Source of the DNA: a virus | Direction: 5' to 3' (one strand) | Virus record (IMG/VR): IMGVR_UViG_3300025030_000283 | Coordinates: 1 to 36,285 of that record | DNA: 36,285 nucleotides | Shown: positions 1 to 36,285 of the stretch, one piece after another | Position numbering within the stretch: position 1 is the first letter of the stretch | How the letters are laid out: each line of letters begins with the position of its first letter | Program-made: the position numbers and the translations under genes | The notes under the pieces: generated by a model | What the model saw: the letters and a program-made list of their open reading frames with translations, nothing else | What the model was told of the DNA's origin: nothing | Databases searched by the model: none

Positions 1-1
1 C

Positions 2-43
2 GAGAGCTACTTCAAGGAAGGGGAAGCCGCCTACCAGGTGTGA
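2..43 (+). CDS. 3' end of a host gene (partial)
   Basis: Frame 2 is open from the window edge and ends in a TGA at 41-43, reading ESYFKEGEAAYQV. The peptide looks like an ordinary coding C-terminus, and it lies outside the first transposase-site core at 141, so it is probably the chromosomal gene beside which the prophage inserted. The product cannot be recognised from 13 residues. Confidence 0.35.
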   Translation, partial: ESYFKEGEAAYQV

Positions 44-125
44 AGGACGTGAGAGGTATGTCACTGATATGACTGGAGGTCGAATTGTGGAAGTATCGGA
101 AATCTTGGGGAAAAGTTGGGGAATC

Positions 126-215
126 GTTGGAGGTGGGTGGTTTGGCACTAAACTGTGGAAAAATGCCGAGTGCGCGCGTGGTGTGTCACTGGTTTGATTG
201 GTGCCAAATCACGCG
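126..215. repeat. Left-end transposase binding sites (attL-like)
   Basis: TTTGGCAC at 141-148 reads inward; GTGCCAAA at 201-208 is the same core in the opposite orientation. The same core occurs three times at the other end of the window. In Mu, L1 points inward and L2/L3 are inverted, so the geometry matches. The physical left terminus is probably about 15-20 bases outside 141; a TG dinucleotide at 128-129 is one candidate, but no matching target duplication was found. Confidence 0.6.
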
Positions 216-248
216 CTTGATGCTTCGAACGTTAAGGGAGGCTACCAG

Positions 249-443
249 ATGACGGATATAAATTCAAGATCGGAAGTGGACGAGGTCAGGGCAAGGATGT
301 CAATGGCTGTCGGAAAGCTGTCCCCTGGTGACTATCAGCTCGTCAAACAGGGGATCTTGCCATTTTCGGAGGAGATCGAAAGGATAAAGCGAGCCGGCTA
401 CTCCTCGTTCTTTAAGGCGAAGCCGATCGGCTTCTTAGGCTGA
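249..443 (+). CDS. Small hypothetical protein at the prophage left end
   Basis: 64 residues starting MTDINSRSEVDEV. A GGGAGG box at about 236-241 lies just before the ATG at 249; an upstream in-frame start at 198 would overlap the left-end transposase site and is less likely. The protein is charged, with no membrane segment and no recognisable family. Its last codons overlap the 3' end of the leftward gene 398-760, and a 16-bp palindrome (419-434) lies inside both. It is transcribed towards the repressor block, a position that has no gene in Mu itself. Confidence 0.5.
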   Translation: MTDINSRSEVDEVRARMSMAVGKLSPGDYQLVKQGILPFSEEIERIKRAGYSSFFKAKPIGFLG

Positions 444-760
444 GTCGGGTCCGCACGTTTCATCTGCATGAGCAGGATGCTTATTTGGGAGACGTGCTGT
501 ATTAGTTCGACAGGATCTCCTTGCTCGGTATGGCCGTAAAAGGTTATCAGGGAGGGGTCATCATAGCCTATATCTTCTAAATGGAAAATAACCGTCTGTC
601 CGAAGCTCACGAGGCGAACGCCTACCTCGTGCTCATGGTCAAGGCCAGAATCGAAATCATTGATCCACTCAACGAGCCTCTCGTAAAAATCACTCGCCTG
701 ATTTTGTTCTGGTCTCATGATCCGGCTAATTACCTTATCCATGTCGCTTCTATCCTTCAT
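398..760 (-). CDS. Hypothetical protein, DUF6173-like, downstream of the repressor
   Basis: 120 residues from ATG 760, which has a GAGGTG Shine-Dalgarno box a few bases upstream; a GTG at 766 overlapping the repressor stop (GTGA) is an alternative start. The core, with HEHEVGVRLVSFGQ, a GYDDPSLITFYG segment and VELIQHVSQISILL, reminds me of the DUF6173 family, whose function is unknown; this is from memory and not verified. It lies directly behind the repressor on the same strand, so it is probably made in the lysogen and could have a prophage-maintenance or exclusion role (inference). Its 3' end overlaps the convergent gene 249-443 by 46 bases. Confidence 0.65.
   Translation of the reverse strand: MKDRSDMDKVISRIMRPEQNQASDFYERLVEWINDFDSGLDHEHEVGVRLVSFGQTVIFHLEDIGYDDPSLITFYGHTEQGDPVELIQHVSQISILLMQMKRADPTQPKKPIGFALKNEE
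419..434. repeat. Perfect 16-bp palindrome in the convergent gene overlap
   Basis: GAAGCCGATCGGCTTC is its own reverse complement. It lies in the overlap of two convergent genes, and both frames read it as KPIGF near their C-termini. It could act as a weak two-way terminator or a protein-binding dyad; no T tract follows on either strand. Confidence 0.6.
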
Positions 761-762
761 GC

Positions 763-1416
763 TCACCTCACTAAACGCCTGACCAGGCGGCCTACCACGC
801 GAAGACGCTCAGCTGCGTCGCCTTGGAATTGTTCGGGTTCATACCGGGCGTTGTCACTTCTTACGATCACCGTGCCATCGATCTTTTTCTGAATGCGCTT
901 GACCAGAAGGGAGTCTCCCGACTGCAGCACGTAGATCGAGTCGTTTTCGATCCGCGCCACTCCCATGTCGATCAGGATCAGATCGCCGTCGGCGAGGTAG
1001 GGCTCCATGCTGTCACCGACCACGCTTATGACGGCAGCCTGCGCGGGTGAGAGGCCGAGCGTAACCTTTAGCCACTCCGCCTTGAACGTCAGGTGGTCGA
1101 CGATCTGCTCGCTTTGCACCACCGCGCCGCTGCCGGCGCTGGCCGCGATCTCATAGCGCGGCACTTGGACGTAACCCTCGGGCGGCCACGCCTGGTGTTC
1201 TTGTACCTCTCCTGTTTTTTCCCCAGAAGCAAGCCAAGCCAAACTAACGCCAGCAGCGAGCGCGATCTTCTCCAAGGTATCTAGCGGAGGGAATGTGTCT
1301 CCCGACAAATATCTACGCAATGAACCTTCAGAAACGTCGCATCGCTCAGCGAACGTCCGGTTCGACTCCCCTTTCATTGCCTCTCTCAGGCGGTCCTTTA
1401 GTTGGTCAGATTTCAT
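763..1416 (-). CDS. LexA/CI-type phage repressor with S24 self-cleaving domain
   Basis: 217 residues from ATG 1416. Residues about 5-65 form an XRE-type helix-turn-helix domain (TFAERCDVSEGSLRRYLSG). Residues about 85-215 are a LexA-like peptidase S24 domain: an Ala-Gly bond in AASAGSGA (94-95) is a candidate cleavage site, with nucleophile Ser136 in GDSMEP and general base Lys173 in LLVKRI, 37 residues apart as in LexA. Known family behaviour is DNA binding as a dimer and RecA-stimulated self-cleavage. An alternative ATG at 1491 has a GGAGG only two bases away and would place two operator repeats inside the gene, so 1416 is preferred. The TGACGCA repeats upstream are its likely operators. 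Mu's own repressor is not of this class. Confidence 0.85.
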   Translation of the reverse strand: MKSDQLKDRLREAMKGESNRTFAERCDVSEGSLRRYLSGDTFPPLDTLEKIALAAGVSLAWLASGEKTGEVQEHQAWPPEGYVQVPRYEIAASAGSGAVVQSEQIVDHLTFKAEWLKVTLGLSPAQAAVISVVGDSMEPYLADGDLILIDMGVARIENDSIYVLQSGDSLLVKRIQKKIDGTVIVRSDNARYEPEQFQGDAAERLRVVGRLVRRLVR

Positions 1417-1423
1417 AGGCTTT

Positions 1424-1585
1424 ATCTGACGCAATATCTGACGCAGTTTGTGTCGTGGTCGGATATTTGTAAGTATTTGAAAACAAAACATTACCTCCGT
1501 GGAAAAGTCTTAGTGCGACGCAAAAGAAATCTGACGCGTAGAAAATGGTTGACGTGCGTCATTTATGGCGGTATTTATTGACGCA
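1424..1585. promoter_or_regulatory. Repressor operator cluster
   Basis: The gap between repressor and early operon is full of one motif. ATCTGACGC occurs at 1424-1432, 1436-1444 and 1529-1537; TGACGCA again at 1579-1585; and the palindrome TGACGTGCGTCA at 1550-1561 contains the motif on both strands. The palindrome overlaps the -35 box of the early promoter, and the 1579 copy lies next to its start point. This is the layout expected for lysogenic control, inferred from position and repetition. Confidence 0.65.
1549..1577 (+). promoter_or_regulatory. Rightward early promoter (Pe-like)
   Basis: TTGACG at 1549-1554, a 17-base spacer, then TATTTA at 1572-1577: close to a sigma-70 consensus. The predicted start is about 1584, some 50 bases before the first early gene. 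The -35 box lies inside the TGACGTGCGTCA dyad, so repressor binding there would block polymerase. Confidence 0.65.
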
Positions 1586-1634
1586 GCTGTAAAACTTAGT
1601 TGGCCCAACGCCAACCCTCCAAGGAGACCACCCC

Positions 1635-2360
1635 ATGGCAGTCGAAGTGGACGAAAGCTTAGTTCTGTTGATGCACGACACGTTACGAACCTGCGCAAAC
1701 GCGGTCGAGATGAACGGCCCCGCGCAGTACATGCTGGCCCAGGAGATTGCCGACCAGGGCAAGCCGGTTGATGAGGTCACCCTGGGCGAGCTGCAGGGCG
1801 CCATGGAGCGGGTGGACGTGCGCTACCACCGCATGACCGCTCGCCTCGACAAGCGCCCCTGCAATATCTACCGGAAGGTCATGCCCCAAGGGGTCTGCGT
1901 CCAGGGGAGCTGGTACACCGGCCCGGAGATCGCCGACCTGGTTGGAGAGGAAGTCACCATCGAGATCTATCCGGAGAATTCCCTGACCCTGGTTGCCAGG
2001 CATGGCCAGCGCTGCTTTCAGCTGCACGCCATGGAAGCTCAGAAGCCCATTACCACTTGGCTCAACTCTGCTCAGGCCGAGATCACAGCCGCCATAGAGA
2101 AGGCAGGATCTCAGCCCGGTCAGATCGCCGTCGACTGCAGGGGAGTCGGTGAGTTTGTCGCTTGTGAGCTTGAGAAGGCCGGCTTAGAGGTCACCCGAGT
2201 TTGGCCTAAAGGGCCTTTTAAGCACGACGTACCGACAGGCTGGAGGTGCAGTGCCTCTAAACGTCCTTCAGCATCGGAAGAAGCTCAGCAAACGCCTCAG
2301 CCGCATGATCCTCACCTTGGGCCTGCAGCCACTGAGCACCCTGGTCAAGCTGAGATCTGA
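1635..2360 (+). CDS. First early-operon protein, unknown; possible chimeric C-terminus
   Basis: Up to 241 residues from ATG 1635, with AAGGAG at 1621-1626. Residues about 70-133 (a run around GSWYTGPEIADLVGEEVTIE) resemble in style the C-terminal beta-barrel of Mu-type transposases, which binds no substrate by itself; the next stretch (IAVDCRGVGEFVACELEKAG) has an alternating strand-helix look reminiscent of RNase-H-fold proteins. Both comparisons are weak. After about residue 200 the protein turns into low-complexity Ser/Gln/His/Pro sequence, and that part is antisense to the leftward gene 2257-2457. The natural stop may have been lost by recombination. It is the first gene after the early promoter; function unknown. 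Confidence 0.55.
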   Translation: MAVEVDESLVLLMHDTLRTCANAVEMNGPAQYMLAQEIADQGKPVDEVTLGELQGAMERVDVRYHRMTARLDKRPCNIYRKVMPQGVCVQGSWYTGPEIADLVGEEVTIEIYPENSLTLVARHGQRCFQLHAMEAQKPITTWLNSAQAEITAAIEKAGSQPGQIAVDCRGVGEFVACELEKAGLEVTRVWPKGPFKHDVPTGWRCSASKRPSASEEAQQTPQPHDPHLGPAATEHPGQAEI

Positions 2361-2457
2361 AGATCTCCCTATCAAGCGCGCCCGAAAGGGCAAGAGAGCG
2401 GGACAAGCAGGTTACGGCGGTGTGCAGGGCAAGAAGTTTCCCATCAGTACAAGACAT
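2257..2457 (-). CDS. Leftward hypothetical protein inside the rightward early operon
   Basis: 66 residues starting MSCTDGKLLALHTAV. An excellent GGAGG sits seven bases before the ATG. The sequence reads as a natural small helical protein, with LALSGALDREIFRSQLDQG and an AAEAFAELLPML tail, while the overlapping rightward frame reads as low complexity; this is why I treat the leftward frame as real. No family is recognised with certainty. It is divergent from 2481-2672 with only 23 bases between the start codons, and its RBS shares a palindrome with the RBS of that gene. Confidence 0.55.
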   Translation of the reverse strand: MSCTDGKLLALHTAVTCLSRSLALSGALDREIFRSQLDQGAQWLQAQGEDHAAEAFAELLPMLKDV

Positions 2458-2480
2458 ACGTTTTCCTCCAGGAGTCAGTT

Positions 2481-2672
2481 ATGAACCGCAAGGTAAAAGC
2501 CCTACTCATTGAGCGGGGGATCAAACAGAAGGAGATCGCCGAGGAGTTGGGGGTGAAGCGCGCCACCGTCTCCGGGGTGATCAACGGGTTCCACTCCTCA
2601 GAGCGCATCAAGCGGCATATCGCTATGCGGCTGAACAAGCCCTACGAGCGGCTTTGGGGCAAGGCGGCCTGA
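2481..2672 (+). CDS. Ner-like helix-turn-helix DNA-binding protein
   Basis: 63 residues. Residues about 8-45 (ALLIERGIKQKEIAEELGVKRATVSGVINGF in outline) are a helix-turn-helix, followed by a helix and the PYERLWG ending common in small phage regulators. AGGAG lies six bases before the ATG. The place just before the transposase gene is where Mu has ner, whose product damps early and repressor transcription; the same role is likely but inferred. Confidence 0.75.
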   Translation: MNRKVKALLIERGIKQKEIAEELGVKRATVSGVINGFHSSERIKRHIAMRLNKPYERLWGKAA

Positions 2673-2761
2673 AGCGGCACTATAGACGATCTTAACCTCG
2701 TCTGCAATGAAAACCGTAAATCAAGATTTGTAATTCTGAGTTGAACCAAGGGGGGCTCTCC

Positions 2762-5056
2762 ATGGTGGGTGGAGAAGCAGAAACACATTATAGCGCCAAA
2801 GAGCTGGCCGGTCTTCCGGGACTGCCAAGCACCGAAAGCGCTGTTATCAGAAGGGCAAAGGCCGAGACATGGGCTGCTCGCCCAAAACCTGGGGTACGTG
2901 GCGGTGCTAGGGAATACCCGCTGAGCTGCCTTCCGGAGGAGACCAGGCAGCACCTGCGCCAGTTGCAGGCGCGTGATGCGGTGAACGGCAGCGAGGGTGA
3001 AGCCGCCGCGATCCTGCAAAGCCTCGGCGTGAACCCCGAGAGCGAGACGGTCAAGGAGGCGGTGAAGGCGGGACGGGCGGCCCGGACGCGCATCGATGCG
3101 GAGAACGAGGCGCAACGCCGCATGAAGGAGCTCTCCCTGGCTCGCTTCAACCAGCTGCCCGAGAAGAAACAGCGCTCCGGCAACGCCCGGCGCAAGGTCA
3201 TGAAGGCCTGCACCGCATTCCTGGTAGCTGCGGGGCAGAAGCCGGGCAACAAGAAATGGATGGAGATCTTCGCCAAGGAGTACAACGCCGGCTATGTCCA
3301 GGTACCCGAGTGGGTGCGGGAGGAGATCACTAGCGTGAGCGCTCGGTCCATCTATCGCTGGCAGGAGAAGTACGATACAGGCGGCATGTACGCCCTGGCT
3401 GACGGCTACGTGACGTCGGCAGGGAACTCCTCCCTGACCAAGGATCAGCAGGACCTCGCCGTGGCCATGCAGGTGCAGTTCCCGGGGTGCTCGGTCAAGA
3501 AGGTGCTGACGGCCCTGGAGGCCCGAGGCATGGCCGCGCACCGCGATACAGTCGCCCGGTTCCTGAAGACCTGGCACAAGCTGAACGCGAGCCTGTTCCT
3601 CTTCCTCACCAACCCGGACGAATGGCGCAACAAGCACATGCTCGCCTTCGGAAACGCCTCCGAGGCGGTCATGCGGCTGAACCAGGTCTGGGAGATGGAC
3701 TCGTCTCCCGCCGACCTGCTGCTTGAGGACGGCCGGCACACCGCCATCGCGGCGATAGACGTCTACTCCAGGCGGCCCAGGCTCCTCATTTCCCCCTCCT
3801 CCAAAGCCACGGCGGTCGCCGCTCTGATGCGACGCTGCATCATCGAATGGGGCGTCCTGGAGACGCTCAAGACCGACAACGGCAAGGATTACGTGGCCGC
3901 GCACATCGAGCGGATCGTGGAGGCCCTGGAGGTGGAGCACGTCCTGTGCCCCCCCTTCACCCCGGAGTGCAAGCCGCACGTCGAGCGCTTCTTCCACACC
4001 TTCTCCCACGGCATCGTGGAACTCCTGCCGGGCTATGTCGGTCACTCGGTCGCCGACAGGAAGGCCATCGAGGCGCGGAAGTCCTTTGCCGACCGGCTGA
4101 TGAAGCGGGGAGGGGAGCCGGTGGAAGTGAAGCTCACCAGCGTGGAGTTCCAGAAGATCTGCGACCGCTGGATCGACGCCATGTACATGCACGATACCCA
4201 CCAAGGGCTTAATGGCAAGACTCCCGCCGAGATGGTGCGCGAGTGGACCTCGCCGATCCGCGTGGTGACCGACGTGCGGGCGCTCGATGTGCTGCTGCAC
4301 CCGGCGCCAAAAGACGGCGGTTTCAGGATGATCGGCAAGAAGGGTGTCCAGGTCGACGTGCGCTACTACCAGTCCGTCGAGTTCGCCCCCCTGGTCGGGA
4401 CGCGGGTCAGAGTTCAGGTCGATGATACCGACCTGGCTCACGCCTACATCTACAGCGAGAAAGGCGAGTTCATCTGCACGGCCGAGTGCCGCGAGTGGTC
4501 CGGCATCTCTGGGGCCGATCTGGCGGCGCACGCCAAGGCGAAGCAGAAGGCGATCATGCAGGAGCAGAGGAAGGAGTTCAAGGAGCTGGCCAAGAAGGCC
4601 AAGGCGGAGACGGTGCCCGAGGACATCCTGCGCTACCGCGAGGACCGGATAGCGACGATTGCGGAGTTTCCGAAGCAGACTGTGCCGCACGTCACGCCGG
4701 CACTGGAAGAAGCCGCAAAGGCGGTCATGGAGCGGACCACGAAGGCGAGCACGGCGGCGCCCGAGCCTTACGAGCTCGCCGCCGAAGTGCTGGCAGGCGA
4801 GGAGCGGCGGCGTCAGAAGGTGGTGAGCCTCGCCGAGTCGCGCAAGCTGCGCGATGTCACCAGCCCCACGGATGTCTATTACATGATCCTGGACCGGATC
4901 AAGGCGGGGACGGTGACACCTTATCAGCAGCAGTGGAAGAAGGATTACGAGTACTGGGAGGACAGCACGAAGAAGGTGGGGCTTTTAAAAGCAGATCCTT
5001 ACTGCCTGCGCGATCCGGGAGAGCAGCAGGACACCAGGCTGGAAAACGAACAATGA
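2762..5056 (+). CDS. Mu-type DDE transposase (MuA homologue)
   Basis: 764 residues from ATG 2762, which has an AGGGGGG box about seven bases upstream; a TTG at 2741 in the same frame is disfavoured. The N-terminal ~60 residues (HYSAKELAGLPGLP onward) are the winged-helix Mu DNA-binding domain, followed by further DNA-binding helices. The RNase-H catalytic core carries Asp313 (EMDSSPADLL), Asp372 (KTDNGKDY) and Glu408 (KPHVERFF). A beta-barrel (about 520-590) and a basic helical tail complete the MuA order. The Asp-Glu spacing is 35 residues, shorter than the 55 known for MuA. It joins the phage ends to target DNA for integration and replicative transposition, with the MuB-like ATPase encoded next. 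Confidence 0.95.
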   Translation: MVGGEAETHYSAKELAGLPGLPSTESAVIRRAKAETWAARPKPGVRGGAREYPLSCLPEETRQHLRQLQARDAVNGSEGEAAAILQSLGVNPESETVKEAVKAGRAARTRIDAENEAQRRMKELSLARFNQLPEKKQRSGNARRKVMKACTAFLVAAGQKPGNKKWMEIFAKEYNAGYVQVPEWVREEITSVSARSIYRWQEKYDTGGMYALADGYVTSAGNSSLTKDQQDLAVAMQVQFPGCSVKKVLTALEARGMAAHRDTVARFLKTWHKLNASLFLFLTNPDEWRNKHMLAFGNASEAVMRLNQVWEMDSSPADLLLEDGRHTAIAAIDVYSRRPRLLISPSSKATAVAALMRRCIIEWGVLETLKTDNGKDYVAAHIERIVEALEVEHVLCPPFTPECKPHVERFFHTFSHGIVELLPGYVGHSVADRKAIEARKSFADRLMKRGGEPVEVKLTSVEFQKICDRWIDAMYMHDTHQGLNGKTPAEMVREWTSPIRVVTDVRALDVLLHPAPKDGGFRMIGKKGVQVDVRYYQSVEFAPLVGTRVRVQVDDTDLAHAYIYSEKGEFICTAECREWSGISGADLAAHAKAKQKAIMQEQRKEFKELAKKAKAETVPEDILRYREDRIATIAEFPKQTVPHVTPALEEAAKAVMERTTKASTAAPEPYELAAEVLAGEERRRQKVVSLAESRKLRDVTSPTDVYYMILDRIKAGTVTPYQQQWKKDYEYWEDSTKKVGLLKADPYCLRDPGEQQDTRLENEQ

Positions 5057-5086
5057 AAAAACCGCCAGTGGTAGGGCCACCGGCGG
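5056..5086 (-). terminator. Rho-independent terminator facing leftward, between MuA and MuB genes
   Basis: CCGCCAGTGG (5062-5071) pairs with CCACCGGCGG (5077-5086) around a 5-base loop with one mismatch. On the minus strand the hairpin is followed by six T residues (plus-strand A at 5056-5061). It would stop antisense transcription heading into the transposase gene; read rightward there is no T tract, so it would only be an mRNA hairpin. Confidence 0.55.
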
Positions 5087-5136
5087 ATTCAATACCCCTT
5101 TAAGGGGAATCCAACAAGACGGGAGGAAGTATAGCA

Positions 5137-5898
5137 ATGAAATTCGGGACGGTAAAGACCAAAGATGTCAGGAAGTTCTCTCAGAGCATAGACGACGTGC
5201 TGAACGTATCCAGCGGCGTCGAGGCCACGAAGATGGCGGTCCTGTGGGGGCACGCCGGCACCGGCAAAACTACGGCGCTGGCGCACATGGTGTGCGTCTA
5301 TGACGGGATCTACATCCGGGCCATGAGCTGCTCCACGGTGACCAGCATCCTGGGCGACCTGTGCAAGGAGCTGGGGGGCAAGAGGATGTGCCGGCGCACC
5401 GACATGATCGAGTTCATCGCCGAGGAACTGACCCGCGACAACCGCGCGCCCAGGCCAATCTTCGTGGACGAGGCCGATTACTGCTTCCGCAGGTTCGACA
5501 TGGTCGAGGCGCTCCGGGACATTCACGACATCGCCAAGGCCTCGGTGATCCTGGTCGGGATGGAGAACATCGCCAAAGCGATCCGCAGCCATGAGCAGAT
5601 CGCCCGCCGGGTCATCAAGTGGGTGAACTTCAGGGGGCTCGACCTGGAGGATACCACCAAGGTCGCGGCGGAGCTGTGCGAGGTGCCGCTCTCCCCCTGC
5701 CTCCTGGACTATGTGCACCGCGAGACGCTCGGCAACATCGGCCGCGCGGTGATCGCCCTGGAGAAGATCGAGCAGTTCGCCCTCGCCAATGGCTTCGATG
5801 GCCCGGTGACCGCCGCCGCTTGGGGAGAGAGGCCACTGTACTTCGACCAGCCGACCTTCAAGACCGGTAAATTCAAGGACTCCAGCCGCGCCCGCTAG
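5137..5898 (+). CDS. MuB-like AAA+ ATPase, transposition target selector
   Basis: 253 residues, with GGGAGG before the ATG. Walker A is GHAGTGKTT (38-46) and Walker B is PIFVDEAD (107-114). MuB polymerises on DNA with ATP, captures target DNA, stimulates MuA and gives target immunity. Compared with Mu B (312 residues) the protein is shorter at the N-terminus and appears to lack the separate N-terminal HTH domain. It follows the transposase gene after an 80-base gap that contains a hairpin, as expected for the A-B pair. Confidence 0.92.
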   Translation: MKFGTVKTKDVRKFSQSIDDVLNVSSGVEATKMAVLWGHAGTGKTTALAHMVCVYDGIYIRAMSCSTVTSILGDLCKELGGKRMCRRTDMIEFIAEELTRDNRAPRPIFVDEADYCFRRFDMVEALRDIHDIAKASVILVGMENIAKAIRSHEQIARRVIKWVNFRGLDLEDTTKVAAELCEVPLSPCLLDYVHRETLGNIGRAVIALEKIEQFALANGFDGPVTAAAWGERPLYFDQPTFKTGKFKDSSRAR

Positions 5899-5933
5899 AC
5901 TGCAATGGCACGTTTTTTTGATTCGGAGGTTTT

Positions 5934-6494
5934 GTGAAACAAAGGAAGCAGATGAGACAGCCCAAGCTGGACCCGATGAAGAAGATGCTGTGGCAGAGCA
6001 TGCGGATTTTCAAGGCAGGTTTCACGGTACCAACGCTGCTGCAGGTTGTGCCCGGCTCGACGCCTTCGGGCGTCAGTCGCTGGGTCATGGACCTGGAGCG
6101 GCACCAGATCATTACGAGGATCGGCGGGACGCCGGCTGCAGGGCAGCATCAAAAGTTCAAGATGGTCAACAAGCGTGAATCCGTAACATATCCATTTACA
6201 TGCACTATTTGCGGAAACCCCCTGCACCGGAAGTGCATTTTTTTTGACTCCCCCAAAAAAGAGACACAGACACAGACAGAGAGAGGTGGGACAGAAAAGA
6301 GAGCGCAGGCGAAGTTCGCCGCCATGACAAAGCTCACCCCGGAGGAACTGGAGCAAGCGGAGGCCGAGCTTTGGCCCAAGAAGGAGAAAACCACCCCCAG
6401 AGACGCAGAGCCAGCCGCCACCGACTACCCGGACGAAGGGTATCACGTGATTCCCGAGGGCCTGAAGCGGCGGCTTGAGGAGACATACCAATGA
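5934..6494 (+). CDS. Hypothetical protein with winged-helix-like N-terminus
   Basis: 186 residues from a GTG at 5934 with GGAGG at 5925-5929. Residues about 15-80 (MLWQSMRIFKAGFTVPTLLQ then a VSRWVMDLERHQIITRIGG segment) look like a winged helix. A CTICGNPLHRKC cluster may bind metal. The middle is coded by homopolymer runs (eight T, five C, six A near 6238-6261) and gives a polar linker; the C-terminal third is acidic and helical. It probably works in phage replication or gene control, but no family was identified. Overlaps the next gene by ATGA. Confidence 0.7.
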   Translation: MKQRKQMRQPKLDPMKKMLWQSMRIFKAGFTVPTLLQVVPGSTPSGVSRWVMDLERHQIITRIGGTPAAGQHQKFKMVNKRESVTYPFTCTICGNPLHRKCIFFDSPKKETQTQTERGGTEKRAQAKFAAMTKLTPEELEQAEAELWPKKEKTTPRDAEPAATDYPDEGYHVIPEGLKRRLEETYQ

Positions 6495-6802
6495 CGCGAC
6501 CTGACAGCATGCAGCTCCTCCGGGAAGCTTGCGAGGCAACGTCACAGGCCGATGTCGCGCGGAAGCTGGGCTATTCCCCCTCTGCCATCAACCAGGTGCT
6601 CAAGGGCAGCTATCCCGACCCCGCGAACATCCTGGCCCTGGTGGAGAAGGAGTATCGCAAGGAGGCGACCATCAACTGCCCGGTAGTCGGGCCGATCACG
6701 CCGGCCAAGTGCATCGAGCACCGCAAACGGCCCTTCGCGGCCACCAACCCGACCCGCGTTGCGCTGTACCGACGCTGCCCGAGCTGCGGAGGCAAACCGT
6801 GA
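6491..6802 (+). CDS. Small helix-turn-helix protein with Cys pair
   Basis: 103 residues, translationally coupled through an ATGA overlap with the gene before. Residues about 17-42 (SQADVARKLGYSPSAINQVL) form a clear helix-turn-helix of the XRE type; the C-terminus carries CPSCGGKP, half of a possible zinc ribbon together with upstream Cys residues. Small HTH proteins of this layout are common in the early operons of Mu-like phages. Specific targets are unknown. Confidence 0.8.
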   Translation: MTRPDSMQLLREACEATSQADVARKLGYSPSAINQVLKGSYPDPANILALVEKEYRKEATINCPVVGPITPAKCIEHRKRPFAATNPTRVALYRRCPSCGGKP

Positions 6803-6933
6803 AAATATCAATCATCTGCCTGCCGGTCGTTTTCTACCTCGGGTTTCTTACCCGCTGCCTGATCACCATCAGCTGCAGGCGTATCGGGGAGCACTATTTG
6901 CGGCGGTTCCTGGCGAAGCGCCCGCACTTTTAA
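6799..6933 (+). CDS. 44-residue predicted membrane protein
   Basis: GTG at 6799 overlaps the previous stop (GTGA), with GGAGG seven bases upstream. Residues 2-24 (KISIICLPVVFYLGFLTRC and following) form one hydrophobic segment; the tail RRIGEHYLRRFLAKRPHF is strongly basic, so a single-span protein with a cytoplasmic basic tail is likely. Tight coupling on both sides supports that it is a real gene. Function unknown. Confidence 0.55.
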   Translation: MKISIICLPVVFYLGFLTRCLITISCRRIGEHYLRRFLAKRPHF

Positions 6934-6945
6934 CGGAGGATCATC

Positions 6946-7131
6946 ATGATTAAACGCGAGTTCAACGAGGGCAACGGGATGTTCAAACGGATCTTCAAAT
7001 GGATCAAGTGCCAAAAGTACCGCGAGTATCGCCGGATCAGCGATCACCGCGCCACCAGCCTTGCGGTCCAGCTCACCCTGTCCGGCTCCCTCACACCTCA
7101 CCGGGCCATATCCAGCGTCAGCAGCAAGTAG
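6946..7131 (+). CDS. Small basic hypothetical protein
   Basis: 61 residues, with GGAGG a few bases before the ATG. The N-terminal half is basic and aromatic (FKRIFKWIKCQKYREYRRI), the C-terminal half Ser/Thr-rich. No family recognised. Sits in the run of small early genes with short gaps. Confidence 0.6.
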   Translation: MIKREFNEGNGMFKRIFKWIKCQKYREYRRISDHRATSLAVQLTLSGSLTPHRAISSVSSK

Positions 7132-7141
7132 GAGTTGAGAG

Positions 7142-7318
7142 ATGGCGATTGTCGAGGGCGCAAAGATCAACGCACAGGGGGAGATTCCGGGGGGCGGGCC
7201 TGAGTGGGCCTGCGGGAAGTTCGGACAGGAAGGGCACGATTACATGACCTGCCCGCACTGCAAGGAGTGGTTCAACACCTACATGGCGGCCAAGGCCAGC
7301 ATCAGAAAGGCTGCATAA
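7142..7318 (+). CDS. Small zinc-finger-like hypothetical protein
   Basis: 58 residues, AGGAG seven bases before the ATG. The centre reads EWACGKFGQEGHDYMTCPHCKEW, with Cys, His, and a CPHC pair that could bind zinc. This gene lies between 6946-7131 and the DUF3164 gene and is spaced like its neighbours. Function unknown. Confidence 0.6.
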   Translation: MAIVEGAKINAQGEIPGGGPEWACGKFGQEGHDYMTCPHCKEWFNTYMAAKASIRKAA

Positions 7319-7343
7319 CTAAACAGGACAAGGAGAAGCAAGG

Positions 7344-7964
7344 ATGGCAAGCACAGCAACTCAAGTACCGGCAGGATACATGAAGGACGCCATGGGGAGG
7401 CTGGTCCCCGAGGAGATGGTCAGGGAGATAGACAAGCTCCGCGACCAGACGGTGCGCCGGATCGTCGCCGTGGCGCTGGCCACCGCCGAGGCAGTCAAGC
7501 AGTTCAAAATGACGGCAGACGCTGACATCGCGGCCTTCACCAGCATCTCCGCCGAGGACTACGGCACCAACCTGGGCGGCGTCAAGGGGAACATCACCCT
7601 CAGGAGCTACGACGGCAAGTACAAGGTCTGCAGGGACATCGCAGAAAGCCTGGTCTTTGACGAGCGCCTCCAGGTTGCCAAGGCCCTGATAGACGAGTGC
7701 ATCAACAGCTGGGCCGAGGGCTCCGACGCCAAGATCCGCACGCTGATCCTGGACAGCTTCCAAGTCGACAAGCAGGGCCGGGTGAACACCAAGCGCATCT
7801 TGAGTCTCAGGAAGCTCAACATCGACGACCCCACCTGGAAGCGCGCCATGGACGCCATAGGCGAAAGCGTCCAGGTAGCCGGTTCGAGGGCTTTCATCCG
7901 CATCTACGAGCGCCAGGAAGACGACAGCTACAAGCTGATCAACGTCGATCTGGCCTCGCTGTAG
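7344..7964 (+). CDS. DUF3164 family phage protein
   Basis: 206 residues. The sequence carries the features I associate with DUF3164 proteins of Mu-like phages: GYMKDAMGRLVPEEMV near the start, the AEDYGTNLGGVKGNITL stretch, DGKYKV, the VDKQGRVNTKRILSLRKL segment and SRAFIRIYER near the end. These proteins are encoded in the early/middle region between MuB and GemA. Their biochemical role is not established; some copies are misnamed sulfate transporters. Confidence 0.88.
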   Translation: MASTATQVPAGYMKDAMGRLVPEEMVREIDKLRDQTVRRIVAVALATAEAVKQFKMTADADIAAFTSISAEDYGTNLGGVKGNITLRSYDGKYKVCRDIAESLVFDERLQVAKALIDECINSWAEGSDAKIRTLILDSFQVDKQGRVNTKRILSLRKLNIDDPTWKRAMDAIGESVQVAGSRAFIRIYERQEDDSYKLINVDLASL

Positions 7965-7975
7965 TGAGGTGCTTT

Positions 7976-8176
7976 ATGAAGCCTCCCTACTACCGCGTCA
8001 CTGCGGATTGTCCCGAGTGCGGCACTGTCGAGGTCGAGCGTAAACCGCACCGGCTGGCCGGGCAGAGGCTGGATTCGGGCGGGATCGTTCAACCGGAGCC
8101 GCAAAGCATCGTGCACACCTGCGGCTATCACGCCAAGGTAACCAGCGCCGTGCTGGTGAAGAAAGAGGTGGCCTGA
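7976..8176 (+). CDS. Zinc-ribbon-like small protein
   Basis: 66 residues from ATG 7976, with GAGGT five to six bases before it. ADCPECGTVEV gives one CxxC; a single Cys in HTCGYH could complete a metal site. The stop codon overlaps the start of the next gene (TGATG). Function unknown. Confidence 0.6.
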   Translation: MKPPYYRVTADCPECGTVEVERKPHRLAGQRLDSGGIVQPEPQSIVHTCGYHAKVTSAVLVKKEVA

Positions 8177-8367
8177 TGATGTGGATTCCCTGCGCCAAGC
8201 AGCTCCCCGACAGCGACCAGACTGTCATGACCTACGACCCGAACAGCAACGAGCCGGTCTGGCCCGGCTACCACGACGGGGAGCAGTGGTGGTGCATTTC
8301 GGGGCTGGCCCTGCCGGCCCCCAGGGTGACCCACTGGATGCCCTTCCCGGAGCCTCCGCAGGTATAG
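8176..8367 (+). CDS. DUF551 domain protein
   Basis: 63 residues starting MMWIPCAKQLPDSDQTV and ending VTHWMPFPEPP. The W-I-P start and the THWMP-PEPP ending are the hallmarks of DUF551, a small domain frequent in phages and of unknown function. Start overlaps the previous stop by one base (TGATG). Confidence 0.8.
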   Translation: MMWIPCAKQLPDSDQTVMTYDPNSNEPVWPGYHDGEQWWCISGLALPAPRVTHWMPFPEPPQV

Positions 8368-8374
8368 GTGCGAA

Positions 8375-8413
8375 ACAGGGCGAGAGCCCTGTCATCTGGA
8401 GGTGGCGCTCCAG
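8375..8413 (+). other. Two tandem hairpins between small early genes
   Basis: ACAGGGC-GAGA-GCCCTGT (8375-8392) has a perfect 7-bp stem with a GNRA tetraloop. CTGGAG-GTGGCG-CTCCAG (8396-8413) has a perfect 6-bp stem. No T tract follows, so they are more likely mRNA stability or processing elements than terminators. Confidence 0.45.
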
Positions 8414-8444
8414 GTCTGATGATGCAGCCAAAGGGAGATGATCG

Positions 8445-8525
8445 ATGCTCGACCCGACCAGCCTAGAAGTCAACCTGCTCGCCTTTCTGGCCGGCTACAT
8501 GTTTATTCGCTGCATAGCGAGGTGA
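8445..8525 (+). CDS. 26-residue predicted membrane peptide
   Basis: Reads MLDPTSLEVNLLAFLAGYMF and ends RCIAR, with one hydrophobic segment. A GGGAG box lies nine bases before the ATG, and the next gene begins three bases after its stop. Size is at the limit for calling a gene; spacing and RBS are the support. Confidence 0.45.
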   Translation: MLDPTSLEVNLLAFLAGYMFIRCIAR

Positions 8526-8528
8526 GAC

Positions 8529-8948
8529 GTGATCTGCCGTTCTGAGCCCTGCAAGTACCACGGCTGGCTGCTCCTGGAGGAGTGGTGCCGCCACCCGGAG
8601 CACCTGGAGCAGCTCCACCCCGGCCGCGCCTGCGCCCTGATGGCTGCAGGCGGCAAGTGTCCGAGCTTCGTGGACTGGGAGGCGAAGGTGATGCCCGGCA
8701 CAGAGCCGCCCTGGCCGATGCCGGTGGTGATGCAGCAACTGATAGCCGTGATAGCGGTATCGACAGCAGAGGAACTAACGGACTCGGCTTGTGCGGCGCG
8801 GCCGCACGAAGCCGTGGTTAGACATTTACAGGAGTTACCTTGGAAAAGATGGTGCTTGACCCCTGCTGCGGCAGCCGCATGTTCTGGTTTGACAAGCGAG
8901 ATGCCCGCGTCGTCTTCGGTGATATCCGAAACGAGACGATCACGGTGA
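8529..8948 (+). CDS. Cys/His-containing hypothetical protein with long 3' overlap
   Basis: 139 residues from GTG 8529 as read. The first ~75 residues (CKYHGWLLLEEWC, HPGRACALMAAGGKCPSFVDWE) look natural and contain several Cys/His that could bind metal. The last ~30 residues are low-complexity Ala/Ser and lie inside the methyltransferase gene that starts at 8840. A strong hairpin (8785-8814) lies between. The original gene may have ended earlier, with this tail gained by a frameshift or point loss of the stop; function unknown. Confidence 0.5.
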   Translation: MICRSEPCKYHGWLLLEEWCRHPEHLEQLHPGRACALMAAGGKCPSFVDWEAKVMPGTEPPWPMPVVMQQLIAVIAVSTAEELTDSACAARPHEAVVRHLQELPWKRWCLTPAAAAACSGLTSEMPASSSVISETRRSR

Positions 8949-9331
8949 CGGATAGGTCGCACAAAGAGGACGGCACGCGCACCCTGAGCATCGAGCCGGA
9001 CATGCACATGGATTTCCGTGCGATGCCGTTCCCCGACGGCTCTTTCCGCCTGGTCGTGTTCGATCCGCCGCATCTGGTCAGGGCTGGGGCCGACAGTTGG
9101 CTGAAGGCGAAGTACGGCAAACTGGACGTGGCCACGTGGCGCGAAGATCTGCGGGCGGGGTTCGCTGAGTGCTTCCGGGTGTTGCAACCCGGTGGAGTGC
9201 TGATTTTCAAATGGAACGAAACGCAGATCAAGGTGGCGGAGGTTCTGGCGCTTACGGATCGGCGACCGCTGTTCGGTCATCCCTCTGGCAAGCGGAGCAA
9301 CACCCACTGGATTACGTTTCTGGCTGTCTAA
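8840..9331 (+). CDS. Class I SAM-dependent methyltransferase, DNA MTase-like
   Basis: 163 residues from a TTG at 8840, preceded by AGGAG with six bases spacing; ATG 8849 is an alternative. SAM-binding motif I is LDPCCGSRMFWF (residues 6-17) and the catalytic motif is VVFDPPHLV (73-80), a DPPY-like box typical of amino (N4/N6) DNA methyltransferases. HTHWITF-like ending NTHWITFLAV is seen in small phage MTases. No target-recognition domain is visible, so specificity is unknown. Likely role is self-modification against host restriction (inference). Confidence 0.8.
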   Translation: MEKMVLDPCCGSRMFWFDKRDARVVFGDIRNETITVTDRSHKEDGTRTLSIEPDMHMDFRAMPFPDGSFRLVVFDPPHLVRAGADSWLKAKYGKLDVATWREDLRAGFAECFRVLQPGGVLIFKWNETQIKVAEVLALTDRRPLFGHPSGKRSNTHWITFLAV

Positions 9332-9442
9332 CTAGTAATTGTCCCGGAGGCGGGATAGCAGCGGAGGGCTATCAACCGCAAACCCGCGCCAATAGCCACT
9401 TCCGCAGAGATAATGAAAACGCAAAAGCCGCCAGGAGGCGCA

Positions 9443-9865
9443 ATGGCAACCCCGAACCAAATCAAGAAAATTCACGCACTGAAGGGCGCGCTGAAGCTGG
9501 ACGACGAACTGTACCGCGAGCTGCTCGGCGGCTTCAAGGTGAAGAGTTCCACCAAGCTCTCCATCCCCAAGGCCGAGGAGCTGATCAAGCACCTCGAAGA
9601 GAAGGCGGTCGCGGCGGGTGTCTGGGAAAAGCGAAAGCCGGCTCGCGCCGCGAAGACAAGCCGGAAGCTTGCCGATGATGACCAGAGCAAGAAGATCCGC
9701 TCCCTTTGGCTCCAGCTGCACCAGGCAGGCAAGGTGCAGAACTCAAGCGAGGAAGCCCTCGCTACATACGTGAAGCGGATGTCCAAAGTCGCGGCATTGC
9801 AGTGGCTGAGCGTTAAAGAGGCTTCAACGGTTATTGAAGCCCTCAAGAAATGGCTGGCGAGGTGA
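9443..9865 (+). CDS. gemA: GemA-like regulatory protein (Mu gp16 family, DUF1018)
   Basis: 140 residues from ATG 9443, which has AGGAGG four bases upstream; an in-frame ATG at 9413 lacks a good RBS. The N-terminus ATPNQIKKIHALKGALKL and YRELLGGF, then SSTKLSIPKAEELIKHLE, are typical of GemA/DUF1018 proteins. In Mu, GemA (early gene) alters host gene expression and DNA topology. The second half adds QSKKIRSLWLQL and WLSVKEASTVIEALKKW, also usual for the family. Confidence 0.85.
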   Translation: MATPNQIKKIHALKGALKLDDELYRELLGGFKVKSSTKLSIPKAEELIKHLEEKAVAAGVWEKRKPARAAKTSRKLADDDQSKKIRSLWLQLHQAGKVQNSSEEALATYVKRMSKVAALQWLSVKEASTVIEALKKWLAR

Positions 9866-9869
9866 TTAA

Positions 9870-10061
9870 ATGGATCAGATAACATCAGGAGATAGAGCTG
9901 CGCTTAAATGTCTGCCGGCTGGCTGGTTTACCATCAACAGCCTGTCGCCCTTCGCAATCAGACGCCCGAAATGGCGGGTTCGCAGACTGTTTGCGCTTGG
10001 CCTCCTGGAAAAAGAACCGAATGTGGCAACTGGCACCCAATACAGAAAGGTCAAACAGTGA
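9870..10061 (+). CDS. Small winged-helix-like protein
   Basis: 63 residues with GAGGTG before the ATG. The order ALKCLPAGWFTINSLSPF then KWRVRRLFALGLLEK fits a small winged-helix fold of the kind found in phage early proteins. Its stop overlaps the GTG of the next gene (GTGA), so the two are probably coupled. DNA target unknown. Confidence 0.6.
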   Translation: MDQITSGDRAALKCLPAGWFTINSLSPFAIRRPKWRVRRLFALGLLEKEPNVATGTQYRKVKQ

Positions 10062-10834
10062 TTCTCCACTGCCCCTGCTGCCACGCTCAATACAGCATCG
10101 AAGCCCTCACCCAGGACGCGGCCGCGCGCGAGCTCCTCGGCATGCGCGGCGCCATGCCGCCCAACCTGCTGAGCTACCTGACCCTGTTCCGCTCCGAAAA
10201 GCGGGCCTTGAGCTTCGACCGCGCCCTGAAGCTGGCCAAGGAGGCGCTGCAACTCTCCGCCGATCCGGCGCAGCTCGACGCGGCCATGGCCGAGACCGTC
10301 GAGTCGATGCGAGCCAAGCGTGAGCAGGGCCAGGGCAAGCCGCTCAAGAACCACAACTATTTGCGGCGCGTCCTGGAGAGCACCCCGGCGGGCGGCGCGG
10401 TCGCCGCTCCCTCCCGGGAAAGGGCGGCCACAGGCACGAGCAAGCGCGCTCAGACCCTCGAAGCTCTTGTCGCGTGGGCTGGCGCTGACTGGCTGCGCAC
10501 CGAGATCTCCAACGGGTTACAGGCCCTGGTGGCGCTCTCCCTGGACAACACGCCTGCCGCCGACACCATCACCCGCACCGCCGACATCTGGAGCCACGTG
10601 CTCCTCAAGAGCATCACGCTGGACATCGAGGAGATCGACGCCCCCAGGGTGCGGCAGGCGTTCTCCGCGCTCCTCGCCAAAACCGGTGGCCGCTGGCCCG
10701 AGCCGAGCACCCTGAAGGACCTGATACCGAAACGCCCCCAGCGCCGGGCGGTGGAATACGTCGAGTCGGAAGACGCCCGCGAGAGAGGACGGGAGGCGGC
10801 CAGGGCGCTCAAGGCCGCCGTAGGAGTTAAATAA
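10058..10834 (+). CDS. Zinc-ribbon phage protein of the middle region
   Basis: 258 residues from GTG 10058, overlapping the previous stop, with AAAGG seven bases upstream. It opens with ILHCPCCHAQYSIEAL, a two-Cys knuckle, then a helical segment NLLSYLTLFRSEKRALSFDRALKLA. The rest is helical, ending in a charged tail. Proteins of this shape directly precede the Mor-like activator in several Mu-like prophages; a link to replication is possible but not shown. Stop and next start overlap by one base. Confidence 0.7.
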   Translation: MILHCPCCHAQYSIEALTQDAAARELLGMRGAMPPNLLSYLTLFRSEKRALSFDRALKLAKEALQLSADPAQLDAAMAETVESMRAKREQGQGKPLKNHNYLRRVLESTPAGGAVAAPSRERAATGTSKRAQTLEALVAWAGADWLRTEISNGLQALVALSLDNTPAADTITRTADIWSHVLLKSITLDIEEIDAPRVRQAFSALLAKTGGRWPEPSTLKDLIPKRPQRRAVEYVESEDARERGREAARALKAAVGVK

Positions 10835-11400
10835 TGTCGCTGATCATCGACTACTACCCGGAGACGCTCCGGGACATTCACGACAAGATTCTGTATGCCA
10901 TCACCGGCGAGGAAGTCACCGCCCCGGCAGCCGCGATAGCCGTCCAGGTCACCGAGTGGATACGGCACAACTGGGCCGCCCGCACCCTCACCCGCAAATG
11001 GTGGGGGCTGATGGGAGGGGGGGCGGATGCGGGGCAGAGCGGCACCCTGATAGAGGTGTCCGTTGATCCGGTCCGCTCGCACCGTGGCCGGCAACTGCGC
11101 GCCGTCGCCTGGGGCATCCTCGCCACCAGCCCCGACGGCTGGCGCGACATCTGCCGCGTCGCCACTGTCATCGCGGTCGCGGTGGAATCGGAATGGTCCA
11201 GGACCACCATCTACATCCCCTCCGGCAAGGAGGTCGACCGGGCCATCCGCGATGCCGGGGTGTGGCTGGACTTCAGCCACCTGGACACCATCGACAGGGT
11301 CATCGCCAAATACGGGCTGTCTCAGCGGCAGATCTACGAGATCGCCCGGCGCGTCCAGGACGACCGGGACCTGCGGGAGCAACCCTCCTTCGGTTTCTAA
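10834..11400 (+). CDS. Mor/C-type transcription activator
   Basis: 188 residues. The C-terminal half carries the Mor-type pattern: IYIPSGKEVDRAIRDAGVWLDF, then a helix-turn-helix in IAKYGLSQRQIYEIARRV. Mu Mor and C bind dyads upstream of middle/late promoters and recruit RNA polymerase. The N-terminal half (about 1-100) is a longer extension than in Mor (129 residues) and includes a Gly-rich loop. Being the last gene before a terminator and just ahead of the lysis/head genes fits a late-gene switch. Confidence 0.82.
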   Translation: MSLIIDYYPETLRDIHDKILYAITGEEVTAPAAAIAVQVTEWIRHNWAARTLTRKWWGLMGGGADAGQSGTLIEVSVDPVRSHRGRQLRAVAWGILATSPDGWRDICRVATVIAVAVESEWSRTTIYIPSGKEVDRAIRDAGVWLDFSHLDTIDRVIAKYGLSQRQIYEIARRVQDDRDLREQPSFGF

Positions 11401-11407
11401 ATACCCG

Positions 11408-11434
11408 TTGACCTTTCTGCCGGATTGCTATACA
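11408..11434 (+). promoter_or_regulatory. Possible promoter upstream of the terminator
   Basis: TTGACC at 11408-11413 and TATACA at 11429-11434 with a 15-base spacer. The spacer is short, so it would be weak or need an activator. A transcript starting near 11441 would meet the terminator at 11455-11492 almost at once. Confidence 0.3.
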
Positions 11435-11454
11435 AGGCAGAGTTGATTACCAAA

Positions 11455-11492
11455 AAAGCCCCTAATCCTCGTGATTTAGGGGCTTTCTTTTT
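11455..11492 (+). terminator. Rho-independent terminator ending the early/middle operon
   Basis: AAAGCCCCTAA (11455-11465) pairs perfectly with TTAGGGGCTTT (11476-11486) across a 10-base loop, followed by CTTTTTT. The A-rich left flank makes it usable in both directions. Confidence 0.88.
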
Positions 11493-11559
11493 AGCGATCC
11501 CGCAAAAGCCAAACACCCGCCAATCCTGTAAATTCCCCCCTGTCCATTGCAATTGAATC

Positions 11560-11593
11560 GGCCGCCCAGGTTCCTCTCCTTTCCTGGGCGGCC
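11560..11593 (+). promoter_or_regulatory. Perfect 11-bp inverted repeat before the lysis operon
   Basis: GGCCGCCCAGG (11560-11570) and CCTGGGCGGCC (11583-11593) flank a pyrimidine-only 12-base spacer. No T tract follows, and a GGAGG box and the endolysin ATG come about 20 bases later. It may be an activator-binding dyad for the Mor-like protein or an mRNA hairpin controlling translation. The stretch 11401-11614 holds no gene. Confidence 0.55.
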
Positions 11594-11614
11594 ACCCTTT
11601 CCCCTGGAGGTCAT

Positions 11615-12214
11615 ATGCCCCTGTCGCAAGATCAACTCGTCGAGCGGTTCGAACGGCTGATATTAGCCAACGAACTCTCCAACAGCCTGGCCCACGCCTA
11701 CAGGTTCAGCGACCCGGACGGCGTGAGAAGCGGCAAGTCGGGCTGGTCCTTTGGCCGCTCCCAGTTCGACGTGCAGAACAACCCGCTGGCCTTGAAGTGC
11801 CTGTCGGAGTGCGGCCTTGACGACACGGTCATCAAGGGGATCGTGAACCAGACCATCGACGTTGCCCCCTTCAACGCCAAGCTCCGCGCCGCCTCGGCCG
11901 TCATCGACCGTTACGACGCGGTTCAGTTCAAAGCCTGCATCTGCAAGGCCCAGGCCCTCGTTAAGAAGCACGGCATCGTGCTGGAGGGCGATATGGCGCT
12001 TCTGGCCATCGCGGACTACGACAACCAGTATTACCTGAGCGACCGCGACAAGCCCGGCTACCTGGTCCATTACCTGAAACGCCTCGGCCGCCCGGTGTTC
12101 GCCAGGGACATCCTGACCTTCAAGCTTTTGCACACCGCCTACGGAGAGAAGGCACCCGGCGACTGCAAGCGCCGTTACACCAACCTGGTTGACATCATGA
12201 AGGAGGCAGCATGA
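11615..12214 (+). CDS. Endolysin-like protein (lysozyme-type fold)
   Basis: 199 residues with CTGGAGG before the ATG. Glu20 in LILANELSNSLAHAYRFSD could be the catalytic acid, followed by SGKSGWSFGRSQFDVQNNP, a Ser/Gly/Gln motif like that of lysozyme-fold muramidases and transglycosylases. It opens the lysis/late block, where Mu has its lysozyme gene (gp22). No signal peptide or membrane segment. The family assignment is by motif pattern only. Overlaps the next gene by four bases. Confidence 0.6.
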   Translation: MPLSQDQLVERFERLILANELSNSLAHAYRFSDPDGVRSGKSGWSFGRSQFDVQNNPLALKCLSECGLDDTVIKGIVNQTIDVAPFNAKLRAASAVIDRYDAVQFKACICKAQALVKKHGIVLEGDMALLAIADYDNQYYLSDRDKPGYLVHYLKRLGRPVFARDILTFKLLHTAYGEKAPGDCKRRYTNLVDIMKEAA

Positions 12215-12627
12215 CGCAACTCTACGCCCCGTCAAGCTACGTAGCCGCCTCCCCCCAGGTGCGCGCGCAGGTGGTGAACGGCTGCGGTCCCGGCGGCTGG
12301 AAAGTCGATTTGGTACCGGACCGCATGTACGGCCTCGACGTCTCCGCCGCCTGCGACATCCACGACTGGATGTACACCGTGGGCCTCACCCTGGCCGACA
12401 AAGAGGAAGCCGATCGCGTCTTCCTGAATAACCTGCTGCGCCTGATCGACTCGGCCCCCGGCTGGATCGGCCAACTCTGGCTGGTGAAGAAGCTGCGCCG
12501 CACCCGCGCGCGGGTCTACTACGAAGCCGTGCATCACTTCGGCGGCCCGGCCTTCTGGTCCGGTAAGAACCCCGAAGACAACATGGTCCCGGTACTACTT
12601 GCTGGCGCCGCAGTCAGCGGGAGGTAG
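12211..12627 (+). CDS. Phospholipase-A2-like protein
   Basis: 138 residues, coupled to the endolysin gene by an ATGA overlap. NGCGPGGW (23-30) is followed by YGLDVSAACDIHDWMYTVG (40-58). The CxxHDxxY box with His51-Asp52, and the Gly-Cys-Gly segment upstream that would be the calcium loop, match the PLA2 superfamily active site. PLA2 enzymes cut the sn-2 ester of phospholipids; parvovirus capsids and some prophage exotoxins carry this domain. Beside an endolysin it may attack the cell membrane at lysis or help virion entry (inference). No signal peptide is visible. Confidence 0.6.
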   Translation: MTQLYAPSSYVAASPQVRAQVVNGCGPGGWKVDLVPDRMYGLDVSAACDIHDWMYTVGLTLADKEEADRVFLNNLLRLIDSAPGWIGQLWLVKKLRRTRARVYYEAVHHFGGPAFWSGKNPEDNMVPVLLAGAAVSGR

Positions 12628-12633
12628 CGAAAC

Positions 12634-12936
12634 ATGGCAGCCATCAACCTGACAGCCGGGGACACCCGGCCCAGCCGAATGACCTACAAGGTGAACGGCC
12701 GGGCGGTCGACATCACCGGCTATCAGTTCACGCTCAAGATCGGCTACGACCAGGCGGTGCTGGCCAAGGTCGCGGCTATCGTCGACGCCGCTAACGGGAT
12801 CATCGAATTCCCCTGGGCACCCGCCGACCTGGTCGCGGGCAGCTGGGCGGCCGAGGTCCTGGTGGTGGATGCAGATGGCAAGGAGAAAACGCACAAGATC
12901 GCCGGGCGGCTGGCTATCGGCTCCAGGATGGAGTGA
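12634..12936 (+). CDS. Baseplate upper-protein-like (BppU N-terminal type) protein
   Basis: 100 residues. GDTRPSRMTYKVNGRAVDITGYQFTLKIGY followed by alternating strands and a WAAEVLVVDADGKEKT ending resembles the Ig-like N-terminal domain of phage baseplate BppU/fibre proteins. Such domains anchor fibres to virions. Its position in the lysis block, far from the other tail genes, is unusual. Function inferred from pattern only. Confidence 0.5.
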   Translation: MAAINLTAGDTRPSRMTYKVNGRAVDITGYQFTLKIGYDQAVLAKVAAIVDAANGIIEFPWAPADLVAGSWAAEVLVVDADGKEKTHKIAGRLAIGSRME

Positions 12937-13199
12937 TGCCGGTCATCTATCCCCAGGCGCTGCTGGAGTTCCAGGCTGAGCCGGTGCTTGGTTTAGTTCA
13001 GGACGATATCGCGCTGCTCTTCCTGGCTGAGACCGGTGATGTGAGCTTTAACCCCGAACCAGCCATGGCCTTTGATTTCTCGCCTTACACCGTGGTGCTC
13101 GTACCGGTGGACGGCGCGGCGCTGTACAACGAGGACAGCGGAGCCTTCCTCTTCAACGAGGACTCGAACGTATCGCTTTTTGCGGAGGAACCAACATGA
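12936..13199 (+). CDS. Acidic small hypothetical protein
   Basis: 87 residues from ATG 12936 (a GTG at 12933 is directly before). Strongly acidic, strand-rich, with a tandem-like ending LYNEDSGAFLFNEDSNVSLF in which NEDS recurs. No family recognised. It overlaps both neighbours by a few bases, indicating one operon, and might be a structural or fibre-related protein. Confidence 0.55.
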   Translation: MPVIYPQALLEFQAEPVLGLVQDDIALLFLAETGDVSFNPEPAMAFDFSPYTVVLVPVDGAALYNEDSGAFLFNEDSNVSLFAEEPT

Positions 13200-13558
13200 T
13201 TCGCACCTGTCTCATCCTCGCCCTGGTCGCGGTAGCGGCCACCTCTCACGCCGCCGATCCGCCGCAGGGGCAGAGCATGCTGAGCTACTTCCAGACCCGG
13301 TTGCCGGCCACCGTGCCCCCCGCGTCCACCGACACCATCCCGATCATGCAGGTCAGCGGCGCGGCCATGAGGATGGTCAAGCCCGCAGATCTAAGCGTCG
13401 GCAAAGTAGCGTCAACCAGCGACGGCGCCGTGGTCACCGTGAAGCAGGGGCCTACCGAGGCCGCGACCGCCAACAAGTTCGAGGTGCGCGACCACGCCGG
13501 CAACCTCACCATGGTCATCACCGCCACCGGAGCCATGCGGTTCTTCAACACCCCTTAA
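13196..13558 (+). CDS. Exported small hypothetical protein
   Basis: 120 residues, with GGAGG before the ATG. Residues 1-20 (MIRTCLILALVAVAATSHAA) form a signal peptide with a probable cut after SHA or HAA. The mature part is small and strand-rich, ending GAMRFFNTP. Encoded between the acidic protein and the fibre-assembly-like gene. Function unknown; an envelope role in lysis or exclusion is possible. Confidence 0.65.
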   Translation: MIRTCLILALVAVAATSHAADPPQGQSMLSYFQTRLPATVPPASTDTIPIMQVSGAAMRMVKPADLSVGKVASTSDGAVVTVKQGPTEAATANKFEVRDHAGNLTMVITATGAMRFFNTP

Positions 13559-13570
13559 AGGAGGTTCGTC

Positions 13571-14209
13571 TTGGGCCACACCATTTTCATCCGCGACCTG
13601 GTCACCCCGAAGTTCTACACGGTACAGGTGCCCGACAACGAGGACGACCCGCACGGTCCGACTCACCCCGAGCAGAGGCAGACTCCGGTCCCGTCGCCGG
13701 TCTATCCGGCCAGCTTCACCAAGCGCGTCTGGTTCGCCAAGCAACTGGACTACTACGGTGAGACCGGCGACTGGCGCAAACGTGCCGAGCTCTGGGAGGA
13801 CAGTGCCGGGGCTGCAACCTGGCCCGAGATCATCGGCGCCTTCCCGGATCTGCCGGAGTACTTCTGTTACGGCATCAGGAAACACTTCAACCAGGTGCTA
13901 CAGCAAATAGCCACCCCCTACATGATGGCCGAGCGCGAGACCTGGCACGTCCAGCAACGCGAGGCCGAGGCGTGGTCGGCGGACCAGAGCGCTCAGGTTC
14001 CGCTCATAGCCGCAATGGCTCAGGCCAGGAGCCTTCCGTTGGCCGACCTGGCTGGGAAGATCCTGGAGAACGTGGTCCTGTTCAGGCAGACCGCCGGCCT
14101 GATCCTCGGCAGACAGCAGGCGATGCTCGACCGGGTCTGGGGGGCGGAGTCCCTGGAGGAGTTGCAGGCGGTCTCCTCCGAACTCGGGTTCGATGTGCTG
14201 AACGTCTAG
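13571..14209 (+). CDS. Tail-fibre-assembly-like protein (DUF4376-type C-terminus)
   Basis: 212 residues from a TTG at 13571 with AAGGAGG upstream. The C-terminal half (AERETWHVQQREAEAWSAD, VPLIAAMAQAR, LAGKILENVVLF, LILGRQQAMLDRV) has the pattern of the DUF4376/tail-fibre assembly chaperone C-terminus. Such proteins fold or attach fibres. It lies 19 kb away from the fibre gene 33149-35089, where a chaperone would usually follow, and no other candidate is seen there. Confidence 0.6.
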   Translation: MGHTIFIRDLVTPKFYTVQVPDNEDDPHGPTHPEQRQTPVPSPVYPASFTKRVWFAKQLDYYGETGDWRKRAELWEDSAGAATWPEIIGAFPDLPEYFCYGIRKHFNQVLQQIATPYMMAERETWHVQQREAEAWSADQSAQVPLIAAMAQARSLPLADLAGKILENVVLFRQTAGLILGRQQAMLDRVWGAESLEELQAVSSELGFDVLNV

Positions 14210-14223
14210 GAGCGGCGAGCCCA

Positions 14224-14445
14224 ATGAGCGATGTGATCGATCAAGCTCTGATCTGCACTGAGCAATTTCTGGAGGCCATCTTGGCTGAACATCGGAAGCG
14301 CAAATCTACGGGCAGGAGTCGCACCCACTGCGAAGACTGCCAGCAACCAATACCGGATGATCGCCGCAAGGCGGCCAAGGGCTGCACCAGGTGCGTCACT
14401 TGCCAGGAAGCCGTTGAAATCCACGCCCACTGGAGAGCTTTGTGA
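14224..14445 (+). CDS. TraR/DksA-type C4 zinc finger protein
   Basis: 73 residues. HCEDCQQPIP and CTRCVTCQEAVE supply two CxxC pairs 17 residues apart, the DksA/TraR zinc finger. The acidic coiled-coil tip of full DksA is reduced to a short N-terminal helix, as in TraR. TraR-like proteins bind the RNA polymerase secondary channel and alter promoter choice, so it may tune host or phage transcription. Overlaps the next start (GTGA). Confidence 0.8.
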   Translation: MSDVIDQALICTEQFLEAILAEHRKRKSTGRSRTHCEDCQQPIPDDRRKAAKGCTRCVTCQEAVEIHAHWRAL

Positions 14446-14774
14446 TCACCAACTATCAACCCTGGATCTTTGCCTTCAACGTCTTTCAGTTCCTCCTATC
14501 AAGCGGCCTCGGCCTTTATGTCTGGTGGACCAACCGCGACAAGATCACCGAGACCCGCTTCAGGGAGCTTGAGGACCGGATGACGGCCGTGGAGGGAAGG
14601 GTGAAGAGCATGCCCGTCTGCGGCAACCACGGCAGGATGGAAGAAAACGACGTCAAGCTGTTCAAGCGTTTCGACGACCTTCACGGCGACATCCGGGAGC
14701 AGATCGGCGCGCTCAAAGGCCTTACTAGGGCCGTGGACATGATTAACGAGTACCTGCTCAAGGAGAGGAAGTGA
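14442..14774 (+). CDS. DUF2730 family membrane coiled-coil protein (Mu gp25-like)
   Basis: 110 residues from GTG 14442 overlapping the previous stop. One N-terminal membrane segment (FAFNVFQFLLSSGLGLYVWW, about 9-29) is followed by a long charged coiled coil. This is the layout of DUF2730/Mu gp25. Position between the lysis genes and the terminase genes also matches Mu. The role is unresolved; single-span proteins here have been linked to lysis. Confidence 0.8.
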   Translation: MITNYQPWIFAFNVFQFLLSSGLGLYVWWTNRDKITETRFRELEDRMTAVEGRVKSMPVCGNHGRMEENDVKLFKRFDDLHGDIREQIGALKGLTRAVDMINEYLLKERK

Positions 14775-15088
14775 TGCCATTTTCAGACATGCTCACAGAA
14801 CATCGTCGCCTGATCATCCTGCGCTCGCTGGAGAATCCGCGGATCGGGCCGAGCTGCAACGACTCCATCCTGCAGACCATCTGCACGGAGGAATTCGGCT
14901 GCCGCAGCAGCCGCGACCAGGTGAAGAGCGCCGCGACCTGGCTTGAGGAACAGGGCCTGGTGAGAAACAAGGTGCAGGAGTCCGGGACCTACATCGTCAC
15001 CATCACCCAGCGCGGTGCCGAGGTGGCCACCGGCATCCTGACCGTGCCCGGCGTCAAGCGTCCCAGCCCCGGAGATCTCCATGGGTAA
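14774..15088 (+). CDS. Mu gp26-like winged-helix protein (VpaChn25_0724 family)
   Basis: 104 residues from ATG 14774, with AAGGAGAGG upstream. LTEHRRLIILRSLEN, then SRDQVKSAATWLEEQGLV and the ending VPGVKRPSPGDLHG are typical of this phage family, which looks like a winged helix. It stands before the terminase genes in Mu-like phages. Function not established. The last bases overlap the small-terminase gene. Confidence 0.8.
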   Translation: MPFSDMLTEHRRLIILRSLENPRIGPSCNDSILQTICTEEFGCRSSRDQVKSAATWLEEQGLVRNKVQESGTYIVTITQRGAEVATGILTVPGVKRPSPGDLHG

Positions 15089-15644
15089 GCGTTCCGACCT
15101 CGAACCGCGCGCCATCTCCCTCTACGCCGAGGGTATGGAGATCCCGCAAATCTCGGTCGAGCTGGAAGTCTCCGAGAACAGTTTGCGGGACTGGAAAAAG
15201 CGCGCCGGCTCCGAGTGGGACGATGCCCGCGCACTCTTCCGCAAAGGGCAGGTCGCCAGCTTCGAGGACGTCGGCCGTCGCGTGCAGCGCGCCAGGGAGA
15301 TCACCAGCCGGCTGACCGGGAACGCGAAGAGTCAGGGGGCCATGGGGCAGATCCTCAACGAGGGGCTGCAAACCATGCTCTATGACGTCATGAACCAGAT
15401 GCAGACGACGGCCCTCCTTGACCCCGAGAAGATGGACGCCAGCATCTCGCAGATGAAAGGGCTCGCCCAGATCCTGCAGCGGAGCGAGCAGGCCGCCAAC
15501 CTGAACCTGAAGCGTGAAGCGGAGATCCGCAAGCAGGCGCTTGACGACGTGGACAAGGCGGTCGACGGCGCCGCCCAGGTCGCCTCGCAGCCCCTGACGA
15601 TAGAGGACTTCAAGCGCATCATCCGGGAGAGCTACGGTGTCTAG
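15081..15644 (+). CDS. Small terminase-like protein (DUF1804)
   Basis: 187 residues. The N-terminus is a helix-turn-helix (LYAEGMEIPQISVELEVSENSLRDWKKRA) followed by WDDARALFRKG, as in DUF1804 proteins of Mu-like phages, then long helices for oligomer formation. Lying directly before the large terminase, it should recognise the phage DNA end for headful packaging, by analogy with Mu gp27. Overlaps the next gene by eight bases. Confidence 0.82.
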   Translation: MGKRSDLEPRAISLYAEGMEIPQISVELEVSENSLRDWKKRAGSEWDDARALFRKGQVASFEDVGRRVQRAREITSRLTGNAKSQGAMGQILNEGLQTMLYDVMNQMQTTALLDPEKMDASISQMKGLAQILQRSEQAANLNLKREAEIRKQALDDVDKAVDGAAQVASQPLTIEDFKRIIRESYGV

Positions 15645-16980
15645 ACCTCTTTTCCTGCCATACCAGAGCCGCTGGATCTCCAACGAGAGCCGCTTCAAGA
15701 TCGGCATGTTCGCCCGGCAGACCGGCAAGACCTTCGGCACCACGTTCGAGCTTGCACAGGACAGCCAGCTGGCAGATTTGCAGGAGAAGCGCACGCGGTG
15801 GGTCATTCTCTCTCGCGGCGAGCGGCAGGCCAAGGAGGCCATAGAGGAAGGGGTCAAACGGCATTGCCAAGCCATGGGGTCGGTGATCAAGGCCAGCGAG
15901 TTTGACTACAAGGGCGGAGATGCCAGCTACCGCGCCATGGAGGTCTCCTTTCCGAACGGCTCGCGGATCACCGCGCTTCCGGCCAATCCGGATACCGCGC
16001 GTGGCTTTTCCTCGAACGTCTTCCTGGACGAGTTCGCCTTCCACCAGGACAGCCGCAAGATTTGGACCGCGCTCTTCCCGGTGATTTCAGCCGGATGGAA
16101 ATTGAGGGTCGTCTCCACGCCGAACGGCAAGAGCAACAAGTTCTACGACCTGATGACCGGCGACGATGCCCTCTGGTACCGGCAGACCTGCGACATCTAC
16201 CAGGCCGTAGCAGACGGCCTCCCCCGCGACATAGAGCAGCTGCGCACCGCCCTGGGCGACGATGATGCCTGGGCTCAGGAGTACGAGCTCAAATGGCTGG
16301 ATGAGGCGAGCGCATGGCTCCCCTACGAGCTGATCAACGCGGTGGAGCACGACCAGGCGGGAATCCCCGAGCTGTACGCGGGCGGCCCTTGCTTCGTCGG
16401 GGTAGATATCGCGGCGCGAAACGACCTCTTCGTCATCTACGTGCTGGAGGCCGTCGGAGACGTGCTCTGGACCCGTGACATCATCGCCCGGCGTCGCCTG
16501 AGTTTCGCCGACCAGGATGAGCTGCTCGCCGAGGTGTTCAAGAGTTACCGGGTTATCCGCTGCTGCATGGACCAGACGGGCATGGGCGAGAAGCCGGTAG
16601 AGGACGCCCAGCGCAGGCACGGCAGCTCCCGCGTGGAGGGAGTTCTTTTCACCGGGCCGAACAAATTGACCATGGCGACCCTGGGTAAGGAGGCCTTCGA
16701 GGACCGAAAGGTCAGGATACCGATGGGCGATCAGGCTTTGAGAGCGGATCTGCACAAGCTGCAGAAGGTGACCGGCCCCACCGGCACCCCGCGCTTCATG
16801 GCCGACTCGGACAGTGCCGGCCATGCTGACAGAACGTGGGCTTGCTTCCTGGCGATCAACGCGGCGACAGGCGGGGACGTGACATATGCCTGCCACCGCA
16901 TCAACGCCGACACCATAAAGGATCTGCCCCGGCCCATGAAGCTGACCGCCGGCTTCGGCCGCACTAAAGGAGCTTGGTAA
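15637..16980 (+). CDS. Terminase large subunit (Mu gp28-like)
   Basis: 447 residues from GTG 15637, inside the end of the small-terminase gene. ATPase part: Walker A-like RQTGKT (27-32), Walker B VFLDEF (128-133), coupling motif STPNG (160-164). Nuclease part with an RNase-H-type acidic triad: Asp257 (GVDIAARND), Asp312 (CMDQTGMG) and Asp398 (GHADRTWA). It cuts and pumps DNA into the prohead; Mu-type enzymes package from inside the left end into host DNA. Confidence 0.95.
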   Translation: MSRPLFLPYQSRWISNESRFKIGMFARQTGKTFGTTFELAQDSQLADLQEKRTRWVILSRGERQAKEAIEEGVKRHCQAMGSVIKASEFDYKGGDASYRAMEVSFPNGSRITALPANPDTARGFSSNVFLDEFAFHQDSRKIWTALFPVISAGWKLRVVSTPNGKSNKFYDLMTGDDALWYRQTCDIYQAVADGLPRDIEQLRTALGDDDAWAQEYELKWLDEASAWLPYELINAVEHDQAGIPELYAGGPCFVGVDIAARNDLFVIYVLEAVGDVLWTRDIIARRRLSFADQDELLAEVFKSYRVIRCCMDQTGMGEKPVEDAQRRHGSSRVEGVLFTGPNKLTMATLGKEAFEDRKVRIPMGDQALRADLHKLQKVTGPTGTPRFMADSDSAGHADRTWACFLAINAATGGDVTYACHRINADTIKDLPRPMKLTAGFGRTKGAW

Positions 16981-18579
16981 ATGTCAGTTGTGACCAAGAT
17001 TTACGACTCGATTAAACGGCTCGTTAAAAAAGAAGACCTGACCCGCGAGGTCGCCGCCCCAAGCCTCACCGGCGTCAGGACCCTGTTCACCAATACCGTC
17101 GCGTCGGGCGTCACCCCGGAGCGCATGGCGAGCCTCTTACAGCGCGCGGTCGACGGCGACGCCCATGACTACCTCACGCTGGCCGAGGAGATGGAGGAGA
17201 AAGAGCCGCACTATGCCAGCGTGCTTTCAACCAGGAAGCGTGCCGTCAAGAAGCTCCCGATCCAGATCGAGGCCGCGACCGATGCACCGAAGGATGTGGA
17301 GATCGCGGACGCCGTGCGCGAGCTGGTGAAGCGGGCCGGCTTCAAGGCGATGCTGGAAGATCTGCTGGACGCCCTGGGCAAGGGTTACTCCGCCGTCGAG
17401 ATCGAATGGGACACGACCGGCAAGCGGTGGTTTCCCCGCGCCTACAAGTGGCGCGATCCGCGCTTTTTCGTTTTCGACCGGGTGAGCCGGACGCAACTGC
17501 GCCTGCTTGATGAAGCCGACCTGGTCGACGGGGTGGAGCTGCCTCCCTACAAGTTCATCGTCCACTTGCCCAAGATCAAAAGCGGCATCCCGATCCGTGG
17601 CGGCTTGGCCCGGCTGGTGGCGTGGAGCTACATGGCCAAGATGTACACGTTCAAGGACTGGCTGGCGTTTCTTGAGATTTTTGGGATGCCGCTCCGAATC
17701 GGCAAGTACGGCCCCAATGCGTTGCCCGAAGACATTCAGATTTTGAAGACCGCGGTGGCCAACCTCGGTAGCGACGCCGCAGCAGTACTCCCGGACAGCA
17801 TGAAGATCGAGTTTGAGAAAGCAGCGCAGGCTACAGGCGGCGAAAAGCTTTTCCAGGGCCTGGCGGAGTGGAACGATAAGCAGACCAGCAAAGCCGTGCT
17901 TGGCCAGACCATGACGGCAGACGACGGCTCCAGCCAGGCACAGGCCAAGGTTCACGATGAAGTGCGCGGCGACATCACCGAGAGCGACGCGGAGCAGCTG
18001 GAGGAGACGCTCAACCTGCAACTGATCCGCCCCTTTGTCGACTTGAACTTCGGCCCCCAGGAAGTCTACCCGACCCTGGAGCTCTACATCAAGAAGCCCG
18101 AGGACCTCGCGGCGCTCACCACGGCCCTGAAGGAGTTGGTGCCGTTGGGTCTCCGGGTCGAGCAGAGCGTGGTGCGCGACAAGCTGAACCTCCCTGACCC
18201 CGATCCCAACGCCAAGCCGGAAGATCTCCTTGGCCTGCCGACAGCCGCACCCCCGCCGCCGGCAGGGAAGGGGGCGGCGCTTAACCACCACGGGCACAGC
18301 TGCCCCCATTGCAGCACGGCGCTGAACCAGGAAGGGGAGCAGCCGGACGCGGCCGACATCGTTGCCGCCCGGCTCTCCAGGGAAGCGGCGGCCGCCATGG
18401 ACGCCATGATCGACCAGGTGCGCGCCCTCTTCCTGACCGGCGGCTCCCTGGAGGAGATCCGCGACCAGCTCGTCGAGCTCTACCCGAAGATCAACAGCGC
18501 GGACCTCGGGACGGTGATGATGAACGCCTTCACCTGCGCCAACCTGGCCGGCCGCTCCGAGGTGCTCGATGGCGAGTAG
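16981..18579 (+). CDS. DUF935 portal protein (Mu gp29-like)
   Basis: 532 residues; starts directly after the terminase stop. LAEEMEEKEPHYASVLSTRKRAV, LGKGYSAVEIEWD and WLAFLEIFGMPLRIGKY are typical of DUF935. The portal forms the dodecameric ring through which DNA enters. A Pro/His/Cys-rich segment (PPPPAGKGAALNHHGHSC, about 420-440) interrupts the C-terminal part and may bind metal; it is followed by a helical tail. Confidence 0.93.
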   Translation: MSVVTKIYDSIKRLVKKEDLTREVAAPSLTGVRTLFTNTVASGVTPERMASLLQRAVDGDAHDYLTLAEEMEEKEPHYASVLSTRKRAVKKLPIQIEAATDAPKDVEIADAVRELVKRAGFKAMLEDLLDALGKGYSAVEIEWDTTGKRWFPRAYKWRDPRFFVFDRVSRTQLRLLDEADLVDGVELPPYKFIVHLPKIKSGIPIRGGLARLVAWSYMAKMYTFKDWLAFLEIFGMPLRIGKYGPNALPEDIQILKTAVANLGSDAAAVLPDSMKIEFEKAAQATGGEKLFQGLAEWNDKQTSKAVLGQTMTADDGSSQAQAKVHDEVRGDITESDAEQLEETLNLQLIRPFVDLNFGPQEVYPTLELYIKKPEDLAALTTALKELVPLGLRVEQSVVRDKLNLPDPDPNAKPEDLLGLPTAAPPPPAGKGAALNHHGHSCPHCSTALNQEGEQPDAADIVAARLSREAAAAMDAMIDQVRALFLTGGSLEEIRDQLVELYPKINSADLGTVMMNAFTCANLAGRSEVLDGE

Positions 18580-19333
18580 TGCCGAATACGGGAGCTTGCC
18601 TTTCCAGGAGGCGATCAGCTTCTTCCGCTCGAAGGTGAAGATCCCAACGGAGCGCTGGAATGATCTCCTCCAGGACGAACACGACATGGGCTTCATGGTG
18701 GCGGGCGCGACCAAGGCCGAGTTGCTGACGGACTTCCAGACCGCCATCGACGCGGCGATCTCCGAGGGGACCACCCTGGAGACCTTCCGCAAGGAGTTCG
18801 ACCAGATCGTCGCCAAGCACGGCTGGGGCTACAAGGGGACGCGCGGCTGGCGCACCGAGGTGATCTACAGCACCAACGTCCGCACCGCCTACCAGGCAGG
18901 CCGCTTCCAGCAGATGACCGACCCGGACGTGCTGGCCTACCGCCCCAACTGGCTCTACCAGCACGGCGACAGCATTCGGCCTCGCCCCGCGCACCAGGCA
19001 TGGAGCGGCACGGTACTCCCCGCCAGTGACCCCTGGTGGGAGAGCCACTACACCCCGAACGGCTGGGGCTGCAAGTGCCGGATCGTGGCGCTCTCCGACC
19101 GCGACCTGAAGCGCAAGGAGCTGACCGTAGGCAAAGCTCCGGACGATGGCAGCTACGAGTGGCTCAACAAGAAGACTGGCGAGCTGCAGACCATACCCAA
19201 CGGCATTGACCCGGGTTGGAACTACACCCCCGGCCGCGCACCTGCCAAAGACCGCGAGCGGATACTGAAGGGGATGATAGCCGGCGTGCCGCCGGAGCTG
19301 CAGGCGATGGTCCGGGCCGAGGCGGGGCTGTAA
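18569..19333 (+). CDS. Head morphogenesis protein MuF-like (Mu gp30, SPP1 gp7 family)
   Basis: 254 residues, overlapping the portal gene by 11 bases. The MuF-domain signature is visible: YSTNVRTAYQAGRF, RPRPAHQAWSGTVLP and HYTPNGWGCKCRIVALS near residues 90-175. Proteins of this family attach to the portal and help prohead assembly. Unlike some phages there is no fused toxin domain. The stop overlaps the next start by one base. Confidence 0.92.
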   Translation: MASSAEYGSLPFQEAISFFRSKVKIPTERWNDLLQDEHDMGFMVAGATKAELLTDFQTAIDAAISEGTTLETFRKEFDQIVAKHGWGYKGTRGWRTEVIYSTNVRTAYQAGRFQQMTDPDVLAYRPNWLYQHGDSIRPRPAHQAWSGTVLPASDPWWESHYTPNGWGCKCRIVALSDRDLKRKELTVGKAPDDGSYEWLNKKTGELQTIPNGIDPGWNYTPGRAPAKDRERILKGMIAGVPPELQAMVRAEAGL

Positions 19334-19848
19334 TGGCTGGCGCCTTCACCATCATCAGCAAGGTCGACGATCGCGACATCCAGCGCGAGCTGCAGCGCCT
19401 GGAGAAGAAGGCGGGCAACCTCAACCCCTGCCTGAAGAACATCGGGCAGTACTTGGTCGAGTCCACCCAGGAGCGCTTCACCAAAGAGGTCGACCCGGCC
19501 GGAGTCAAGTGGGCGGCCCTCAAGGAGTCCACCAAGGCCAGGAAGAAGCACACCAAGATCCTGACCGAATCCTCCGGGCTGAGAGAAGACGTACACTACA
19601 CAGTCCGGAATAACGGGTTGAGAGTAGGCAACACCAAATTGTATGCAGCGACGCACCAGTTTGGACGGGACAAAATGCCCGAGCACAAACGTACTGTGAC
19701 GACGGCATACGGCAACAAACTGAAGTTCCCTGTTTGGGCGCAGGTGAAAAGTTATGACCCGAAAATACCGGCCCGGCCTTTCCTTGGATTCTCGGATGAC
19801 GACCGGGAAAGGATCTTGGAGATAACGCAAGATCATATCACCAGCTGA
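19333..19848 (+). CDS. Phage virion morphogenesis protein (Mu gpG-like)
   Basis: 171 residues from ATG 19333. Family features: LKNIGQYLVESTQERFTKEVDPAGVKWAAL, LTESSGLREDVHY and YAATHQFG, then the PARPFLGFSDDD ending. In Mu, gpG is needed for tail or head-tail joining. The last ~90 codons use noticeably more A/T than the first part, which may mark a recombination joint reaching into the following intergenic region. Confidence 0.9.
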   Translation: MAGAFTIISKVDDRDIQRELQRLEKKAGNLNPCLKNIGQYLVESTQERFTKEVDPAGVKWAALKESTKARKKHTKILTESSGLREDVHYTVRNNGLRVGNTKLYAATHQFGRDKMPEHKRTVTTAYGNKLKFPVWAQVKSYDPKIPARPFLGFSDDDRERILEITQDHITS

Positions 19849-19924
19849 GAGCGCCAAATTTGCCCTGTAGCCGTTTCGGGGTAGAAGGGGGCGGTGGAGA
19901 GTGGGCGAACCCGCTGTGGCGAGT

Positions 19925-20028
19925 ATTAAACGGGGATTTAATGCGGTTCTGAAATCCGGTGCTGCCGCTTTTTGCGGTACCGCAAAAGACAGCCGACACA
20001 GATAGGTCTACTGTGCGGATACGCACAG
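19925..20028 (+). promoter_or_regulatory. Intergenic region with three inverted repeats before the protease gene
   Basis: ATTAAA/TTTAAT around 19925-19941; the perfect 18-bp palindrome TTTTGCGGTACCGCAAAA at 19970-19987; and CTGTGCG-GATA-CGCACAG at 20011-20028, ending next to the AGGTG ribosome site. This 188-base gap is the largest among the head genes and could hold a promoter or regulatory RNA for the capsid operon. A short frame (19860-19952) reads through it. Confidence 0.45.
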
Positions 20029-20036
20029 CGAGGTGA

Positions 20037-21089
20037 ATGATGAAAGTTTTGGTCGTAGATGAGGAAAGAGGCGTGGCAGCAAGCCTGGCCATCGCCATGA
20101 ATAGCTCGATGGAGGGTTGCGAGGTCCTCGCGCTCAACTTCGAGTTCGCCCCCGGGGAGGCCCCTCCGGCAGAGCTGATGCTGCTCCCCCCCGGACCTCG
20201 CCCCCAGGGGCGCGATGGCAGGGCCTGGAACAACCGCGATCCGTCAGGGGTGATCAGGTTCGCCCTGGAGCGCGCGCTGGACATTCCCGTCGACATCGAG
20301 CACGCCACCGAGCTTAAGGCCCCCAAGGGCGAACCAGCGCCGGCCATGGCCTGGATCAGGTTCAGGAATTTGCAGGCCCGTCCGGACGGCTCGGTGTGGG
20401 GCGCGGTCGAGTGGAACACCAAGGGCACAGAGATGGTGATGAACCGGGAGTACCGCTACTACTCGCCCGCCATCATCTTCAACATCAAAACGATGGACAT
20501 CATCGGCATCAAGAGTGTCGGACTCACCAACACACCCAACTTCGCAGTCCCCGCGCTGAACCGCGAGGACAAACAAACAGGAGGAGCACCTATGGAACTC
20601 GATCAACTGCTGGCCTCGCTGGGCCTGCCTGCCGGCACGACTTTCGCCGCCGCGCTGAACCACATCGCCAAGATGAAGAGCGATCACGCCACCGCCCTGA
20701 ACCAGGCGCAGAACCCGCCGCTCGACAGGTTCGTCCCCAGGGCCGACTACGACACCGCGCTGAACCGCGCCACCACCGCCGAGACCAAGCTGGCCGGCAT
20801 CGAAACCTCCACCCTGGAGACCGCCATCAACACCGAGATCGATGCGGCCCTGGCAGCCGGCAAGATCACCCCGGCTACCAAGGAGTACCACGTCGCCGCC
20901 TGCCGCGAGAAAGGCGGACTGGACCGCTTCAAGGCCTTTGCCCAGGCTGCGCCGGTCGTCGCTGCCGCCTCCGGCCTGGACGACAAGAAAGTCCCCGGTG
21001 CCGACACCGCCCTGAACGCCGAAGAGAAGGCGGTCTGCGTGGCCCTGGGCCTCAGCGAGGAAGCCTACATCAAGGCCAACAAAGAGTAA
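20037..21089 (+). CDS. Phage prohead protease with scaffold tail (Mu gpI-like)
   Basis: 350 residues from ATG 20037 (a second ATG follows at 20040), with GAGGTG upstream. Residues about 30-180 carry Mu-protease features: DGRAWNNRDPSGVIRFALE, DIPVDIEHATELK, GAVEWNTKG and YRYYSPAIIF, then VGLTNTPNFAVPALN. Residues after about 186 are a helical Ala/Lys/Glu scaffold. The protease trims scaffold during head maturation. An internal in-frame start at 20592 would make the scaffold separately. Confidence 0.92.
   Translation: MMKVLVVDEERGVAASLAIAMNSSMEGCEVLALNFEFAPGEAPPAELMLLPPGPRPQGRDGRAWNNRDPSGVIRFALERALDIPVDIEHATELKAPKGEPAPAMAWIRFRNLQARPDGSVWGAVEWNTKGTEMVMNREYRYYSPAIIFNIKTMDIIGIKSVGLTNTPNFAVPALNREDKQTGGAPMELDQLLASLGLPAGTTFAAALNHIAKMKSDHATALNQAQNPPLDRFVPRADYDTALNRATTAETKLAGIETSTLETAINTEIDAALAAGKITPATKEYHVAACREKGGLDRFKAFAQAAPVVAAASGLDDKKVPGADTALNAEEKAVCVALGLSEEAYIKANKE
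20592..21089 (+). CDS. Nested scaffold protein (Mu gpZ-like) from an internal start
   Basis: ATG 20592 lies in the protease frame and has its own strong GGAGGAG about five bases upstream, directly after the protease domain ends. The product (165 residues, MELDQLLASLGLPAG onward) is the helical scaffold part alone. In Mu the scaffold Z is made this way from within gene I. The RBS is seen; the use of the start is inferred. Confidence 0.65.
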   Translation: MELDQLLASLGLPAGTTFAAALNHIAKMKSDHATALNQAQNPPLDRFVPRADYDTALNRATTAETKLAGIETSTLETAINTEIDAALAAGKITPATKEYHVAACREKGGLDRFKAFAQAAPVVAAASGLDDKKVPGADTALNAEEKAVCVALGLSEEAYIKANKE

Positions 21090-21120
21090 CCCTTTACACA
21101 CATTTCAAGGAGGTAGGTCC

Positions 21121-21525
21121 ATGGCCCTCACGGCAGACAGAAACACCAAACGCAAGAACGGCGATCGCCTCAGCTTAGGCATCGCCGCCAACAAGAAAAT
21201 CTATGCCGGTTCCCTGGTCGCACGCGACGCCGCCGGCCACGCCACCCCCGGAGCCACCGCCACCACCCTGCTCGGTGTCGGCCGTGCCGCCGAGAGCGTC
21301 GACAACACCGGCGGCGCCGCCGACGCTCTGCAGGTCCCCATCGACAAGGGGGTCTTCCAGTTCGCCAACTCCGCAGGCGACCCCATCACCGTCGCCGACA
21401 TCGGCAACGCCTGCTACATCGAGGACGACGAGACCGTCTCCAGGACCAATGCCGGCGGCAACACCCAGTCCGTTGCCGGCACCATCTACGACGTCGATGC
21501 CAACGGGGTCTGGGTGAAGTTTTAA
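21121..21525 (+). CDS. Capsid cement/decoration protein (DUF2190-like)
   Basis: 134 residues with AAGGAGG before the ATG. NTKRKNGDRLSLGIAANKKIYAGSLVARDA and AGTIYDVDANGVWVKF, a small beta protein rich in Ala/Gly/Asp, fit DUF2190-type cement proteins that lie between protease/scaffold and major capsid in Mu-like phages. It would stabilise the capsid lattice. Confidence 0.8.
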   Translation: MALTADRNTKRKNGDRLSLGIAANKKIYAGSLVARDAAGHATPGATATTLLGVGRAAESVDNTGGAADALQVPIDKGVFQFANSAGDPITVADIGNACYIEDDETVSRTNAGGNTQSVAGTIYDVDANGVWVKF

Positions 21526-21562
21526 CAGCCCTTGAACCAACCTTTAACGGAGGATTAATTTC

Positions 21563-22456
21563 ATGCTCATCAACGGCACCTCGTTAGGCATTCTGTTCCG
21601 TGCCTTCAAAACGGCATTCAAGAACGGCTTTGCCGGCATCACCCCGCACTGGATGAAGGTAGCGACCCTGGTCCCCTCGTCCACGGCCACCGAGGATTAC
21701 GGCTGGCTCGGCAAGATCCCCGGCATGCGCGAGTGGATCGGCGATCGCCAGATCCAGAACCTCAAGCTGCACAGCTACTCCATCAAGAACAAGAAGTTCG
21801 AATCGACCGTCGGCGTCGACCGCGACAGCATCGAAGACGACCAGCTTGGCGTCTACACCCCCATCTTCGAGATGCTGGGCCAGAACTCCGCGGAGCACCC
21901 CGACCGTCTGGTCTTCGCCATGCTTGCCGCCGGTTTTGCCACCGCCTGCTATGACGGCCAGTACTTCTTCGACACCGATCATCCGGTGGTCCAGGCCGAC
22001 GAGTCCGTCGCCAGCGTCTCCAACGTCCAGGCCGGCGCCGGCAGCCCCTGGTACCTGCTGGACACGCGTCGCCCCTTGAAGCCGATCATCTACCAGGAGC
22101 GGAAGAAGCCGAACTTCGTCGCCCTGGACAAGGAGACCGACCCGAACGTCTTCATGAAAAACGAGTACATCTACGGCGTCGATTGCCGGTGCAACGTCGG
22201 CTTCGGTTTCTGGCAGATGGCCTTCGGCTCCAAAGCGGAGCTGGACGAGGCGAACTTCAACGCAGCATACACGGCCATGAGCAGCTTCAAGGGGGACGGC
22301 GGGCATCCCCTTGGCGTCCAGGCAAACCTCCTGGTAGTTGGTCCGTCCAACGCAGCTGCGGCTCGCAAGCTCCTTGAGGCGCAGCTGATCAACGGCGGCG
22401 ACTCCAACGTGAACTTCAAGCGCGTCGAGCTGCTCGAGTGCCCCTGGTTGCCGTAA
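21563..22456 (+). CDS. Major capsid protein (Mu gpT-like)
   Basis: 297 residues with GGAGG upstream. LGILFRAFKTAFKNGFAG near the start, the YGWLGKIPGMREWIGDRQIQ motif, and VDRDSIEDDQLGVY are characteristic of Mu gpT major head subunits (HK97-like fold). It follows the cement protein and precedes the connector genes as in Mu. Confidence 0.95.
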   Translation: MLINGTSLGILFRAFKTAFKNGFAGITPHWMKVATLVPSSTATEDYGWLGKIPGMREWIGDRQIQNLKLHSYSIKNKKFESTVGVDRDSIEDDQLGVYTPIFEMLGQNSAEHPDRLVFAMLAAGFATACYDGQYFFDTDHPVVQADESVASVSNVQAGAGSPWYLLDTRRPLKPIIYQERKKPNFVALDKETDPNVFMKNEYIYGVDCRCNVGFGFWQMAFGSKAELDEANFNAAYTAMSSFKGDGGHPLGVQANLLVVGPSNAAAARKLLEAQLINGGDSNVNFKRVELLECPWLP

Positions 22457-22497
22457 CCCGTGAAAGGTGAAGGGTGAAAGGTGAATTAAACATTTGA

Positions 22498-22523
22498 GGG
22501 GGCGGACCTTGGTGCCCGCCCCC
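22498..22523 (+). other. GC-rich hairpin after the capsid gene
   Basis: GGGGGCGG (22498-22505) pairs with CCGCCCCC (22516-22523). No T tract follows, so it is more likely a 3'-end stabiliser for capsid mRNA than a terminator. Just before it, 22459-22485 repeats GTGAAAGGTGAA twice. Confidence 0.5.
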
Positions 22524-22535
22524 CGAAGGAGAACC

Positions 22536-22958
22536 ATGAAAACTCACAGCTCCATCATTATGCTCCTGCTTCTAGCTCTGGCCGTCATGTCGATCAGCGT
22601 AGCCTTCGCGGCACCTCCCACCGGCAAGCTGGTCAAGGGACCCAACGGGGAGTTCATCCAGGCGCCCTCGCCGTATCCTCCGGCCAGCGCCTGCACCACG
22701 GCCACCGTCGGCAAGGGGACCATCGCCACCGTCACCGTCGCCGGCTACAGCCAGCTTTGCTGGGAGGCCTCGGACAGCAGCAACGCGGCCAAGCGCATCA
22801 AGCGGCACCTGGGGAGCAACACCGCCTACATGCCCGGCACCGGCGGCTGCATCGGCCTCAACAAGGACATGACCACCGTCACCTTCAAGCCCTACTCGGC
22901 GGCGTCCGCCGCCTACACGGTCTGTACCGAGCTGACCAGGGGAGGGGTGACGCCATGA
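22536..22958 (+). CDS. Exported Cys-containing hypothetical protein
   Basis: 140 residues from ATG 22536 with AAGGAGAA upstream. A clear signal peptide (SSIIMLLLLALAVMSISVAF, cut near AFA-AP) precedes a Thr/Ala-rich mature protein with four Cys, suited to disulfides outside the cytoplasm. It lies between the major capsid gene and the connector genes, where Mu has no exported protein; it may be a cargo gene acting at the host envelope, such as exclusion. No family recognised. Confidence 0.65.
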   Translation: MKTHSSIIMLLLLALAVMSISVAFAAPPTGKLVKGPNGEFIQAPSPYPPASACTTATVGKGTIATVTVAGYSQLCWEASDSSNAAKRIKRHLGSNTAYMPGTGGCIGLNKDMTTVTFKPYSAASAAYTVCTELTRGGVTP

Positions 22959-23269
22959 TCCGGATCACCTCCAAGCAGGATGGCTTCCGCCGTTGCGGCG
23001 TAGCTCACCCGAAGTCGGCGACCGAGTACCCTGATAACCGCTTCACCAAGGGCCAGCTTGAGACCCTGAAAAGCGAACCCATGCTGGTCGTGGAAGTTCT
23101 CGCCGATCCGGCCGCCAAGCCCACGCGCCTCAACGTGCCCGACACCGTCGCCCAGGTGCAGGCGGCCGCCACTGTCGAGGATCTCGACGTGCTGGCGGAA
23201 GGGGAGGATCGCAAAGGGGTTCTGGACGCCCTCGCGAAGAGAAGGGCGGAGCTGATCGTCAGGGATTAA
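22955..23269 (+). CDS. FluMu N-terminal domain protein (Mu gp35 / HI1506-like)
   Basis: 104 residues, ATGA overlap with the gene before. MIRITSKQDGFRRCGVAHP, then FTKGQLETLKSEPMLVVEVL, are the FluMu_N pattern seen in Mu gp35-like proteins. These lie between capsid and the DUF1320 connector. The C-terminal helix (EDRKGVLDALAKRRAELI) is also usual. Function is structural but not exactly known. Confidence 0.8.
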   Translation: MIRITSKQDGFRRCGVAHPKSATEYPDNRFTKGQLETLKSEPMLVVEVLADPAAKPTRLNVPDTVAQVQAAATVEDLDVLAEGEDRKGVLDALAKRRAELIVRD

Positions 23270-23281
23270 TAGCTGAAGCGC

Positions 23282-23311
23282 AAAGTGTGCGGGGAGATCC
23301 CCGCACACTTT
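23282..23311 (+). other. Perfect 13-bp stem-loop between gp35-like and gp36-like genes
   Basis: AAAGTGTGCGGGG (23282-23294) pairs with CCCCGCACACTTT (23299-23311) around AGAT. This is a very stable hairpin with only three T at its foot, so termination would be partial at best. It lies 20 bases before the next start codon. Confidence 0.6.
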
Positions 23312-23332
23312 CAACCACTCACGAGGTACCAG

Positions 23333-23758
23333 ATGTACTGCACGCTCGATGACATAAAGGCAAAGCTCCCGGAGGAGACCATCCTCCAGCTGACCGACGA
23401 CGACAACCTCGGCGAGATTGACCAGGTGAAGATCGAAGCCGCCATCGCTGAAGCCGACAGCGAAATAGACGGCTACTGCAGCGTCAAGTACACCGTCCCG
23501 TTTGCGGTCGTTCCCGCCGTCATCAAGAAGGTCTCGGTCGACCTGGCCATCTATCATCTTTACGCCCGGCGCGTCGAGGTCATGCCCGAGGTCAGGGACA
23601 GGAACAGAAGTAACGCCGTCGGCCTGCTGAAAGACATCAGCAAGGGGCTGGTCAAGCTTGGCGAGGTGGCCGCCACGGCGCCGGTGCAGCCGCAGCAGAG
23701 CCCGGTGATCACCAGCAGCCCCAGACTCTTCGGCCGCGACAAGATGAAGGGGCTGTAG
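23333..23758 (+). CDS. DUF1320 head-tail connector protein (Mu gp36-like)
   Basis: 141 residues from ATG 23333 with GAGGT upstream; a longer frame from 23285 would run through the stem-loop. MYCTLDDIKAKLPEETILQLTDD and IAEADSEIDGYCSVKYTVPF are classic DUF1320. The protein belongs to the connector set joining head and tail. Confidence 0.92.
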   Translation: MYCTLDDIKAKLPEETILQLTDDDNLGEIDQVKIEAAIAEADSEIDGYCSVKYTVPFAVVPAVIKKVSVDLAIYHLYARRVEVMPEVRDRNRSNAVGLLKDISKGLVKLGEVAATAPVQPQQSPVITSSPRLFGRDKMKGL

Positions 23759-24271
23759 ATGATCACCGCCATCGAGGAAGCGGTCCTGGACCGAATCACC
23801 TCCCGGATCGCCGAGCTGAAGACCGGTGCGAACCAGAAAGACACCAAGCAGCTCCTGACCTCCCACGCGGTGGCTGTCGCCGTCCTGGAGGGGACCTTCG
23901 AGAAGGTTGCCGGGTCCTGGCGCCAAGACGTTACTGTCAGCGTCCTGGTCAAGTTTAAAAACATGAACAGCGAGGAAGCTCGCCGCAAAGGTATCAATCC
24001 GCTGTGCAAGGGAATCATCGGGCTTTTGATCGGTCAGAAGCTCGACCTGGACATAAAGGAGCTTCAGCCCAAGCGCTTCAGGGACGTGACCACCGAGGAG
24101 AAATACAACGGCGGGGTGATCGAGTACCTGATCGAGTTCAGCACCGCTTTCTACATAAAGAAACAGGAAGAGGAAGAGGTGAACGACCTGATCACCATGA
24201 GCCTGACCTACATGCTCAAGCCCGGCGACGACACCGCTGACGCATCCGATACCCTGACCACCACCGTTTAA
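23759..24271 (+). CDS. DUF1834 protein (Mu gp37-like)
   Basis: 170 residues; ATG directly follows the previous stop, with AAGGGG upstream. MITAIEEAVLDRI at the start, a central beta/alpha core with LEVKFKN-like LVKFKNMN, and YLIEFSTAFYIKK near the end fit DUF1834, the tail terminator/completion-type protein of Mu-like phages. Confidence 0.85.
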   Translation: MITAIEEAVLDRITSRIAELKTGANQKDTKQLLTSHAVAVAVLEGTFEKVAGSWRQDVTVSVLVKFKNMNSEEARRKGINPLCKGIIGLLIGQKLDLDIKELQPKRFRDVTTEEKYNGGVIEYLIEFSTAFYIKKQEEEEVNDLITMSLTYMLKPGDDTADASDTLTTTV

Positions 24272-24286
24272 TGGAGATTTAACCCA

Positions 24287-24475
24287 ATGGCCCAGATCCT
24301 GGTAAAGACCAAGCCTGGCGAGATCTGCCCTTTCGAGGACAATCCCCGCCGCCACATCACCGACTCGGAGAAGGGGACGCCGGTAACCGACAGCACCTAC
24401 TACCGTCGCCTCATTGACGACGGCTCCCTGGAACTCGTGCCGGAGCCCGAAAAGAAAACCGGAGGTAAGGCATAA
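24287..24475 (+). CDS. DUF2635 protein (Mu gp38-like)
   Basis: 62 residues. ILVKTKPGEICPFEDNPRRHITD and YYRRLIDDGSLELV are diagnostic for DUF2635, a small protein always placed just before the sheath gene in Mu-like phages. Its function is unknown. Stop and sheath start overlap by one base. Confidence 0.88.
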   Translation: MAQILVKTKPGEICPFEDNPRRHITDSEKGTPVTDSTYYRRLIDDGSLELVPEPEKKTGGKA

Positions 24476-25896
24476 TGCCCTCAGAGAACATCTCTTTCGA
24501 CAACATCCCCAGCACGATCCGCAAGCCGGGCGCGTATTTCGAGTTCAACACGACCCTGGCCGTCAGTTCCCTGCCCGCCAACGTGCAGCCGACTCTGATC
24601 GTGGCCCAGCGCCTCGCCGCCGGCACCGTGGCTGCACTCCTTCCCACCCGCGTCTACAGCAGCGCCGATGCGGCAACCTACTTCGGCCGAGGCTCCCTGG
24701 TCCACCGCATGGTCATGGCTGCGCTGAAGGCGAACCCGTACCTCGATCTCACCGTCTGCGCCCTCGATGACGGAGCAGGGGCGGCAGCCACCGGCACCAT
24801 CACAATCGCCAACGCCGCTACCGGCTCCGGTGTTCTCTCTCTCTTCATCGGCAACGAGAAGGTCGAGGTGGCCATTGCCAACGGCGCCGCAGTCGCCGCT
24901 ATCGCCACCGCCCTGGCCGCTGCCGTGAACAACCTGGCCGACCTCCCGGTGACGGCGGCCGCAGCCCTGGGCGTGGTGACTCTCACCGCCAGGAACAAGG
25001 GGACGGTTGCCAACCAGCTCGACCTGGAGGCCACCATCACCCCCGGCATCGGCAGCACGGTCGCCGTGGTGGCAATGTCCGGCGGCACCATCGACCCGGA
25101 CATCCAGGACGCCCTGGACAAGGTGTACGCCAGCCAGTACAGCCTGGTCGTCACCCCCTACAACGACGCCACCAGCCTGGCCACCCTGCGCGATCACCTC
25201 GACGCGGTCTCCGGCGCCATCGAGCAGCGCCCCGGCGTGGGCTACTACGCCATCGACACCAGCCTGGCCAGCGCCATCACCTTGGCCACGGGCATCAACA
25301 GTGGCCGCATGGTGGGGCCTCTGCTGCGCGGTACCCGCTCGCCGTCCTACGAGATCGCCGCCGCTTTCGCCGCAGTGCGCGCCTCCGAGTCTGACCCGGC
25401 CCGCCCGCTGAACTACCTTCCCTTGAAGGGGATCGCGGCACCGGCGGAGGCCCAGCGTCTGACTCGCCAGGAACAGGAGAGCGCCCTGGCCAACGGCGTG
25501 GCGCCGCTCCAGGTCGGACCGGGCCAGCAGGTACAGATCGTGCGCGCCATCACCACCTATGTCGAGAACCTGGCCGGGGTACCGGATATAAGCCTCTTGG
25601 ACGTCACCACCATCGACACCCTCGACTACACCCGCCGCGCCGTGCGCGAGCGCCTGCTGCTGCGCTTCCCCAGGGCGAAGCTGTCGACCAAAACGCCCCC
25701 CAGGGTCAGGACCGAGGTGCTCGATGTCCTGAACCGGCTGGACCGGCTTGAGATCCTGGAGAACGTGGCGGCCAACCGTTCCGGCGTCATCGTCGAGCGG
25801 GATGAGCAGGACCCCAACAGGCTCAACATCCGCATCCCGGCCGACGTGGTGAACGGGCTCCATGTGATCGCCGGCCGCATCGACCTGATTCTTTAA
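24475..25896 (+). CDS. Contractile tail sheath protein (Mu gpL-like)
   Basis: 473 residues. NIPSTIRKPGAYFEFNT at the start, the central YSLVVTPYNDATSLATLRDHLD region (subtilisin-like sheath fold), and the C-terminal DISLLDVTTIDTLDYTRRAVRERLLLRFPRAKL identify the sheath. It contracts around the tube to drive injection. Ala/Thr-rich insertions (about 100-200) form the surface domain. Confidence 0.94.
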   Translation: MPSENISFDNIPSTIRKPGAYFEFNTTLAVSSLPANVQPTLIVAQRLAAGTVAALLPTRVYSSADAATYFGRGSLVHRMVMAALKANPYLDLTVCALDDGAGAAATGTITIANAATGSGVLSLFIGNEKVEVAIANGAAVAAIATALAAAVNNLADLPVTAAAALGVVTLTARNKGTVANQLDLEATITPGIGSTVAVVAMSGGTIDPDIQDALDKVYASQYSLVVTPYNDATSLATLRDHLDAVSGAIEQRPGVGYYAIDTSLASAITLATGINSGRMVGPLLRGTRSPSYEIAAAFAAVRASESDPARPLNYLPLKGIAAPAEAQRLTRQEQESALANGVAPLQVGPGQQVQIVRAITTYVENLAGVPDISLLDVTTIDTLDYTRRAVRERLLLRFPRAKLSTKTPPRVRTEVLDVLNRLDRLEILENVAANRSGVIVERDEQDPNRLNIRIPADVVNGLHVIAGRIDLIL

Positions 25897-25917
25897 TCCG
25901 CCTTAAAGGAGGCTTGA

Positions 25918-26277
25918 ATGGAAGGATACATCTCTACAATCACGCTGGAGGTCAACGGCGGCAAGCTGGAAGACTTCAGTGCCTTCACCGAGAAGGAGCG
26001 CGTTTTCAGGAAAGCGGTCAACCTGATGAACACGACCGGCACCCTGAAGGTCAAGGGCCGCCACCTCTTCAGCATCGACTACGTGGTGCCGGCAGATAAG
26101 CCGGAGTTCGACTTTGAGGGGCTCGAAGACGGGACCGTCACCATCGACTACGAGAACGGCCGCCGCATCAGCTTTGGCGAGGTGACCTGCCTCTCAATCG
26201 GCGAGGCTAAATTCGACGGCGACAAGGAGGTGGTGAAGACCATCGAGTTCGTCTCCGGCACCAGGACGGAGGAGTAA
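25918..26277 (+). CDS. Tail tube protein (Mu gpM-like)
   Basis: 119 residues with AAAGGAGG before the ATG. MEGYISTITLEVNGGKLEDF and FRKAVNLMNTTGTLKV match the Mu tail tube family; hexamers stack to form the inner tube. Placed straight after the sheath as in all contractile tails. Confidence 0.9.
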   Translation: MEGYISTITLEVNGGKLEDFSAFTEKERVFRKAVNLMNTTGTLKVKGRHLFSIDYVVPADKPEFDFEGLEDGTVTIDYENGRRISFGEVTCLSIGEAKFDGDKEVVKTIEFVSGTRTEE

Positions 26278-26280
26278 CCC

Positions 26281-26604
26281 ATGGATCAGACCGGGACCTT
26301 CCCCTGCGGCATCAAGAACGACCAGGGCGAAATCTGCCGCGACTTCGTGCTGAAGGAGCGCACCTTCCGCCACACCCTGGAGCTGGCCAACGATCAGACC
26401 ATAAACAAGGATCTGCTCAACGATCCGGCTTATTACGACGCGGCCGTCATCTCCAAGCGGGTCACCGTTGCCGGCATCGCTAAGCTCACGCCGGAAATGG
26501 TGCTCGATCTGGAGGGCGAGGACGGCGACGCCCTGGCCAACGCCATAATGGACCTGGATAAGCGGAGGGGCGAGTTTCGAAAGGCTCAGCTCCCCGCAAC
26601 GTAA
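26281..26604 (+). CDS. Tail assembly chaperone (Mu gp41-like)
   Basis: 107 residues. It sits between tube and tape measure, the universal place for tail assembly chaperones, and has the helical core LTPEMVLDLEGEDGDALANAIMDLDKR. A second frame continues after its 3' end without any start codon, indicating a programmed frameshift near 26563-26572 (see the separate entry). Confidence 0.85.
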   Translation: MDQTGTFPCGIKNDQGEICRDFVLKERTFRHTLELANDQTINKDLLNDPAYYDAAVISKRVTVAGIAKLTPEMVLDLEGEDGDALANAIMDLDKRRGEFRKAQLPAT

Positions 26605-26755
26605 GCAGCAGCTGGCCCTGCTGAAGCTGGGCGTCCCCTGGGCCGAGGTGCTCGATATGCCTCTGGCCGAGGGCGATAGCCTTCTCCTGAACTACCAGGA
26701 CATCGTCGACCCGAAACCGAAGAAACAGAAGGTAAGGAAGAAGCCCAATGGCTGA
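26281..26755 (+). CDS. Frameshifted tail chaperone fusion (gp41-42-like)
   Basis: After GGC at 26569-26571 a move of -2 (or +1) enters the frame that reads ASFERLSSPQRKQQLALLKL and goes on through GVPWAEVLDMPLAEGD to TGA at 26753-26755. That frame is closed by a TAA at 26546-26548 and has no ATG, GTG or TTG before this natural-looking sequence, so it is hard to translate otherwise. The G-rich run GGAGGGGCGAG at 26564-26574 is the candidate slippery site. Mu is reported, as I recall, to use a -2 shift here. It overlaps the tape-measure start by eight bases. Confidence 0.65.
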
Positions 26756-28481
26756 CATGAAGCTGTTCTTGCAAATACTGGCAAATGCCAGCGGCCTCAA
26801 GCGCGAGATGGGGGAGTCGGGCAACGCCGTGACTCGCTTTACCCAAGGAGCGCGGCGGCAGTTCGACAGCCTCAAGGGTGCCCTGGGCGGCATCGAAGGG
26901 AAGCTTGCCGGTCTGGGCATCTCCATCGGTGCGCTCCAGCAAATGCGCGTGTCGGCCCAGCTCGACAAGGACCTGACCCAGATCGGCCAGACGGCAGGGG
27001 AGAGCGCCGGCCAGGTTGCTCTTCTGCGCTCCGACCTTTTTCGCATGGGGAAGGAGAGCGGCCAGGATGTCGAAAGCCTGAAGAACGGCTTCAACGCCCT
27101 GGTGCAGTCCGGCCTCAACATGGGCGAGGCGAAGAGCACGCTGGACGGTGTCAACGTGGCCATGGCCGTCACCGGAGCGAAAGCGGAGACTCTCTCCGCC
27201 GGCCTCACGGTCGCCGCCCAGGCGTTCCAGTTCGACCTGGCGAAGCCCGGCCAGGCGCTGGAACTCCTGGACAAGATGACGGTGGCCGGTCGCCTTGGGA
27301 ATGCCGAGCTGGAAAACCTTTCAGGGATCTTCTCTACCGTAGGAGTTAATGCACGGTCCGCCGGGTTGAGCTTCGAGAAAACGCTCGGCTTTATCGAAAC
27401 ACTCTCCAAGGTGGAGCGGCAGCCGGAACGTCTGGCGACTTTGGCCAGCAGCACCCTGCGCGTCTTCACCAACATGAACTACATGGCCTCCGCCCAGAAG
27501 GGGACCGGCATCAAGTTCTATTCGGGCGCCGGCAAGCGCCGCGATCCGCTCGAAGTCCTCAAGGACATCAAGAAGAAATACGACACGCTGAAGACGGATT
27601 TCCAGCGCGACAGCTTCGTCCAGGCGGCATTCGGCAAGGCGGACCTGGACACCATCAAGGGTATCAAGACCCTGCTGCAGTCGAACAACCTGCCCGAGGT
27701 GGGGAGGATGGCCGGGCTGATCGAGGGGGCCGGCGGTACCTTGAAGCGGGACGTCAAAGAGGCGACGCGCAACCTGATCGACGCGGGCGGCCGCCTGAAG
27801 AACACCATGCGCGAAGCTGCAGACGGCTTCGCCAAGCCTATCAACGAGGCGCTGGCGGCCTGGATCTCCTTCATGCTGGACAAGAAGGAGAACGGCGGGC
27901 TGGAGCTGTCCGGCAAGGAGATTGCCGGGGGAACGGCCGCGATCCTTGGAGGTACCTATGTATTGTCGAAGACCGCAAATGCACTGCTCGGGAACTGGGC
28001 AAAGACGAAGCTCGGCAGCCTGACCGGATCGACCGCGATAGGTGTGGCAGAAGGCAAGGCGCTGCAGGCCGCTGCTGGGGTGACTCCGGTGTTTGTCACC
28101 AACTGGCCCGCTGGAGGCCTGCCGGGAGGGCCGGCCATAATCCCTGACAAGGTCTCTAAGGTCGGGAAGTATCTAGCCCCCGCCGCAATGTACTCATTGC
28201 CGGTCGCAGTAGCGGCCGCACCTTTCGTTTCAAAATACATAGGCGATCAGGCAAAGGAGAACGGCTGGGGCGCCGAGACTGTATTGCGCAGCTCCCGCGA
28301 GTACGAGGTGATGGGGATCGGCGGCCGCCAGCAGCAGCCCAAGAATGAAATCAAGATCGACGTGCACTTCGACGAGCTCGGGCGAGCCTTCACCAAGGTC
28401 AACGACATGAACACGCGCACTGACGTCAAGAGCAACCGGGGCAGCATCTGGGATGCCCTGGCCACCACGAGGGCCTGGTAA
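26748..28481 (+). CDS. Tail tape measure protein (Mu gp42-like)
   Basis: 577 residues from ATG 26748. MADMKLFLQILANASGLKREMGES, then long helices and a MTVAGRLGNAELENLSGIFSTVG segment, are typical of Mu-type tape measures, with hydrophobic stretches near 385-405 and 475-490. It sets tail length and is ejected at infection. It is on the short side for the family, predicting a fairly short tail. Confidence 0.9.
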   Translation: MADMKLFLQILANASGLKREMGESGNAVTRFTQGARRQFDSLKGALGGIEGKLAGLGISIGALQQMRVSAQLDKDLTQIGQTAGESAGQVALLRSDLFRMGKESGQDVESLKNGFNALVQSGLNMGEAKSTLDGVNVAMAVTGAKAETLSAGLTVAAQAFQFDLAKPGQALELLDKMTVAGRLGNAELENLSGIFSTVGVNARSAGLSFEKTLGFIETLSKVERQPERLATLASSTLRVFTNMNYMASAQKGTGIKFYSGAGKRRDPLEVLKDIKKKYDTLKTDFQRDSFVQAAFGKADLDTIKGIKTLLQSNNLPEVGRMAGLIEGAGGTLKRDVKEATRNLIDAGGRLKNTMREAADGFAKPINEALAAWISFMLDKKENGGLELSGKEIAGGTAAILGGTYVLSKTANALLGNWAKTKLGSLTGSTAIGVAEGKALQAAAGVTPVFVTNWPAGGLPGGPAIIPDKVSKVGKYLAPAAMYSLPVAVAAAPFVSKYIGDQAKENGWGAETVLRSSREYEVMGIGGRQQQPKNEIKIDVHFDELGRAFTKVNDMNTRTDVKSNRGSIWDALATTRAW

Positions 28482-29791
28482 TGACCCTGTATGACGCGGC
28501 CATAGACGGAATCGCGCTAGAGATCGAGACTCTGGACGATCAGTTCGAGGTTTCAATTGCACGGCACGAGATCCCCTACAAGGACGGCGCGCTCCTGGAG
28601 AACATGGGGCAGAAGGCCCACAGCGTCAACATCCGCTGCTACTTCTGGGACGACGGTCGCCACCGTACCTACAACCGCCACCGCGAACTAGTCAGACACC
28701 TGAAGGACAAGGCGCTGTTCAATCTGACGCACCCCATGTACGGCTCCATGAGTGGCATGATCGAGCGGGTGAACGTCAGAGCGGATGATCGGGAGATGAC
28801 TGCCGAGGTGGACATCACCTTCGTCGAACAGCTGCGCCAAGAACTCGTCGAGATCGTATATAAGGATGTGGAGTTGGCGGCCGACCAGGCGCTGGTGGAA
28901 ACTCAGGACGAGCAGAAGGAGCAGCTCGAGGACGAGGCTCAGGATGAGCTGGGAGCCGAGGCGACGGAAATCGTCGGGCAGGAACTTGATCCGGAGCAGG
29001 GCATCCTGGAGCAATTCAGCGGCGTGAGCCAGAAGGCGCGGGCCTGGCTGAAACAGGTGGATGCGGCCGTGGCCGCCTTCGAGGGCGCCTTGAACGATGT
29101 GACCCAGCCGGCGAACAGCCTGATCTCCACCATTAACTACGGGACCAGGCTCCCCGGCCGTGTCATCGGTTCGATAGCCAGGATGGTGGACCGTTATGTC
29201 ACGCTGTACAAGACCGCCACCACGGCCCCCAGCCGGTTCCTGAGAAACCTGCGAAGCGCTGTCGATAACCTGATCTCCCAGTTTGCGTTTTCTCCACGGA
29301 TGAAGGCGCGCATCCGGGCCGCCGTCGCTACCCAGGGCGCGCACGCGGTGTCCCAGTATTACGCGACCGATGAAAAACAGCGCCAGGTGCTGCGCCGGCT
29401 GGAAAAACAGAAGGCATTCGACGTGCTCGGCCGCTATCTCAACCCGCCGGTGGCTGAGCCGGTCTACACCGTCAACGAGCTGGAGGCTTCCATCTTCATC
29501 AGCCGAGACATGCTGCAGGAAGCCATCGACAGCGAAGGCGGCCGCAACATCACTGGGCTGAAGACGATGGCCCGCATCCTTCTGGACCACGTCCACATCA
29601 TCAAGCTGGAGCGCGAGAAGATCATCACTGTCACCCTGGACAATCCCATGCCGCTGCATATCGTCTGTCTGCGCTACGGCCTCGACTATCACTATGCGGA
29701 GCGTCTCGTTGCCATCAACAGCATCCCTCGGCCCAACTTCGCCGGTGGCTCGCTGCAGATCTACATGAGCCCGGCGGGGGTGACGGTATGA
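28481..29791 (+). CDS. DNA circularisation / tail protein (Mu gpN-like)
   Basis: 436 residues. The N-terminal domain (about 1-110; FEVSIARHEIPYKDGALLENMG) is the DNA_circ_N family. A long Glu/Asp/Gln-rich helical middle follows, and the last 50 residues (VCLRYGLDYHYAERLVAIN) look LysM-like. In Mu, gpN is a tail baseplate protein that also protects injected DNA as a circle. Overlaps both neighbours by a few bases. Confidence 0.88.
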   Translation: MTLYDAAIDGIALEIETLDDQFEVSIARHEIPYKDGALLENMGQKAHSVNIRCYFWDDGRHRTYNRHRELVRHLKDKALFNLTHPMYGSMSGMIERVNVRADDREMTAEVDITFVEQLRQELVEIVYKDVELAADQALVETQDEQKEQLEDEAQDELGAEATEIVGQELDPEQGILEQFSGVSQKARAWLKQVDAAVAAFEGALNDVTQPANSLISTINYGTRLPGRVIGSIARMVDRYVTLYKTATTAPSRFLRNLRSAVDNLISQFAFSPRMKARIRAAVATQGAHAVSQYYATDEKQRQVLRRLEKQKAFDVLGRYLNPPVAEPVYTVNELEASIFISRDMLQEAIDSEGGRNITGLKTMARILLDHVHIIKLEREKIITVTLDNPMPLHIVCLRYGLDYHYAERLVAINSIPRPNFAGGSLQIYMSPAGVTV

Positions 29792-30873
29792 GCGATACCG
29801 TAAGCCTCCAGATCGGCGACCAGAAAAGCGGGCTTCACCGGATCGGCAACTTCGAGAGCTACGACATCGAGGCTGATCTCTACCAGGCCGCCGACAAGTT
29901 CACCCTGGAGCTCACCAACCCCGAGGCGCCGGTCAAGGCGGGGATGCAATGCAAGCTCTTCGTCAACGAGCAACTGGAGCTGACCGGCATCATCGACAAG
30001 ACGTCCAGGAAGCACAGCAAAAGCGGCACCACCTTGAGCGTCGAGGGGCGCGACCTGATGGGGCTCCTGGTGGACAGCTACGCCGAGCAGTTCGTGACGG
30101 TGCAGGGCAAGAAGGTGAGCGAGCTGGGCGAGATGCTGATAAGGAAGATCCCCTTCATTCAGCGCTCCGCGATCCAGTACCTGCCGGACGTGGTGGGCAA
30201 GGGGAAGGGCAAGAAGAAAACCGCGGATAGCCCGCTGACGACCTTCCAGGACACGCCACAAAAGCTTAGTCAGATCGAACCGGGCATGACGGTGTTCGAG
30301 ATCCTCGCGGTCTACGCGGCCAGCCGTGGGCTGATGCCCTTCGCCCTGCCGGACGGGACCCTCATTTTCGGCCGGCCCAGGATCACCGGAGAACCGGACT
30401 TCTTCATCAACGTGCGCCGTGACGGCAAGCTGAACAACGTCGAGAGCGGCGAGGAGATCGACGACATCTCCCGGCGTTACTCGAAGATCACGGTTGTGTC
30501 CCAGGTGCAGGGCCAGAATGAGCACGGCAGCGACCCGGCAAAGGTCAACGTCAAGAAGGTCGTCACCGATCCGAACTTCCCCTTTTACAAGCCGCTGGTG
30601 GTCACGCTGAACAATGACAGCCAGACTCCCGAGCTGCACGGCCGGATGCTCCTGGAGAAGCAGCGACACGAAGGCTACAGCCTGTCCTATGTCGCTCCGC
30701 TGCACAGCCAGAACGGCGTGAACTGGGGCATCAACAAGCTCTGTACGGTGACCGACGAAGTGTTCAACGTCAACCGGACGCTGCTCATCACCAGCCGGCG
30801 CTTCCGCAAAACCAAAGAGGGGAGCTGGACCGACCTCAAGCTCGGGCCTCCGGGCCTGGTGGTGGCGCCATGA
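29788..30873 (+). CDS. Baseplate hub protein (Mu gpP-like)
   Basis: 361 residues, ATGA overlap. VSLQIGDQKSGLHRIGNFE at the start and KFTLELTNPEAPVKAGM, then EGRDLMGLLVDSYAEQF, are typical of gpP/gp44-type hubs (T4 gp27-like fold). It joins the tail tube to the central spike encoded next. Confidence 0.92.
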   Translation: MSDTVSLQIGDQKSGLHRIGNFESYDIEADLYQAADKFTLELTNPEAPVKAGMQCKLFVNEQLELTGIIDKTSRKHSKSGTTLSVEGRDLMGLLVDSYAEQFVTVQGKKVSELGEMLIRKIPFIQRSAIQYLPDVVGKGKGKKKTADSPLTTFQDTPQKLSQIEPGMTVFEILAVYAASRGLMPFALPDGTLIFGRPRITGEPDFFINVRRDGKLNNVESGEEIDDISRRYSKITVVSQVQGQNEHGSDPAKVNVKKVVTDPNFPFYKPLVVTLNNDSQTPELHGRMLLEKQRHEGYSLSYVAPLHSQNGVNWGINKLCTVTDEVFNVNRTLLITSRRFRKTKEGSWTDLKLGPPGLVVAP

Positions 30874-31469
30874 TCAGGGGGATCGTCAGAAGCGTCATTG
30901 AAGGGGTCGTTAAACGCTTCTCCGCCTACGGAAGGGGAGGGGAGACTATCGACAACCGGGAGTACCTGCAGCATTACGGCTACAGCTCCCGACCGCTGGA
31001 GGGCGCGGAGATCATCATCATTCGCGAGGGCGGTCACTTTGTGGCCGTCGCCTCGGATGATAGGCGCTACCGGATCGCCCTGGAGAACGGGGAAGTGGCG
31101 CTCTACACGGACCAGGGGGACAAGATTCACCTGAAGCGCGGCCGGATCATCGAGATCGTCGGCGGCGAGAAGATCATCGCCAGCACCAAGGTGGCCGAGA
31201 TCAGCGCGAGCGAAAGCGCCACCGTCACCACGCCGGAGCTGACCGTCGTGGCCAGCACCAAGGTGACCATGACGACTCCGCTGCTGGAGCTCTCCGGCGC
31301 GCTCACCGTGGGCGGAACGGCAGTAGTCACCGGGGCGCTCTCCTCCGCCACTTCGGTCGCCGATCCGACCGGGACCATGCAGGCCATGCGCGGCGTCTAC
31401 AACGGGCACACCCACCCCGAGCACGGCGACGGCGGCGGCACAACCGATGATCCGAATGAGGCGATGTAA
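30870..31469 (+). CDS. Central spike / baseplate assembly protein V (Mu gp45-like)
   Basis: 199 residues, ATGA overlap with the hub gene. An OB-like N-terminal domain (YGYSSRPLEGAEIIIIREGG) leads into a repetitive beta-helix (repeats of I-EI-V-G and Val-Thr-rich strands, about 90-165) and a tip with NGHTHPEH, the HxH motif that holds an iron ion in Mu gp45 and P2 gpV. The tip pierces the outer membrane. Confidence 0.93.
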   Translation: MIRGIVRSVIEGVVKRFSAYGRGGETIDNREYLQHYGYSSRPLEGAEIIIIREGGHFVAVASDDRRYRIALENGEVALYTDQGDKIHLKRGRIIEIVGGEKIIASTKVAEISASESATVTTPELTVVASTKVTMTTPLLELSGALTVGGTAVVTGALSSATSVADPTGTMQAMRGVYNGHTHPEHGDGGGTTDDPNEAM

Positions 31470-31831
31470 TGGATTTTCAGCTTAGCTATGACGCGCAGAG
31501 CGGGGCCATCGACCAGACCTTTGAGAAGTCGGGCGATATCGTCAACAACATCATCATCACCCTGGCCATCAAGAAGGGGGAGTGGTGGCATGACCCGACC
31601 TTCGGCGTCACCCATCGCCCCAGGCTCAAGAACACGCCGGCCAGCGCCCGGCTGATCCGGCAGGACATCGAGCAGGCCCTGCAATGGATCATCGACGCCG
31701 GCCGGGCCGTCGCCATCCAGGTGGAGACCTGGCGCGATGACAATAACCGCCACCGTCTCAATGTCCTGATTACCGCAACCCAGACCGATGGCCGGGTCGT
31801 TACCTACACCACATTCAGAGAGGTGGTCTGA
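31469..31831 (+). CDS. Baseplate wedge protein GP46 family (gp25/W-like)
   Basis: 120 residues. SGAIDQTFEKSGDIVNNIIITLAIKKGEWWHDPTFG and LIRQDIEQALQWIIDAG identify the Mu gp46 family, equivalent to T4 gp25. It joins sheath and baseplate. One-base overlaps with both neighbours. Confidence 0.92.
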   Translation: MDFQLSYDAQSGAIDQTFEKSGDIVNNIIITLAIKKGEWWHDPTFGVTHRPRLKNTPASARLIRQDIEQALQWIIDAGRAVAIQVETWRDDNNRHRLNVLITATQTDGRVVTYTTFREVV

Positions 31832-32604
31832 TGCCTTTTGCCGTGCCGTCATACGATGAGTTGCTGCAGGCCATCCTTACCGACTACATCAACCAGTTCC
31901 CCGGAGCCGACACCTCCAAGGGCTCCCTGATCTACGTGAAGTCGGCCGCCATCGCCTCGGCCTTCTGGGGGCTGTATCAGCACCAGCGCTGGATCGCCAA
32001 CCAGGCGTTTCCTGACACGGCCGATACAGAGAATCTTGAGCATCATGCCTGGGTGAGAGGTATCACCAGGAAGGCCAACGAGACCGACGCCGATCTGCTG
32101 GCCCGGCTGCTGGAGTACATCCGTCGCCCGCCTGCTGGCGGCAACAAGCATGACTACGTCAAGTGGGCTCTGGAAGTGACCAACGTAAAGGCCGCTTACT
32201 GCATACCCCTAGGGCAGGGGCTCGGGTCGGTCGACGTGGTGATAGTGGCTGATCCGTCCACCGGTAGCGACATCCCCAGCGCGGAGCTGCTAGAGGAGGT
32301 GCGGGCCTACATAGACGACCTCCGGCCGGTGACAGCCAAGTACCTCCGGGTGCTCGCGCCCGTGATTCTGACCCAGAATGTGACCATCGAGGGGGCCGGC
32401 ACCAACTACAATGCCGTTCAGACCGCCCTCGATATCGCCGCCTACCTCGAAGGTTTCACGCCTGGTCAGACGCTGTATCGCAGCCAGCTGGGAAACTTCG
32501 CCATCCTGAACGGTGCGGATGATGTCACTGTCACCCTCCCGGCGGCCAATGTGGTGTCTACCCCGATGCAGATCATCCGCCCTGGAGTGATCAATGTTAC
32601 ATAA
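31831..32604 (+). CDS. Baseplate J-like protein (Mu gp47-like), shorter than usual
   Basis: 257 residues. Opening AVPSYDELLQAILTDYINQFPGADTSKGS and LEHHAWVRGITRKANETDADLLARLLEYIRRPPAGG are typical of the gpJ/gp47 family (T4 gp6-like wedge). At 257 residues it is shorter than many gp47 proteins, which are usually above 330; the ending is intact and overlaps the next gene by 11 bases, so it seems a compact version rather than a truncated one. Confidence 0.9.
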   Translation: MPFAVPSYDELLQAILTDYINQFPGADTSKGSLIYVKSAAIASAFWGLYQHQRWIANQAFPDTADTENLEHHAWVRGITRKANETDADLLARLLEYIRRPPAGGNKHDYVKWALEVTNVKAAYCIPLGQGLGSVDVVIVADPSTGSDIPSAELLEEVRAYIDDLRPVTAKYLRVLAPVILTQNVTIEGAGTNYNAVQTALDIAAYLEGFTPGQTLYRSQLGNFAILNGADDVTVTLPAANVVSTPMQIIRPGVINVT

Positions 32605-33139
32605 GGAAGCTTTGAAACTGCTTACGCCTCTGGCGCTGGGAGGTGGCCATGATCGGGATATCGCCATCGAAGGGGGGCACCTCGACCAGGCTGCCGGACG
32701 TGGCAGCGACCTTCTCGCCGAGCAATTCGCCAGCAGTGCGTTTGAAGTTCTGGAAGCATGGGAGAGGAGCTATGCCACCGCGCCGCTGTATGACGACTCG
32801 GTGCAGGTCAGGCGGAATCGGGTAGTGCAGAAGATGAGCGAATTGGGCCGGCTTGATCGCGCCTACTTTGTCCAGATGGCCGCCGTCCTCGGGTACGACA
32901 TCATCATCGAGGAGCTTAGTCCATTCATGCCGGGTTGGAGCGGAGCTGGGGACGAGTTGGGGGATGACGACTCGGACTGGTGCTGGCGGGTTTATTATGC
33001 AGAGGCCGACGCCTATGTCTTTCGGGCAGGCGAGTCTCTAGCCGGTGAATTGCTGAGCTACTCACTGGCGGATCTGATGCAGCAGATGCTTGAAAACCTG
33101 AAGCCGGCAGACACATTCGTCGAATTTATCGAGGTATAG
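32594..33139 (+). CDS. DUF2313 tail protein (YmfQ / Mu gp48-like)
   Basis: 181 residues from ATG 32594. LAEQFASSAFEVLEAWERSYATAPLYDDSVQVRRNRVVQKMSELGR in outline matches DUF2313; the middle has a Trp/Asp-rich loop (DDDSDWCWRVYYAEAD). It belongs to the T4 gp53/gp6-associated wedge set and precedes the fibre gene as in Mu. Confidence 0.9.
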   Translation: MLHKEALKLLTPLALGGGHDRDIAIEGGHLDQAAGRGSDLLAEQFASSAFEVLEAWERSYATAPLYDDSVQVRRNRVVQKMSELGRLDRAYFVQMAAVLGYDIIIEELSPFMPGWSGAGDELGDDDSDWCWRVYYAEADAYVFRAGESLAGELLSYSLADLMQQMLENLKPADTFVEFIEV

Positions 33140-33148
33140 GGGAGAGGT

Positions 33149-35089
33149 ATGCAGAGAATTGATTCCATTGATGGCTTTTTTCACGAAGGGAACCCGGCTA
33201 CTGGTCAGAAAGGAACTAAGGTTAAAGGTGATTGGCTAAATGCCATCCAGGAGGAGCTAGCTAAAGTCGTGGAGGCTTCCGGACAGATTCTGGATGAAGC
33301 AGAAAACAACCAGATGGAAGTGGCCCTGAGATCGGGCAGACTCCAAGATGTGATCTATGCCAGGGTTTATGACACTCTTGCCGAGGCCGATGCAGCGGCT
33401 GTGGCAGCTGGCAGGCGGCTGATCATTTCCACCCCCTGGGATATTCCGGTGGGGGCTACGCTCAATGCGTATGTGGAGATGATTCACGGAGGGGTGCTCA
33501 ATGTGGCCGGTGCCCTGAATGTCCCCAACGGATTGAAGGGCTGCCCTGGGTGCCTTAACCTTACAGGCACAGGGAATGTGCAACTTCCCCAGGGGGTGAT
33601 TTATCCTTACTTCTTTGTCGGCACTGATGCCAAGAAGGTGCAGGATGCCTTTAACACGGCTCTCAATTTTACCCCCTACACCATAGATTATGCAAACAAC
33701 AGGGAATTTAACGTCATCGTCTTTGACAGGATGTATGACATCACCGGCTCCACCATCCTGATAAAGAAAGCTGACGCCTCCACAAATGCCGTTTTACAAA
33801 GCATCGACAGGCGGCACCTCTATTTGATTGGCAAAGGGGGTGGCATCAGGAAGATGGATGGTGGTTTTGTGTTCAGTGTCCCTGACACAATCCTCATCAC
33901 TGGTGACATCACCTCCTCTGGCATGAAGTATCAGAGTTCCACGGGCTCAGGAGTGACTGTCTGGAACAATGACAAGCTCATCAGGGTGAGAAGCCTTGGG
34001 GACACTTACAGGGACATTGACCATGTAGGTGCAGCAAGAGGCCCCAGAGGGCCTGGTTATCCTGGCCTGTGCCAGTCTGTCACCTTCAAGGCATGCAATG
34101 TTACTGGTGGCACTGGCTGGGCCTGGGAGTTTGTGGATGCAGCAGATGTGTCCATTGACTACAACCTTGTGGAGATGAGGACCAGTGTTGGAGGGGATTC
34201 TGGTGCCATCAGGAATTACGAGGTTGTGAACGATCCCCCCACTTCACTGAACTCTGCCCTGAGAATCAGGGGCAATGTGATCGAGGGCATTTCTGGCACT
34301 GCATTAAGGTTGGGGGCCAGCACAGGGTTGACTGTAACTGGCAACTACCTTGAAGCCAATTTCTGCAACTTTGACTTCAGCAGTGTCTGCTACACCAACT
34401 CCCTGGGCGTGGTGGTGATTGGCAACTTCCTCAACCCTCTGAGTGTCAATGCTCCTGATCAGACCATTGCTCACATCAAGTGGGGCCACCTGGGTGGTGA
34501 TGGGGCAACATCCATAGGCAATGTTGGCATAGGCCAACCCCTCCACTCCATTGGCCCACAGGGTGTGGCCACAGGGGTGCTTTTCTCCACTGGTGATTAT
34601 GGCACCATCCATGCTGACACAGTAGGGTCTGCCCTGCTTGTGAAGGCCAAGGACATTGCCACCTTGAAAACACAGATGGCTGCTGTGGATGCTGAGACCA
34701 CTGGCAACTGGACTCCTGTGATAAAAGGAGCAACCACACCAGGGGCTAATGGCTATGCCCTTCAAGCAGGGGTGTGGCGCAAGAGAGGCAAGAGGGTGTT
34801 TTTCACCTGCATTGTGGCTCTGAATGCAAAGGATGCAGCAATGGCAGGGGCAATCTCAATTGGTGGTCTCACGCATGAAGCTCTGGCGGGGTATTACTTC
34901 CCCTGCACCATTGGCAAGCTCAGATACACAGCCCTGGGAGCTGGCAAGTTTGCAAAAGCTGCCAATGTCTTTGGCTTTGAAATCAAGCTCACTGAGCTGG
35001 CCACCAACAACACGGATTCTGATGAGGTGCCTGCAAACCTCACGGCCAACACCTATTACAGCATTTCGGGGACGTATTACACGGCATAA
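33149..35089 (+). CDS. Tail fibre protein, mosaic and CpG-poor
   Basis: 646 residues with GGGGAGAGG before the ATG. The N-terminal ~70 residues (IDSIDGFFHEGNP, VKGDWLNAIQEELAKVVEASG) are the baseplate-attachment domain of Mu-like fibres. The middle has beta-helix character (IRGNVIEGISGTALRLG, VTGNYLEANFCNFDF). The C-terminus begins at TGNWTPVIKGATTPG, a common receptor-binding tip domain. Base composition changes inside the gene: CpG is nearly absent from about 33830 to 35000, Arg is almost always AGG/AGA, and TG/CA steps abound. This marks the distal part as acquired or specially selected. Confidence 0.88.
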   Translation: MQRIDSIDGFFHEGNPATGQKGTKVKGDWLNAIQEELAKVVEASGQILDEAENNQMEVALRSGRLQDVIYARVYDTLAEADAAAVAAGRRLIISTPWDIPVGATLNAYVEMIHGGVLNVAGALNVPNGLKGCPGCLNLTGTGNVQLPQGVIYPYFFVGTDAKKVQDAFNTALNFTPYTIDYANNREFNVIVFDRMYDITGSTILIKKADASTNAVLQSIDRRHLYLIGKGGGIRKMDGGFVFSVPDTILITGDITSSGMKYQSSTGSGVTVWNNDKLIRVRSLGDTYRDIDHVGAARGPRGPGYPGLCQSVTFKACNVTGGTGWAWEFVDAADVSIDYNLVEMRTSVGGDSGAIRNYEVVNDPPTSLNSALRIRGNVIEGISGTALRLGASTGLTVTGNYLEANFCNFDFSSVCYTNSLGVVVIGNFLNPLSVNAPDQTIAHIKWGHLGGDGATSIGNVGIGQPLHSIGPQGVATGVLFSTGDYGTIHADTVGSALLVKAKDIATLKTQMAAVDAETTGNWTPVIKGATTPGANGYALQAGVWRKRGKRVFFTCIVALNAKDAAMAGAISIGGLTHEALAGYYFPCTIGKLRYTALGAGKFAKAANVFGFEIKLTELATNNTDSDEVPANLTANTYYSISGTYYTA

Positions 35090-35117
35090 GGAGAAGAGTT
35101 CAACAAAAGAGAAGCGA

Positions 35118-35147
35118 CCGGCGGCCATGTTGTAGCATGGACGCCGG
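35118..35147 (+). other. Hairpin after the tail fibre gene
   Basis: CCGGCG-G-CCATG (35118-35129) pairs with CATGG-A-CGCCGG (35136-35147) with one mismatch and loop TTGTAG. No T tract follows; a weak terminator or 3' stabiliser. Confidence 0.45.
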
Positions 35148-35170
35148 CCATCCAACCCACAGAAGCACCC

Positions 35171-35251
35171 TGTGAGCCAGACCAAGGCTTCCCACTCTGA
35201 TCAGAGCGGGGGGAGCCTACCACACCTTTAACCGAAATAAAAGGGCTCACA
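35171..35251 (+). promoter_or_regulatory. Nested stem structure with central GATC before the Dam-type gene
   Basis: TGTGAGCC (35171-35178) pairs with GGCTCACA (35244-35251). Inside, AGGCTTCCC (35185-35193) pairs with GGGGAGCCT (35210-35218, one G-T), and its head is the palindrome CTCTGATCAGAG (35195-35206), whose centre is a GATC Dam site. The structure ends five bases before the methylase ATG, where it covers the expected ribosome site. Confidence 0.5.
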
Positions 35252-35255
35252 CACA

Positions 35256-36029
35256 ATGAAGCATTATCCGGTACTAGCATGGCCGGGCGGCAAGCGCCGC
35301 TTGGCAAAGAAGTTACTCCCCCTGATCCAGAGTCGCCCGCACAGTTGCTACGTGGAAGAGTTTACCGGCGGCGGATCGATGTTCTTTATGAGAGAGCCGG
35401 CATCCGTCGAGGTCATAAACGATGCCAACTGTGAGCTGATCAACCTGTACCGCGTAGTAAAGCATCACCTTGAGGAGTTGATTAGACAATTTAAATGGGC
35501 CTTGGCCAGTCGGCAGCTGTACGAATGGGCCAAAGAGACGCCAGTCGAGGTGCTCACGGACATACAGCGTGCTGCGCGCTTTCTGTATTTGCAGAAGCTC
35601 TCTTTTGGCAGCAAGGTTAGCAGCCAGACCTTTGGCATATCGCCCAGCTCGCCGCCTAGGTTTAACATCCTCCGATTGGAGGAGGATCTAAGCCAGGCGC
35701 ATCTTAGACTGGCGCGGGTGTGGGTCGAGCACCTCGACTGGCTGAAGTGTCTCCAGAGGTGGGACCGAGAGTACACGCTTCACTTCATGGACCCGCCGTA
35801 CTGGCAGACCGAAGGCTACGGCGTGGACTTCCCCCTGACGGAGTACGAGAAGATCGCCGAGGCGATGCGCACCATGAAGGGCAGCGCCATCCTCACCATC
35901 AACGACCACCCCGAGATGCGGCGAATCTTCGAAGGCTTCAGCGTGGAGGCGGTGGATATCAGCTACACGATAGGGGGAGGAGGCAAGGGCACAAAACAGC
36001 GAGAACTGATCTTTAAGACGTGGTCCTAA
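35256..36029 (+). CDS. Dam-family N6-adenine DNA methyltransferase
   Basis: 257 residues. The Dam family order is visible: AWPGGKRRLAKKLLPLI (8-24), motif I EEFTGGGSMFF (34-44), and motif IV MDPPYW (178-183), with the helical target-recognition region between. These enzymes methylate adenine, often in GATC; the actual site here is unknown. No clear Shine-Dalgarno box is present before the ATG; the region is within the nested stems. As the last gene of the phage it sits where Mu has the mom modification operon, so protection of phage DNA is likely. Confidence 0.92.
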   Translation: MKHYPVLAWPGGKRRLAKKLLPLIQSRPHSCYVEEFTGGGSMFFMREPASVEVINDANCELINLYRVVKHHLEELIRQFKWALASRQLYEWAKETPVEVLTDIQRAARFLYLQKLSFGSKVSSQTFGISPSSPPRFNILRLEEDLSQAHLRLARVWVEHLDWLKCLQRWDREYTLHFMDPPYWQTEGYGVDFPLTEYEKIAEAMRTMKGSAILTINDHPEMRRIFEGFSVEAVDISYTIGGGGKGTKQRELIFKTWS

Positions 36030-36167
36030 CGGCGTGGCCGTCTAAGGGCGAGTCGGAAAAGTCCAGCCAGAAGCAAGCCTCGAACGCCTCAGGGATATCG
36101 ACATTTTGAAGGGGCGGAAATAGGCCGTAAATAATAACATTCAATATCAACAGTGCAGGTCATTTAA

Positions 36168-36213
36168 GGCGGATTCAATCAGGGTGCCAACCCCGTTGAA
36201 CCCGCCTTTTTTT
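36168..36213 (+). terminator. Strong rho-independent terminator at the right end
   Basis: GGCGGATTCAA (36168-36178) pairs with TTGAACCCGCC (36196-36206; one G-T pair), followed by seven T. The loop contains GTGCCAA (36184-36190), a copy of the transposase-site core, so terminator and right-end site overlap. Confidence 0.88.
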
Positions 36214-36272
36214 GAAGAAGGGGCAGTGCCAAAGCAAACGCAAAGTGGTGCCAAAGCGAGCGCGCCGCAACA
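36184..36272. repeat. Right-end transposase binding sites (attR-like)
   Basis: GTGCCAAAG at 36226-36234 and 36248-36256, exactly 22 bases apart, plus a weaker GTGCCAA at 36184-36190, all in one orientation, i.e. TTTGGCAC pointing inward from the right end. This matches Mu R1, R2 and R3. By analogy the right terminus lies about 17 bases beyond the outermost core, with a CA at 36271-36272 as candidate. The bases after that would be host DNA. Confidence 0.65.
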
Positions 36273-36285
36273 GCTGCTTTAGATT

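Follow-up and report, generated by a model that had tools for sequence, protein, structure and literature searches.

The fibre locus

The window, by which we mean the whole stretch of DNA analysed here, is a 36.3-kb viral sequence record belonging to a transposable, Mu-like phage. It encodes a Mu transposase with its AAA partner, GemA, Mor, gp27 and terminase, together with a Mu portal, F protein, baseplate and gp48 genes. The hosts are presumably geobacter-like. Directly 3' of gp48-like (PF10076) and baseplate J (PF04865) genes lies a tail-fibre gene, which is followed by an adenine methyltransferase gene (Table 1).

Fibre residues 1–65 match the tail fibre families phrog_1858 (E 9.9e-15), phrog_2617 and phrog_6683, identifying a virion anchor. 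The anchor and neck are homologous at the protein level to the fibres of relatives L002 and L034, and the neck also to that of L041. The fibre body yielded a weak, below-cut-off match to Beta_helix (PF13229, E 0.0011), and a single-sequence structure model had a pLDDT of 31, too low to use. Searches with the whole fibre, the neck and the C-terminal domain gave no useful match to the body, for which neither a homologue nor a donor of matching signature was found in phages, plasmids, viral contigs or 398 Pseudomonadota genomes.

The fibre of many relatives is encoded by two ORFs, a short one for the anchor and a separate, beta-helix-like one (L003:9741, L006:9731, L025:5368, L037:6411, L038:6417, L041:6736 and L049:4998). 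The separate ORF starts with an apparent Sec signal peptide, for example MKKGLFTLFLLITTALPALAA, which is odd in a virion protein.

Table 1 Features at the tail-fibre locus, in window positions
Feature	Position	Strand	Basis
Tail-fibre gene (646 aa), with a virion anchor at the N terminus, a neck, a beta-helix-like body and a C-terminal domain	33149–35089	+	PHROG, Pfam
Fibre anchor and neck, mildly CpG-depleted (o/e about 0.55)	33149–33812	+	Composition, protein homology
Exchanged cassette	33256–35106		DNA similarity to relatives lost and regained
Block of extreme CpG depletion (o/e 0.10), coding the receptor-binding fibre part	33815–35011	+	Counts, nulls, segmentation
Last fibre codons, CpG normal again (5 CG in 81 nt)	35012–35089	+	Counts, segmentation
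Covarying RNA element, about 155 nt	35103–35262	+	Covariation
D12-class N6-adenine DNA methyltransferase	35256–36029	+	Family matches

Size and limits of the CpG deficit

The distal fibre gene is set apart from the rest of the phage by its dinucleotide composition. The observed/expected (o/e) ratio of CpG is 0.10 in 33831–35000 versus 0.99 in 1–33148, confirming a contrast that an earlier note on this DNA had proposed by eye. TG and CA are in excess, as that note also held (1.67 and 1.80 versus 1.10 and 1.04 in the same intervals), while TA is low (0.33 versus 0.56), which it had not recorded, and GC is 0.537 versus 0.617. Its counts proved exact: 34021–34860 contains five CG dinucleotides (at 34219, 34231, 34282, 34408 and 34778) and 34409–34777 contains none. 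We know of no bacterial genome with a ratio as low as 0.10 at 54% GC. Across 722 kb of comparison sequence drawn from Mu-like phages and prophages, relatives and others alike, the lowest other 1.17-kb window had a ratio of 0.44, and comparison windows with at least 50% GC had a minimum of 0.46 (mean 1.09, s.d. 0.12). A literature search returned no report of such a CpG pattern in phage fibres.

Protein-preserving null models were computed over 33830–35008, where 8 CpG are observed. The expected number was 124.6 ± 6.3 with phage codon usage (minimum 103 in 2,000), 77.7 ± 7.0 with uniform synonymous codons and 56.8 ± 4.3 when the gene's own codons were shuffled (minimum 44). The own-codon shuffles, together with the codon-junction contexts described below, bear out the view that the dinucleotide and not codon choice alone is affected.

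Likelihood segmentation of CpG frequency over 32900–35400 was best with three segments, separated at 33812/33815 and at 35011/35013. The 5' part of the gene is less affected, as previously claimed, its first 0.68 kb being mildly depleted (0.55); in addition, the last 27 codons have normal CpG, a feature absent from the earlier account. Within the block the loss is strand-symmetric (TG 133, CA 120, CG 8), with CpG replaced by TpG and CpA on both strands.

Codon-level pattern

Third-position pyrimidines in the block follow the first base of the next codon, being T in 83 and C in 4 cases ahead of G, and C in 79 and T in 2 cases ahead of A. CpG contexts appear converted, NNC-G to NNT-G at 95% and NCG to NCA, and four-fold sites outside CpG contexts resemble those of the phage's structural genes, in which C- and G-ending codons are favoured. 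The earlier statement that ACG, GCG, CCG and TCG codons are all missing holds for CCG and TCG; two ACG and one GCG are present, and one CGC shows that CGN codons are not wholly missing either. Arginine is encoded by AGR in 14 of 15 cases. Because Arg was retained in this form, long-term purifying selection must also have acted, so that the state is old and the protein sequence was kept.

Codon models were compared by log-likelihood, computed without Arg. A one-parameter, deamination-type conversion model (q = 0.93) reached −319.9, one-parameter CpG avoidance reached −328.3, 8 log units worse, and two-parameter avoidance of CpG and TpA reached −320.3, on par with one-parameter conversion. Since the conversion model fits without a TpA term, the TpA deficit would be largely a residue of CpG conversion. 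The codon choices are thereby fitted by phage-like usage with near-complete conversion of CpG to TpG or CpA, as methyl-CpG decay would leave. Selection too acts via the commonest mutations, and the codon data therefore fit mutation and selection alike.

An exchanged cassette in a variable locus

Relatives with 79–83% identical baseplate J proteins, and remoter ones, carry very different fibres at the same site. DNA similarity to them ends between 33253 and 33513, the point varying by relative, and is regained at 35090–35106, just beyond the fibre stop codon, in most relatives reaching that far (later in L006, at 35154, and in L030 and L031, which are more distant, at 35286). As similarity is lost inside the gene and regained past its stop, the gene body constitutes an exchanged cassette, and both limits of the block, 33815 and 35011, fall inside the stretch over which the relatives' DNA is not similar. 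The homology break and the composition segments together support the suggestion that the distal fibre has its own history. This arrangement is like the mosaic exchange of receptor-binding fibre modules known from tailed phages, Mu-like ones included, in which a conserved anchor is joined to unrelated distal bodies and homology returns right after the gene, but the CpG deficit is far deeper over 1.17 kb than in the other exchanged fibre cassettes compared (0.10 versus at least 0.44).

The backbones of the relatives have CpG ratios near 1 throughout, and most of their fibres have ratios of 0.8–1.15. Their cassettes vary in both GC and CpG, with ratios from about 0.1 to above 1 in 300- to 1,170-nt windows. 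Depleted fibres occur in L034 and L003 (each about 0.45), where the loss is likewise bounded by the cassette, and weakly in L002 (0.60). The anchor and neck are common to the window, L002 and L034, whose bodies are unrelated, and are mildly CpG-depleted in all three, the first 200 bases of L034 being normal. CCGG is retained best in L002, L034 and the 5' part of the window fibre, and is absent from the block, so the two parts of the window fibre seem to have different histories.

The depleted fibres of L002 (6199–7890) and L034 (5569–7494), with their unrelated bodies, both come from metagenome 3300025013, and in both CCGG is retained better than other CpG contexts. Separately, a gene in a Chromobacterium prophage region (L010:2485–4596), at a locus of 64% GC, shows a CpG ratio of about 0.55 across 1.17 kb; its Lys/Gln/Ala-rich repeats may account for this low value.

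Origin of the depleted block

The depletion is specific to the dinucleotide, has sharp segment limits and lies within the limits of the cassette, and the phage backbone and most relatives' fibres are normal. We favour, with a probability of roughly 0.55, the reading that the distal fibre is a receptor-binding module swapped in from a CpG-poor source, where long-continued CpG loss gave it its signature. Recombination in the mosaic fibre cassette known from these Mu-like phages would have brought the module in, after it had long evolved in a CpG-removing genome, that of a phage or prophage and its host. The simplest route of removal would be cytosine methylation at CpG followed by deamination to TpG or CpA, and the module would retain the dinucleotide signature of its source, with adjustment to the new genome still to come. 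We infer both the acquisition of the signature elsewhere and its production by methyl-CpG deamination. The near equality of the TG and CA products supports this reading, being what a process on double-stranded DNA would give, and import accounts for where the block begins and ends, for the differences among relatives and for a backbone left unaffected. The gravest difficulty for import is that the searches described above turned up no relative of the body, and a ratio of 0.10 at 54% GC is lower than in any bacterial genome known to us. Also against import, codons outside CpG contexts are used as in the phage, although a foreign source would not have to share that usage. Moreover, the mild depletion of the anchor and neck in three fibres with unrelated bodies could reflect an effect of the locus and not a single donor.

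With CpG in deficit and TG and CA correspondingly in excess on the two strands, the pattern is like the methyl-CpG decay of vertebrate-type genomes; unlike that decay, it extends over only 1.2 kb, within a phage gene, and no CpG methylase is known in the phage. A phage-encoded CpG methylase was considered and rejected: neither the phage nor its relatives yielded a C5-methyltransferase (PF00145), and the enzyme encoded downstream methylates adenine, not cytosine, and so is not the cause of the decay. Restriction-site avoidance was likewise rejected, because the block has lost every CpG context and not a single motif.

Selection against CpG acting in place on the fibre gene, for example through a CpG-sensing host defence or nuclease that meets the transcript or the DNA, is an unlikely alternative to import. 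Avoidance of CpG and UpA occurs in RNA viruses, and the block is like CpG- and UpA-depleted vertebrate RNA viruses in having low CpG and TpA across codon junctions; unlike them, it belongs to a single gene of a double-stranded DNA phage of bacteria, to which the vertebrate sensing mechanism is inapplicable. The depletion common to three fibres with unrelated bodies at one locus (the window, L034 and L002), the long constraint evident in AGR-coded Arg and the low TpA all speak for selection in place. Against it, most relatives have normal fibres at this locus, the remainder of the phage is unaffected, NCA codons are commoner than avoidance under the phage's codon preferences would predict, and one-parameter avoidance fits worse than conversion.

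More broadly, a process acting only at the fibre locus, whether selection against CpG or targeted conversion, might strip receptor-binding genes and spare other parts of the genome. We retain this reading, doubtful as we judge it, because three unrelated bodies at the site share the trend, to different degrees. We hold it similarly doubtful that the body came from, or via, an ordinary bacterial or archaeal genome low in CpG, its signature being that genome's style with no methylation involved. Low-CpG genomes exist, and avoidance of CpG and TpA on uniform codon use nearly matches the fit with phage-like use (−344.1 versus −335.0); yet the depletion exceeds what, to our knowledge, such genomes show, and non-CpG codon choice leans to the phage's C- and G-ending codons.

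Very improbable, in our judgement, is a targeted deaminase or methylase that converts fibre CpG to TpG and CpA and thereby varies the fibre. Strand-symmetric replacement restricted to the receptor-binding part is what such an enzyme might leave, but the window and its relatives lack serine invertases (PF00239) as well as PF00145 enzymes, and AGR-coded Arg indicates constraint and not diversification. Nor is there a template-like repeat within 32500–36285, so template-directed variation was also rejected. An invertible segment of the Gin/Cin type was rejected too: with no invertase at hand, its candidate 37-nt inverted repeat (33977–34013 and 35168–35204) scores 15.5, a value reached in 2 of 30 shuffles, and the downstream arm belongs to a conserved intergenic element. 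An assembly or sequencing artefact is barely credible, for although this is a metagenome-type virus contig of which a second copy was not seen, a single intact 646-codon frame spans both limits with anchor homology kept, and milder cases occur on independent contigs.

If the module was imported, as we favour, the block is a tracer of an unrecognized CpG-poor gene pool that trades receptor-binding modules with this phage group, recognizable by GC of about 0.54, CpG of about 0.1, TpA of about 0.33 and C- or G-ending codons. If CpG was instead lost in place, a single phage gene is under pressure at the dinucleotide level.

A structured RNA before the adenine methyltransferase gene

Between the fibre and the methyltransferase gene lies a covarying RNA element, with members in the window, L003, L006, L029, L030, L031, L034, L037, L041 and L057–L060. 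Both sides change in 15 of 24 pairs across these 13 sequences, and 89% of cells are paired versus 35–48% when the alignment is slid, both figures coming from an alignment fitted to the model; RNAalifold on an independent MAFFT alignment of seven elements gave such two-sided changes in 8 of 24 pairs. The element had no Rfam match. A model built from seven phages re-finds it in L030, L031 and 3 of 299 Pseudomonadota genomes. In L030, L031, L057 and L058 it stands immediately 5' of an ORF that resembles the methyltransferase and was assigned to its type by eye from a conserved PWIGGKRRL or PWMGGKTRL start. One helix pairs UGUGAGCC with the bases immediately 5' of the methylase start codon. This long-range helix would occlude the start, which suggests a candidate cis-regulatory element with predicted translational control of the methylase.
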